From Gammaproteobacteria bacterium (GTDB taxonomy: Bacteria > Pseudomonadota > Gammaproteobacteria > Thiohalomonadales > Thiohalomonadaceae): DNA of 51,275 nucleotides. Both the position numbers and the translations under genes were made by a program. Location: positions 1 to 51,275 of the forward strand of contig JAPHTQ010000048.1 of NCBI GenBank assembly GCA_026196275.1, read 5' to 3'. The notes under the pieces were generated by a model, which saw nothing but the letters and a program-made list of their open reading frames with translations, made no database searches and was not told the origin of the DNA. Positions 1 through 51,275 of the stretch are shown here, in pieces. How positions within the stretch are numbered: the stretch's first letter is position 1; every line of letters starts with the position of its first letter.

Positions 1-1558
1 GGAGGGAGTGGTCGCCGCCGCGCCCCTTGGCAATGTCATGAAACAGGCCGGCGATATAGAGCAGCTCCGGCTTGGCCAGTTGCTGGATAATGCGGCTGCA
101 TAGCGGGAACTCATGATGGTATTCGGGCACCGAGTAACGTCGCAGGTTGCGGACCACGTTGAGGGTGTGCTCATCCACGGTGTAGACGTGGAACAGATCG
201 TGCTGCATCTGCCCGACCACATTGCCGAAGGCGGGGAGGTAGGCGGCGAGCACCCCATAGCGGTTCATGCGCCGCAGCTGGTGGGTGATCCCCTGGGGCT
301 GGCGAAGCAGCTCCATAAACAGGCTACGACAGCGCAGATCGCTACGAAACCGCTCGTCGATGAGATAGGTGTGGGCACGCAGCAGGCGGATGGTGCCGGC
401 ACGCACCCCTTTAAGTGCAGGGTGTTGGGCCAGAATCAGAAACATCTCCAGCAATGCATAAGGGTGCTGTGCGAAGACCTCTGCGGTGGTGACCTCGATA
501 AAGCCGTGGCGCGACTGGAAGCGGCGGTTGATCGGCTTGGGGGTGTCGCTCTGGCCGGCGTAGAGGATCTCCTCCTGAAAATACTGCAGCAGCATCTCGT
601 TGAGCCGTCCCAGCTCCATCACAGTGCGGTAGTAGTCTTTCATGAACTGCTCCACCGCCAGGCGTTTGTCGTCATCCCGATAACCGAACTGTGCGGCCAG
701 GCTGCGCTGATGGTCGAACAGCAGCCGGTCCTCGCGCCGTTTTGCCAGGATATGCAGGCCGTAGCGCACCTTCCACAGAAAGGTCTGTCCCTCGCTCAGG
801 GTGAGATACTCGGTAGCAGTGAGAAAGCCGTGTCCGACCAGATCGCCCAGGGTCTCGGCGCCGAAGTGACGTTTGGCCACCCAGCCGATCATCTGGATGT
901 CGCGCAGTCCTCCCGGCCCCTCCTTGATGTTGGGTTCGAGGTTGAAGGCGGTGTCATGGAATTTGTGGTGACGGGTGATCTGCTCTTCCCACTTGGCGCG
1001 AAAGAAGTCGCGCCCAGGCCAGATGTGGTTCTGGTCGGTCTGTTCGCGCATCGCCTCGAACAGTGCCCTCGGGCCGCACAGCAGGCGTGCCTCCATGATG
1101 TTGGTGGCGACGGTGATATCGTTGCGAGCCTGCTCGATACAGTCCTCGACGGTGCGTACGCTGTGGCCGATCTCCAGTCCCAGATCCCACAGGAACATAA
1201 GGAATTTCTCCAGCGCCGCCCCGTGCTGTTGCAGGGCCTCGGCCTCGGCCAGCAGCATGATGTCGATGTCGGAGTGGGGGTGCAGTTCGCCGCGCCCATA
1301 GCCGCCAACGGCGACAAGGGCGATGCCATCGAGCTCGGTGTCGCAGGTATGGCGCCAGGCATGGATCAGCAGCTGATCTATGAACTGTGCCCGGTGGGCG
1401 ACCAGAGAGGTGATCGGCTCATTGTTGAGAAAGCGGTATTCGAGGAGTTCATGCGCATGCTGGATGGTGTCACGGAACAGTTTTACCGGATTGCTTGTGG
1501 CGCTGAGAGTGGCCTCAAAATCATCCAGGGGAAACAGCTCGGTGACGGCCTCAGTCAT
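1..1558 (-). CDS. glnD: GlnD, bifunctional PII uridylyltransferase/uridylyl-removing enzyme (C-terminus beyond window)
   Basis: GlnD is the nitrogen sensor that uridylylates PII proteins under nitrogen limitation and removes UMP when glutamine is high. About 519 N-terminal residues are present; the gene runs off the left edge. The nucleotidyltransferase motif VAVGGYGRGELHPHSDIDIM lies near residue 85, followed by the helical domain (GPGGLRDIQ). The start of the HD domain (FHDIAKGRGGDHS) is at the window edge. The ATG is one base downstream of the map stop, so the two genes are probably co-transcribed, an order common in gammaproteobacteria. The long plus-strand open frame opposite is only a shadow. 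Confidence 0.96.
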   Translation of the reverse strand, partial: MTEAVTELFPLDDFEATLSATSNPVKLFRDTIQHAHELLEYRFLNNEPITSLVAHRAQFIDQLLIHAWRHTCDTELDGIALVAVGGYGRGELHPHSDIDIMLLAEAEALQQHGAALEKFLMFLWDLGLEIGHSVRTVEDCIEQARNDITVATNIMEARLLCGPRALFEAMREQTDQNHIWPGRDFFRAKWEEQITRHHKFHDTAFNLEPNIKEGPGGLRDIQMIGWVAKRHFGAETLGDLVGHGFLTATEYLTLSEGQTFLWKVRYGLHILAKRREDRLLFDHQRSLAAQFGYRDDDKRLAVEQFMKDYYRTVMELGRLNEMLLQYFQEEILYAGQSDTPKPINRRFQSRHGFIEVTTAEVFAQHPYALLEMFLILAQHPALKGVRAGTIRLLRAHTYLIDERFRSDLRCRSLFMELLRQPQGITHQLRRMNRYGVLAAYLPAFGNVVGQMQHDLFHVYTVDEHTLNVVRNLRRYSVPEYHHEFPLCSRIIQQLAKPELLYIAGLFHDIAKGRGGDHSL

Positions 1559-1559
1559 G

Positions 1560-2327
1560 TTAAAGGGTTTCATCCCGGCGTTGGGTGAGTACCTCGTGAC
1601 CATCCTCGGTGACCAGGATAGTGTGTTCCCACTGTGCCGAGAGACTGCGATCCTTGGTGACGACAGTCCAGCCGTCGCGCATCAGGCTGACATTGCGCTT
1701 GCCGCCGTTGACCATGGGTTCGATAGTGAAGGTCATGCCCGGCTTGAGTTCCAGGCCACTACCGGGTCTGCCGTAGTGCAGTACCTGGGGGTCCTCGTGG
1801 AACTCCTTGCCAATACCGTGGCCGCAGTATTCGCGCACGATGGAGTAGTGGTGGGCCTCGGCGTGGGTCTGGATCGCGTGGCCGATATCGCCCAGGCGCA
1901 TCCCCGGTTTGACCATGTTGATGCCGATGAGCAGGCACTCACGGGCCACCTCTACCAGGCGCCGGGCCTTGATCGCAGGCTCGCCGACGAAGAACATCAT
2001 GCTGGTGTCGCCGTGATAGCCATCCTTGATCACGGTAATGTCGATATTGACGATATCGCCCTTTTTCAGCTTCTTCTCGGCCGGTATGCCATGGCAAACA
2101 ATATGGTTTATCGAGGTGCAGATCGACTTGGGGAAACCGTGGTAATTGAGCGGGGCGGGGATCGCCTGCTGTTCGTTGACGATATAGTCGTGGCAGAGGC
2201 GATCAAGCTCCTCAGTGGTGATACCGGGCCTGACGTGCGGTGCGATCATCTCCAGCACCTCGGCCGCCAGGCGGCCGGCCACGCGCATCTTTTCGATCTC
2301 TTCCGCAGTCTTGATAGTTACGCTCAT
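1560..2327 (-). CDS. map: Methionine aminopeptidase, type I
   Basis: Removes the initiator methionine from nascent proteins; a cytosolic two-metal hydrolase. The protein is 255 residues starting MSVTIKTAEEIEKM, the usual length for type I enzymes. Visible features include the NYHGFPKSICTSINHIVCHG region, metal-ligand Asp residues in DIVNIDITVIKDGYHGDTS, the EYCGHGIGKEFHEDP motif and the final TIEPMV segment. The open frame extends 85 codons upstream, but that stretch is low-complexity intergenic sequence, so the start at the conserved MSVTI is preferred. It is divergent from rpsB, as in many gammaproteobacteria. Confidence 0.96.
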   Translation of the reverse strand: MSVTIKTAEEIEKMRVAGRLAAEVLEMIAPHVRPGITTEELDRLCHDYIVNEQQAIPAPLNYHGFPKSICTSINHIVCHGIPAEKKLKKGDIVNIDITVIKDGYHGDTSMMFFVGEPAIKARRLVEVARECLLIGINMVKPGMRLGDIGHAIQTHAEAHHYSIVREYCGHGIGKEFHEDPQVLHYGRPGSGLELKPGMTFTIEPMVNGGKRNVSLMRDGWTVVTKDRSLSAQWEHTILVTEDGHEVLTQRRDETL

Positions 2328-2410
2328 CTGTTTGATATTCCTGGTTTTGTCCGGTAGCGTGCATGGCGGCGACGGGGCGGGGCCATCCTCAGCAGATTGG
2401 GGTTTTATCG

Positions 2411-2439
2411 TTGTTGAACAAGGGCCCTTATGGTATAAA
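2411..2439 (+). promoter_or_regulatory. Predicted sigma-70 promoter of rpsB
   Basis: TTGTTG at 2411-2416 and TATAAA at 2434-2439 are separated by 17 bases, a good sigma-70 match. This leaves an untranslated leader of about 150 bases before rpsB, long enough for S2 autoregulation as known in E. coli, although no S2-binding fold was modelled. On the opposite strand a weaker pair overlaps this site (TTGCCT, 17 bases, TACCAT) and could drive map, so the two promoters may interfere. Confidence 0.55.
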
Positions 2440-2596
2440 GGGCGGCTTTGATAGGCAAACCCAAAATCGGCCGAAAGCGGATTGTCCGCCCGGGCCGAAA
2501 TCCACACATGTGTTGAAGGGTTATCCGGGTGCCCCGCGAGGGGTTGGTTAACCGCCGACACATGGAGGAAAAACCCAACCACAGGAGTTATGTAAG

Positions 2597-3349
2597 ATGT
2601 CTAACGTTACCATGCGTCAAATGCTGGAGGCCGGCGTACACTTCGGCCACCAGACCCGTTACTGGAACCCCAAGATGGGTCCGTTCATCTTCGGTGACCG
2701 TAACAAGATCCACATCATCAACCTCGAGAAGTCCTTGCCGCTGTACAACGATGCGATGAATTTCATCTCCAAGCTCGCATCCAAAAAGGGCAATATCATG
2801 TTTGTCGGTACCAAGCGCCAGGCCCGCGACATTATCCGCGAAGAGGCCGAGCGTTGCAGCATGCCCTATGTGAACCACCGCTGGCTGGGCGGCATGCTGA
2901 CCAACTACAAGACCGTCAAGCAGTCGATCAAGCGCCTGAAGGATCTTGAGGCGATGGACCAGGACGGTTCGCTGGACCGCTTGACCAAGAAAGAGGCGCT
3001 GATGCGCCGTCGCGAGATGGAGAAGCTGGATCGCAGCCTGGGTGGTATCAAGGATATGGCGGGTCTGCCCGATGCGCTGTTCGTCGTTGACGTGGGTCAC
3101 GAGAAGATCGCCATCACCGAAGCGAAGAAGCTCGGTATCCCGGTAATTGCCGTTATCGATACCAACGGCAGCCCGGAGGGGATCGACTATGTTATCCCCG
3201 GCAACGATGATGCGATCCGTGCCATCACCCTCTATGTACAGGGTGCGGCCAATGCGATCCTTGAGGGCAAGGCCTCTTCCTCAACCGGCGGTAGCGCCAA
3301 GGATGAGTTCATTGAGGTCACCGGGGAGGATACCGAGGCGGCAAGCTAA
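2597..3349 (+). CDS. rpsB: 30S ribosomal protein S2
   Basis: Structural protein of the small ribosomal subunit, needed for S1 recruitment. It is 250 residues and starts [20 protein letters not shown], the classic S2 N-terminus. Conserved segments [26 protein letters not shown] and [15 protein letters not shown] are present. A Shine-Dalgarno (ACAGGAG) precedes the ATG. It heads the rpsB-tsf-pyrH-frr cluster; a terminator-like hairpin directly downstream would reduce read-through into tsf. Confidence 0.98.
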
Positions 3350-3366
3350 ACGCCCGGACCATCCAG

Positions 3367-3392
3367 AAAAAGGGGGCATTGCCCCCTTTTTT
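3367..3392 (+). terminator. Rho-independent terminator/attenuator between rpsB and tsf
   Basis: GGGGGC at 3372-3377 pairs with GCCCCC at 3381-3386 around an ATT loop. Five A's precede the stem and six T's follow it. Its place between two translation-factor genes suggests partial termination that sets the S2:EF-Ts ratio; the efficiency cannot be judged from sequence. Confidence 0.8.
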
Positions 3393-3473
3393 GAAACAAG
3401 AATTTGATTCCGCCGCCAGTTTAATGGCGGCGGGGTAACACGTACTGATGAATTGCTGAGAGGATATAAAGAC

Positions 3474-4355
3474 ATGGCAATTACCGCTGCAATGGTAAAG
3501 GATCTGCGCGAGCGCACCGGCGCCGGCATGATGGAGTGCAAGAAGGCTCTGGTGGAGTGTGATGGTGACATCGATGCGGCCATCGAGCACATGCGCAAGA
3601 CCGGTCTGGCCAAAGCCGACAAGAAGGCCGGCCGTACTGCCGCCGAGGGCCTGATCGCCATCAAGGCCAGCGATGACAACAAAAAGATTGCCATCGTTGA
3701 GGTCAACTGCGAAACCGACTTTGTCTCCAAGGGAGATGACTTTCAGAGTTTCTGCAACGAAGTGGCCCAACTGGCTCTGGATAAGCAGCCTGCTGATATG
3801 GACGCCCTGCTGGCGCTGCCGATGGCTGCCGGCAACTCAGTCGCCGATACCCTGAAGACGATGATCGCCAAGATTGGAGAGAACATGACCGTGCGCCGCT
3901 TCAAGCTGATGAGCAGCGCCAACGGTCAGCTGGCCAGCTACTCCCACGGTAGCCGCATCGGCGTTGTGGTTGATATCGAGGGTGGGAGTGCCGAACTTGG
4001 TCGCGACATTGCCATGCACATCGCTGCGAGCAAGCCGCAGGCGGTTTCTGCTGATGATGTCGACCCGGCACTCATCGAAAAGGAAAAAGAGATCTTCACC
4101 GCCCAGGCCCAGGAGAGTGGCAAGCCTGCCGAGATTATCGAGAAGATGATCGGTGGTCGCATCAACAAGTACCTCAAGGAGATCACCCTGTTGGGTCAGC
4201 CCTTCGTCAAGGATCCCGACACCACTGTTGAGAAGCTGCTTAAGAGTGCCGGTGCCAAGGTTATCGCTTTTGAGCGTTTTGAGGTGGGCGAGGGTATCGA
4301 GAAGAAACAGGAGAACTTCGCCGACGAGGTGATGGCCCAGGTTAAAGGTAGCTGA
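3474..4355 (+). CDS. tsf: Elongation factor Ts
   Basis: Nucleotide-exchange factor for EF-Tu. The protein has 293 residues starting [20 protein letters not shown] and carries the UBA-like N-terminal domain with ECKKAL and the EF-Tu-contacting segment [13 protein letters not shown]. The start was placed at the conserved MAITA, preceded by GAGAGGA, rather than at a codon seven positions upstream. It is followed three bases later by pyrH. Confidence 0.98.
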
Positions 4356-4358
4356 GCC

Positions 4359-5096
4359 ATGAGCGTCGCCGACAGTGAACTGACTTACAAGCGTATCCTT
4401 CTCAAGCTCAGCGGCGAAGCGCTGATGGGCGAACAGGGTTTCGGTATCGATCCGGCTGTGGTGCAGCGCATCTCCAGGGAGATCGCTGAAGCCGTTAAGG
4501 CCGGCGTTGAGGTCGGTTTGGTGATCGGCGGCGGTAATATTTTTCGTGGTGTCAGTCTGGCCTCCGGCGGTATGGAGCGAGCCACGGCTGACCACATGGG
4601 TATGCTGGCCACGGTGATCAATGCCCTGTCCGTGCAGGACGGCCTGGAGAAGGCGGGAGTGGCGGTGCGTGTGATGTCGGCACTGCCCATTCACCAGGTC
4701 TGTGAGGATTACGTACGACGCCGCGCCATCCGTCATCTGGAAAAGGGACGGGTGGTGATCATGGCGGCGGGGACCGGTAACCCCTTCTTTACGACTGATT
4801 CTGCGGCAACTCTGCGTGGGATCGAGATTAATGCCGATTTGGTGCTAAAGGCGACCAAGGTGGATGGTGTGTATAGCGCTGATCCGGTTAAGGACCCCGA
4901 CGCGAAACGCTATTCACGTCTGACCTATGATGAGGTGCTGGAGCGCCAACTCGGGGTAATGGATTTGACGGCTATCGTATTGTGCCGTGATCATAATTTG
5001 CCGCTGCGAGTGTTCAACATGAATGAACCTGGCGTGCTGTTGCAGATCCTGCGCGGTGAGGATGTGGGTACGTTGGTAGAGCGTGGAGAAAAGTGA
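4359..5096 (+). CDS. pyrH: UMP kinase
   Basis: Phosphorylates UMP to UDP in pyrimidine synthesis; in bacteria a hexameric amino-acid-kinase-fold enzyme. It is 245 residues. Visible motifs are KLSGEALMG at the N-terminus, [10 protein letters not shown], the regulatory/UMP region [16 protein letters not shown] and [10 protein letters not shown]. The stop codon overlaps the frr start (TGATG), indicating translational coupling. Confidence 0.98.
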
Positions 5097-5653
5097 TGAT
5101 TAACGACATTCAAAAAGACGCCGAATCCCGTATGCAAAAAAGCATCGAGGCGCTGAAAGGTGAGTTGAGCAAGATTCGCACGGGTCGTGCCCACCCAAGC
5201 CTGTTAAATCATATCACCGTCGACTATTACGGTTCTCAGGTACCGATTGGCCAGGTGGCCAATATCTCTGTTGAGGACTCACGCACCCTGGCCGTCACTC
5301 CCTGGGAGAAGCCGATGGTCTCTGTGGTGGAAAAGGCGATCATGACCTCCGATCTGGGTCTTAACCCCTCCAGTGCCGGTACGGTGATCCGGGTGCCGAT
5401 GCCGCCACTGACCGAGGAGCGCCGCCGGGATTTGACCAAGGTGGTCAGGAATGAGGGTGAGCACAGCAAGGTGGCGATCCGCAACATCCGCCGCGATGCC
5501 AACTCCGATATCAAGGCGCTGCTCAAAGAGAAGGATATCAGCGAGGATGAGGCCCGCGGTGCCGAGGAGAACATCCAGAAGATCACCGATAAGTATATTG
5601 CCGAGGTCGACCAGCTGGTTGAGGCCAAGGAAAAGGATCTGCTGTCCATCTAG
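5096..5653 (+). CDS. frr: Ribosome recycling factor
   Basis: Splits post-termination ribosomes together with EF-G. With the ATG at 5096 it is 185 residues, the E. coli length, and begins [20 protein letters not shown] one codon upstream would add a single residue. The family signature [15 protein letters not shown] and the highly conserved [20 protein letters not shown] are present. The ATG shares its first base with the pyrH stop. Confidence 0.98.
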
Positions 5654-5664
5654 ACGGAACAGCG

Positions 5665-5690
5665 CACCGGCAATTTGCCGGTGTTCTCTT
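5665..5690 (+). terminator. Weak terminator-like hairpin between frr and uppS
   Basis: CACCGGCA (5665-5672) pairs perfectly with TGCCGGTG (5676-5683) across an ATT loop and is followed by a T-rich but broken tract (TTCTCTT). It may partially terminate or stabilise the upstream mRNA. The next gene starts only 39 bases further on, so read-through is expected. Confidence 0.45.
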
Positions 5691-5721
5691 ATCACAATAG
5701 CGACGGCGGATATTGGTGGGC

Positions 5722-6483
5722 ATGGCCGAAAAAGAGAATTCCAACTCCCCATTGCAGAAAATACCCCGGCACGTTGCCATCATCATGGATGGTAACGGCC
5801 GCTGGGCACGTAAGCGACACCTGCCCCGCGTTGCCGGGCATCGTGTCGGTCTGGAAGCGGTGCGCAAGACGATTAAGGGTTGCATCGCCTCCGGCGTCGA
5901 GGCCCTCACCCTGTTTGCCTTCAGCAGTGAAAACTGGCGCCGTCCGAAAGACGAGGTCGGGGTGCTGATGAATCTGTTCTTGTCGGCACTGCAGAGTGAA
6001 GTTAAAAAATTAGATAAAAATGGTGTTCGCCTGAGGGTTATCGGCGATATCAGTGCATTCAATGAAGAGTTGCAGCAGCGTATCATCGATAGCGAGGCGC
6101 TGACCCGGAATAATGACAGATTATGTCTGAATATTGCGGCCAATTACGGCGGACGCTGGGATATAACCCAGGCCTGCCGTTACCTTGCCGGGGAGGTTGT
6201 GGCAGGACGACTGCAAAGCGGGCAAATAACACCCGAGCTGATCCGGCAGCAACTTTCCCTGAGTGATTTGCCCGAGCCTGATCTGTTTATTCGCACCGGC
6301 GGTGAGCAGCGCATCAGCAACTTCCTGCTCTGGCAGTTGGCCTATACAGAACTCTATTTTACCGATTTGCTGTGGCCCGAATTCGATGAGCAGGCACTGA
6401 CCGAGGCCTTCGCCTCCTATGCCGGGCGCCAACGTCGCTTTGGCCGCACCGGCGAACAGGTCGAACAGGGCGGGCATGCTTAA
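5722..6483 (+). CDS. uppS: Undecaprenyl diphosphate synthase
   Basis: Condenses isopentenyl diphosphate units onto farnesyl diphosphate to make the C55 carrier for peptidoglycan and O-antigen. The protein is 253 residues. Diagnostic motifs: HVAIIMDGNGRWA with the catalytic Asp near residue 26, FAFSSENWRRP, NIAANYGGRWDI, and FIRTGGEQRISNFLLWQ followed by YFTDLLWPEF. An upstream TTG in frame adds three codons, but the ATG at 5722 fits better. It overlaps cdsA by eight bases. Confidence 0.97.
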   Translation: MAEKENSNSPLQKIPRHVAIIMDGNGRWARKRHLPRVAGHRVGLEAVRKTIKGCIASGVEALTLFAFSSENWRRPKDEVGVLMNLFLSALQSEVKKLDKNGVRLRVIGDISAFNEELQQRIIDSEALTRNNDRLCLNIAANYGGRWDITQACRYLAGEVVAGRLQSGQITPELIRQQLSLSDLPEPDLFIRTGGEQRISNFLLWQLAYTELYFTDLLWPEFDEQALTEAFASYAGRQRRFGRTGEQVEQGGHA

Positions 6484-7285
6484 ACAACGCATCATTACCG
6501 CGCTTATTCTTGCACCGCTTACGGTGTGGGGGATCTGGGCCCTCTCTTCCCCCCTCTTTGCCCTGATCCTGGCACTGATCTTTTCGCTCGGCGGCTGGGA
6601 GTGGGCGCGCCTGAGCGGTCTGCAACATACATCAGGGCGTCTCCTCTATGCTGCGCTGCTTGGTGGGATGATGTATGGCACCTACCTGTTGCTGCAGCAG
6701 GAGAGCTGGGCTGCGGTGATCCTGGTGCTTGCGCTGATGTGGTGGACCCTGGCACTGATGTCAGTGCTGGGTTATCCGCAGAGCAGTGGTTTGTGGCGCC
6801 TGGCCTTCGCACGTGGTGTGGCCGGTATCTTTATCCTGCTGCCCGCCTGGGCGGCGATGGTGTTGCTGCATCGCGAATTTGGGCCGGGTTATGTGATTCT
6901 GCTGATCATGCTCGTCTGGGGCGCTGATATTGGCGCCTATTTTGCCGGCCGCGCCTTTGGCAAACACAAGCTGGCCCCCCGTGTCAGTCCCGGCAAGACC
7001 CGGGAAGGCGTGCTGGGAGGCATGCTACTGGCGTTGGCGGTGGCGTTAGTGGCGGCACTTTGGCTGAAGCCTGCTGGCAATATAACGGCCTTCCTGCTGC
7101 TGTGTGTCCTGACGGTCGCCATCTCAGTGTTGGGGGATTTAGTGGAGAGCCTGTTCAAACGTATTGCTGATGTGAAAGACAGCGGCGATCTGTTGCCCGG
7201 CCATGGCGGGGTGATGGATCGTATCGACAGTCTGACCGCTGCGGCACCGATATTTACACTGGGATTGGTATGGCTGAGCCGATAA
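6476..7285 (+). CDS. cdsA: Phosphatidate cytidylyltransferase
   Basis: Integral inner-membrane enzyme converting phosphatidic acid and CTP to CDP-diacylglycerol. The protein is 269 residues starting [15 protein letters not shown], with about eight hydrophobic helices. The C-terminal CDS signature, [21 protein letters not shown] followed by [14 protein letters not shown], is intact. An in-frame start 19 codons upstream lies inside uppS and is not needed. The 3' end overlaps dxr by 16 bases. Confidence 0.97.
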
Positions 7286-8466
7286 AAGGGGTTTGCGTTC
7301 TCGGTGCCACCGGCTCCATCGGCGTGAGTACGCTGGATGTGGTGGCGCGCCATCCCGAACGCTATCGGGTGGTTGCCCTGACGGCCAACCGTCAGGTCGA
7401 GCGGCTGCAACAGCAGTGCCTTGAACACAGTCCCCGTTTTGCGGTGATGGTGGATGAGAATGCCGCTGAGCAGTTGCGCCAGGGGCTGCAACAGCTTGGT
7501 TCAGCGACCGAAGTGTTGAGCGGTGGTGAGGGGCTGGAGTATGTCGCCTCGCTGGATGAGGTGGACACTGTGATGGCAGCGATTGTCGGTGCTGCCGGTC
7601 TGCCGCCGACACTCGCAGCGGCACGTCACGGCAAGCGGGTGCTGCTGGCCAACAAGGAGGCGCTGGTGATGTCCGGCCAGCTGTTCATGGATGAGGTTCA
7701 CCAACACGGGGCAAAGCTGTTACCGATCGACAGCGAGCATAATGCCATCTTCCAGTGCATGCCGGTTGATTTTGAACAGGGGCTGCCTCAGGTAGGGGTC
7801 CGCCGTATTCTGCTGACCGCATCAGGCGGCCCGTTTCGCAGTACACCGCTGGAGCAGCTGGCGGCGGTGACCCCGGAGCAGGCGGTGGCACATCCCAACT
7901 GGTCGATGGGCAGAAAGATCTCCGTTGATTCGGCCACCATGATGAACAAGGGGCTGGAGGTGATAGAGGCCTGCTGGTTGTTCAAGACCACGCCCGCCAA
8001 TATTCAGGTGGTACTGCACCCACAAAGTGTGATCCACTCTATGGTCGAGTATGCCGATGGTTCGGTGCTGGCCCAACTGGGTAATCCAGACATGCGTACA
8101 CCGATCGCCCATGCCCTGGCGTGGCCGGAGCGGATTGACTCCGGCGTACCCAGCCTGGATATGTTCAGTGTCGCCAGGCTCGACTTTGAGGAGCCCGATC
8201 TACAGCGGTTCCCCTGCCTGCGCCTGTCAATGGAGGCGATGGAGAGGGGCGGCACGGCACCGACCATCCTTAATGCCGCCAATGAGATCGCGGTAGAGGC
8301 GTTTCTGGACCAGCGCATCGGCTTCACCGCTATTCCGGAGATCATTGAGACTACCCTGACACGCCTGCCGGCTAACCCGGCGGACTCTCTGGCGAGGATC
8401 TTCGACGATGATGCCGCAGCCCGAGCGGTGGCGGGCGAAGTGGTTGCCGGAGTTCGCAAACCATGA
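7270..8466 (+). CDS. dxr: 1-deoxy-D-xylulose 5-phosphate reductoisomerase
   Basis: Second enzyme of the MEP isoprenoid pathway, making 2-C-methyl-D-erythritol 4-phosphate with NADPH. It is 398 residues. It shows the nucleotide-binding loop [27 protein letters not shown], and the metal/substrate segment [35 protein letters not shown] includes the flexible-loop Trp. It supplies precursors for uppS, its upstream neighbour, and overlaps both cdsA and rseP. Confidence 0.98.
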
Positions 8467-9827
8467 TTAATATCCTGCTGACCATTCTCTCACTGCTGGT
8501 AGCGTTGAGCTTGCTTATCGCTGTGCATGAGCTTGGCCATTTCCTGGTGGCACGATGGAGCGGGGTGAAGGTGCTGCGTTTCTCCATCGGATTTGGTAAG
8601 CCGTTGTGGCAACGGCGCTTTGGTGCGGACCAGACCGAGTTTACCCTGGCATCGATACCACTCGGCGGCTATGTGAAAATGCTCGATGAGCGTGAAGGCG
8701 AGGTGGCAGATGAGGAGTTGCATCGGGCCTTTAACCGTCAGCCGCTGAGCAAGCGCACCGCCGTGGTGGTGGCAGGACCGCTGTTCAATTTCATTTTCGC
8801 CATTTTCGCCTACTGGTTAATGTTTGTGGTCGGTGTCAGCGGTATTAAACCGTTGCTGGGTGAGATTGAAGCGGGCACTATCGCCTACGAAGCAGGTCTG
8901 CGTGGCGGACAGGAGATCCTGACAGTGGATGGCAAGGAGACCCCGACCTGGCAGTCTGCTGTTGAGGCGATTATGCCGAAGATGATGTTGAATGAAACGG
9001 TCAACCTGACCGTCTTCGACGGCGGGATCACCCTGGAGAAACAGTTGGTGTTCAGCGGAATAGCCGCAGAGAGCAAACCTCAGGAACTGTTTGATAAACT
9101 AGGACTCAAAGTCTATCAGCCACCGATTGAGCCGATCATCGGTGAGGTTCTTTCAGGTTCTGTCGCCGACAGGGCGGGAGTGGTGGCGGGAGACCGGGTG
9201 ATCACCGCGGCGGGACGTGCCATTACAACATGGCAGCAGCTGGTCGACACCATTTCCGAGCATCCGGGGAAGAGGCTTGAACTGGTCGTGGAGCGAGAGG
9301 GCGCGGAGGTGGTGATTGCGCTGCGTCCGGAGAGCATCGACAGCGCTGATGGCCCGGTGGGAAGAATTGGTGCGGCGGTGAACGTTGACCCCCTAATTTA
9401 CCAGTCCCTGCAGAGTGAGATGCGCTACGGTGCGGTGCCGGCGGTTGCTGCCGCACTGGGACGTACCTGGGAGATGAGTACACTGACCCTCAAAATGATC
9501 GGCGAGATGATCATGGGGCGTGCCTCGGTGGAGAATCTCAGTGGGCCAATCGGTATTGCACAATATGCCAAGCAATCAGCCTCTGCAGGATTTAGCCAGT
9601 TTTTGAAATTTTTGGGTCTGATCAGTGTCAGTCTTGGTGTACTGAACTTGCTTCCCATCCCGGTGCTGGATGGGGGGCATCTGCTTTATTACGCTATCGA
9701 GGCGATACGGGGCAGGCCTGTCTCAGAGCAGTTTGAGGCAATGGGACAGCGTGTCGGCCTGGCAGTGATCCTGGTGCTGATGATAGTAGCAGTCTACAAC
9801 GACTTACTTCGCCTGGCCGTTAATTAA
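8463..9827 (+). CDS. rseP: RseP, site-2 intramembrane metalloprotease
   Basis: Cleaves anti-sigma factor RseA within the membrane to release sigma-E during envelope stress, and clears signal-peptide remnants. It is 454 residues. The zinc motif HELGH lies at residues 22-26 in the first membrane helix; two PDZ domains occupy roughly residues 115-310; the second active-site motif [14 protein letters not shown] is near the C-terminus. Its position just upstream of bamA and skp is conserved, linking the protease to outer-membrane assembly genes. Confidence 0.97.
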
Positions 9828-9835
9828 CAATAATT

Positions 9836-12157
9836 ATGCGAGAAAATATGCCCTTGATGCGTCGTGTCACCCTGGTTTCCCTGCTGGTATGGGGTACCTT
9901 TGCTTACGCCATTGAACCTTTTGTTATCGACCAAGTTCGCGTCGAGGGATTGCAGCGTATCTCGGTTGGAACAGTCTATAACTATCTTCCCCTCAAGGCG
10001 GGGAACGTCCTCGATGATGCTGCCTCGGATGCAGCTATTCATGCCCTGTTCAAAACAGGATTTTTTCATGATGTGGTGCTGGAGCGCGACGGCGATACGC
10101 TGATCGTCTTTGTCGAGGAGCGCCCGGCCATTGCCAGTATCGACATCAAGGGTAACTCTGATATCCCCAGCGATCAGCTCACCGAAAATCTCAAACGCAT
10201 CGGTTTCAGTGAGGGACGGGTATTCGACCGCTCCATGCTCGACAAGGTAGAGCAGGAGCTGAAGCAGCAGTATCTGGCGATGGGTAAATATAATGCACAG
10301 GTTCGCTCGACAGTGACTCCCCAAGAGCGTAATCGGGTCGCAATCAATATTGAGATCGCCGAGGGTGAGGTTGCCTCCATTCATCACCTGAATATTATTG
10401 GTAATACCGTATTCACGGAAGAAGAGTTGCGCAGCGATTTCCAGCTAGGCACGGATGGGGGCTGGTTCAGCAGCAGTGATCAATATTCCAGGCAAAAGCT
10501 CTCGGCAGATTTGGAGACACTGCGCGCTCACTATATGGATAACGGCTACATCAACTTTGACATTCTCTCCACCCAGGTTGCGATCACGCCGGACAAGAAG
10601 CATGTCTATATCACCATCAATGTGGATGAGGGTGAGAAATACACAATCAGTGATGTGGCGATCCAGGGCGACACCGTGGTTCCCAGGGAACAACTGGAGA
10701 AACTCATCAGCATCAAACCGGGCGATACCTTTTCCCGCCTGCAGGTGACCGAGAGCAATAAACGGATCAGCGATGCCCTCGGGAATATCGGTTACGCCTT
10801 TGCCAATATCAATCCTGTACCGGATGTGGACAAGGAAGAACGTGAGGTTTCACTGACCTATTTTGTCGACCCTGGCAAGCAGGTCTATGTTCGCCGTATC
10901 AATCTAAGCGGTAATGTGCGCACCGACGATGAGGTGCTGCGTCGTGAGATGCGGCAGATGGAAGGGGGCTGGATCTCCACCAGTAAAGTCGAGCGGTCAC
11001 GTACGCGACTGAATCGCCTGGGATATTTTGACGAGGTCAGTGTCTCCACGCCGGCGGTGCCGGGTAGTCCGGATCTGGTCGATGTTAATTACGATGTAAT
11101 GGAGCAGATGTCGTTCGGCAGTTTCAACTTCGGTATCGGTTACGGTGATGTCGATGGTTTACTGCTTAATGCCAGTGTGGACTGGAATAACTTTATGGGT
11201 ACCGGTCAGCGTTTTTCCATTGCATTTGATAACAGTGACGTCAGTCGTACCTACAGCTTCAATTTTGTTGACCCGTACTGGACGATTGATGGCGTCAGCC
11301 GCAGCATCAGTATGTATTACCGTAAAACCGATGCCGATGAGGCCGACACATCGGATTATACCAAGGACAGTTACGGTGCCTCGCTGAGTTTTGGTGTGCC
11401 GGTAAGTGAGTACGACACCGTGCGTTATGGCGCGCGCTACGAGAACACCAAACTCAATGTCAATGAGGATACCTCTGTCGAGATCCTCGATTTCTGTCGT
11501 GAGAACTCCGATGGTGTCGATGATTGCCAGTTCGACACCTATAGCGTGGAGCTGGGCTGGACACACGATACGCGTAACCGGTCAATCTTTCCTGACAAGG
11601 GAGGCAGGCTGTCACTCAGTGGCGAGGCCGCGCTGCCGATGGGCGACAGCAGTATGAGTTTCTACAAGCTGCGCCTGAACAAACAGCATTATGTTCCCCT
11701 TTTCAAGCACCTTACCCTGGCGTTTGATGGGGAGGTGTCCTATGCCGATGTCTACGGCGACAGCAAAACGCTTCCTCCCTATGAGCGCTACTTCGCAGGC
11801 GGCATTCGGACTGTCAGGGGCTATAGTACCAATAGCCTGACCTCTACAGAGAACACTATTGACTCTTTTGGTGACCCCCTGGGTGGCAACGCCCGCCTGC
11901 TCGGTAATCTGGAGCTGATTTTCCCGCCACCCTGGGATTTGGAGAGTAAATCGATGCGCTTGATGGCGTTTGTCGACGCGGGTAACGTATACGATACATA
12001 CGACGGCGTGGATGTGGACGAGCTGCGCTACTCCGCCGGCTTTAGTCTTTCCTGGCTGACGCCGGTGGGTCCGCTGACCTTCAGTGTTGCCCAGGCGATG
12101 AATGACAAGCCGGGCGATGAAACCGAGAGCTTCCAGTTTACACTGGGTACCCCTTAA
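9836..12157 (+). CDS. bamA: BamA, outer-membrane beta-barrel assembly factor
   Basis: Central subunit of the BAM complex that folds outer-membrane proteins. It is 773 residues with a signal peptide ending near FAYA, five POTRA domains (about residues 25-420) and a C-terminal Omp85 barrel. The barrel includes the lid-loop motif VRGY (in GGIRTVRGYSTN) and ends FQFTLGTP, with the aromatic side chain a few residues from the end. Alternative ATGs four and seven codons in (MPLMRR, MRR) would also give a usable signal peptide. Confidence 0.97.
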   Translation: MRENMPLMRRVTLVSLLVWGTFAYAIEPFVIDQVRVEGLQRISVGTVYNYLPLKAGNVLDDAASDAAIHALFKTGFFHDVVLERDGDTLIVFVEERPAIASIDIKGNSDIPSDQLTENLKRIGFSEGRVFDRSMLDKVEQELKQQYLAMGKYNAQVRSTVTPQERNRVAINIEIAEGEVASIHHLNIIGNTVFTEEELRSDFQLGTDGGWFSSSDQYSRQKLSADLETLRAHYMDNGYINFDILSTQVAITPDKKHVYITINVDEGEKYTISDVAIQGDTVVPREQLEKLISIKPGDTFSRLQVTESNKRISDALGNIGYAFANINPVPDVDKEEREVSLTYFVDPGKQVYVRRINLSGNVRTDDEVLRREMRQMEGGWISTSKVERSRTRLNRLGYFDEVSVSTPAVPGSPDLVDVNYDVMEQMSFGSFNFGIGYGDVDGLLLNASVDWNNFMGTGQRFSIAFDNSDVSRTYSFNFVDPYWTIDGVSRSISMYYRKTDADEADTSDYTKDSYGASLSFGVPVSEYDTVRYGARYENTKLNVNEDTSVEILDFCRENSDGVDDCQFDTYSVELGWTHDTRNRSIFPDKGGRLSLSGEAALPMGDSSMSFYKLRLNKQHYVPLFKHLTLAFDGEVSYADVYGDSKTLPPYERYFAGGIRTVRGYSTNSLTSTENTIDSFGDPLGGNARLLGNLELIFPPPWDLESKSMRLMAFVDAGNVYDTYDGVDVDELRYSAGFSLSWLTPVGPLTFSVAQAMNDKPGDETESFQFTLGTP

Positions 12158-12183
12158 TCGCTGGTAACATACAGGATAGTAAT

Positions 12184-12714
12184 ATGAGTGTACTTCGAAA
12201 CCTCCGGGCTGCGGCCATGTTGTTTCTGCTGGCTGCCGGGAGCGTCAATGCTGCCGAAGCGCCCAATATCGCCTTCGTTAACACACCGCAAGTGCTGGAG
12301 CAGGCTCCGCAGGCGGAAGCGGTGCGCAAGACATTGAAAAGCGAGTTCTCTTCACGCGATGCTGCACTGGTGGCGGAGCAAAGCAAGCTCAAGTCACTGG
12401 AAGAGAAGATGGAACGTGACAGTCTCACCATGAGTGAAGAGCAACAGCGCAAGCTGGAACGGGATATTCTCAGCCAGAAACGTGAACTGAAACGCTCGCG
12501 TGATGAGTTTGCTGAGGATTTCAATATACGCCGTAATGAGGAGCTGGCCAAAATGCAGCGCGAAATCGCCCGTTCGATCGTCGACCTGGCCAAGGAGATG
12601 GGTTACGACCTCATTCTTGAGAGCGGCGTTATCTATGCCAGTGAGCGCGTCGATATTACCGGCAAGGTCATTGAACGGCTGAAGCAGGATTTCGCCAAGA
12701 ACAGCAACCGATAA
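12184..12714 (+). CDS. skp: Skp/OmpH periplasmic chaperone
   Basis: Holds unfolded outer-membrane proteins in the periplasm for delivery to BamA. The protein is 176 residues with a clear signal peptide (LLAAGSVNA then AEAP). A body beta-strand segment IAFVNTPQVLEQAP is followed by long charged helices forming the tentacles (about residues 50-130) and the closing IDLAKEMGYDLILE-type segment. Sits between bamA and lpxD as in E. coli. Confidence 0.95.
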   Translation: MSVLRNLRAAAMLFLLAAGSVNAAEAPNIAFVNTPQVLEQAPQAEAVRKTLKSEFSSRDAALVAEQSKLKSLEEKMERDSLTMSEEQQRKLERDILSQKRELKRSRDEFAEDFNIRRNEELAKMQREIARSIVDLAKEMGYDLILESGVIYASERVDITGKVIERLKQDFAKNSNR

Positions 12715-12723
12715 GTCTTCACC

Positions 12724-13761
12724 ATGCCACGCTACACACTGGGAGAGTTGGCAAATCGGTTGGGCCTTGAACTGCAGGGTGATGCGCAGTACACGGTAAG
12801 TCGCATTGCTACCCTGGTGAATGCAGGGCCTGACAGTATCAGTTTCATGGCGGATGCCCGCTACCGGAAATACCTTGCCGAGACCCGCGCCGGAGCGGTC
12901 ATTTTGCATCCCGGTGAAAAAGAGTATTGCCCCGGCAATGCCTTGCTCTCGGATAACCCCTACCTTTCCTATGCACAGTTGAGTGCGCTTTTTGCCTCCA
13001 CCCCGGACAGTGATACTGACTTGGTGCATCAGAGCGCCAGCATCGATCCGGGAGCGAGGCTCGGGAAGGGTGTTCGGTTGGGCGCACATGCGGTGATCGG
13101 CAAAGGTTGTCTCGTCGGTGACGGAGTCAGTATTGGTGCCGGCAGCGTGATTGGCGAGAATGTGCAGATCGGTGATAACACTGTCATTCATGGCAATGCG
13201 ACAGTCTATCACGACTGCCGAATCGGCCAGCGTGTGGTTGTCCATGCCGGAGCTGTTATTGGTTCCGATGGTTTCGGTTTTGCCAATGACCAGGGAAACT
13301 GGATCAAGATCCACCAGCTGGGCCGTGTGATTGTCGGCAATGATGTGGAGATAGGCGCTAATACCACCATCGATCGTGGCGCTATCGAGGATACGGTGAT
13401 CGGCGATAACGTGATCATCGACAACCTGGTACAGGTTGCCCACAACGTCAGGATTGGTGATCATAGCGCAGTCGCCGGCTGCGTCGGTATTGCAGGCAGC
13501 GCCGAAATCGGCAAACACTGCGCGTTTGGTGGCGGCGCCGGTATCCTCGGTCACTTGAGTATTACCGATGGTGTGACGGTGACAGCGATGTCATTGGTGA
13601 CCAACTCCATCGAGGCGGCGGGTGTCTATTCGTCCGGTACACCACTCGAACCCAAGTCGCGGTGGCAAAAAAACTACGTGCGATTCAAGCAGCTGGATGA
13701 GATGGCGCGCCGTGTGAAGGCATTGGAGAAACAGATACAGAAGCTCACAGAAGAAGGTTAA
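12724..13761 (+). CDS. lpxD: UDP-3-O-(3-hydroxyacyl)glucosamine N-acyltransferase
   Basis: Adds the N-linked hydroxyacyl chain in the third step of lipid A synthesis. It is 345 residues: an N-terminal uridine-binding domain, then a left-handed beta-helix of hexapeptide repeats (residues ~105-290), then a C-terminal helix. The catalytic His lies in [13 protein letters not shown] and the conserved IGSDGFGF segment is present. If the neighbouring gnnA/gnnB assignment is right, its substrate here carries an amide rather than an ester at position 3. Confidence 0.97.
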
Positions 13762-14213
13762 TGACATTGAACGCAATGGATATCCAGGAAATTCTCGAAC
13801 ATCTGCCACACCGCTATCCGTTCCTGTTGGTGGATCGGGTGCTTGAATGCGAGCCGGGAAAGCGGTTGGTGGCTATCAAGAACGTCTCAGTGAATGAGCC
13901 GATGTTTACCGGACACTTCCCGGAGCGCCCGATCTTCCCCGGCGTACTGATTATGGAAGCCCTGGCACAGGCCACCGGCATTCTTGCTTTCAAGACCACT
14001 AACACCAAGCCCGATGGTAGCTCACTCTACTATTTTGCCGGTATCGATAATTGCCGTTTCAAGCAGCCTGTGTTGCCTGGGGATCAACTTGTGCTTGAGG
14101 TTGAGGTGGTGAAAGAGAAGCGTGGCATCTGGAAGTTCAAGGGTGAGGCGAAGGTGGATGGTAAAGTCGTCGCCAGTGCCGATCTCATGTGTGCACAACA
14201 GGCGCTTAAATGA
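13761..14213 (+). CDS. fabZ: 3-hydroxyacyl-ACP dehydratase FabZ
   Basis: Dehydrates beta-hydroxyacyl-ACPs in fatty-acid elongation and competes with LpxA for hydroxyacyl-ACP. The 150-residue hotdog-fold protein contains [11 protein letters not shown], the catalytic His in [15 protein letters not shown] and the catalytic Glu in IMEALAQ. The start overlaps the lpxD stop; a start five codons later ([13 protein letters not shown]) is equally close to family norms. It overlaps lpxA by four bases. Confidence 0.97.
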
Positions 14214-14986
14214 GCGGGATCCACCCTACCGCCATCATCAACTCCGGCGCCAAGATTGGCGAGGGGGTGACAGTGGGTCCCTACAGCGTCATTGGCGCGG
14301 ATGTGGAGATCGGTGCCAATAGCTGGATCGGTCCCCATGTGGTGGTCAACGGTCCGACCCGTATCGGCTGCGATAACCGGATCTTTCAGTTTGCCTCCGT
14401 CGGCGAGATCCCCCAGGACCTGAAATACCACGGTGAACCGACTCGTCTTGAGATCGGTGATCGCAATACTATCCGTGAGTTCGTCACCATAAACCGCGGT
14501 ACTGTCAGCGGCGGTGGTCTGACCCGCATTGGCGATGACAACCTGCTGATGGCCTATATCCACATCGCCCATGATTGCCATATTGGCAATCATGTGATCT
14601 TCTCCAACAATGCCTCACTGGCCGGGCATGCGGTGGTGGGTGACCACGTTATCCTCAGCGGTTTCACCCTGGTACACCAGTTCTGCTCTATCGGCGACCA
14701 TGCCTTCACCGGCATGGGTAGCGCGGTGAGCAAGGATGTTCCTCCTTACCTGTTGGTCTCCGGTAGCCCTGCCACGCCGCACGGTATTAACAAGGTGGGG
14801 TTGAAGCGCCGCGGATTCTCCGATGAGCAGCTGCGCAACCTTACGAATGCCTACAAAATCCTCTACCGTCAGGGACTGGGCCTGGAAGAGGCGAAGGCGA
14901 AGCTAAGCGAGATGGCCAACGACCACGAAGAGCTTGAATGTTTCGCTGACTTTCTGCAGCGCTCGACACGCAGCATTATTCGCTGA
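14210..14986 (+). CDS. lpxA: LpxA, UDP-GlcNAc (or UDP-GlcNAc3N) acyltransferase
   Basis: First lipid A enzyme, transferring a 3-hydroxyacyl chain from ACP. It is 258 residues of hexapeptide beta-helix ending in a helical domain ([15 protein letters not shown]). The catalytic His is conserved at residue 121 (IAHDC; E. coli H125). Residue 169 is Met where E. coli has Gly173; Pseudomonas LpxA also has Met there and prefers C10 chains. Residue 95 is Asn where E. coli has His99 (TINRGT versus TIHRGT). These differences and the nearby gnnA/gnnB pair suggest an altered donor and acceptor preference. A small CCGGTG/CACCGG hairpin without a T tract follows at 14991-15006. Confidence 0.96.
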
Positions 14987-15072
14987 CAATCCGGTGTAGA
15001 CACCGGGGTCGGTGATGTTGAGGAAGATATTTTCTTACCGTTCTTGCCCGCACGACTCTGTGACAATTCCAT

Positions 15073-16218
15073 TTAATCGTTCAACAGTTCCAGCGCCAGT
15101 TCGGCAATATTGGCCGAGCCGCCGCTACCGCCGAGTTTTCCCCTGATTTTCCCCAGTCGCTTGCGCATTGCTGCCGCTCTTTGCTGATCGCCAAGCAGGC
15201 TGAGGGCCTCGCGGCTGATCTTCTGCGGTGTGGCATCGTGCTGGATCAGCTCCGGGGCGACACGTTCGCCGGCGACGATGTTGCACAGGGCGATATGTTC
15301 CACCTTGAGTAATCTGGAGATGATACGGTAGCTGAGCGGGGCGATCTTGTAGAGTACCACCAGCGGCACCTGCATCAGGGCGATCTCCAGTGTGGCGGTG
15401 CCTGAGGCGCTGATGATGGCATCACAGGCACGCATCACATCGTAGGAGCGTCCCGGAACAACGGTGATCTCAAGGTCACTCTCCGCCAGATAGGGAGCGA
15501 GGAACTCATCGCTCAGGGTCGAGGCACGGGGGAGGAGGAACTGGATCTCTGGCATTCTCTCCTTCACCAGGGCAGCGCTCTTCAGCACGGTGGGCAACAG
15601 CCGTTTGATCTCGCTGCGGCGGCTGCCGGGAAAGAGTCCCAGTACCGGTCGCTGCGGATCGAGTCCGAACGCCTCAAAAGCCTGCTCACGGTCCAGTTCG
15701 CTCTTTACCTCGTCGACCAGCGGATGGCCGACAAAGCGCACCGGCACCCCGGCCTGCTCGTAAAAGGGCACCTCGAAGGGGAAGACCACCGCCATCATGT
15801 CCACCAGCTTTTTGATCTTGTAGACACGTTTCTGTCGCCAGGCCCAGATCTGCGGACTGATGTAGTAGAGTACCTTGATGCCGAGCTCTTTGGCGGTCGC
15901 CGCCAGACGCAGGTTGAAATCGGGGTAGTCGACCAGGATCAGCATATCCGGACGGCGCTCACGCAGTTCACCGCGCATGCGATCCAGCACCCCCTTGAGG
16001 AAGCGGTAGTTGGCCAGTACCTCGACCAGGCCGACGACCGCCATATCCGCCGAATCGACCAGGATCTCCACCCCGGCGCGGCGCATGCGCTCGCCGCCGA
16101 TGCCGGCAAAGTGGACATCGGGAGCGCACTTGTGCAACTCCTCGACCAGACGCGCGGCGTGGTGATCCCCGGAGGCCTCACCGGCGACGATCAAAACCTG
16201 ATTGGATGCGTTATTCAT
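15073..16218 (-). CDS. lpxB: Lipid-A-disaccharide synthase
   Basis: Glycosyltransferase joining lipid X to UDP-diacylglucosamine to form the lipid A disaccharide backbone at the inner membrane. It is 381 residues from ATG at 16218 (E. coli is 382). Motifs include VAGEASGDHHAARL, FAGIGGERM, LVDYPDFNLRLA, YYISPQIWAWRQKRV, GHPLVDEV and LFPGSRRSEI. A TTG six codons upstream is the only longer start. Unlike E. coli, where lpxB follows lpxA directly, here it is inverted and converges on lpxA, downstream of the gnnB/gnnA-like pair. Confidence 0.97.
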   Translation of the reverse strand: MNNASNQVLIVAGEASGDHHAARLVEELHKCAPDVHFAGIGGERMRRAGVEILVDSADMAVVGLVEVLANYRFLKGVLDRMRGELRERRPDMLILVDYPDFNLRLAATAKELGIKVLYYISPQIWAWRQKRVYKIKKLVDMMAVVFPFEVPFYEQAGVPVRFVGHPLVDEVKSELDREQAFEAFGLDPQRPVLGLFPGSRRSEIKRLLPTVLKSAALVKERMPEIQFLLPRASTLSDEFLAPYLAESDLEITVVPGRSYDVMRACDAIISASGTATLEIALMQVPLVVLYKIAPLSYRIISRLLKVEHIALCNIVAGERVAPELIQHDATPQKISREALSLLGDQQRAAAMRKRLGKIRGKLGGSGGSANIAELALELLND

Positions 16219-16234
16219 AGAAGAAAAAGACCTC

Positions 16235-16402
16235 AACGCAAAGGGCGCAAAGGCGCAGAGAACGCAAAGAATACTGAGGAATGATATGAGAGTGCATAAT
16301 CTTGATAGTCCCCTGCAGGAGTTCGCGGAACGCTCAAAGAATCCCGGGTGTGTAGCTACTCTATTAGCTTTGCGTTCTCTGCGTCTTTACGTCCTTTGCG
16401 TT
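16235..16402. repeat. Inverted repeat with 35-bp arms in the gnnB-lpxB spacer
   Basis: The arm at 16235-16269 and the reverse complement of 16368-16402 match at 32 of 35 positions. Each arm is built from short AACGCAAAGG/GCAAAG units. The ~98-base interior codes for nothing recognisable. Arms of CGCAAAG-type units look like a dispersed small repeat family of the MITE/REP kind; that is inference, since only one copy is in this window. It lies inside what would otherwise be a gnnA-gnnB-lpxB operon. Confidence 0.75.
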
Positions 16403-16412
16403 GGAAGGTTTT

Positions 16413-17507
16413 TTACAAGGCCCCGCGGATGACCTCCAGGATCTGGTCGACCTTGTCGTCCTCCAGTTCCGGGTAGACGGGCAGGGACATGCACTGGCTG
16501 GCGACCTTTTCGGTTACCGGCAGGCTGACACCCTGGCACATCTCGGCGAAGACCTCCTGCTGATGCAGCGGGATGGGGTAGTAAACGGCGCAGGCGATCT
16601 GCTGTGCCTGCAGCGCGGCCATGATCTGATCGCGCTTTGCGCTTAGCAGGGTGTACTGGTGGTAGACGTGGGTGCCGATGCCGTCCTCGTGGGGCGGGGT
16701 GGTGCCGTCCATCTCGGCCAGGGCGGCGGAGTAGCGATGGGCGACGCGACGGCGACCTTCGTTGTACTGGTCGATGCGCTTGAGTTTGGCGCGCAGGATC
16801 ACCGCCTGCAGCTCATCCAGCCGGGAGTTGAACCCCAGCTCGGAGTGGTGGTAGCGCTGCCAGCTGCCATGGTTGCGCAGCACGCGCAGGTGCTCGGCGA
16901 TCTTCTCATCGTTGGTGGTGATGAGGCCGCCGTCACCGAAGCAGCCGAGGTTCTTGCTGGGGAAGAAGCTGAAGCAGCCGGCGATACCCATGCTGCCGGT
17001 CTGTTTGCCGTCGATATCGGCGCCGAAGGACTGGGCGCAGTCCTCGACCACCACCAGATTGTGCTTGTCGGCGATGGACTGGATGACGGCCATGTCGGCC
17101 GGCTGACCGAACAGGTGGACCGGCAGGATCGCCCTGGTCTTCGGGGTGATCGCATCCTCGATCTGGTTAACGTCGATGTTCATGCTCTTCTCGTCGATAT
17201 CGACGTAGACCGGCTTGGCGCCGACGTAGAGGATCGCCTCGGCGGTGGCGATGAAGGTGAAAGGGGTGGTGATCACCTCGTCCCCTTCACCCACACCGGC
17301 GGCGATCAGCGCCAGGTGCAGTGCATCGGTACCGGAAGCGCAACCCACTGCGTGACTGGCGCCGAGGTAGCCGGCGGCCTCCTCTTCGAAGGCGCGCACA
17401 TTGGGGCCGAGGATGAACTGGGTCGCCTCCAGTGCCTGCAGCAGCCCCTGATCGATTTCATCTTTAATGTCGAGGTACTGACCTTTGAGGTCCACCATTG
17501 GGATCAT
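16413..17507 (-). CDS. gnnB: DegT/DnrJ/EryC1-family sugar aminotransferase, probable GnnB
   Basis: PLP-dependent nucleotide-sugar transaminase of 364 residues. Visible motifs: GCASGTDALHLAL, TPFTFIATAEAI, VVEDCAQSFGA and the PLP-binding Lys in FFPSKNLGCFGDGG. The start has AGAGGA nine bases upstream and lies 14 bases after the oxidoreductase gene. Family members such as WbpE, WlbC and GnnB cannot be separated by eye. The pairing with a Gfo/Idh oxidoreductase next to lpxB matches Acidithiobacillus gnnA-gnnB, which make UDP-2-acetamido-3-amino-glucose for amide-linked lipid A. That role is inferred; an O-antigen role in UDP-sugar-3-amine synthesis is the main alternative. Confidence 0.8.
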   Translation of the reverse strand: MIPMVDLKGQYLDIKDEIDQGLLQALEATQFILGPNVRAFEEEAAGYLGASHAVGCASGTDALHLALIAAGVGEGDEVITTPFTFIATAEAILYVGAKPVYVDIDEKSMNIDVNQIEDAITPKTRAILPVHLFGQPADMAVIQSIADKHNLVVVEDCAQSFGADIDGKQTGSMGIAGCFSFFPSKNLGCFGDGGLITTNDEKIAEHLRVLRNHGSWQRYHHSELGFNSRLDELQAVILRAKLKRIDQYNEGRRRVAHRYSAALAEMDGTTPPHEDGIGTHVYHQYTLLSAKRDQIMAALQAQQIACAVYYPIPLHQQEVFAEMCQGVSLPVTEKVASQCMSLPVYPELEDDKVDQILEVIRGAL

Positions 17508-17521
17508 GTTGTGCGTCCTCT

Positions 17522-18478
17522 TCAGGCCTTGAGGCCCGGTTGATTGTTGAGTAGTTCGCTGATGCGGATCGCGGTATCCAATGCCTGGCGCCCCTCTTCG
17601 CCGGTGACCGGCGGGGCGCTGTCGTTGTTGATCGCCGCGATAAATGCCTCCGCCTCGGCAAGGATGGCATCGGAGTTGTCGAAGATGCTCTCCTCGGAGG
17701 TGATCTCGGGGATGCCGGGAAACATCTCCTTCTCGCCCTTGCGGTGCACGCTCAGTACCTTGTCCTGGAAGTCGATGGAGATATAGGCCTCGGGCTGGAA
17801 GATACGCATCTTGCGCTGCGGCTTCATGCTCACCCGGCTGGCAGTGACATTGGCCACGCAGCCGCTCTCGAAGGTGATGCGGACGTTGGCGATGTCGTAT
17901 TCGTCGGTTAGCACCGAGACGCCGTTGGCGTCGAGCTGCGTGATCGGCGACTGCACCAGGTTCTGGATGATGTCGATGTCGTGGATCATCAGGTCCAGCA
18001 CCACGTTGACATCGGCCCCGCGGGGATTGAACGGCGCCAGGCGGTGTGACTCGATGAACTGTGGCGTGGTTAGTACCGGCTTGAGGGCCAGCACCGCGGA
18101 GTTGAAGCGTTCGAGGTGACCGACCTGTAGTACCAGATTCTTCTCCCGCGCAATAGCAATCAGTTCATCGGCTTCGGCCACGGTAACGGTCATCGGCTTC
18201 TCCAGCAGCACATGGATGCCGTGCTCCAGACACTCCCTGGCCACCTGGTAGTGCAGTTGGGTGGGGACAACGATGCTCACCGCATCGACCTGGCCGAACA
18301 GCTCACGATAGTCGTTGAGCGCACGGGTGTTGCACTCGGCGGCGACTTTCTCGGCGTTTTCCATGTTGGCGTCGGCCACGGCCACCAGTTCGGCCTGGGG
18401 GAGGGAGGCATATTTCTGGGCATGGAAGCGTCCCAGATAACCGACGCCAATCACGGCGGTTTTCAGTGGTGTCGTCAC
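17522..18478 (-). CDS. gnnA: Gfo/Idh/MocA-family oxidoreductase, probable GnnA
   Basis: NAD(P)-dependent sugar-nucleotide dehydrogenase. The Rossmann motif AVIGVGYLGRFHAQKY is at the N-terminus, the EKPM signature (HVLLEKPMTVTVAEADEL) near residue 100, and the catalytic-type His in NVVLDLMIHDIDII. With the GTG at 18478 it has 318 residues; an ATG at 18529 gives 335, but the extra 17 residues are not family-like and neither start has a strong ribosome site. GnnA oxidises the 3-hydroxyl of UDP-GlcNAc for transamination by GnnB. The assignment rests on the two-gene pairing and lpxA/lpxB proximity. Confidence 0.78.
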   Translation of the reverse strand: MTTPLKTAVIGVGYLGRFHAQKYASLPQAELVAVADANMENAEKVAAECNTRALNDYRELFGQVDAVSIVVPTQLHYQVARECLEHGIHVLLEKPMTVTVAEADELIAIAREKNLVLQVGHLERFNSAVLALKPVLTTPQFIESHRLAPFNPRGADVNVVLDLMIHDIDIIQNLVQSPITQLDANGVSVLTDEYDIANVRITFESGCVANVTASRVSMKPQRKMRIFQPEAYISIDFQDKVLSVHRKGEKEMFPGIPEITSEESIFDNSDAILAEAEAFIAAINNDSAPPVTGEEGRQALDTAIRISELLNNQPGLKA

Positions 18479-18643
18479 GATGGAGGTACCCGCTTGGTTG
18501 GCTTGAAAAACAGGCGCAAATGGTCGCATTTGACGCGAGATAAATCAATAAGATAGCAGGGGGTATCTGGACGGAGAGGGAAAAAGGCCGCCCGGGCAGG
18601 GTCGCGCACCAGGACGGCAAGAGGGCATCGGCCGGCTTTTCCG

Positions 18644-19315
18644 TTATTGTTGTCCCGTAGCCTTGCGGCTGTCTGTCTCCTCATCAAGAAAGACTCGATA
18701 GCGCGGATGCACCTGTTGCTGGTTGTCGATACTCAGGTACAGGTCACGCAGATGACCGTCCTCGATGGCGTAGATCCAGCCATGTACCGACAGCTCCTGC
18801 CCGCGTGCCCAGGCGTTCTGCACGATACTGGTCTGGCAGACATGGTTGACCTGTTCCATGACATTCAGCTCACACAGGCGGTTGAGTCGTTGCTCATGGG
18901 TTTCCAACTGTTCCAGTTCGCCACAGTGCTGCTGGTGAACATCGCGGATATGCCGCAGCCAGTTATCGATGAAACCAAGTTCCTGCTGTTGCATGGCGGC
19001 ACGTACGCCGCCGCAGCCGTAGTGGCCACAGACGATGATATGACGCACCTTGAGCACATCCACGGCAAACTGGATCACCGACAGGGCATTGATATCACTG
19101 TGGACTACCAGGTTGGCTACGTTGCGGTGGACGAACAGCTCCCCCGGCATCAGACCGACGATATCATTGGCCGGGACACGACTGTCGGAACAGCCTATCC
19201 AGAGAAATTCGGGGGTCTGTTGTTCTGCCAGTTCACGGAAAAACTCCGGATCGTAGCTGCGCAGCCGATCGGCCCACTGGCGGTTGTTTTTGAATAGATA
19301 TTCCAGCTCCTTCAT
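18644..19315 (-). CDS. can: Beta-class carbonic anhydrase
   Basis: Interconverts CO2 and bicarbonate. It is 223 residues from MKELEYLFKNNRQWADR, almost the length of E. coli Can. The zinc ligands are in CSDSRVP and HYGCGGV, giving the Cys-Asp-Arg/His-Cys set, and the conserved VHRNVANLV is present. The frame extends 19 codons upstream without conservation. The enzyme would supply bicarbonate to carboxylases and fits an autotroph but is not specific to one. Confidence 0.95.
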   Translation of the reverse strand: MKELEYLFKNNRQWADRLRSYDPEFFRELAEQQTPEFLWIGCSDSRVPANDIVGLMPGELFVHRNVANLVVHSDINALSVIQFAVDVLKVRHIIVCGHYGCGGVRAAMQQQELGFIDNWLRHIRDVHQQHCGELEQLETHEQRLNRLCELNVMEQVNHVCQTSIVQNAWARGQELSVHGWIYAIEDGHLRDLYLSIDNQQQVHPRYRVFLDEETDSRKATGQQ

Positions 19316-19436
19316 GGTCTCTCTCTGAATCGATCTAGGTCGTTGTCGCTCATCAGAGGACAGTTGTCGCAAGCGTGGTTGTGATAGTCATAGCGGGGAG
19401 ATAGAGTTACTTCCAGTTGCCAACTTTTAACTTCCG

Positions 19437-19802
19437 TCAGTGCTCCCCGCGGGTGCGGCGGATCCCTGCCAGGCGGTTACCCTGCTTCTGCGGGCCACCC
19501 TTGGGGAAAATATCATGCAGGTAACGGTTGTTACCGCGCTCGGGACCCCAAACCTTGGCAAAGTATTTGATCATCGTGCGGACCTGGGCCTGAACCCGGT
19601 GCTCCTCATAGTAGTCGCGGATGTAGTGGATCACCTCCCAGTGTTCGTCGGTCAGATCAAGTCCTTCTTTCTTTGCAAGAGCGTGGACGAAGGCTTCAGA
19701 CCATTTGTTCATGTCCTGGATGTAACCCTCCTGATCGGTAGCGACAAGTTCGCCATCTGCATCAACATACTCGGTGCGAATTGCGGAAGGATTGGTTTGC
19801 AT
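19437..19802 (-). CDS. DsrC/TusE-family protein lacking the catalytic cysteines (RspA-like)
   Basis: The 121-residue protein has the DsrC/TusE fold signature: DQEGYIQDMNKWSE, LTDEHWEVIHYIRDYYEEH, then a C-terminal arm with YLHDIFPKGG and KQGNRLAGI. DsrC ends in an arm with two redox cysteines and TusE keeps the penultimate one. This arm ends in GIRRTRGEH and the whole protein contains no cysteine, so sulfur-relay chemistry is unlikely. Such members have been called RspA, a suspected regulatory branch. It lies last in the nitrate operon, 28 bases after the cytochrome gene. Function in nitrate respiration is unknown. Confidence 0.85.
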   Translation of the reverse strand: MQTNPSAIRTEYVDADGELVATDQEGYIQDMNKWSEAFVHALAKKEGLDLTDEHWEVIHYIRDYYEEHRVQAQVRTMIKYFAKVWGPERGNNRYLHDIFPKGGPQKQGNRLAGIRRTRGEH

Positions 19803-19830
19803 GTTTTAACCTCTTGAGTTGTACTCATCT

Positions 19831-20310
19831 TCACTTGGAAGAGGGGGCTTGCTGCAGTAACTCGATATAGATACCCAGAATGTGGATCTCTTCATCGGAA
19901 AGCTCTTTGGCCCACGGTGCCATCAGGTTGGTCATCGGGCCCACCTTCTGACCATCCCGGTAATGGTTGAGCATAACCTTGATACTGTCCTCAGTATGGC
20001 CGAGCAGGCTGGGTGTAAATTTTCCACCATGCCCTGTCGGATGGTGGCAAAGGCGGCAGTTTTTGTTGAATCTGTTCATCCCGGCCCTGGCTTTTTTTCC
20101 CAGTTCCGGATCACTCCTCTCCAACTCTTCAATAAGAGGCAAAACGGGCGACTCGATGGAGTATACCGAGGTGCCCCCGCTGACATATTGTATGGCGAAA
20201 TGAACACCGGTTCCGACGACTGCCACGAGCAGGAGCCAGCGCAGGGTCTGCATGCGACGCTGTATGTTACTGCGCACGCTTTTCGTATCACTACTGCTGG
20301 TGTCACTCAT
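19831..20310 (-). CDS. Membrane-anchored monohaem c-type cytochrome of the nar operon
   Basis: It has 159 residues, with one uncleaved-looking N-terminal membrane helix (about residues 22-42) and then a periplasmic domain. There is a single CXXCH haem site (CRLCH, residues 85-89), and Met ligand candidates lie in GPMTNLMAPWAKEL. Located between narI and the DsrC-like gene, it is a candidate electron carrier linked to the nitrate reductase or to nitrite/NO reduction downstream. NarC of Thermus is a dihaem protein in a similar genetic position but is not obviously the same family. Confidence 0.85.
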   Translation of the reverse strand: MSDTSSSDTKSVRSNIQRRMQTLRWLLLVAVVGTGVHFAIQYVSGGTSVYSIESPVLPLIEELERSDPELGKKARAGMNRFNKNCRLCHHPTGHGGKFTPSLLGHTEDSIKVMLNHYRDGQKVGPMTNLMAPWAKELSDEEIHILGIYIELLQQAPSSK

Positions 20311-20346
20311 ATTAATTATGGGAGGCTTGAGGAGAACAAGATGTGG

Positions 20347-20373
20347 CCGCCGCTGCCAGGATGGCAGCGGCGG
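20347..20373 (-). repeat. Perfect 12-bp hairpin between narI and the cytochrome gene
   Basis: CCGCCGCTGCCA (20347-20358) and TGGCAGCGGCGG (20362-20373) pair perfectly around three bases. No T tract follows on the minus strand, so it is more likely an mRNA-stabilising or processing element protecting the narGHJI 3' end than a terminator. Confidence 0.7.
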
Positions 20374-20387
20374 GGACAGGCAAGGAA

Positions 20388-21086
20388 CTAGCGTGCGCTA
20401 GCGCGGTTGGTGCGAACGATCTGGTAGGCACGGGCAAGATAGCCAAAGGGTGCGCTCCAGATGTGAACCAGACGGGTGAAGGGGAACACCAGGAACACGG
20501 TCATACCGAAGAACAGATGCAGACGGAAGATCAGTTCGGCCTCGGCGATAAGTTCCGGTTTTGGGCTGAACAGTACGATACTCTTGGCCCACTGTGCCAT
20601 CGCCATCATGGTGTCGGCGTTGCCGTGGGAGGCATGCTGCGCGGTGATAAAGGTAGTGCTAAGTCCGAGCAGCAGGGTAAGCAACAGCCAGGTGAGGATG
20701 AAGAGGTCGGAGGCACGCCCTGCGGCACGCACGCGCGGATTGGTAACACGACGCCACCACAGCATGGCACCGCCGATAAGGCAGAGAATACCCAGGAAGC
20801 CACCACCATACATGGCGATGTACTGCTTGCCGAGCATGCTCAGCGAAACGGCATGCCAGATGGAAAACGGTGCCAGCAGACCCACCAGATGGCCAAGGAA
20901 GATACCGATAATACCGATATGGAAGAGGTTGCTGGCCAGGCGTACACCCGATGTTGAGAGTAACTGACTGGACGAGCTGGTCCAGCCGTATTGCTCGCGA
21001 TCGAAACGCATCCAACTGCCAATAAGAAACACCGACCCTGCCAGATAGGGGTAGATGCCGAAAGCAAAAAAGTTAATGTAATCCAT
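20388..21086 (-). CDS. narI: Respiratory nitrate reductase gamma subunit (cytochrome b)
   Basis: Membrane subunit oxidising quinol and passing electrons through two b haems to NarH. The protein has 232 residues starting MDYINFFAFGIYPYLAG and five hydrophobic helices. Haem-ligand His residues are in FHIGIIGIFLGHL near residues 55-65 and in the last helix region (FRLHLFFGMTVFLVFPFTRLVHIWSAP). A start seven codons upstream is possible but less like the family. Last of the narGHJI set. Confidence 0.96.
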   Translation of the reverse strand: MDYINFFAFGIYPYLAGSVFLIGSWMRFDREQYGWTSSSSQLLSTSGVRLASNLFHIGIIGIFLGHLVGLLAPFSIWHAVSLSMLGKQYIAMYGGGFLGILCLIGGAMLWWRRVTNPRVRAAGRASDLFILTWLLLTLLLGLSTTFITAQHASHGNADTMMAMAQWAKSIVLFSPKPELIAEAELIFRLHLFFGMTVFLVFPFTRLVHIWSAPFGYLARAYQIVRTNRASAR

Positions 21087-21099
21087 GTTGCTCTCCTCA

Positions 21100-21118
21100 G
21101 GCCGCAAAAAATGCGGCC
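21100..21118 (-). repeat. Small perfect hairpin between narJ and narI
   Basis: GGCCGCA at 21100-21106 pairs with TGCGGCC at 21112-21118 around an AAAAA loop. It falls just ahead of the narI ribosome-binding region, so it could tune narI translation or mark an mRNA processing point. Confidence 0.55.
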
Positions 21119-21155
21119 ATTAATAAGGTTTTTGTATTCAGTCCAACCACCGATC

Positions 21156-21680
21156 TTAAGCAGCTAAACGGGTCAGCGTGGCGCGGCTTTTGACGATGGA
21201 AAGCAGTGCTGCATAGGGACTCCCTGCCTTGGTCAGGTTGTCCGCCAGCAACGCCAGTACTTTGTGCGCATCAGACAGGAACATCGTCGCCTCCTTCTCT
21301 TCAAGCAGGGAGGTGAATTCCAGGATCAGCGGCAGAAAATCGGGCAACTCATTGGTCGCCACCTCAATGCCGTAGTCCTGATACAGTCCAGCCAGGTCGA
21401 TCAAGGCCGGACCACGGTTCCTGTCGTTGTCGTCACCGAACAGGTGGTGAGTCAGATGCAGACTGTGCTCAGGTGTCATGTCGAAGGTCTTGACGTAGTC
21501 TGCCTGTTGTTCAGTCAGCGGCATACTGGTCAGGTGGTCAAGAAACTTGTACAAAGCTTCCTTTTCCTCCTTCTCGATATTCTGGCTACCGTCGATTTCA
21601 GCACGAATTTCCGGCAGGTGTTCCACCAACTCCTGATTCGGATAGTCCAGTAGCGCAGATAGGATTTTGTAAATGGACAT
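21156..21680 (-). CDS. narJ: Nitrate reductase assembly chaperone NarJ
   Basis: Redox-enzyme maturation protein that holds apo-NarG for molybdenum-cofactor insertion before membrane assembly. It is 174 residues, all helical, starting MSIYKILSALLDYPNQELVEHL. The TorD/NarJ family segment SLHLTHHLFGDDNDRGP-type (EHSLHLTHHLFGDDNDRNRG) is present. AGGAGG lies seven bases before the ATG at 21680; a GTG one codon earlier is the only alternative. Confidence 0.95.
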   Translation of the reverse strand: MSIYKILSALLDYPNQELVEHLPEIRAEIDGSQNIEKEEKEALYKFLDHLTSMPLTEQQADYVKTFDMTPEHSLHLTHHLFGDDNDRNRGPALIDLAGLYQDYGIEVATNELPDFLPLILEFTSLLEEKEATMFLSDAHKVLALLADNLTKAGSPYAALLSIVKSRATLTRLAA

Positions 21681-21691
21681 CACATATCCTC

Positions 21692-23242
21692 CTAGCTCTT
21701 CTTGTCTGAACGCGGTGCCAGTTCCGCAGGTTCCGGCGTATCCTTACGGCGCCGTGGGAACAGGGAGACCGTGCTTATGCCAGACGAAGAATCATTACCG
21801 AAGGTAAATCCGTTCTGACCCTGGAAGCCATAGGCATCTTCCATCCGCTCTTCGGCATGTCCGGTGGGAATGACGAAACGGTCTTCGTAGTTGGCAATTG
21901 CCAGGTAACGGTACATTTCCTTGGCCTGCTCTTCAGTGATCCCTGCCGCTTCCAGTGGCCGTGTATCCGCAACGCCTTCAACATGCACCGAGCGCTGGTA
22001 GCTGCGCATGGCGATAAGACGGTTCATCGCGGTAAGTACGGGCTCTTCCTTCCCTGCAGTAAACAGGTTGGCGAGATACTTCATCGGTGTGCGCAGGGTT
22101 CCGGCGACTGGAATTGCACCGTCCGGCCCAAGCGGAAGATTACCCTGATCAATCTGGGACTGAACGGGTGAGAGCGGCGGCACGTACCAGACCATCGGCA
22201 GAGTGCGGAACTCAGGGTGCAGCGGGAAGGCGATCTTCCAGTCTATCGCCATTTTGTAGATTGGCGACTTTTGGGCTGCAATGATCCAGTCCTCGTTGAT
22301 ACCTTCCGCCTTGGCCGCAGCAATCACTTCCGGGTCATTGGGGTCGAGGAAGATGTTGCACTGTGCTTCATACAGATCCTGGTCATTCTTTGTGCTGGCA
22401 AGCTCTTCGATACGGTCGGCATCATAAAGCATGATACCGTTGTAGCGAATGCGTCCGACGCAGGATTCCGAGCACACGGTCGGCATACCCGATTCGACGC
22501 GGGGGTAGCAGCCGATACACTTTTCGGCCTTGCCCGACTCCCAGTTGTAGAACACCTTCTTGTAGGGGCAGGCACTTTGACAGAAACGCCAGCCACGGCA
22601 CTTGTCCTGGTCAGCCAGAACGATCCCATCCTCTTCGCGTTTGTAGAGGGAACCGGAAGGACAGGCTGCTACACAGGCCGGGTTCATGCAGTGGTTGCAG
22701 ATCCGTGGCAAATAGAGGTTAAAGGTGTTCTCGAACTGGCCATACATCTCCTTCTGGATGTTGTCCATGTTCTTGTCTTTGCCGCGCTTGGAAAATTCAC
22801 CCGCCAGGTCATCTTCCCAGTTCGGACCCCATGTGATTTTTTCCATCGGGTCGCCAGAAATCATGGAAAGCGGGCGTGCGGTGGGCGCCGCCTCAGACAA
22901 CGGAGCATTCTGCAACCGTGCATAGTTGTAGGTGAACGGTTCGTAGTAGTCGTCAATCTCCGGCAGATCAGGGTTGGCAAAGATATTCAACAGCTTGGAC
23001 ATACGGCCGCCGGATTTGAGCTCCAGCTTGCCGTTCTTGAGTGTCCAGCCACCTTTCCATTTCTCCTGGTCTTCCCATTGCTTCGGATAGCCGATACCGG
23101 GCTTGGACTCAACGTTGTTAAACCATACGTATTCCACACCTTTACGGTTGGTCCAGGTGTTCTTGCATGTAACCGAGCAGGTATGGCAGCCGATGCATTT
23201 GTCAAGATTAAAGACAAATGCGAATTGTGCACGTACTTTCAT
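21692..23242 (-). CDS. narH: Respiratory nitrate reductase beta subunit (iron-sulfur)
   Basis: Electron-transfer subunit carrying four iron-sulfur clusters between NarI and NarG. The protein has 516 residues. Cysteine groups are visible at CIGCHTCSVTC near the N-terminus, CNHCMNPACVAACP, and CRGWRFCQSACPYKK, where Trp replaces a Cys and defines the [3Fe-4S] cluster as in E. coli NarH. A further set is in CIGCYPR and CSESC. The C-terminus is rich in charged residues and ends about eleven bases before narJ. Confidence 0.98.
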   Translation of the reverse strand: MKVRAQFAFVFNLDKCIGCHTCSVTCKNTWTNRKGVEYVWFNNVESKPGIGYPKQWEDQEKWKGGWTLKNGKLELKSGGRMSKLLNIFANPDLPEIDDYYEPFTYNYARLQNAPLSEAAPTARPLSMISGDPMEKITWGPNWEDDLAGEFSKRGKDKNMDNIQKEMYGQFENTFNLYLPRICNHCMNPACVAACPSGSLYKREEDGIVLADQDKCRGWRFCQSACPYKKVFYNWESGKAEKCIGCYPRVESGMPTVCSESCVGRIRYNGIMLYDADRIEELASTKNDQDLYEAQCNIFLDPNDPEVIAAAKAEGINEDWIIAAQKSPIYKMAIDWKIAFPLHPEFRTLPMVWYVPPLSPVQSQIDQGNLPLGPDGAIPVAGTLRTPMKYLANLFTAGKEEPVLTAMNRLIAMRSYQRSVHVEGVADTRPLEAAGITEEQAKEMYRYLAIANYEDRFVIPTGHAEERMEDAYGFQGQNGFTFGNDSSSGISTVSLFPRRRKDTPEPAELAPRSDKKS

Positions 23243-23291
23243 AGGTCTCTCCTAATTATCCAGTTCACGATTTACCCAGTTCACACAACAA

Positions 23292-26200
23292 TCAACGCGG
23301 GCCAATACCGGGCGGGTTGAGTTGAGCTTCCCGCTCTGGAGTAAGCGGGCGTTCGAGCCAATCGATATCTTTGTCGGCAATCTTACGCATGATTACCTCG
23401 GTGTCGCGGTTACAACCTACCGTTCCGTAATAGTTGAAACTGTAGGCCAGCTGGACATAGCCACCAATCATGTTGGTTGGTTTGATGACGACGCGTGTCA
23501 CGGAATTGAGAATGCCGCCCCGTTTGCCGGTGGTATTGGAGCCCGGCACGTTCACAATCTTCTCCTGGGCGTGATACATCATCGCCATGCCACGGGATAC
23601 GCGTTGCGAGACCACTGCGCGTGCGATGGTTGAACCGTTGGCATTAACCGCCTCGACCCAGTCGTTATCCTCAATGCCGGCTGCCTTGGCATCAACCTCG
23701 GAAATCCACACATAGGGACCGCCCCGGAACAGGGTCAGCATGCGATGGTTGTCCTGATAGGTTGAATGGATACCCCACTTGGAGTGTGGTGTGATCCACT
23801 TCAGCTTGATATGGCTGCTGTTGGAGATCTCCGGTGAGAGATTACTGAAGGACTTCATGTCCTGTGGTGGCTTATGCACACAGAAACCTTCACCGAAATC
23901 GAGCATCCACTCGTGATCCTGATAGAAATGGGCACGTCCGGTCAGCGTACGGAACGGGATATGTTCATGGATATTGGTATAGCACGAAGTGTAAGAGACG
24001 GTTTCGGACTCGATCCCCGACCAGGTCGGTGCGGTGATGATCTTGCGTGGCTGTACCTTGATATCATCGAAGGTGATCTTGTCCTCTTGCCGTGCCGCAT
24101 ACAGATGGTGATGGTCAATGCCGGTCTTCTTCGACAGGGCGGACCAGGACTTGTGGGCGACTTCACCGCAGGTTTCCGGCGCCATACGCATCACTGAATC
24201 ACAGACGAAGATATCCTCTTCCAGCGACGGCATGCCCTGGGATACCCCCGGCTCCTTGACTTCGCCGTTCATCACCTTGAGCTCTTCGTACTCTTCCTCG
24301 GTATTCCAGTCGAGACCCTTAACGCCATTGCCAATATTGACCATCATCGGGCCGATAGCGATGTACTTTCTGTAGGTGTCGGAAAAATTGCGCTCGACGA
24401 CCTTGAGCAGCGGCATGGTCTTGCCGGGCACCGGGTCGCATTCGCCTTTGCTCCAGTCCTTGACCTCCCCGAATGGCTGAGCCATTTCAAATACCGAGTC
24501 ATGCTGCATCGGCAGGGCAACCAGGTCCTTGCGTGTGCCAAGATGCTTTTCCGCCAGTTCCGAGAATGTCTTGGCGATATTCTTGAAGATCTGCCAGTCA
24601 GACTTGGATTCCCAGGCCGGGGATACGGCCTCTGCGAGCGGATGCATAAACGGATGCATGTCGGTGGTATTGAGATCGTTCTTCTCATACCAGGTAGCGG
24701 TCGGCAGAACGATATCCGAGTAGGCGCCGGTGGAATTGAGACGGAAGTTGACATCCACCATCAGATCCAGTTTGGCGATGGGCGCTTCCTCGTGCCATTT
24801 GACCAGTTTGTTTTCACGTCCGTCACCGGATTCCTGCAGTACGCCGTTTTGTGCACCAAGCAGATGCTTGAGGAAGTACTCGTGCCCCTTGGCTGAGGTA
24901 CCGATCAGGTTGGCGCGCCAGACGAACAGGTTGCGCGGCCAGTTGACCGGGTTGTCCGGATCGGCAAATGCGACATCCAGCGAACCATCCTTGAGTTTGC
25001 CAATTACGTGTTGTGCAATGCCGGCCTCGTCAGTGGCACCGGCCTTTTCGGCTTCGGCAACCAGATCAAGCGGGTTGGCATTCCAGTGTGGTGCTGATGG
25101 CAGCCAGCCCATGCGAACAGCGGCGACGTTGTAGTCGGCCAATGAGTAACCCTTGTACTTGCCTTTGCCGGCAGGTGAGGTGAGATCATCGGGACGAAGG
25201 GTTTCATAACGCCACTGGTCGGTGTGGAAGTACCAGTAGGAGGTGGAGTTCATGTGACGGGGTGGACGATGCCAGTCGAGAGCGAAGGCGATCGGTGCCC
25301 AACCAGCCTGCGGACGCAACTTTTCCTGGCCCACGTAGTGTGCCCAGCCACCCCCTGATTGACCTACACAGCCGCAGAGGTGCAACAGGTTCATCACACC
25401 ACGGTACATCATATCGTTGTGATACCAGTGGTTGATCGCCGCACCCATGATGACCATGGATTTACCCTGGGTCTTGGAGGCGTTGTAGGCGAATTCGCGA
25501 CCGGTACGTTCGATGTCGGCAGCCTTAACACCAGTAACCTTTTCCGCCCAGGCCGGGGTGTAGGCCACGCTGGCGTCGCTGTAATCACTGGTTACATTCT
25601 CACCGCCGAGACCGCGGTCAATACCGTATTGTGCAACCTGCATATCGAAAACGGTAGCAACCAGGGCTTCTTCGCCACTGGCCAGCTTCACTTTGCGCAC
25701 AGGCACATTGCGGTACAGCAGATCACCTTCACCGGGTTCGAAGTGGGGGAAGCCGACAGAAACCACGTCATCCTTGCCATCGATGCATGACAGTTGAGCC
25801 ACGATTTCCTCTTGAGTGGCGGCGTTTTTGGGCAGCAGGTTCCACTTGCCCTCTTCACCCCAACGGAAGCCGATGGAACCGTTTGGTGCTACAAATGACT
25901 TTGATTTCTCATCATAAACGATGGTTTTCCATTCAGGGTTGTTGGTCTCACCCAGGGCACCATCCAGATCGGAGGCACGCAGGCAGCGGTCAGAGACATA
26001 ACCATCACCCTGTTTACGCAGCATTACCTGAACGGGCAGGTCGGTGTACTTGCGTGCATATTCGGAAAAATAGGGATCCTGATTGTCGATGTAGAACTCT
26101 TTCAGTGCCACATGACCCATCGCCAGGAAGGCTGCCGTATCGGTGCCCGGATTGACCGGCATCCACAGGTCGGATGCCTTGCAGTACTCGGCGTAATCGG

Positions 26201-27047
26201 GTGCCATGGAGATGACCTTCGCACCCTTGTAACGCACTTCGGAGACAAAGTGCGCATCCGGTGTACGTGTGGTGGGCAGGCTGGAACCACACACGATAAG
26301 ATAAGTAGAGTTGAACCAGTCAGCTGATTCCGGTACGTCGGTCTGCTCCCCCCATGTTTGCGGGGAGGCCGCCGGCAGATCGCAATACCAGTCATAGAAG
26401 GAACCGCAGGCACCACCGATCAGTGACAGATAGCGTGCGCCGGAGGCGTAGGAAATTTGCGACATGGCCGGAATGGGCGAGAAACCGAAAATACGGTCGG
26501 GACCATATTTCTGGATGGTATGAACGTTGGCGGCCGCGACGATTTCTTTCACTTCTTCCCAATCGGCACGCACGAAACCACCCAGACCACGTACGGCGGT
26601 GTATTGCTTGCGCTTGCCTGCGTCAGCCTGGATCGCGGCCCAAGCCTCGACCGGGTCTTTGCCGGCCAGACGTTCGGCGCGGAACAAATCAAGCAAACGA
26701 CCACGGATCAGTGGGTATTTGACACGTTGCGGGCTGTACAGGTACCAGGAAAACGATGCCCCGCGCTGGCAGCCACGCGGCTCATGATCGGGCAAATCTT
26801 CACGGGTACGGGGGTAGTCGGTCTGCTGCATCTCGTATGAGACCAGGCCGTTCTTGACGAAGATCTTCCAGGAACAGCCACCGGTACAGTTGACGCCATG
26901 GGTGGAACGTATCACCTTGTCATGCTGCCAACGATGGCGGTAGGCATCTTCCCATTGACGGTCTTCATTGGTCACGATCCCGTGGCCACCGGAAAATGTT
27001 TCTTTGGTCTTGGTCAAAAACTTCAGTCTATCGAGGAAATGGCTCAT
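23292..27047 (-). CDS. narG: Respiratory nitrate reductase alpha subunit (molybdenum)
   Basis: Catalytic subunit reducing nitrate to nitrite on the cytoplasmic face with a bis-MGD molybdenum cofactor. It is 1251 residues, the family length. The N-terminal [4Fe-4S] site has the His-Cys arrangement HGVNCTGGCSWKIF, with the last Cys in EPRGCQRGAS. The molybdenum Asp ligand region FYDWYCDLPAASPQTWGEQ is intact. There is no twin-arginine leader beyond the vestigial NarG N-terminus, consistent with a cytoplasmic enzyme. Confidence 0.98.
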   Translation of the reverse strand: MSHFLDRLKFLTKTKETFSGGHGIVTNEDRQWEDAYRHRWQHDKVIRSTHGVNCTGGCSWKIFVKNGLVSYEMQQTDYPRTREDLPDHEPRGCQRGASFSWYLYSPQRVKYPLIRGRLLDLFRAERLAGKDPVEAWAAIQADAGKRKQYTAVRGLGGFVRADWEEVKEIVAAANVHTIQKYGPDRIFGFSPIPAMSQISYASGARYLSLIGGACGSFYDWYCDLPAASPQTWGEQTDVPESADWFNSTYLIVCGSSLPTTRTPDAHFVSEVRYKGAKVISMAPDYAEYCKASDLWMPVNPGTDTAAFLAMGHVALKEFYIDNQDPYFSEYARKYTDLPVQVMLRKQGDGYVSDRCLRASDLDGALGETNNPEWKTIVYDEKSKSFVAPNGSIGFRWGEEGKWNLLPKNAATQEEIVAQLSCIDGKDDVVSVGFPHFEPGEGDLLYRNVPVRKVKLASGEEALVATVFDMQVAQYGIDRGLGGENVTSDYSDASVAYTPAWAEKVTGVKAADIERTGREFAYNASKTQGKSMVIMGAAINHWYHNDMMYRGVMNLLHLCGCVGQSGGGWAHYVGQEKLRPQAGWAPIAFALDWHRPPRHMNSTSYWYFHTDQWRYETLRPDDLTSPAGKGKYKGYSLADYNVAAVRMGWLPSAPHWNANPLDLVAEAEKAGATDEAGIAQHVIGKLKDGSLDVAFADPDNPVNWPRNLFVWRANLIGTSAKGHEYFLKHLLGAQNGVLQESGDGRENKLVKWHEEAPIAKLDLMVDVNFRLNSTGAYSDIVLPTATWYEKNDLNTTDMHPFMHPLAEAVSPAWESKSDWQIFKNIAKTFSELAEKHLGTRKDLVALPMQHDSVFEMAQPFGEVKDWSKGECDPVPGKTMPLLKVVERNFSDTYRKYIAIGPMMVNIGNGVKGLDWNTEEEYEELKVMNGEVKEPGVSQGMPSLEEDIFVCDSVMRMAPETCGEVAHKSWSALSKKTGIDHHHLYAARQEDKITFDDIKVQPRKIITAPTWSGIESETVSYTSCYTNIHEHIPFRTLTGRAHFYQDHEWMLDFGEGFCVHKPPQDMKSFSNLSPEISNSSHIKLKWITPHSKWGIHSTYQDNHRMLTLFRGGPYVWISEVDAKAAGIEDNDWVEAVNANGSTIARAVVSQRVSRGMAMMYHAQEKIVNVPGSNTTGKRGGILNSVTRVVIKPTNMIGGYVQLAYSFNYYGTVGCNRDTEVIMRKIADKDIDWLERPLTPEREAQLNPPGIGPR

Positions 27048-27084
27048 CGCTCTTGTCTCCTGCCTGGGTACTTGTGATCTCGGC

Positions 27085-27105
27085 CCGGGAAGCAGTGCTT
27101 CCCGG
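27085..27105 (-). repeat. Hairpin between narK2 and narG
   Basis: CCGGGAAG (27085-27092) and CTTCCCGG (27098-27105) pair across CAGTG. There is no T tract on the minus strand. In the 153-base narK2-narG gap it could be an mRNA processing or stability element separating transporter from reductase messages. Confidence 0.55.
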
Positions 27106-27200
27106 ACCGGGTGTATAGTAAATCGTGGTGGTAAACCCTTTAGTGCTCAGTGCACCTACAGGTTCTTTTAACGACTCCACCAGGTCGACTTTAGTCGATA

Positions 27201-28805
27201 TTAAGGGTTCTTCACTTCTGCTTTCGGGCCAAGGTAATACCACCAATTGAGCAGCAGGCAGAGGGCGTAGAAGATGGCGAAGCCGTAAAGGGCGTACTCC
27301 GGGGTGGCCATCTTGATCTGCTCACCGAATACCTTGGGAATAATGAAGGCGCCGTAGGCCGCTACCGCCGAGGTCCAGCCCAGGGCAGGACCGGCCTGCT
27401 CCTTTGGGAAGATCATGGCGATGGAGCGGAAGGTGGAGCCGTTGCCGATACCGGTCGCCGCGAAGAGCACCAGGAAGAGAATGAAGAAGGGAGCGAAATA
27501 CTCTTCCGGTGTTGCCGACTGGTAGGCGGCCTTGAGGTAGTAGGCCACACCAAGGGCACTGGCAATCATGACAATAGAGACGATCTGGGTAACCTTGGCG
27601 CCACCCATCTTGTCGGCGATCCAGCCACCGACCGGGCGAATCAGCGCACCGATGAACGGACCCATCCAGGCATACATCAGTGCGGAGGGACCATTAGGAT
27701 TGGCCAGGTCATGGGTCATGACGCCATCCACTTCGATATGCTGGAAACCGAACACTACCTTAATGGCCAAGGCAAAGCCGGCGGAGTAGCCGATGAAGCT
27801 GCCGAAGGTCATGGTGTAGATGATACTCATTACCCAGGTGTGCTTGTTGCCAAAGATCTTGAACTGGCGCTTGAGGTTGGGCTTGATGTCGCCAGGGATC
27901 ATCTTCATCAGCATGACCGTGGCGAACAGGATACCGGCGATCACCGGCCACTTGGCCCAGTCGGGCGCACCCAGTCCGGTCGGTGCGGGCAGGATGATGT
28001 AGAGGCCGGCAGCAGCGGTGATGAAACCGATCAGCAGCATGCCGGTGATCTTGCTCATTGCACCTATCGGTGAGCCGATGTGCGGAGAAACCTCCTCGGT
28101 GCGGATATTGTTCATGCCGAACCAGCCGGCAAAGGCCAGCGGTACCAGGAACAGCAGCCAGACAAAACCGGCATTGTGGATGTAGGTTTCGGTGCCGGCG
28201 GGGATTTTACCGATCAGTGTGCCCGAGGTATTCTCCAGGATCATCGGCTCACCGCCGAAGATAGCGAAGGTCATCACCAGCGGCACCAGGATCTGCATGG
28301 TGGTCACCCCGGCGTTACCCAGACCGGCATTCAGCCCCAGTGCCAGCCCCTGCATCCGCTTGGGGAAGAAGAAGCTGATATTGGACATGGAGGAGGCGAA
28401 GTTGCCGCCACCAAAGCCGGAGAGGAAGGCAAGCAACTGGAACACCCATAATGGCGTGTTCATATCCTGCAGGGCAAAGCCGGTGCCGACGGCGGGGATC
28501 ATCAACAGCGCCGTGGTGAAGAAGATAGTGTTACGCCCACCGGCGATCCGCACAAAGAAGCTCGAGGGAATCCGCAGGGTGGCGCCCGTCAGGCCGGCGA
28601 TGGCTGACAGGGTAAACAGCTCCGCCTTCTCGAAGGGGAAGCCCAGGTTCAGCATCTGTACGGTAATGATCCCCCAGTAGAGCCATACGGCGAAGCCGCA
28701 CAGCAGACTTGGGATGGATATCCAGAGGTTTCGGTTGGCAATCTTCTTGCCACTCCGCTCCCAGAATGTCGGGTCTTCGACATTCCACTCTTTTAGGTCA
28801 GCCAT
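27201..28805 (-). CDS. narK2: NarK2-type nitrate/nitrite transporter
   Basis: Major facilitator superfamily protein of 534 residues with 12 or more predicted helices. The nitrate-porter signatures are visible: FLSGFGGGNFASSMSNISFFFPKRMQGLALGLNAGLGNAG in the first half and GIGNGSTFRSIAMIFPKEQAGPALGWTSAVAAYGAF in the second. NarK2-type members act as nitrate/nitrite antiporters. It has a longer central loop than its neighbour at 28.9-30.1 kb, and the pair suggests complementary uptake and exchange. Confidence 0.93.
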   Translation of the reverse strand: MADLKEWNVEDPTFWERSGKKIANRNLWISIPSLLCGFAVWLYWGIITVQMLNLGFPFEKAELFTLSAIAGLTGATLRIPSSFFVRIAGGRNTIFFTTALLMIPAVGTGFALQDMNTPLWVFQLLAFLSGFGGGNFASSMSNISFFFPKRMQGLALGLNAGLGNAGVTTMQILVPLVMTFAIFGGEPMILENTSGTLIGKIPAGTETYIHNAGFVWLLFLVPLAFAGWFGMNNIRTEEVSPHIGSPIGAMSKITGMLLIGFITAAAGLYIILPAPTGLGAPDWAKWPVIAGILFATVMLMKMIPGDIKPNLKRQFKIFGNKHTWVMSIIYTMTFGSFIGYSAGFALAIKVVFGFQHIEVDGVMTHDLANPNGPSALMYAWMGPFIGALIRPVGGWIADKMGGAKVTQIVSIVMIASALGVAYYLKAAYQSATPEEYFAPFFILFLVLFAATGIGNGSTFRSIAMIFPKEQAGPALGWTSAVAAYGAFIIPKVFGEQIKMATPEYALYGFAIFYALCLLLNWWYYLGPKAEVKNP

Positions 28806-28867
28806 AGTTGTACCCTCTTTGCTTGTGCGTGTATTAATTATCCAATTAATCGCAGGTTTTGAATCGG

Positions 28868-30133
28868 TTATTCCAGTATGTCTAGCGGTTTGAACTGCTT
28901 GCGCCGGGCACGGTCACGGTCACGCTCCCCGGAGTACTGCATCCACATCAGCGACACCAGGGTGACGCCGAACAGCAGCATAAAGGCGGTGGTGGCCAGG
29001 CCGGTCCAGTCGAGCAGGGCACCGAACATAATCGGCAGGAAGAAACCGCCCATGCCGCCGGCCAGGCCGACAATGCCCGACATGACGCCGATGTTTTTCG
29101 GATACTCATCGGAGAGGTATTTGAAGACGGAGGCCTTGCCAAAGCCCCAGGCGATGCCGACTACGAACAGCAGGGCGGTGAAGACATACTCGTTAACGCC
29201 CACATGCATGGCAAAGGGTTCGCCCTCGGTGCGGATGACCAGCATGTTGGTCTGCGGATAGGACATGAAGAAGAGGCAGATAAGCGAAACCCACATCACC
29301 CACCAGGTCACCTGATGGGCGCCGAACCTGTCGGAGAGCCAACCGCCCAGCGCACGGATGAGACCCGAGGGGAGGACGAAGATGGCGGCGAGCAGGGCGG
29401 CGGTCTGGATATCGTGGCCGTAGGTACTGACATAGTATTTGGTCATCCACAGCGACAGCGCCACAAAACCGCCAAACACCAGCGAGTAGTATTGGCAATA
29501 CTTCCATATCGCCGGGTCCTTGAGCGCACTCAGTTGCTCGCGAACGGTGACGCTCGATTCGACCTTGTGGCTCTCCTCCGAGTAGGTGAAAAACCAGAAC
29601 AGAATGGTTACTACGGTCATGCCGATGGCGTAGACCACCGGTACCATCTCCCAGCCCCAGGCAACCACGATGGAGGGGGCGACGAATTTGGTCAGCGCGG
29701 CCCCGGCATTACCGGCGCCAAAGATCCCCATGGCAAACCCTTGCGTCTCCTTGGAGAACCAGCGGGCCGTGTAGGCGATACCAACCGAAAAGGAAGCGCC
29801 GGCAGCGCCGACGAAAAGCCCCAGTAGCAGAAACTGCCAGTATTCGGTTGCCTTGGAGATGAGAAAGAGCGGAATGATGATCGAGGCCATCAGCCAGAAG
29901 AAGACCGGTCGGCCGCCGAACTTGTCGGTCATCATCCCCAGTGGCAGGCGCAGCAGTGAACCGGTGAGAATGGGGGTGGCGGCGAGCAGGCCGAATTGTG
30001 TGTCGGAAAGCTGTAACCCGGTTTTGATCGGGATACCAATGATCGAGAACATGACCCACACGGCGAAGCAGGCGGTAAAGCCCACCGTGTTCATGGTCAA
30101 CACCGAAAGTTGCTTTGTACGGTATGTTGGCAT
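28868..30133 (-). CDS. narK1: NarK1-type nitrate transporter
   Basis: Major facilitator protein of 421 residues. It has TGSLLRLPLGMMTDKFGGRPVFF, the nitrate signature FSVGIAYTARWFSKETQGFAMGIFGAGNAGAALT, and a second-half counterpart ending in GIVGLAGGMGGFFLPIMFG. NarK1-type members are nitrate/proton symporters that prime uptake before nitrite export begins. It is first in the nar operon; the promoter region is shared with divergent narX. Confidence 0.92.
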   Translation of the reverse strand: MPTYRTKQLSVLTMNTVGFTACFAVWVMFSIIGIPIKTGLQLSDTQFGLLAATPILTGSLLRLPLGMMTDKFGGRPVFFWLMASIIIPLFLISKATEYWQFLLLGLFVGAAGASFSVGIAYTARWFSKETQGFAMGIFGAGNAGAALTKFVAPSIVVAWGWEMVPVVYAIGMTVVTILFWFFTYSEESHKVESSVTVREQLSALKDPAIWKYCQYYSLVFGGFVALSLWMTKYYVSTYGHDIQTAALLAAIFVLPSGLIRALGGWLSDRFGAHQVTWWVMWVSLICLFFMSYPQTNMLVIRTEGEPFAMHVGVNEYVFTALLFVVGIAWGFGKASVFKYLSDEYPKNIGVMSGIVGLAGGMGGFFLPIMFGALLDWTGLATTAFMLLFGVTLVSLMWMQYSGERDRDRARRKQFKPLDILE

Positions 30134-30239
30134 TCTTCCTTCCTCCCGTTAGCGTACCGCGTATTAGCGGCTTGAGGCTGAGTCTAGGAAGCTTAAGACA
30201 CATTCGCAATACGGTCTTTGTTGACTGTTTTTCTCGAAA

Positions 30240-30255
30240 TACTACCAAGGGAGTA
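30240..30255. promoter_or_regulatory. Candidate NarL binding site (7-2-7)
   Basis: TACTACC-AA-GGGAGTA is an inverted pair of NarL-type heptamers with the two-base spacing used by NarL. It lies 107 bases upstream of the narK1 start and 174 bases upstream of narX, in the divergent control region. A further palindromic element, TTAAAGAG...CTCTTAA, lies at about 30328-30349. No convincing FNR box was found. Confidence 0.5.
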
Positions 30256-30428
30256 GGGGGGGTAGCAGGGGGTGTTTGGGTGTAATTAATTGATAATTAT
30301 ATGAAAAGATAAAATATTCGGGGAGATCTTAAAGAGGGATCGCTCTTAATGGTCTGTTTGGTGGTACCCCATAAAAACCTGTTGTGGTCGCGGTATCGGA
30401 AAAGAGGGGTACAAGATAGAATGGAGTC

Positions 30429-32378
30429 ATGTCAAAGCTGTTTGAAAAATCCCTTTTGCTGCGCCTTGGATTGGCGATGGCGACTATCGTTGCACTCGCC
30501 TTTGCCGGCATGGTCAGCTCGGTATTCATTGCCGAGGCCTCGCAGGGACAGGCTACGGCAATCAACCAGGCCGGAACCTTGCGCATGCAGTCCTACCGCA
30601 TCGCCAGCGAGATCGCCACACAGGGTATGGAACTGAACGAGACACAGCTGCTGCGCGCGCGTGAGTTGATAGCGGAGTTCGATGCGCGGCTACAGAGCTC
30701 GCGCCTGACCGGCGTGCTGACGCGCACCGAAAAGCGCTCGCTTCATCAGGCGCACTACCACGTCAAGTTGCAGTGGCGCACCCATATCAAGCCCATGCTG
30801 GAGGAGTATCTCAGCACGGCCGAAGATCACCTTCTGTTCCACGACGGCGCTGAAAGGCTCGAGCAACTTCGGCAGCAGTTTCTGAATGAGATTGATGGCT
30901 ATGTCAGCATCATTGATGCGTTGGTCAAGGTGCTGGAGGAGGAGGCGGAGAAGAAGATAGAACTGCTGCGCCTGATACAGATTGTCTCACTGTTTCTCAC
31001 CATTCTGGTGGTTTCCACCACCATGTATTTGATGCATGTGGACGTGCTGGGGCCGTTACGAGAGCTGTTAAACATTGCCAGTGCCATCCGGCGGGGGGAT
31101 TTTTCCCAGCGTACGCGCAATCCAAGCAAGGATGAGCTGGGGCAGTTGGGTAACGCCTTCAATCTGATGACCGAGGACCTCTCCAGGATGTATGGCGAGC
31201 TCGAGGAGCGGGTGAAACAGAAAACGGCCGATCTCGAACGCAGCAACCGTTCACTGGAGCTTTTATATAAAACCACCAGCCATCTCAGTCAGGTGACACT
31301 GAGTAACGCCAGTTATGAGCATTTGCTCAAGGACATCGAGGAGCTGGCCGGGACCGGCCCGGGCACCATCTGTCTTGGGGAGGACGGTAACTCCCAGGCC
31401 TTCAAACTGGTCTCCACCCGGGAGTCGGCGTTCAATGGCGCCGATGTTTGCAATCCCCCCAACTGTCAGGCCTGTTTCTCCGGTGGCGCCTCGCATATTG
31501 TCGAAGTGGAGCGTAACCCCAGCGAGTTGCTGCGTGTCTTCTCCACCCCGATCAAGGATGTCGACACCCAATACGGGGTGCTGTTGCTGGAGATCCCTCC
31601 TGATAAATCGCTGCAGGAGTGGCAGCAGCGTCTGTTGGAGACCGTTGCCAGACATATCGCGACTGCCCTTAACATGTCACAGCGCTCCTCCCAGGCGAGG
31701 ATGCTGGCGCTGCTGGAGGAGCGCGGGGTGATCGCCCGTGAGTTGCACGATTCACTGGCTCAGTCGCTCTCCTACCTCAAGATCCAGGTCAGTCGTCTGG
31801 ATGCGGCGGTGGCACAGGGAGATAATGGCGAGAAGATCCGTCTGGTCACCGCGGAACTGCGCGATGGGCTCAACAGTGCTTACCGGCAGCTTCGCGAGTT
31901 GCTGACGACATTCCGTCTGCGCATGGATGAAGCCGGACTGAATCGTGCACTGGAAAAGACGGTGGAGGAGTTCTGTCAGCGCAGCAAGGTGGAGATAGAG
32001 CTGGACAACCACCTCGGTGGATGCAAACTGGCCCCCAACGCGGAGATCCATGTGATCCAGGTGGTGCGCGAGGCCCTCTCCAATGTGGTGCGCCATGCCC
32101 GGGCCAGCCATTCCGTGGTGTCCGCTTCTTGCAGCGTTGATGGTGATGTTCGCGTCGCGGTCGATGATGATGGGATCGGCATGCCGGAGAAAATCGGCAA
32201 GCAGCACCACTACGGTTTGGCGATCATGCAGGAGCGGGCGCACGGGGTTGCCGGTCAGCTACGCATTACCCCCTCGGCGCTTGGTGGCACGTGTGTTGAG
32301 CTGGAGTTCAGCGCCAGTGGGAAATGGCAGTCTGTGGAACCTGCCCGAGAGAAAAGAAGGAGTCTGAGTAATGAATGA
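30429..32378 (+). CDS. narX: NarX, nitrate/nitrite sensor histidine kinase
   Basis: Membrane sensor of 649 residues that controls NarL phosphorylation. Two membrane helices (about 10-32 and 180-202) flank a periplasmic domain containing the nitrate-binding P-box INQAGTLRMQSYRIA. A HAMP region follows (~203-260), then a GAF-like central module with the cysteine cluster CNPPNCQACF. The HisKA_3 dimerisation domain carries the phospho-His at about residue 440 (RELHDSLAQSLSYLK), ahead of the ATPase domain (DDDGIGMP). It overlaps narL by eight bases. Confidence 0.95.
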   Translation: MSKLFEKSLLLRLGLAMATIVALAFAGMVSSVFIAEASQGQATAINQAGTLRMQSYRIASEIATQGMELNETQLLRARELIAEFDARLQSSRLTGVLTRTEKRSLHQAHYHVKLQWRTHIKPMLEEYLSTAEDHLLFHDGAERLEQLRQQFLNEIDGYVSIIDALVKVLEEEAEKKIELLRLIQIVSLFLTILVVSTTMYLMHVDVLGPLRELLNIASAIRRGDFSQRTRNPSKDELGQLGNAFNLMTEDLSRMYGELEERVKQKTADLERSNRSLELLYKTTSHLSQVTLSNASYEHLLKDIEELAGTGPGTICLGEDGNSQAFKLVSTRESAFNGADVCNPPNCQACFSGGASHIVEVERNPSELLRVFSTPIKDVDTQYGVLLLEIPPDKSLQEWQQRLLETVARHIATALNMSQRSSQARMLALLEERGVIARELHDSLAQSLSYLKIQVSRLDAAVAQGDNGEKIRLVTAELRDGLNSAYRQLRELLTTFRLRMDEAGLNRALEKTVEEFCQRSKVEIELDNHLGGCKLAPNAEIHVIQVVREALSNVVRHARASHSVVSASCSVDGDVRVAVDDDGIGMPEKIGKQHHYGLAIMQERAHGVAGQLRITPSALGGTCVELEFSASGKWQSVEPAREKRRSLSNE

Positions 32379-33027
32379 GGGCATCACTACTGTGCTGGCC
32401 ATCGATGATCACCCCCTGTTCCGAAAAGGGGTGGGCGATCTGATTGAAATGGAACCGAGTCTGACGATGATTGGCGAAGCCGCCAGCGGTGAGGAGGGGC
32501 TGGAGAAAGCCGCCCAGCTTCAACCCGATCTGATTTTGCTCGATCTCAACATGAAGGGGATGGATGGCGTGGCCACGCTCAAGCGTCTCAGGGAGCTGGA
32601 GGTCGAGGCGCGGGTCATTATGTTGACGGTTTCCGATAACGAGGCCGATGTGGTGGCGGCACTACGCGCCGGTGCCGATGGCTATCTGCTCAAGGATATG
32701 GAGCCGGAGGATACGCTGGAGTATCTGCGTCAGGCGGCAGGGGGCAAACTGGTCATCAGCGAAAGACTGACCGAGCTGCTGGCCCATGCGTTGCGCTCAG
32801 AGGGCAGCCATCCGGGCAGTGCCGAGCAGGCGGAGCTGACCGAACGGGAGACCCAGATCCTTGCCCTCATTGCCCAGGGACTGAGTAACAAAATGATCGC
32901 ACGTAAGCTCGATATCACTGAGGGGACAGTGAAGGTACACGTTAAACATCTGCTGAAAAAGCTCAACCTGCGCTCAAGGGTGGAAGCGGCGGTATGGGCG
33001 GTTAACGAGGGGAGGACGCCGTCCTGA
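32371..33027 (+). CDS. narL: NarL-family response regulator
   Basis: Two-domain transcription factor of 218 residues. Receiver domain: acidic pair in AIDDHPLF, phospho-acceptor Asp58 in LILLDLNM, Thr in MLTVSDNE, and Lys in YLLKDMEP. The C-terminal LuxR-type helix-turn-helix is LTERETQILALIAQGLSNKMIARKL followed by TVKVHVKHLLKKL. Translationally coupled to narX; the expected targets are the divergent narK1K2GHJI genes. Confidence 0.95.
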   Translation: MNEGITTVLAIDDHPLFRKGVGDLIEMEPSLTMIGEAASGEEGLEKAAQLQPDLILLDLNMKGMDGVATLKRLRELEVEARVIMLTVSDNEADVVAALRAGADGYLLKDMEPEDTLEYLRQAAGGKLVISERLTELLAHALRSEGSHPGSAEQAELTERETQILALIAQGLSNKMIARKLDITEGTVKVHVKHLLKKLNLRSRVEAAVWAVNEGRTPS

Positions 33028-33120
33028 GTTCAGGGCGTAGCGGGATTCAGCGCGGGCTGATTATTACCGGCAGTGTCGGTCGGCCCCAGGCTCTCAGCGT
33101 AGACAGTCCTGTTAATGCCC

Positions 33121-34767
33121 TTAGAGCTGGCCATACTGGCGCTTGACGTCGACGTAGAGGGTAATGTGCTGGCCCGGTTGCAGGTATTTGTGGCCATCGA
33201 TCTTGTTCCAGCGTTTGAGACTGTCGATATCGACCCGGAAACGCTGCGAGATACGTGCCAGCGAATCGCCACTGCGTACGGTGTAGCCGATACGCCGGGT
33301 GGTATTCTGTTCGAAGGGATGCACAAACTGTGCGGGATTAATGGCGGAGACCTTGCCCTGATCCCGGGTCCAGATCACCAGCTTCTTACCCGGTGTGAGC
33401 GGGTCGCGAGGTGCCATGCCATTCCAGCTGGCCAGTTGCTGTACTTTCACCTCATATTTACGGGCGATCTGCCACAGAGTATCACCCTGGCGTACCCGGT
33501 ATTCCACCTTGTAACCGTCACGCTGGCGGCTCTGCAGGGACTCGAGCCGCTGGCCGGCACTGAGGCTGTAGCGCTCGAGGCTGCTGCGTGCTACCGGAAT
33601 GGTCAGGGTCTGGCCGACGCGGATATTGTGGCCGCGAATGCCGTTGACCGACTGAATCATCGAGACCGTGGTGCCGTAATTTCTCGCCAGTACACCGAGT
33701 ACCTCGCCCTGCTGGACACGATGACGTTTCCAGGCGATACGCTCATTTTTCGGGTATTGCTCAAGGTTACGGGCAAATTGTTCGGCGTTCTCCAGCGGCA
33801 CCAGCAAGCGATGCGGCCCCGAGGGATCGGTCGCCCAGCGGTTGAAGCCGGGGTTGTAGAGGTAGATCTCCTCCAGCGAGAGTTCGGCCAGTTCAGCGGC
33901 CAGATCCAGGTCGATCTGGCTGCCTATCTCTACTGCGGTGAGGAAAGGTTGATCGGCGATAGATTCAAGCACTATTCCGTGCCTGAGCGGGTTCTCCACC
34001 ACGGTACTGACCGCCAGCAACTTGGGGACATAACCTTCGGTTTCGCGGGGCAGGTCCAGTGACCAGTAATCGGTTGGTTTTCCCAGGCGCCTGTTGCGCC
34101 GGATCGCGCGGCCTACCGTGCCCTCGCCGGAGTTATAGGCGGCCAGGGCGTGCAGCCAGTCGCCATCGAAATGGCGGTGCAGGTATTGCAGGTAGTCCAG
34201 TGCGGCACGAGTAGACTCGGCAACATCACGCCGTCCGTCGTACCACCAGGTCTGGTTCAGGCCAAAGCGGCGTCCGGTACCGGGTATGAACTGCCACAGA
34301 CCGGCTGCCCGTCCATGGGAGTAGGCGAAGGGCTGGAAGGCGCTTTCGACCACAGGCAACAGGGCGATCTCCATCGGCATGTCGCGGCGCTCAAGTTCTT
34401 CGATGATCAGATGTAAATAGGGAGTGGCGCGCTCGACGACCCGCTCCATATAGGAGGGGTGACGCTCGTACCAGTCGATATCACTCTGGATGCGTGGATG
34501 GTTGTGGTCCTGCAGGTCGAAGCCGGCGCGCAGCCGATGCCACAGATCCTTCGGCTCCTCACAGACCTCCGCCAACCTGGCCAGCTCCTGACGGGCCTGT
34601 TCCCTGGCCTGCTCCATTATCTCACCGCTGCCGGCTATCCTGAGGGTATCTGCCTGAGATGGCGTCGGGGGCTCCTGAGACTCCTGCTTGACCACTAGGG
34701 GTTGGCAACCGCTCAGGAGAAGCAGGGCGGCGGCATGGATGAGTAGGATTCGGTTCATGGATAACAT
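33121..34767 (-). CDS. mltD: Membrane-bound lytic murein transglycosylase D with three LysM domains
   Basis: Peptidoglycan lytic transglycosylase. It is 548 residues with a lipoprotein signal (LLLLSGC), then an SLT domain (about 110-250) with the catalytic Glu in LPVVESAFQPFAYSHGRAAGLWQF and the conserved AAYNSGEGTV. Three LysM peptidoglycan-binding domains follow (around 345-390, 420-465 and 490-545). A start three codons later (MNRILL) is equally good. It lies next to gloB, as in E. coli, and is divergently placed relative to narL at the 3' ends. Confidence 0.95.
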   Translation of the reverse strand: MLSMNRILLIHAAALLLLSGCQPLVVKQESQEPPTPSQADTLRIAGSGEIMEQAREQARQELARLAEVCEEPKDLWHRLRAGFDLQDHNHPRIQSDIDWYERHPSYMERVVERATPYLHLIIEELERRDMPMEIALLPVVESAFQPFAYSHGRAAGLWQFIPGTGRRFGLNQTWWYDGRRDVAESTRAALDYLQYLHRHFDGDWLHALAAYNSGEGTVGRAIRRNRRLGKPTDYWSLDLPRETEGYVPKLLAVSTVVENPLRHGIVLESIADQPFLTAVEIGSQIDLDLAAELAELSLEEIYLYNPGFNRWATDPSGPHRLLVPLENAEQFARNLEQYPKNERIAWKRHRVQQGEVLGVLARNYGTTVSMIQSVNGIRGHNIRVGQTLTIPVARSSLERYSLSAGQRLESLQSRQRDGYKVEYRVRQGDTLWQIARKYEVKVQQLASWNGMAPRDPLTPGKKLVIWTRDQGKVSAINPAQFVHPFEQNTTRRIGYTVRSGDSLARISQRFRVDIDSLKRWNKIDGHKYLQPGQHITLYVDVKRQYGQL

Positions 34768-34845
34768 TTTCCTGAGGGTATGCCGGCATTATCCCTAAGG
34801 GATCGGGTCGCTTCAAGTCAGTGTTGAGAGTTGTATCACAGCCAT

Positions 34846-35619
34846 TCAGTCGAGACTGTCCTTCCAACGACGAACGGTAGCAAAGACCTCGACCGGTCCA
34901 TCAAGGGGGTGGCCGGCGAAGCGCTCCGCTGCCTGTATGAGCGCCGGGACATGGCTGCGCAAAAACGGATTGGTCCTTTTCTCCTCGGCCAGGGAGGAGG
35001 GGACGGTATCCCTGCCTTCACTCCTCAGGACGCGGGCCTGTTCCAGGCGCTGCTGGATATCCCGGTTCTGCGGTTCGGCCACCAGGGCGAAGATCAAATT
35101 GGCGACGGTGTATTCATGGGCGCAGTAGAGGCGGGTATCCCCATCCAGGGCACGTATTTTTTCCAGAGAGTGGTACATCTGTTCAGGGGTACCCTCGAAC
35201 AGTCGGCCACAGCCGCCGGCGAACAGGGTATCACCGCAAAACAGGGCATGCTGGCCGAGATAGCAGATGTGACCGCGGGTGTGGCCAGGGGTGTCGAGCA
35301 CCGAAAAGCGCAATCCGCAGCCGGATAGCTCCACGGTGTCGCCTTCCCCCAGCGGATGGCTGACCGCGGCGATCCGTTCGTTGGCCGGACCGTAGACCGG
35401 GATCCCGTAGCGCCGGGCCAGGGCTGCGGCTCCGCCGGTGTGGTCAGCGTGATGGTGGGTGATCAGGATCGCCTCAGGTCTGAGACAGTCACGCTCGATG
35501 CGTGCAATGACCGGCTCTTCGTCACCGGGGTCGACGATGGCGACATGGGGGTTATCCTGACAGCCGATCAACCAGATATAATTGTCATCGAATGCGTGAA
35601 CGGGATGAACTTCCATCAT
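34846..35619 (-). CDS. gloB: Hydroxyacylglutathione hydrolase (glyoxalase II)
   Basis: Hydrolyses S-lactoylglutathione to lactate and glutathione in methylglyoxal detoxification. It is about 257 residues. The metallo-beta-lactamase ligands are all visible: THHHADHTGG, DTPGHTRGH, FCGDTLFAGGCGRLFEG and CAHEYT. The frame is open another 90 codons upstream, but that stretch lies over the divergent methyltransferase gene. The start is set at the second Met of MPMMEVHPVHAFDDNYIW. Confidence 0.96.
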   Translation of the reverse strand: MMEVHPVHAFDDNYIWLIGCQDNPHVAIVDPGDEEPVIARIERDCLRPEAILITHHHADHTGGAAALARRYGIPVYGPANERIAAVSHPLGEGDTVELSGCGLRFSVLDTPGHTRGHICYLGQHALFCGDTLFAGGCGRLFEGTPEQMYHSLEKIRALDGDTRLYCAHEYTVANLIFALVAEPQNRDIQQRLEQARVLRSEGRDTVPSSLAEEKRTNPFLRSHVPALIQAAERFAGHPLDGPVEVFATVRRWKDSLD

Positions 35620-35690
35620 GGGCATAAACCTGTCAGTCTGTGGCGGAAAATGTGCACGGCAATACACAACCGGAAGCCACTTTAAACACG

Positions 35691-36482
35691 ATGAAGCGAC
35701 TACTTCAAGCCTATCGCTGTGCGGATACTGCTGCAGCACGGCGTCAGCTGCGCCGCTGGTATCAAAGCCCTCTGGGAAAGATGGTAGAGCAGGAGGAGCT
35801 GGGGCTGATGGCGCAAGTGCTGCCAAACCTCTTCGGTTATCATCTGCTGCAGGCGGGTGCTCCGATGGGGGTGGACATGCTTGCCTCATCGCGTATCGTC
35901 CACCGCCTTATCCTGGATGATGTCCCTTCCGAGGCAGGTGAGGGGAGCGCGCCGCTGGGCCGGCTGGTGGGGCGCAGTGATCAGTTGCCGCTGCAGAGCG
36001 ATTCGCTGGATGTTCTGCTGTTGCCCCACACCCTGGAGTTTGCCGAGCACCCCCATGAGGTGCTGCGCGAGGCAGAGCGGACGCTGATCCCCGAAGGGCA
36101 TCTGGTGATCCTGGTTTTCAATCCCCTGAGCCTGTTCGGGCTGCGACGCCTGTTTACCGGCTGGCGGGATGATCCGCCATGGAACGGCCACTTTTACAGT
36201 GCATTGCGCATCCGCGATTGGCTGGCGTTGCTGGGCTTTGATACCGTACTGGTGCGCAACTATTTTTACCGTCCTCCGCTGCAGAATCCGCGCCTTATGC
36301 GGCCGCTTGAGCCTATAGAGCGTCTCGCAAGGCGCCTTTGTTCACCGCTGGGAGGGGGGTATATTCTGGTGGCGAAAAAACGCGTTGCCACCCTGACTCC
36401 AATCAAACCGCGCTGGCGCTCACGCCGCCGACTGTTGCCCGTGGGCGCAGCCGAGCCGACAGCGCGTCGGGACCGAATATGA
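35691..36482 (+). CDS. SAM-dependent methyltransferase (YafS-like), function unknown
   Basis: 263 residues from ATG 35691 ([10 protein letters not shown]); an in-frame GTG at 35640 would give 280. The class I methyltransferase core is weakly conserved: [40 protein letters not shown] contains motif II/III-like features, but the glycine-rich SAM loop is degenerate. The position between gloB and rnhA matches E. coli yafS, so orthology is likely. Substrate unknown. Its stop overlaps the rnhA start (ATATGA). Confidence 0.88.
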
Positions 36483-36931
36483 ACGATAGTGACGAAGAGA
36501 TGGTTGAGATATTTACTGACGGTGCTTGCCGCGGCAATCCCGGTCCAGGGGGCTGGGGTGCACTGCTGCGCTTCAAGGGCAAGGAGAAGGAGCTGCACGG
36601 TGGTGAGAGCGAGACGACCAATAATCGGATGGAGCTGATGGCGGCGATCAGGGCACTGGAGTCACTGAACCGTCCCTGCCGGGTGCGCCTGACCACCGAT
36701 TCGCAGTATGTAATGAAAGGCATCACCGAGTGGATGAGCAACTGGAAAAAACGGGGCTGGAAGACCTCCGCCAGACAGCCGGTAAAAAATGTGGATCTGT
36801 GGCAGCGGCTGGACAAGGCGCTGGCGCCGCACCAGGTCAAGTGGGAGTGGGTGCGCGGACATACCGGTCATCCGGAGAATGAGCGGGCTGATGAGCTCGC
36901 CAACAAGGGGATCGACGAGCTCTGCGCCTGA
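36479..36931 (+). CDS. rnhA: Ribonuclease HI
   Basis: Degrades the RNA strand of RNA-DNA hybrids. It is 150 residues from [22 protein letters not shown]. The four catalytic acids are in [22 protein letters not shown] and ERADELA, with the active-site loop His in [10 protein letters not shown] and the basic handle [12 protein letters not shown]. The longer frame start lies inside the methyltransferase gene. Followed by dnaQ, as in E. coli. Confidence 0.97.
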
Positions 36932-36964
36932 AGATGAAGCAAAAAACAAACTGAGGAACAAACC

Positions 36965-37678
36965 ATGCGCCAAATCGTACTCGATACGGAGACCACTGGC
37001 CTGGAGGCCAGTGAACACAACATTATCGAGATTGGTTGTGTCGAGCTGGTTAACCGTCGCCTCACCGGTAACAACTACCACCAGTACATCCGTCCCGATC
37101 GGGAGGTGGATGCCGGGGCGATGGAGGTGCACGGGATCAGCAATGAATTTCTAAGCGACAAACCCCGTTTTGGCGAGGTGATGGGTGACTTTCTCGCCTA
37201 TCTGGAGGGGGCCGAAGAGCTGGTGATCCACAATGCCCCCTTTGATGTAGGTTTTCTCAATCGGGAGCTGGAGCGCAATCGCGGTCCGTATCAGGATCTG
37301 CGCCAACATTACGGGATCCTGGATACCCTGCTCATGGCCCGCAAAATGCACCCCGGGCAGAAGAACAACCTGGATGCACTGTGCAAGCGCTACGTGATCA
37401 ATAACGAGCATCGCCAACTGCACGGTGCGCTGCTCGATGCGGAGATCCTGGCCGACGTCTATCTGGCGATGACTGGAGGCCAGACCCTGCTCTCGCTGGG
37501 CGGCTCGGCAAACAGTGAAGGTGCTCAAGGGGGAGAGATCCGCCGTTTGTCCCCTGAGCGGCGTCCGCTGAAGGTGATCCCTGCCAGTGAGAGCGAACTG
37601 GCGGCCCATCAGGCGCAACTGGATGCGATCGACAAGAAAAGTGGCGGTAACTGTCTGTGGCGCTCACTCGAGAGTTGA
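36965..37678 (+). CDS. dnaQ: DNA polymerase III epsilon subunit (proofreading exonuclease)
   Basis: 3'-5' exonuclease of the replicative polymerase. It is 237 residues. DEDDh motifs: VLDTETTGLEA at the N-terminus, HNAPFDVGFLNREL, and HGALLDAEILADVYLAMTGGQ. The variable C-terminal tail binds the alpha subunit. A strong terminator follows. Confidence 0.97.
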   Translation: MRQIVLDTETTGLEASEHNIIEIGCVELVNRRLTGNNYHQYIRPDREVDAGAMEVHGISNEFLSDKPRFGEVMGDFLAYLEGAEELVIHNAPFDVGFLNRELERNRGPYQDLRQHYGILDTLLMARKMHPGQKNNLDALCKRYVINNEHRQLHGALLDAEILADVYLAMTGGQTLLSLGGSANSEGAQGGEIRRLSPERRPLKVIPASESELAAHQAQLDAIDKKSGGNCLWRSLES

Positions 37679-37713
37679 GTGACTGCGCTGTGTATTTTGG
37701 TATACACAATTGG

Positions 37714-37745
37714 ACGGCGTTCCCGTGCGGGAACGCCGTTTTTTT
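37714..37745 (+). terminator. Rho-independent terminator of dnaQ
   Basis: ACGGCGTTCCCG (37714-37725) pairs with CGGGAACGCCGT (37728-37739), followed by seven T's. The stop codon of convergent nhaD lies in the T tract, so the element serves the plus strand only. A second small hairpin, TGTGTAT/ATACACA, precedes it at 37689-37708. Confidence 0.9.
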
Positions 37746-39195
37746 AGCCAGCGCTTGCCGGTGAGTTGAGCAGCAGATGTACCCAGATGCTGGCGGCGTA
37801 GCCCAGCGCGACGGCCCAGCTCCACTTGAGGTGGTAGAAGAAGGTGTAGATACCGCGTGCCTGCCCCATCAGCGCCACCCCGGCAGCCGAGCCGATGGAG
37901 AGCAGCGAGCCGCCGACACCGGCGGTGAGGGTCACCAGCAGCCACTGATCCAGGCCCATCTGCGGCTGCATGGTGAGCACGGCGAACATCACCGGAATGT
38001 TATCGACGATAGCAGAGAGGAGCCCCACCAGGATATTGGCCCAGGTGGCGCCAAGGCCGTCGTACATAATCTCGGAGACCACCGCCAGGTAGCCCAGGGT
38101 CCCCAGACCACCGACACACAACACCACGCCGTAGAAGAACATCAGGGTATCCCACTCCGCGCGCTTCATGCTGATAAAGATATCAAAGGGTTTGTACCGC
38201 GGTTTGACCATGTGGGCGATCTCATCCATCTCGAACGATTCGGGACCGCTGATGTTGTAGTCCAGCTCCTTCTTTTCGCACATACGCAGGTAGTAGCCGT
38301 AGAACTTCAACAGGCCCATACCGGTCATCATCCCCAGTACCGGCGGCAGGTGCAGCAGGCTGTGACCCAGCACCGCCAGGGTGATGGTGAAGATGAACAG
38401 ACCGATGATGACCAGCCCGCCTTTTTTGATCTCAACCACCTCGTCAGCCGCCTCCGGTGAGCCTTTGGGTACTACCAGCGATAATATCGCTGCCGGTACC
38501 AGCCAGTTGACCAGGGAGGGGAGGAACAGCGAGAAAAACTCCTGGAACTGTACGATGCCTTTCTGCCATACCATCAGTGTGGTGATGTCGCCGAAGGGGG
38601 AGAAGGCACCACCGGCGTTGGCGGCAACCACAATATTGAGACAGGCCAGGGCGATAAAATCGGGTTTACCCACACCCACGGCCATCACCACAGCTGCCAT
38701 CAGCAGCGCGGTGGTGAGGTTGTCCGCGACCGGGGAGATGAAAAAAGCGAGCAGGCCGGTAACCCAGAAGACGGTGCGCAGGGTAAAGCCGCGGTTAACC
38801 AGCCAGGCGCGCAGGGCGTTGAAGACCTGGCGCTCCTCCATGGTGTTGATAAAGGTCATTGCCGCCAGCAGGAACAGCAGCAGCTCGGCATACTCCATCA
38901 GATTGTGGCGGATGGCGTTGCCGGCGGTCTCGGTATCACCGTGTGAAACGTAGGCAATCCCCACCAGCATCCAGATGATACCGGCAGCCACGATAACCGG
39001 TTTGGACTTGCGCAGGTGCAGAAACTCCTCACCGACCACGATGGCGTAGGCCAGGACAAAGACGATGACTGCCGTGATCCCGTACCAGGTATGGGTCAGG
39101 TCAAGCTGGCCGTTCGCCGATGCGGCAAACGCGCTGACAGGCACTGCCAGCAGGGTAAGTAGCCCGAGAAGTAGTTGCAGGATTCGCCGGTTCAT
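37744..39195 (-). CDS. nhaD: NhaD-type sodium:proton antiporter
   Basis: It has 483 residues with a cleavable-looking N-terminal hydrophobic segment (VPVSAFAA) and about 12 further membrane helices. NhaD/ArsB-superfamily features are SPVADNLTTALLMAAVV and NIVVAANAGGAFSPFGDITTLMVWQ, plus the second half with VDNIPVMFAVLTMQP and SIGSAAGVALMGQ. NhaD proteins export Na+ (or Li+) in exchange for protons at alkaline pH and are frequent in marine and haloalkaliphilic bacteria. Confidence 0.93.
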   Translation of the reverse strand: MNRRILQLLLGLLTLLAVPVSAFAASANGQLDLTHTWYGITAVIVFVLAYAIVVGEEFLHLRKSKPVIVAAGIIWMLVGIAYVSHGDTETAGNAIRHNLMEYAELLLFLLAAMTFINTMEERQVFNALRAWLVNRGFTLRTVFWVTGLLAFFISPVADNLTTALLMAAVVMAVGVGKPDFIALACLNIVVAANAGGAFSPFGDITTLMVWQKGIVQFQEFFSLFLPSLVNWLVPAAILSLVVPKGSPEAADEVVEIKKGGLVIIGLFIFTITLAVLGHSLLHLPPVLGMMTGMGLLKFYGYYLRMCEKKELDYNISGPESFEMDEIAHMVKPRYKPFDIFISMKRAEWDTLMFFYGVVLCVGGLGTLGYLAVVSEIMYDGLGATWANILVGLLSAIVDNIPVMFAVLTMQPQMGLDQWLLVTLTAGVGGSLLSIGSAAGVALMGQARGIYTFFYHLKWSWAVALGYAASIWVHLLLNSPASAG

Positions 39196-39361
39196 TGTTG
39201 TTCCTTTGGATTACGGGACTTGCCTGGCGGCACATAACCGCATGCAAGGGTTCAGGGATTGCAAACCGGGCATTCTATCATAAGGAAGCGCTTTTTTGCT
39301 GGATTTGCATTTGCCGGAGTGTTGTCTTCGACAAGCCAGCTTGATTTTTCTGAAACCCGAC

Positions 39362-39473
39362 TATACTAATCAAGTATGAGTGATTGATTCCTGGTGGTTT
39401 TGCCTTTGGTTGAATCCCTCCCCCCTGCGCAGCAATGCGCAATTACCCTGCGGCGACGCAGGGTTTTTTTTGC
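39362..39473 (+). ncRNA. Candidate intergenic small RNA with promoter and terminator
   Basis: In the 321-base gap between nhaD and the acetyltransferase gene, a -10-like TATACT is at 39362-39367, with a TTGATT 15 bases upstream. A GC-rich hairpin, ACCCTGCG-GCGA-CGCAGGGT, with eight T's ends at about 39473. The implied transcript of about 100 bases has no upstream coding sequence. It also contains a TGCGCA-GCAA-TGCGCA hairpin and the C-rich single-stranded CCCTCCCCCC, which could pair with Shine-Dalgarno sequences. No known RNA family was recognised. Short frames in it lack ribosome sites. Confidence 0.5.
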
Positions 39474-39516
39474 CTGCTGTACGGCGAGGGCGCGGGTTTG
39501 CGTGTGGCCGGATGAG

Positions 39517-42195
39517 CTACAGGTTGATGGTCGCGACCATGATGCCGGGATCCTCGTCGCTGGCCTGCAAGTGAAAACCGAGTGATTTGACCAGCTCCAG
39601 CATTTTCTTGTTGTCCCCCAGGATCTCCCCGTCCATGCTGTTGAAACCGCGCTCCTGCGCGGCATCCATCAGGTGGGTCATCAGCTGTGAGCCGATGCCT
39701 CGGTGTTGCCACTCATCGGCTACCACCAGAGCGAACTCGCAGCTTTTGCCGTCCGGGTTCATGACATATCGTGCGACCCCCAGTTCAATCTCATTGCCTC
39801 CCTTCTCCTGCACCGCGATCAACGCCAGTTCGCGGTTGTAGTCAAGCTGGGTGAAGCGTACCAGCATCTCCGGTGTCAACTCGTTGAGGGTCTGCATGAA
39901 GCGGAAATACTTTGCCTGGGGAGATAGCTTGCGCACAAAACTCTGTTCGATTTCGGCATCCTCAGGCCGGATCGGACGGACAGTGATGTTGGAGCCATCA
40001 GCCAGTTGCATCTGTTTGACAAGGTGGTGTGGGTAGGGATGGATGGCCATGTGGCTGTAGGGGTCCAGCGAAGGGGTGCGGTGCGTCACCACAATGCGAC
40101 AGTCCAGCGCCAGTACGCCCTGGTTGTCCGCCACCAGCGGATTGATGTCCATCTCCACGATTTGTGGCAACTCACAGACCATCTCCGAAACCCGGCACAG
40201 GGCCTGCACCAGCGCATCCAGGTTGGCCGGTTCGAGATCGCGATGTGCCTGCAGCAGCCTGGCTGTGCGGGTATGCTCAATCAGGGTGCTGGCAAGAAAG
40301 CGGTTCAGTGGTGGCAGGGCCACGGCGCGGTCACGCATGATCTCCACCGCGGTGCCGCCGGCACCGAAGGTAATAATGGGACCGAACACCGGATCCCGGG
40401 TGACGCCGACCAGCAGCTCCCGGGCATGGCGGGAGTGGTACATCGGTTCGATCAGCACACCGTCTATGCCGGCCTCCGGGGCCTTTTCCCGCACCTCCTC
40501 CACCAGTTCGTGGTAGGCGGTACGCACCGCTTGGGCGTTGTTGATATTAAGTCGTACTCCGCCGACATCGGTTTTGTGGGTCAGCTGTGGTGAATTGATC
40601 TTCATCACCACCGGAAAGCCGTGGTTTTCGGCGGCAACCAGTGCCTCATTGGCCGAGCGGCAGTTACTGCCGGCAGAGACCGGAATGGCAAAGGCGTGCA
40701 GCAGGGCCTTCGCCTCCAAGGGGGCGAGCTGGCTGCGCTGTTCGGCCAGGGCACTTTCGATGATCAGACGTGCCCCCTCGACGTCGGGTCTGCTCTGCTT
40801 GCCGAGTGAACCGGGTACCTGCACCAGCAACTGCTGGTTACGGTAGTAGTTGGCGAGAAAGGCGAAGGCCTCTACCGAGGATTCGGGATTGCTGAAAGCG
40901 GGAATGTGGTGCTTGGCGAACAGGGCGTTGGCGCTGCGAACATGGCCGTCTCCCATCCAGCAGGCGAGCACCAGTTTCTCCTTTTTCTCCCGCGCCTTGA
41001 TCACGGCGCGGGCACAGGCTTCCGCGTCGGTCATCGCCTGGGGGGTGAGCATCACCAACACGCCATCGATCTCCGGGTCCGAAAGGCAGGCCTCGGTGGC
41101 CATGGCATAACGCTCATCACTGGCATCACCGAGTAGGTCGATAGGATTGCCGTGGGACCAGTGTGGCGGAAGGTTTTGCTCCAGCGTCGCCAAAGTCGCT
41201 GCCGAAAGATCGGCCAGTTTTACGCCGAGGTCGGCGGCCCGATCAGTGGCCATCACCCCGGGACCACCGCCGTTGGTGATGATTGCCAGGCGATTACCGC
41301 TGACCCGATGTGAGGCCGAGAGCAGCTGTGCCGCAGCAAACAGTTGCGAGATACTGTCCGCACGCACCACACCGGCACGCTGCAGCGCAGCGTCGAACAC
41401 ATCATCATCACCAATGAGGGCACCGGTATGGGTCAGCGCCGCCCTGGAGCCGCTGCTGTGGCGTCCTGCCTTGATCACCACCACGGGTTTCATTCTTGCT
41501 GCCACTCGCAGGCCGCTCATGAAGCTGCGCGAGTTACGGATCCCCTCGATATAGAGCAGGATGCTCTTGGTCTCGTTGTCCTGGGCAAGGAAATCGAGGA
41601 GGTCACCGAAATCGACATCCGCGGCATCGCCCAGCGAGGCGATGGCCGAAAAGCCGACATCCCGGGTTTCGGCCCAGTCCAATATGGCGGTGCAGAGTGC
41701 CCCTGACTGCGACACCATCGCCATCTTGCCGGGCCGGGCGGCGTTTTTGCCGAAAGTGGCGTTCATCCCCACCCTGGGGCGGATAAGACCCAGACAGTTG
41801 GGGCCGAGAATGCGGATCTGGTACTGATGAGCCGCCTCCAGCATCTTGCGCTCCAGCACCGCTCCCTTGCCATCGCCCTCGCCAAAACCGGCAGAGAGGA
41901 CGATCGCCGCACGCACGCCGTGCTCGCCGCAGGCGTGGATGATCTCCGGTACGCTGGCAGCGGGGGTGGCGATCACCGCCAGGTCGATTGCCTGGGTGAT
42001 CGACTGGATGTCGGGATAACAGGGCTTGCCTTTGAGAGCCTTATGCTTGGGATTGATAGGGTAGAGTTCGCCATGAAATCCCGCATTCAGCAGGTTCTCG
42101 TAAACCAGCGTGCCGACTGAATTGGTACGGGTGCTGGCGCCAAACAGGGCTATCGACCGTGGAGAGAAGAGGCGATCGAGATAGTGCGGACCCAT
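39517..42195 (-). CDS. pat: Pat/PatZ-type protein lysine acetyltransferase (ADP-forming acyl-CoA synthetase-like domain plus GNAT)
   Basis: It has 892 residues. The CoA-binding and succinyl-CoA-ligase-like domains (about 1-460; GASTRTNSVGTLVYENL, MVSQSGALCTAILDWA) are followed by an ATP-grasp domain (~480-700) and a C-terminal GNAT domain (~725-892), with the acetyl-CoA loop in VVADEWQHRGIGSQLM. This order and length match E. coli PatZ/Salmonella Pat, which acetylate acetyl-CoA synthetase and other proteins. The nucleotide-binding half is usually catalytically inactive in Pat. The gene is divergent from a deacetylase. Confidence 0.9.
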   Translation of the reverse strand: MGPHYLDRLFSPRSIALFGASTRTNSVGTLVYENLLNAGFHGELYPINPKHKALKGKPCYPDIQSITQAIDLAVIATPAASVPEIIHACGEHGVRAAIVLSAGFGEGDGKGAVLERKMLEAAHQYQIRILGPNCLGLIRPRVGMNATFGKNAARPGKMAMVSQSGALCTAILDWAETRDVGFSAIASLGDAADVDFGDLLDFLAQDNETKSILLYIEGIRNSRSFMSGLRVAARMKPVVVIKAGRHSSGSRAALTHTGALIGDDDVFDAALQRAGVVRADSISQLFAAAQLLSASHRVSGNRLAIITNGGGPGVMATDRAADLGVKLADLSAATLATLEQNLPPHWSHGNPIDLLGDASDERYAMATEACLSDPEIDGVLVMLTPQAMTDAEACARAVIKAREKKEKLVLACWMGDGHVRSANALFAKHHIPAFSNPESSVEAFAFLANYYRNQQLLVQVPGSLGKQSRPDVEGARLIIESALAEQRSQLAPLEAKALLHAFAIPVSAGSNCRSANEALVAAENHGFPVVMKINSPQLTHKTDVGGVRLNINNAQAVRTAYHELVEEVREKAPEAGIDGVLIEPMYHSRHARELLVGVTRDPVFGPIITFGAGGTAVEIMRDRAVALPPLNRFLASTLIEHTRTARLLQAHRDLEPANLDALVQALCRVSEMVCELPQIVEMDINPLVADNQGVLALDCRIVVTHRTPSLDPYSHMAIHPYPHHLVKQMQLADGSNITVRPIRPEDAEIEQSFVRKLSPQAKYFRFMQTLNELTPEMLVRFTQLDYNRELALIAVQEKGGNEIELGVARYVMNPDGKSCEFALVVADEWQHRGIGSQLMTHLMDAAQERGFNSMDGEILGDNKKMLELVKSLGFHLQASDEDPGIMVATINL

Positions 42196-42313
42196 ATATG
42201 ACTCCCTTGCAAGCTGCTAGTATTGGACAAATCGCGTTGTAGCGCATGGTAACGTCGACAGCAAAAGCCATGCTCGCATAAACACAACTTTTCTGGCCCT
42301 CACAGGCACTCTG

Positions 42314-43234
42314 ATGACCATAGCATTTATTTCCCATCCTGATTGTGAAAAACATGACATGGGGCCAGCCCACCCTGAATCCCCGGCACGCCTGCGTGCC
42401 ATTCAGGACCACCTGATCGCCACCGGTCTGGATATGGCACTGCGCCACTACAGCGCCCCGTTGGCAACGCGCGAACAGCTTTGCCGGGTACATGACCGGG
42501 ACTATATCGAGAGTGTTTTCGAGCGTGCGCCGGCAGAGGGCGTCGTCTGGCTCGATCCGGATACCGGTATGATGCCCCATACCCTAACCGCCGCCTTGCG
42601 CGCTGCAGGGGCCGCGGTGCTCGCTTCCGAGCTGGTCATGGAGGGTAAGAGCAGTCAGGCCTTCTGCAGCGTGCGCCCGCCGGGACACCACGCCAAGCGC
42701 CATGGGGCCATGGGGTTCTGTCTGTTTAACAATCTTGCGGTGGGAGCGGCCCACGCAATGGAGAACTACGGTATCGAGCGCCTGGCGATTGTCGACTTCG
42801 ACGTGCACCACGGCAACGGCACCGAAGATATCTTTCGCGATGACGAGCGGGTGCTGCTCTGCTCCTCCTTCCGCCACCCCTTCTACCCCTTCAGCGGCGC
42901 CGAGACCGAGTCGGACCACATCATCAACGCACCCCTAAAAGGCGGCAGCGACGGCGCCGCCTTCGGCACCATGGTGGAGGAAAAGTGGCTGCCCGCACTG
43001 CACGCCTTCAAACCGCAACTGATGTTCATCTCCGCCGGCTTCGACGCCCACGCCGAAGACGAAATGGGCGGAATGCGCCTGCTGGAGGCTGACTACAAGT
43101 GGGTGACTGCCGAAATGAAAAAAGTGATGCTCGACTACGGCGAGGGCCGCATCGTCTCCATGCTGGAGGGCGGCTACGAACTCGGCCCGCTGGCACGCAG
43201 CGTAGCGGCGCATCTTAACGGTATGCTTGATTGA
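42314..43234 (+). CDS. Histone-deacetylase-family amidohydrolase
   Basis: Zinc-dependent deacetylase of 306 residues, class II HDAC/acetylpolyamine amidohydrolase-like. It has HPESPARLRAI, the active-site RPPGHHAKRHGAMGFCLFNN, the zinc site DFDVHHGNGTEDIF and SAGFDAHAEDEMGG, and the C-terminal MLEGGYEL with its transition-state region. The substrate could be acetyl-lysine on proteins, acetylpolyamines or small amides. Divergent placement from a Pat-type acetyltransferase, 118 bases away, favours protein deacetylation, as with B. subtilis AcuC/AcuA; this is inference. Confidence 0.93.
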   Translation: MTIAFISHPDCEKHDMGPAHPESPARLRAIQDHLIATGLDMALRHYSAPLATREQLCRVHDRDYIESVFERAPAEGVVWLDPDTGMMPHTLTAALRAAGAAVLASELVMEGKSSQAFCSVRPPGHHAKRHGAMGFCLFNNLAVGAAHAMENYGIERLAIVDFDVHHGNGTEDIFRDDERVLLCSSFRHPFYPFSGAETESDHIINAPLKGGSDGAAFGTMVEEKWLPALHAFKPQLMFISAGFDAHAEDEMGGMRLLEADYKWVTAEMKKVMLDYGEGRIVSMLEGGYELGPLARSVAAHLNGMLD

Positions 43235-43516
43235 GGGGGCACGGTATTACCGCTAAGGTGTCGTGCGAGTTTGCATTTGTCAGCACAGGTAAGAGTGTAT
43301 CGATGAGATCAGTTTGCGGCCAATAACGGGCATTCAGAAGAGGATTGCCTAAGGGCCGCTATCTAATCAAAACAGTCTTTCTGCCAAGCATGAAATAAGT
43401 ATACCGTCCCCGGAACTCTCTTTAGCCACGAACCCTGCACAAACCGGCCTGCTTGCCTGTGCCGCAACAAGCCATTACCATGCTGTGAAGGAGATAAACA
43501 CAAGGATGCGTTTTCC
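43235..43516. other. 282-base spacer before the integron
   Basis: No gene, attC site, strong promoter or terminator was recognised here. A Shine-Dalgarno-like AAGGAG at 43488-43493 lies about 24 bases before the integrase start, and a second ATG at 43506 in another frame precedes it. The core-to-accessory transition falls in this stretch, making it the likely left boundary of the integron. Confidence 0.5.
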
Positions 43517-44545
43517 ATGCGTTCAAGGAGACCACCAGAACACAGCAGTAACCCCATCAACACCGATCGGCTCGTCGGCAACTCGAAGCTGCTTGGCCAA
43601 CTGCGCGATGACATTCGCCGCAGGCACTACAGCATACGCACCGAACAGGCCTACATCGACTGGGCCAGGCGCTACATCCTCTTTCACGGCAAGCGCCACC
43701 CCAATGACATGGGCGAGGCCGAAATCACCACCTTCCTCAACCACCTGGCCGTAGAGCGCAATGTCGCCGCATCGACTCAGAATCAGGCACTCAACGCGTT
43801 GTTGTTTCTCTACAAGCAGACCCTTAACCGCGAAGAGCTACATCTCGACAACCTGACCCGCGCCAAGCGCCCTGAGCGCCTCCCCAGCGTGTTCGAGCGC
43901 GACGAGGTGGAACGCCTCATCGGGCAACTGGAAGGCACGCACAAACTGATCGCCGCCCTGCTCTACGGCGGTGGACTGCGACTGCTGGAATGCCTGCGCC
44001 TGCGTATTCAGGATATCGAATTCGGCCGCAACCAGATCATCGTATGTAGCGGCAAGGGCGCCAAGGACCGCGTAACCCTGCTGCCGCCGGCCCTGGTCGA
44101 GCCGATCCGCCAACAGATGGCCGTGGCGAAAGTGCTCCACGCCGAGGATCTCGCCGCAGGCTACGGCGAGGTCTACCTGCCCCATGCGCTGGAGAGAAAG
44201 TACCCGAATGCCGCCCGGCAATGGGGATGGCAATACCTCTTTCCGGCGCCGGACACCGCCATCGACCCACGTTCGGGAAAGAGAAGGCGCCATCATTTTG
44301 GCGAGTCATCGGTGCAACGTGCCGTCAAAAAGGCCATCAAGGCAGCCGGGATCTACAAACATGGCAGTTGCCACACCCTGCGACACAGTTTCGCCACTCA
44401 TCTGCTAGAAGATGGATACGACATTCGCACCGTGCAGGAGTTGCTGGGGCACAAGGATGTACGCACCACCATGATCTACACCCACGTAATGAACAAGGGG
44501 CCGCTGGGGGTGAAGAGTCCGTTGATAAATTTAAAAGGATTTTGA
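43517..44545 (+). CDS. intI: Integron integrase (IntI-type tyrosine recombinase)
   Basis: It has 342 residues. The N-terminal SAM-like domain reads [26 protein letters not shown]. Catalytic residues are Arg in [12 protein letters not shown], Lys in [23 protein letters not shown] (His-x-x-Arg), the His in [10 protein letters not shown] and the nucleophile Tyr in IYTHV. The insertion unique to IntI is present at about residues 215-265 ([19 protein letters not shown] and [11 protein letters not shown]), separating it from XerC/D. Usual integrons transcribe intI away from the array; here it reads towards it. It is four bases upstream of the next gene. Confidence 0.95.
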
Positions 44546-44549
44546 CGTC

Positions 44550-44924
44550 ATGCGAATCACCACTACGCTGCGGCCTGGACAAAAAGGGACTAAACACCTG
44601 ACAGAAAAATATGGGGAGCGCCTGGTGTGTGTACGCTACAGGTTGGATCAGAACACAGGAAAAAGGTACACCACCATAGAACTCATCGAACAGGAAAGTG
44701 AAACGTGCAGTCCCGCAGCAGACGATAAACTTGACCAGCATCAATATCACAGTCAACGACTTGGTTTGCGAATAGAATATTGGGAAACTGACCTGCGAGA
44801 AAAGGTTAAACAAGCCGGCGGGATATGGCGTCCACGCCACAAACTGTGGGAACTGCCCTATAGCGATGTGGTGTCAATGGGACTGGAATCACGTGTGGTT
44901 GGGAAAGGGCTCGCAGAAAATTGA
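44550..44924 (+). CDS. Conserved small protein coupled to intI, function unknown
   Basis: It has 124 residues beginning MRITTTLRPGQKGTKHLTEKYGERLVCVRYRLD, a Gly-Lys-rich basic N-terminus. A polar middle follows, then a C-terminal segment LREKVKQAGGIWRPRHKLWELPYSDVVSMGLE that resembles DNA-binding or single-strand-contacting modules only in being basic and aromatic. No membrane helix. The start lies four bases after the intI stop, so it is translated from the same message. I recall similar proteins scattered in proteobacterial accessory DNA but cannot name a family. It may be an accessory factor of the recombinase or an unrelated passenger. Confidence 0.75.
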   Translation: MRITTTLRPGQKGTKHLTEKYGERLVCVRYRLDQNTGKRYTTIELIEQESETCSPAADDKLDQHQYHSQRLGLRIEYWETDLREKVKQAGGIWRPRHKLWELPYSDVVSMGLESRVVGKGLAEN

Positions 44925-44958
44925 CCGAGACGTGATAGCATTGCGATTAGGGTGGCAG

Positions 44959-45036
44959 ATATAGGAACCTGTATATAGGTTCCTATATATATTAAACAAG
45001 TTACTATATGTAGGAAATGTTAATAAATATAGGAAC
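44959..45036. repeat. 12-bp palindrome and TATAGGAAC repeats in the attI/promoter region
   Basis: ATATAGGAACCT (44959-44970) pairs perfectly with AGGTTCCTATAT (44977-44988) over a six-base loop. ATATAGGAAC recurs at 45027-45036, and a diverged TATATGTAGGAA occurs at about 45004-45015. Three to four copies of one half-site in an AT-rich tract ahead of the first cassette suggest an operator or recombinase-binding array. A GTTAGTT at 45070-45076 could be the attI crossover core. Confidence 0.6.
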
Positions 45037-45099
45037 ATTGGCAAGGGGAGGGGGTGCCTTCCATTGCATGTTAGTTTCCAATAGGAGCTCCATTAATAG

Positions 45100-45945
45100 A
45101 TGAGAGTTAATGAAGAAATTAAGTTTTTGACAAAGAACATCAACTCATTATTGGTGATTCACTATTCCTGTCAAAATCTAAACGATAATATCGAAGGCCT
45201 TTCACCGAGAATTACTTCGATTGCCGTATTGCATGTGGGAAGTTCCACAATGCATAGCTTCTCAATTCACCTGATAGCTGAAATAAAGAAAATATCTCGT
45301 GATGAGATTGACGGTCATTACGATGAGCTCGAGGCAGTAATGCTCGAGGACTTTTATAAATTCGTTCAAGAGCACCAAGATCATTATTGGTTGCATTGGA
45401 ATATGACCAATATAAATTTTGGCTTCGAAACGCTTGAGCATCGCTATCGGGTGTTAACCCAGAAAGTCCCACCTAAAGTCGAAGATTCAAAAAAGTACAA
45501 TTTGTCCTCACTGGTATCGGAAATGTACGGCAAGGACTACGTTGATCATCCAAAGATGCCAAATCTAATGGAGCTTAACGGCGGCAAGTCTAGGGATTTC
45601 CTCACAGGCGCCGAAGAAGTAGAAGCTTTCGAGAGAAAGGAATATATAAAGCTTCACAAATCAACCATGTCAAAAGTTTACTTCTTCAAGTCAGTATTCC
45701 ATAAATTACAGACAAAAAAGCTAATTACCGCGAGATCGAACTGGCCAGCCAAATTAAACAGGGCTTTAGAGTCGTTGCCAGCAAAAGTGTTGGCTTTGAT
45801 CGCCGTTCTATATTCTGTTGGCCAGCTTGGGTATACGGCTTATGTTGCTTTAGGAAAAACCACAGAAGTCACCCAACAGGAAAGCAACGTGATACCGCCA
45901 GAAACTAACAAGCAAATTCAGCCGACCGCTAAAAGCGGCGGCTGA
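45100..45945 (+). CDS. Cassette 1: uncharacterised protein with a C-terminal membrane helix
   Basis: It has 281 residues. A soluble, mostly helical N-terminal part (about 1-235) contains the distinctive WLHWNMTNINFGFETLEHRY stretch. One membrane helix follows (about 228-250, VLALIAVLYSVGQLGYTAYVAL), then a short polar tail. No catalytic motif was recognised. The last dozen residues (NKQIQPTAKSGG) and the stop are encoded by the attC site itself, a common feature of cassette proteins. Membrane-tethered effector or sensor is conceivable, but no function can be assigned. Confidence 0.8.
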   Translation: MRVNEEIKFLTKNINSLLVIHYSCQNLNDNIEGLSPRITSIAVLHVGSSTMHSFSIHLIAEIKKISRDEIDGHYDELEAVMLEDFYKFVQEHQDHYWLHWNMTNINFGFETLEHRYRVLTQKVPPKVEDSKKYNLSSLVSEMYGKDYVDHPKMPNLMELNGGKSRDFLTGAEEVEAFERKEYIKLHKSTMSKVYFFKSVFHKLQTKKLITARSNWPAKLNRALESLPAKVLALIAVLYSVGQLGYTAYVALGKTTEVTQQESNVIPPETNKQIQPTAKSGG

Positions 45946-45959
45946 TTCGGTCGTTATGT
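45903..45959 (+). other. attC site 1 (57 bp)
   Basis: R'' core AACTAAC (45903-45909) and R' core GTTATGT (45953-45959) enclose a stem TCAGCCG-A-CCGC / GCGGCGGCTGA. A45925 is unpaired (extrahelical) and the loop is TAAAA. An unpaired base asymmetrically placed in the stem is what IntI uses to choose the bottom strand. Confidence 0.85.
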
Positions 45960-45985
45960 TTAAAAAAATAAATGAAGAGTAGTCA

Positions 45986-47011
45986 ATGGAAATAAAGGAT
46001 TTGGCAGGACTAAGTCAACCACTTACAAAGTTAATTGAGGTGGTATCATCAGGTGTTGGCGCAGTTTCTCAACCCTATATTATTGCTAAAAATGCAGAGG
46101 CAAAAGCAAAAGAAATACGCGCTATATCAAATGCTTTGCATGAGGTTGCTGACAAACACCAATTACCTGTTACATATAATAATGGGCAAGTTGAAGTATG
46201 GCAAAAACCTGAAGATAAAACCTTGGTTCTTGACTCATCTAGTTCAGGAGAAAGGGCTGCTCTTAGAGTAGATTACCAAGAAAGAAAAAGACAGAGCAAC
46301 ATTGAAAGCGTAACATCTGCTGCTGCTATTGAGCTAGCAAACTCAGATGATGTTCCTAATGAAGAATTAGACGAAGATTGGATTACTAGGTTTTTCAATT
46401 CAGCTCAAGATGTTTCATCTGAACAGATGCAGGAAATCTGGGGGAGGATATTGGCCGGTGAGATAAAAAGACCAGGTCAATATTCATTAAAAACACTAGA
46501 TTTCCTGAAGAATCTTACGAAAAAAGATGCAACACAGATAGAAAAGGTTTGCAAGCTTGCACTTCGCTATCATCACATGTCGCTAATCGGGATAAAAGAT
46601 AAGAAATGGCTTGAGGAACAACGTTCAATAGTCCCAGGAGATCATTTCGCACTAGGTGAGCTTGGAGTGCTATACCCAACTGATCTCAGGATTAGATTGT
46701 TTAGAACACCTGACATAGAAGAAGACTACTTATTACATGGTTCCTTCATATTGTCTCTAAAGAGGGGTGAAATAAAGTCTGAAGTATCTTTGCCAATGTG
46801 GAAGTTTACAGTTATTGGTACTGAACTTTTATCCCTTCTTCCGCCAAGTGATGATATCGAGTATCTCCGCCAAATAGGAAAGTTCTTTGTTTCGCAGAAA
46901 GGGAAAGCAACCCTTGGAGTAGTAAATAAACGTTTACCAAATGGCCAGATTAATTTCCAAATTATTGAAGAAATCAGCAATGATCCAACTCCAAGTGAAA
47001 ATAAAACATAA
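45986..47011 (+). CDS. Cassette 2: DUF2806 domain protein
   Basis: It has 341 residues. The N-terminus has a helical, weakly amphipathic start (LAGLSQPLTKLIEVVSSGVGAVSQPY) followed by a charged linker. The DUF2806 core at about 125-330 includes LDEDWITRFFNSAQDVSSEQMQ, EIWGRILAGEIKRPGQYSLKTL and LTKKDATQIEKVC. No transmembrane helix is certain. Function is unknown; the family is recurrent in accessory regions. The stop falls inside the R'' core of attC 2. Confidence 0.85.
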   Translation: MEIKDLAGLSQPLTKLIEVVSSGVGAVSQPYIIAKNAEAKAKEIRAISNALHEVADKHQLPVTYNNGQVEVWQKPEDKTLVLDSSSSGERAALRVDYQERKRQSNIESVTSAAAIELANSDDVPNEELDEDWITRFFNSAQDVSSEQMQEIWGRILAGEIKRPGQYSLKTLDFLKNLTKKDATQIEKVCKLALRYHHMSLIGIKDKKWLEEQRSIVPGDHFALGELGVLYPTDLRIRLFRTPDIEEDYLLHGSFILSLKRGEIKSEVSLPMWKFTVIGTELLSLLPPSDDIEYLRQIGKFFVSQKGKATLGVVNKRLPNGQINFQIIEEISNDPTPSENKT

Positions 47012-47077
47012 CATTTTGGTGCAGCCGACCTTCGGGTCGCTAGCGCTCCCCTCGTCGGCTGACCAAAGGCGTTAGGT
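47006..47077 (+). other. attC site 2 (72 bp)
   Basis: R'' ACATAAC (47006-47012) and R' GTTAGGT (47071-47077) are perfect consensus cores. Arms 47016-47029 and 47054-47066 pair with one extrahelical G at 47021. The interior holds a GACC-TTCG-GGTC mini-hairpin. Confidence 0.9.
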
Positions 47078-47127
47078 GTAAATGGTATCAGCCGAGATCA
47101 GGCTGGCATAATTAAGGGAGAAAGCCT

Positions 47128-47964
47128 TTGGCAAAGGTAAGTTTTCTGGATAAGAGAATTTTCAGGCAATTTCTTGAAGTTGTCTCTGTAATAAGTGTAG
47201 TGGCATCGCTTGCATTTATATTTGTTGAGATACCCAAAGATTGTAAGCTCGCGGTCGGGGGCATATTTTTAATACTGCTTTTTTTCGTTTATGTGGCTCT
47301 GTGGGTTAGATCTAACAACTTGCAGCAGATTCACACTAATATCGAGGGAAGTGATGTCACGATAAAAACAGGGGATATATTTAAGCAGCCTGATTTTAAA
47401 GTCATAGCATTTAATGAATATTTAGATACGCAAGTGGATGACAAGATTATATCTAGTAACTCACTGAACGGCATATTTATTAATAGCCATCTTGACACTT
47501 CAGTTGTTGACCTTGATCGTCATATCGAAAGCTATCCTTTCGAAGATGATGATGTTGTTGGCGAAAATCCGGAGAGAAAGAGCGGGAAAAAGAAACGTTT
47601 CGAAATTGGCGCCATTTGTGTATATGGAGAGTATCTGTTAACAGCTTTTTCGAAATTTGACGATAAAAACCGAGCTCGGTTAACGATGCCGGAATACCTC
47701 AGCTTTCTTATTAACTTCTGGGACAGGGTAAATAGAATTTATGCACAAAAAAGCGTTTCTGTCCCGATTTTTGGATCAGGGATAACGCGGATTAAAGAGC
47801 ACAAAAATATCAGTGATGAAGACTTGCTTAAGATCATGCTTTGGACATTCAGGATTAGTGAGATGCGATTCAAATATCCAGCAAAGCTAACTATTATTAT
47901 TCATCCAGAGAAAATGGATACTATTAATTTACTTGATATTAAATCGTCCAACAATGGGCTTTAA
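47128..47964 (+). CDS. Cassette 3, gene A: two-helix membrane protein with macro-type domain (ThsA-like, type II Thoeris)
   Basis: It has 278 residues from a TTG start with GGGAG seven bases upstream; no in-frame ATG precedes it. Two membrane helices (about 16-34 and 41-60) are followed by a macro-like domain (about 76-270) with VTIKTGDIF at its start, AICVYGEYLLTAFSKF, and VPIFGSGITRIKEHKNISDEDL. In type II Thoeris, ThsA has exactly two helices and a macro domain that binds a histidine-ADP-ribose signal made by the TIR partner, then damages the membrane. A TIR gene follows 41 bases later in the same cassette. Confidence 0.85.
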   Translation: MAKVSFLDKRIFRQFLEVVSVISVVASLAFIFVEIPKDCKLAVGGIFLILLFFVYVALWVRSNNLQQIHTNIEGSDVTIKTGDIFKQPDFKVIAFNEYLDTQVDDKIISSNSLNGIFINSHLDTSVVDLDRHIESYPFEDDDVVGENPERKSGKKKRFEIGAICVYGEYLLTAFSKFDDKNRARLTMPEYLSFLINFWDRVNRIYAQKSVSVPIFGSGITRIKEHKNISDEDLLKIMLWTFRISEMRFKYPAKLTIIIHPEKMDTINLLDIKSSNNGL

Positions 47965-48005
47965 AAATAGCTCCAAGAACGAGACTTATAGAATTAGGAG
48001 AAGAG

Positions 48006-48575
48006 ATGGCATATCGCAACGGAAATTATTCAGCGTTTTACGTCAGTGAGCCATTCACTGAAGGTGGTCTAGGCGCTCATGCAACTAAAGATTTTGTAAG
48101 CTACAGCATGCTTAGAGCATGGAAAGGAAAGGATTCAGACTTTCCATTTAATGATTCCCACAATAAAAATTACAATGTAAGGGACGGTAGTGATTGGGAA
48201 AAAACTTTAAAACCGAGAATTAGAGAACGACTCAGTAAATCTAAGAACATAATATTATTCTTAAGCTCTGTGACAAAAAGCTCCAAAGCGATTCGTGAAG
48301 AAATTGACTACGGAATAAATACATTGGGCTTGCCGGTTATAGTTGTATATCCAGAGTACACGGAAAAATCTGATATTATTAACTGCCAATCAAAAACGTT
48401 CAAAAAGCAGATAAAGGATCTTTGGGATAAGTTACCAAAGTTTCGAGACTCAATGGATTCAGTGCCCACTCTACATATCCCAAACAAAAAAGCGCTGATC
48501 GAAAAGTCGCTTAAGGATACTGACTTTATGGTGAATACAAAAAAGGATGCAGCCAAGTCTTTTTATCCGTGTTAA
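48006..48575 (+). CDS. Cassette 3, gene B: TIR-like protein (ThsB-like, type II Thoeris)
   Basis: It has 189 residues of the TIR-like fold used by ThsB proteins. An AFYVSEPF strand starts it, then RAWKGKDSDFPFNDSHNKNYNV and a SDWEKTLKPRIRERLSKSKNIILFLSS core. The putative catalytic Glu lies in SKAIREEIDYGI (E99, or E98), and LPVIVVYPEY follows. Such TIRs consume NAD+ on phage infection and make a signal for the effector encoded upstream. There is no other TIR in the window. Confidence 0.88.
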   Translation: MAYRNGNYSAFYVSEPFTEGGLGAHATKDFVSYSMLRAWKGKDSDFPFNDSHNKNYNVRDGSDWEKTLKPRIRERLSKSKNIILFLSSVTKSSKAIREEIDYGINTLGLPVIVVYPEYTEKSDIINCQSKTFKKQIKDLWDKLPKFRDSMDSVPTLHIPNKKALIEKSLKDTDFMVNTKKDAAKSFYPC

Positions 48576-48597
48576 TTCTCTCGGCGAGCAAGGGAGC

Positions 48598-48666
48598 ACC
48601 TAACAAACGGCTGCTAGGGACTGCATTACGCTGCGCTCCATGCAGCCCCAGAGCCGGGCGTTATGC
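48598..48666 (+). other. attC site 3 (69 bp)
   Basis: R'' ACCTAAC (48598-48604) and R' GTTATGC (48660-48666) are present. Outer arms CGGCT/AGCCG and an inner CTGCAT/ATGCAG stem give a typical imperfect palindrome. It closes the two-gene Thoeris-like cassette. Confidence 0.88.
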
Positions 48667-48682
48667 ATAAAAGGAGAAAACA

Positions 48683-49030
48683 ATGATCCGTAGTGCAGTG
48701 CTAGTTTTGAGTGTTCTGATGATTGCTGGTTGTGCAACTCATGTCACGATGACGGGCAAGGCATATCCGCCAGTAGACCCACTTAACGTAAAAGTCCTAT
48801 TCAAGGAAAAGCCGCAATGCGACTATGAAGAGCTTGGATTTATCGGGACGCCACTAAAATGGAACCAAAACGCAGCCATTGAGGCAGCAAGAGAAAAGGC
48901 AGCAGAAATCGGAGCAGATTATATCGTGATAGAAACGATACATACCAATATGTATAACGATGCAAGCGCAAGCGCAGTTGCTTATAAGTGTGGAAAGGTT
49001 AATAGAGAAAAGGTGGATGTTAACAAATGA
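48683..49030 (+). CDS. Cassette 4, gene A: small lipoprotein
   Basis: It has 115 residues with a lipoprotein signal (VLSVLMIAGC, acylated Cys at 17). The mature part reads MTGKAYPPVDPLNVKVLF, CDYEELGFIG, then an amphipathic helix AAIEAAREKAAEIGADYIVIE. This resembles small envelope lipoproteins of the DUF4156/YbjQ-like kind, but only in outline. Two further cysteines (C48, C103) could form a disulphide. Its ATGA overlap with the next gene means the two are translated together. Confidence 0.82.
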   Translation: MIRSAVLVLSVLMIAGCATHVTMTGKAYPPVDPLNVKVLFKEKPQCDYEELGFIGTPLKWNQNAAIEAAREKAAEIGADYIVIETIHTNMYNDASASAVAYKCGKVNREKVDVNK

Positions 49031-49284
49031 GCATCATTAAAACCCTAACGATGGACATTACCAACATTGGCCTTACACTTGATATTTTGGGGGCAATGCT
49101 GATATTCATCTTTGGGGTTCCAAAACAGCCATTTTTCAGTCGCCATGATCAAGTGGTTGTTACAAATAGGGATAAAAGCGCGGCTCTCGAAAAATTACTG
49201 TCGATTCTTTGGCGTTCACTTGAATACCTTGGAGTGAGCTTCCTTATAATTGGCTTTTCATTGCAAATAGTTGGCAGGAGTTAA
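49027..49284 (+). CDS. Cassette 4, gene B: small two-helix membrane protein
   Basis: It has 85 residues with hydrophobic helices at about 14-31 (IGLTLDILGAMLIFIFGV) and 65-82 (YLGVSFLIIGFSLQIVG), joined by a charged loop RHDQVVVTNRDKSAALEKL. The start overlaps the lipoprotein stop (ATGA). The family was not recognised. Being paired with a lipoprotein inside one cassette suggests a joint envelope role. Confidence 0.7.
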   Translation: MSIIKTLTMDITNIGLTLDILGAMLIFIFGVPKQPFFSRHDQVVVTNRDKSAALEKLLSILWRSLEYLGVSFLIIGFSLQIVGRS

Positions 49285-49286
49285 AT

Positions 49287-49374
49287 GCATAACAAGGCAA
49301 ATTCACTCGGACAGCAAAAAGCGCCGCTCGTTCCTCGCTCTGCTTTTTGCTTCCGGTGATTTGCGGCGTTATGT
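49287..49374 (+). other. attC site 4 (88 bp)
   Basis: R'' GCATAAC (49287-49293) and R' GTTATGT (49368-49374) are present. The arms CAAAT-CAC and GTGATTTG plus AGCAAAAAGC/GCTTTTTGCT form a long imperfect stem. The site is AT-richer than attC 1-3. Confidence 0.87.
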
Positions 49375-49384
49375 GTAAAAAGAA

Positions 49385-49873
49385 ATGGACATAGACACCA
49401 TTAGGAAAAATAAGAAAGCAATCGGAATTGCTGTATGGGTTAAAGAATATGCCCATGCTTTGAGGGTAATTGCAGGCATATTCTTTGTCCTGGCCTTGGT
49501 GACAGGATTAATCTGGATAGCCGGTAAGGATGTCGAGCCTATTGCATTTGTTTTTGGTCTTATAAGCTCACTTCTATTCGCAAGCCCTTCAATAGCTGAA
49601 TACATTCTCCCAAATAGGAAGCCTGTGAGACACATGGGTTATGATGAAATTCTAAGCTTTATTAAAACAACTAATGCAAAAGCGGATTGGAAATTTATAA
49701 AAACAATTTGGGCTGAAGAAGCGTTTTTAAAAGAAGACCCTCGCCTTCGAATTAGAGTGCGTTGGGATGATGAAGGGATTCATGTAAAAGACTTCAAGGA
49801 ACCTTGGGCAAATAAACATCCAGATCCAACTGCAAATAGCTACTGGTACGATCTTTCTTATACGGTGCATTAA
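49385..49873 (+). CDS. Cassette 5: membrane protein with C-terminal soluble domain, unknown function
   Basis: It has 162 residues. Two hydrophobic helices (about 23-44, LRVIAGIFFVLALVTGLIWIAG, and 52-70) are followed by a soluble tail. The tail contains DEILSFIKTTNAKADWKFIKTIW and a beta-rich RLRIRVRWDDEGIHVKDF segment. No known family was recognised. Starts 10 bases after attC 4 R'. No attC follows it, because the IS3-family element begins about 50 bases beyond the stop. Confidence 0.75.
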   Translation: MDIDTIRKNKKAIGIAVWVKEYAHALRVIAGIFFVLALVTGLIWIAGKDVEPIAFVFGLISSLLFASPSIAEYILPNRKPVRHMGYDEILSFIKTTNAKADWKFIKTIWAEEAFLKEDPRLRIRVRWDDEGIHVKDFKEPWANKHPDPTANSYWYDLSYTVH

Positions 49874-50003
49874 TTGAAAGATTTATTCTTGTATCTGTAG
49901 ATGGTGCCAGGGCAGAATAGAGGTGGACCCCACCGGCTAGACAGTAACTGGACGAAGATAAGTGCTTTCCTCCATCATGAGCAACAAGCAGTGGAGAGAA
50001 GCA

Positions 50004-50312
50004 ATGACACGAAAGAGACGTACCCATTCACCTGAGTTTAAGTCGAAGGTAGCCTTGGCGGCCATTCAGGGCGACCTGACCATGGCAGAGATGGTCAAGA
50101 AGTTCGATGTCCACGCCAACCAGATCACCGAGTGGAAGAAGCAACTGCTGGGTGGCGCCCCTGATGTCTTCGGCAAGGGGGCCAAAAAGGCTGAGAACAC
50201 GGAAGAGGCGGTCCAGGCGCTGCATGCCAAGATTGGCCAGTTGACGATGGAAAATGATTTTTTAGAACGCGGGCTCGAACGGATTCACGGGCCCAGAGGA
50301 AAGAAATGGTAG
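50004..50312 (+). CDS. IS3-family transposase OrfA (helix-turn-helix)
   Basis: 102 residues starting MTRKRRTHSPEFKSKVALAA, with GGAGA before the ATG. The HTH_Tnp_1-type domain has the DNA-contact segment TMAEMVKKFDVHANQITEWKKQLL, followed by a leucine-zipper-like stretch (AVQALHAKIGQLTMENDFLERGL). It ends overlapping OrfB in the -1 frame, so fusion by frameshift or a separate OrfB start are both possible. Confidence 0.93.
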   Translation: MTRKRRTHSPEFKSKVALAAIQGDLTMAEMVKKFDVHANQITEWKKQLLGGAPDVFGKGAKKAENTEEAVQALHAKIGQLTMENDFLERGLERIHGPRGKKW

Positions 50313-51130
50313 ACCGGTCGGACCCGTTGCCAGTCAGCCGCCAATGCGAGCTTCTGGCGCTACCGCGCTCGACCTTTTATCACGTACCGGAGCCGGTGAG
50401 TGAGGAAGAGCTTGAGCTGATGAGGCGGATTGACCGGTGCCACCTTAAGCATCCCTACTACGGCAGCCGTCGTATCCGGGACTGGCTTGAGGACGAAGGG
50501 TACCGGGTCAATCGCAAGCGCGTACAGCGCCTGATGCGCACCATGGGGCTGGTGGCGCTGTATCCGAAGCGCAACCTGAGCTTGGCCAACCAGGCGCACA
50601 AGGTGTATCCGTACCTGCTCAGGGGGCTCACCATCGACCGTCCGAACCAAGTGTGGGCGACCGACATCACCTACATCCCGATGGCCCGCGGTTTTATCTA
50701 TCTGGTGGCCGTCATGGATTGGTACTCAAGGCGCGTACTTTCCTGGCGCGTCTCGAACACGCTGGACACGAGCTTTTGCATTGAGGCGCTGGAAGAAGCC
50801 ATTGAGAATCACGGCGCGCCCGAGATCTTCAACACCGATCAGGGCAGCCAGTTTACGAGCGAGGAGTTTGCCGATGTGCTCAAGCAGCACGACATCCAAA
50901 TCAGCATGGACGGCAAGGGCCGCTGGGTCGACAACGTCTTCGTTGAGCGTCTGTGGCGCAGCGTGAAGTACGAGGAGGTCTATCTGAAGGCCTATGACAG
51001 CATCGGAGATGCCCGCGATTCGCTAAGCCGGTACTTTGTCTTCTACAACAGCGAACGGCGGCATCAGTCGCTTGACAGACGGACACCGGACAGTGTGTAT
51101 TACCAAGACACCGTCAGGGAGGCGGCATAA
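50306..51130 (+). CDS. IS3-family transposase OrfB (DDE integrase core)
   Basis: It has 274 residues. The N-terminal HTH_21-type segment (PYYGSRRIRDWLEDEGYRVN) is followed by an rve catalytic core with all three acids: the Asp in WATDITYIP, the Asp in FNTDQGSQFTS and the Glu in DNVFVERLWRSVKYEEVYL. No stop or frame break, so it appears active. Its ATGGTAG overlaps the OrfA stop. Confidence 0.95.
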   Translation: MVDRSDPLPVSRQCELLALPRSTFYHVPEPVSEEELELMRRIDRCHLKHPYYGSRRIRDWLEDEGYRVNRKRVQRLMRTMGLVALYPKRNLSLANQAHKVYPYLLRGLTIDRPNQVWATDITYIPMARGFIYLVAVMDWYSRRVLSWRVSNTLDTSFCIEALEEAIENHGAPEIFNTDQGSQFTSEEFADVLKQHDIQISMDGKGRWVDNVFVERLWRSVKYEEVYLKAYDSIGDARDSLSRYFVFYNSERRHQSLDRRTPDSVYYQDTVREAA

Positions 51131-51177
51131 CCCGAGGAGGCACTTATCGTGCTGTCCAATTTTTGGGGTCCACTTCT

Positions 51178-51275
51178 CTGCCTGGATGTGCCCAGCATGT
51201 CATACAGCGTGGCAACAACCGTGAAGCGTGTTTTCACGAAGAGGCAGATTACAAAGCCTATCTATCCTTCCTCAA
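51178..51275 (+). pseudogene. N-terminal part of a Y1 (REP-associated/IS200-like) transposase, cut by IS and window edge
   Basis: The frame from 51178 reads LPGCAQHVIQRGNNREACFH then EEADYKAYLSFL, the typical start of Y1-type REP transposases (HUH-type HVIQRG). The usual first ten or so codons including the Met are replaced by the IS right end, so the gene looks interrupted. The rest lies beyond the window. Confidence 0.75.

Follow-up and report, generated by a model that had tools for sequence, protein, structure and literature searches.

In enteric bacteria, the acetyltransferase Pat is opposed by the sirtuin CobB, and the ligase region of enteric type I Pat is described as lacking activity. 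Work on Pat in Gammaproteobacteria has been built on this enteric pair. In Bacillus, the genome-linked acuABC genes provide a GNAT writer, AcuA, and a Zn-dependent HDAC eraser, AcuC (PMC8556138). In Rhodopseudomonas palustris, the Zn-type deacetylase LdaA removes the acetyl groups that RpPat places on Acs and other acyl-CoA synthetases (PMC6640162); RpPat is a small type IV GNAT (PMC8556138). In this study, we analyzed a gammaproteobacterial stretch of 51,275 nucleotides, hereafter the window, in which a Pat-type gene and an HDAC-family gene start 118 bases apart on opposite strands (Table 1), as the initial annotation had stated.

Table 1. Features of the Pat/HDAC locus in window coordinates; protein parts are given as residue ranges.
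Feature	Coordinates	Strand	Basis
Pat-type ORF, 892 aa, ATG start	39517..42195	-	ORF call + Pfam
Pat part: NDP-forming acyl-CoA synthetase-like region with ATP-grasp, residues ~6-703			
Pat part: C-terminal GNAT, residues ~730-880			
Intergenic region between both start codons, 118 bp; presumed divergent promoter region	42196..42313	.	
Class II-type Zn-dependent deacetylase (HDAC family), 306 aa, ATG start	42314..43234	+	ORF call + Pfam

The Pfam domains of the Pat ORF follow the order CoA_binding_2, Succ_CoA_lig, Ligase_CoA_2, ATP-grasp_5 and GNAT, which is the architecture of a type I Pat. Its closest solved structures, 9isq and 9it0 (both "Protein acetyltransferase," which we take to be enteric Pat enzymes), were matched end to end with E about 1e-171, and the identification as a Pat-type acetyltransferase was thereby upheld. 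The GNAT glutamate is present as E820, which lines up with that of 9isq, and an acetyl-CoA binding P-loop, QHRGIG, lies at 830. In addition, both ligase histidines, H256 and H540, are kept, a feature shared with the ADP-forming ligases 8wzu, 2csu, and 9y43, whereas the first ligase His motif was missing from 9isq and 9it0 in the alignment. The protein may also work as an acetyl-CoA synthetase; its score against TIGR02717 (ADP-forming acetate--CoA ligase, NCBIfam) was 526.1 bits, below the cut-off of 567.15. The kept histidines call into question the view that the ligase regions of type I Pat are inactive.

The deacetylase ORF matched Hist_deacetyl (PF00850) with E 8.2e-84. The top structure match was 5ji5 (E 3e-111, end to end), an HDAC-family protein (construct BuphA.10154, from Burkholderia phymatum), followed by HDAC6; because of these structure matches, the earlier label "class II HDAC-like" is correct. 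The motifs RPPGHH (121-126), DFDVHH with the zinc ligands D163 and H165, and EGGY with Y288 were all found, and RPP and EGGY, both present here, are class II-type motifs (PMC11532494). The catalytic set of H125, H126, D163, H165, D244, and Y288 is intact, and each of these residues was invariant in all 106 HDAC relatives scanned (L003-L082, L084-L095, and L128-L141; 48 linked and 58 not linked).

The initial annotation had proposed a reversible acetylation switch, and the genome context outside the locus bears on it from both sides. First, a search for SIR2-family sirtuins in the window's own genome, which is 99.16% complete, gave no match, so that the presence or absence of cobB, raised earlier as a check, was settled as absence at this completeness; the identical search picked up SIR2 in 10 of 14 control genomes. 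Second, the genome has one Pat and a single Acs, which carries PKTRSGKIMRR, including the conserved acetylatable TRSGK lysine motif, and is coded on another contig, unlinked to the Pat/HDAC pair. Third, a second class II HDAC is present besides that of the window, and therefore the latter need not be the sole opposing enzyme. Linkage, lack of a sirtuin and the Acs motif thus speak for the switch, while the second HDAC and the occurrence of sirtuins in some linked genomes of the class (see below) speak against it. In the 118-bp intergenic region, no sigma-70-type consensus was found.

The pairing is conserved among relatives in several orientations, and the possibility that it is unique to this genome is contradicted at family, class, and named-locus level. 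In a family sample of 20 genomes, full-length Pat was found in 13, and a window-like HDAC (at least 52% identity) in those same 13, side by side with Pat in 10 of them; the only sirtuin occurred in one genome, whose Pat and HDAC are unlinked. We further sampled 140 Gammaproteobacteria genomes, nearly one per family, taking HDAC matches of at least 290 bits as window-like. Of 42 genomes with a Pat match, 35 were kept, including G095, which is truncated at the end of its contig, and G063, at 33% identity, and seven were dropped for having no GNAT coverage. HDAC and Pat strongly co-occurred (both/HDAC only/Pat only/neither 23/4/12/101, odds ratio 48, p 7e-14), whereas the odds ratio of SIR2 with Pat was only 4.6; the p-values overstate independence because the sampled genomes are related. 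The HDAC gene lay less than 1 kb from Pat in 16 of the 23 genomes with both (12 divergent, 3 Pat->HDAC, 1 convergent, with one stand-alone GNAT counted among them), and a rough null for this adjacency is about 1e-37, with no relatedness correction. Chance adjacency was rejected on these co-occurrence and adjacency counts. Thus, in this sample, a class II HDAC is a far better predictor of Pat than a sirtuin is, and it adjoins Pat in most genomes with both. Four of the 27 genomes with a strong HDAC have no Pat, and four of the 35 Pat genomes have neither HDAC nor sirtuin. Sirtuins were not rarer in linked genomes (5/16) than in other Pat genomes (8/19; p 0.73), and the idea that HDAC strictly replaces sirtuin was rejected, since SIR2 occurs in those five linked genomes. 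Outside Gammaproteobacteria, the linkage is rare: of the 25 Pat loci fetched, a single one had the HDAC within 2 kb; the wider locus sample comprised 58 loci taken among the matches listed, about one per genus. Within the open-licence PMC literature, no paper named a Pat/HDAC linkage in its title or the start of its abstract, which is a weak negative.

Analysis of 80 named HDAC loci showed Pat directly adjoining the HDAC in 20 (9 divergent, 2 Pat->HDAC, and 9 HDAC->Pat). Culturable relatives that carry the divergent pair include Sedimenticola selenatireducens (L003) and Ectothiorhodospira shaposhnikovii (L019). At five more loci (L038, L041, L043, L056, and L057), the gene preceding the HDAC codes for an acetyl-CoA hydrolase/transferase-GNAT fusion, and the two are at most 48 bp apart or overlap. 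This arrangement is seen in some Alteromonadales, and its known spread is these five named loci only; in the 140-genome class sample, CoA-transferase-GNAT was found neither linked nor fused, all six matches stopping before the GNAT. The HDAC of L137 is linked to a stand-alone GNAT, and L013, where only a decayed GNAT remnant lies by the HDAC, was left out of the linked set. In Betaproteobacteria, the commonest HDAC neighbors are what we take, from reading them, to be MoxR/DUF58/transglutaminase, MltB, and CysM-like genes.

Taken together, these results make it likely that the locus is a Zn-dependent counterpart of Pat/CobB, a writer and eraser pair reversibly acetylating Acs and similar enzymes, a reading that draws on sequence and gene context. 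Pat, with acetyl-CoA, would acetylate and so shut off AMP-forming acyl-CoA synthetases, for example the single Acs at its TRSGK lysine, and its large N-terminal region might serve in acetyl-CoA sensing or handling. The class II HDAC would use a zinc-bound water to hydrolyze acetyl-lysine, giving acetate and reactivated enzyme with no NAD+ consumed, and adjacency would presumably balance writer against eraser through a shared or neighboring promoter. Bacterial class II deacetylases of cluster 1b failed to deacetylate B. subtilis AcsA (PMC11532494), which counts against this explanation, although the window HDAC may fall outside that cluster. We also considered, as an unlikely extension, a self-contained acetyl cycle, in which an active ADP-forming Pat ligase would re-activate HDAC-freed acetate and feed the fused GNAT; Alteromonadales would have built the same cycle independently through fusion of a GNAT with an unrelated acetate/acetyl-CoA enzyme, the acetyl-CoA hydrolase/CoA-transferase, beside an HDAC of like kind, and enteric Pat, with its dead ligase and sirtuin, would be a derived exception. 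If so, local acetate, CoA, and ATP/ADP would determine protein acetylation, and NAD+ would play no part in it.

Alternatively, the HDAC might be an acetylpolyamine or other small-molecule amidohydrolase, and its adjacency to Pat might reflect common acetyl or acetate metabolism and not opposition on proteins. Such amidohydrolases are known among bacterial class II-type HDACs (PMC11532494), and at 55 of the 80 named HDAC loci the immediate neighbors include neither Pat nor a CoA-transferase-GNAT fusion. Nevertheless, the gatekeeper-aligned position, set by alignment to HDAC6, is a methionine in the window HDAC (residues 250-252, E-M-G) and is occupied by Met, Leu, or Ile in every one of the 106 relatives scanned, as against the glutamate of HDAC10 (PEG), and its flanking residues make no cluster 4 PIS motif; because both of these polyamine deacetylase motifs were absent from the window HDAC, its sequence argues against a polyamine-only enzyme. 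Furthermore, the linked partner is always GNAT-bearing, the stand-alone GNAT and the CoA-transferase fusion included, and we regard the small-molecule reading as rather improbable.

It is more improbable that the Pat-type protein is chiefly an ADP-forming acyl-CoA synthetase recycling HDAC-released acetate, with its GNAT as an accessory. His256 and His540 would fit such a role, as would the H256-type motif, which 40 of the 48 linked Pats and 59 of the 75 unlinked ones carry by a generous criterion that also counts the shortened motifs of L211, L215, and L216. Against this, 8 of 48 linked Pats have lost the ligase His and kept the linkage, and these lie in three distinct regions of the Pat tree (L136; L073 and L140; the L196/L209/L213/L220/L222 group), whereas all 48 linked proteins retain the GNAT Glu, and the window Pat falls under the acetate--CoA ligase cut-off. 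Informative pairs were too few for a sign test of whether His loss goes with linkage. The ligase as cause of the linkage was rejected on the first two counts; since linkage is kept without the ligase His and also with a lone GNAT (L137) or a CoA-transferase-GNAT, the HDAC follows the acetyltransferase. Finally, that the adjacency is an old neighborhood retained by descent with no meaning in function is hardly credible, for although the divergent order is common to relatives and co-occurrence partly reflects shared ancestry, linked/unlinked changes number at least 19 on the Pat tree and 17 on that of the HDAC, the genes occur in four different arrangements, linkage is independent in a second Pat clade (L132, L206, L209/L222, and L196/L213/L220) and the adjacency null given above is low, and single-origin synteny, which needs one arrangement on one clade, is already disfavored.

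Under the preferred reading of an opposing writer and eraser, co-occurrence and adjacency point to a likely partner, and a likely class of substrates, for bacterial HDACs of an orphan group. The reading predicts erasure of acetyl-lysine with no NAD+ required, possibly sensitive to hydroxamate-type HDAC inhibitors, and the recurrence of the pairing suggests that erasure, which textbooks assign to another enzyme class, is often the work of zinc enzymes.

The locus resembles three known systems in different ways. With Pat/CobB (Salmonella SePat and E. coli PatZ), it shares the Pat domain order, whole-length similarity, and the GNAT Glu, but the eraser there is a sirtuin, whereas here a Zn-type HDAC lies next door and no SIR2 gene was found; the ligase His motif also separates the window Pat from 9isq and 9it0. 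With R. palustris RpPat/LdaA, it shares a Zn-type deacetylase as eraser for a Pat; that organism also has the sirtuin SrtN, and its small type IV enzyme differs from the type I Pat here. With acuABC and AcsA, it shares a linked GNAT writer and Zn-dependent HDAC eraser. The cluster 2 AcuC motif is GGGLHH/GGGY (PMC11532494), and membership of the window HDAC in AcuC (cluster 2c) was rejected, with RPPGHH/EGGY in its place; AcuA bears no ligase-like region, AcuB has no counterpart here, and Acs is unlinked. The analogy to Bacillus AcuA/AcuC that had been drawn for this locus thus extends to function and no further, since the AcuC motif is missing from the HDAC.

The divergent arrangement of a Pat-type acetyltransferase and a class II HDAC-like enzyme, proposed by the initial annotation, was borne out by the open reading frames, the 118 bp between their ATG codons, the Pfam domains and searches of solved structures. 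In these searches, the window Pat matched two 'Protein acetyltransferase' entries, 9isq and 9it0, from end to end, and the window HDAC was matched best by 5ji5 and next by HDAC6. An NhaD-type antiporter gene adjoins Pat on the same strand, and no such gene was found near the pair in the relatives' fetched loci. In addition, an integron integrase gene begins 282 bp downstream of HDAC, and a series of small ORFs on the plus strand lies beyond it; two repeats placed directly ahead of ORFs look attC-like.

Coordinates of the pair, its surroundings and related features in other loci
Feature	Location	Strand	Remarks
Pat-type ORF, 892 aa	window 39517-42195	minus	Pfam: CoA-binding, Succ_CoA_lig, Ligase_CoA_2, ATP-grasp_5, GNAT
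HDAC ORF, 306 aa	window 42314-43234	plus	Pfam: Hist_deacetyl
NhaD-type Na+/H+ antiporter gene	window 37744-39195	minus	NF038006, 609 bits
Integron integrase gene	window 43517-44545	plus	TIGR02249, 462 bits (cut-off 265)
GGCGTTATG-type repeats	window 48657 and 49365		attC-like in appearance, immediately ahead of ORFs
Second class II-type HDAC (L001)	source genome (G000), contig C7:364-1221		43% identity to window HDAC; RPPGHH and EGGY present, as in window HDAC
Acetyl-CoA hydrolase/CoA-transferase-GNAT fusion	L038:6156-8000		
Pat-type GNAT remnant, 61 aa	L013 ~7694-7876		62% identity

The adjacency, whose conservation had been named as a check, is kept in relatives. Full-length Pat was detected in 13 of 20 family genomes and HDAC (≥52% identity to the window HDAC) in those same 13, 10 of which carried both genes side by side and divergent on one contig. 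The two genes lay on separate contigs in G019, with HDAC close to the contig start, and in G011 and G012, each with a fetched HDAC flank without Pat; G012 was also the only one of the 20 genomes with a sirtuin (SIR2). In the other seven genomes, which lacked a full-length Pat, HDAC matches were absent, or were weaker or partial (31-50% identity).

Across the class, 140 evenly drawn genomes, almost every one from a different family, yielded matches to HDAC in 39, Pat in 42 and SIR2 in 25. After removal of seven Pat genomes whose match missed the GNAT (leaving 35), and with HDAC counted at ≥290 bits (27 genomes), HDAC was associated with Pat (23/4/12/101; odds ratio 48, p 7e-14), as was SIR2 (odds ratio 4.6, p 0.0015), relatedness inflating both p values. 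HDAC lay <1 kb from Pat (in G139, from a stand-alone GNAT) in 16 of the 23 genomes with both, 12 divergent, three Pat->HDAC and one convergent. A simple swap of HDAC for sirtuin as the eraser is disfavoured, because SIR2 occurred in 5/16 linked genomes vs 8/19 remaining Pat genomes and four Pat genomes had neither eraser. The source genome itself (2.54 Mb, 88 contigs, 99.16% complete) gave no SIR2-family match by a search positive in 10 of 14 control genomes, which is the outcome of the cobB check named by the initial annotation. It encodes two PF00850 proteins, the window HDAC and the one on contig C7, and a single Pat, the sole other match being a weak stretch of 27% identity.

Named genomes supplied 80 HDAC relatives, with Pat directly beside HDAC in 20: nine divergent (including Sedimenticola, Gallionella, Ectothiorhodospira, Thiodiazotropha, Thiobacillus and Granulosicoccus), two Pat->HDAC and nine HDAC->Pat (including Hydrogenophaga, Rhodoferax and Polaromonas). 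Many Betaproteobacteria had other HDAC neighbours. Five Alteromonadales loci (L038, L041, L043, L056 and L057) encode an acetyl-CoA hydrolase/CoA-transferase with a C-terminal GNAT (two of the five proteins scanned) directly upstream of HDAC on the same strand, ≤48 bp away or overlapping, and in L137 a GNAT that stands alone (45% identity to the window GNAT) is divergent from HDAC. The remnant in L013, between a MoxR-like gene and HDAC, looks like the decay of a former pair. Among 58 Pat loci from a 299-genome phylum search, HDAC lay within 2 kb in 7/33 gammaproteobacterial loci vs 1/25 from other classes (L187), which makes linkage chiefly a trait of Gammaproteobacteria, betaproteobacterial orders included.

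Among 123 aligned Pats, the GNAT glutamate was conserved in 48/48 linked and 72/75 unlinked proteins (aspartate in three), and the ligase histidine was present in 40/48 and 59/75. Since the eight linked Pats without this histidine occupy three separate positions on the Pat tree, linkage survives where the active site of the ligase is lost and goes with the acetyltransferase. Linked and unlinked states changed at least 19 times on the Pat tree and at least 17 on the HDAC tree. Both trees come from fast methods, many of their deep branches are weak, and gain and loss are indistinguishable on them. The window Pat has the (S/T)HTG (H256) and HK(S/T)D (H540) motifs of the aligned ADP-forming ligases 8wzu, 2csu (first motif only) and 9y43, whose histidines we take to be the phosphorylated residues; (S/T)HTG is deleted in 9isq and 9it0, presumably enteric enzymes. 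Outside the enteric-like branch, most sampled Pats retain the ligase histidine, so the statement in a review (PMC8556138) that type I Pat ligase regions lack activity may not hold for them.

All catalytic residues were invariant in the 106 HDAC relatives scanned, with Met (74), Leu (30) or Ile (2) as gatekeeper. By its motifs, the window HDAC fits a class II-type lysine deacetylase. In PMC11532494, RPP and EGGY are associated with robust deacetylases, GGGLHH/GGGY with AcuC, and PEG or PIS with polyamine enzymes; the window HDAC does not fit AcuC on this basis. RPP and EGGY alone do not separate off polyamine enzymes, because bacterial ones carry both (same paper).

We consider it likely, inferring every biochemical step, that Pat would acetylate Acs-type enzymes and HDAC would reverse this by hydrolysis. 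The one strong Acs match in the source genome ends in PKTRSGKIMRR, sharing the RSGKIMR motif, at the lysine of which B. subtilis AcsA is acetylated (PMC11532494). According to the same paper, this AcsA was not deacetylated by cluster 1b enzymes, which calls for caution. The reversal of Pat acetylation by a deacetylase has a precedent in RpPat and LdaA of R. palustris (PMC6640162). Reversible acetylation is already known, and a type I Pat matched with a class II HDAC would be a new version of it.
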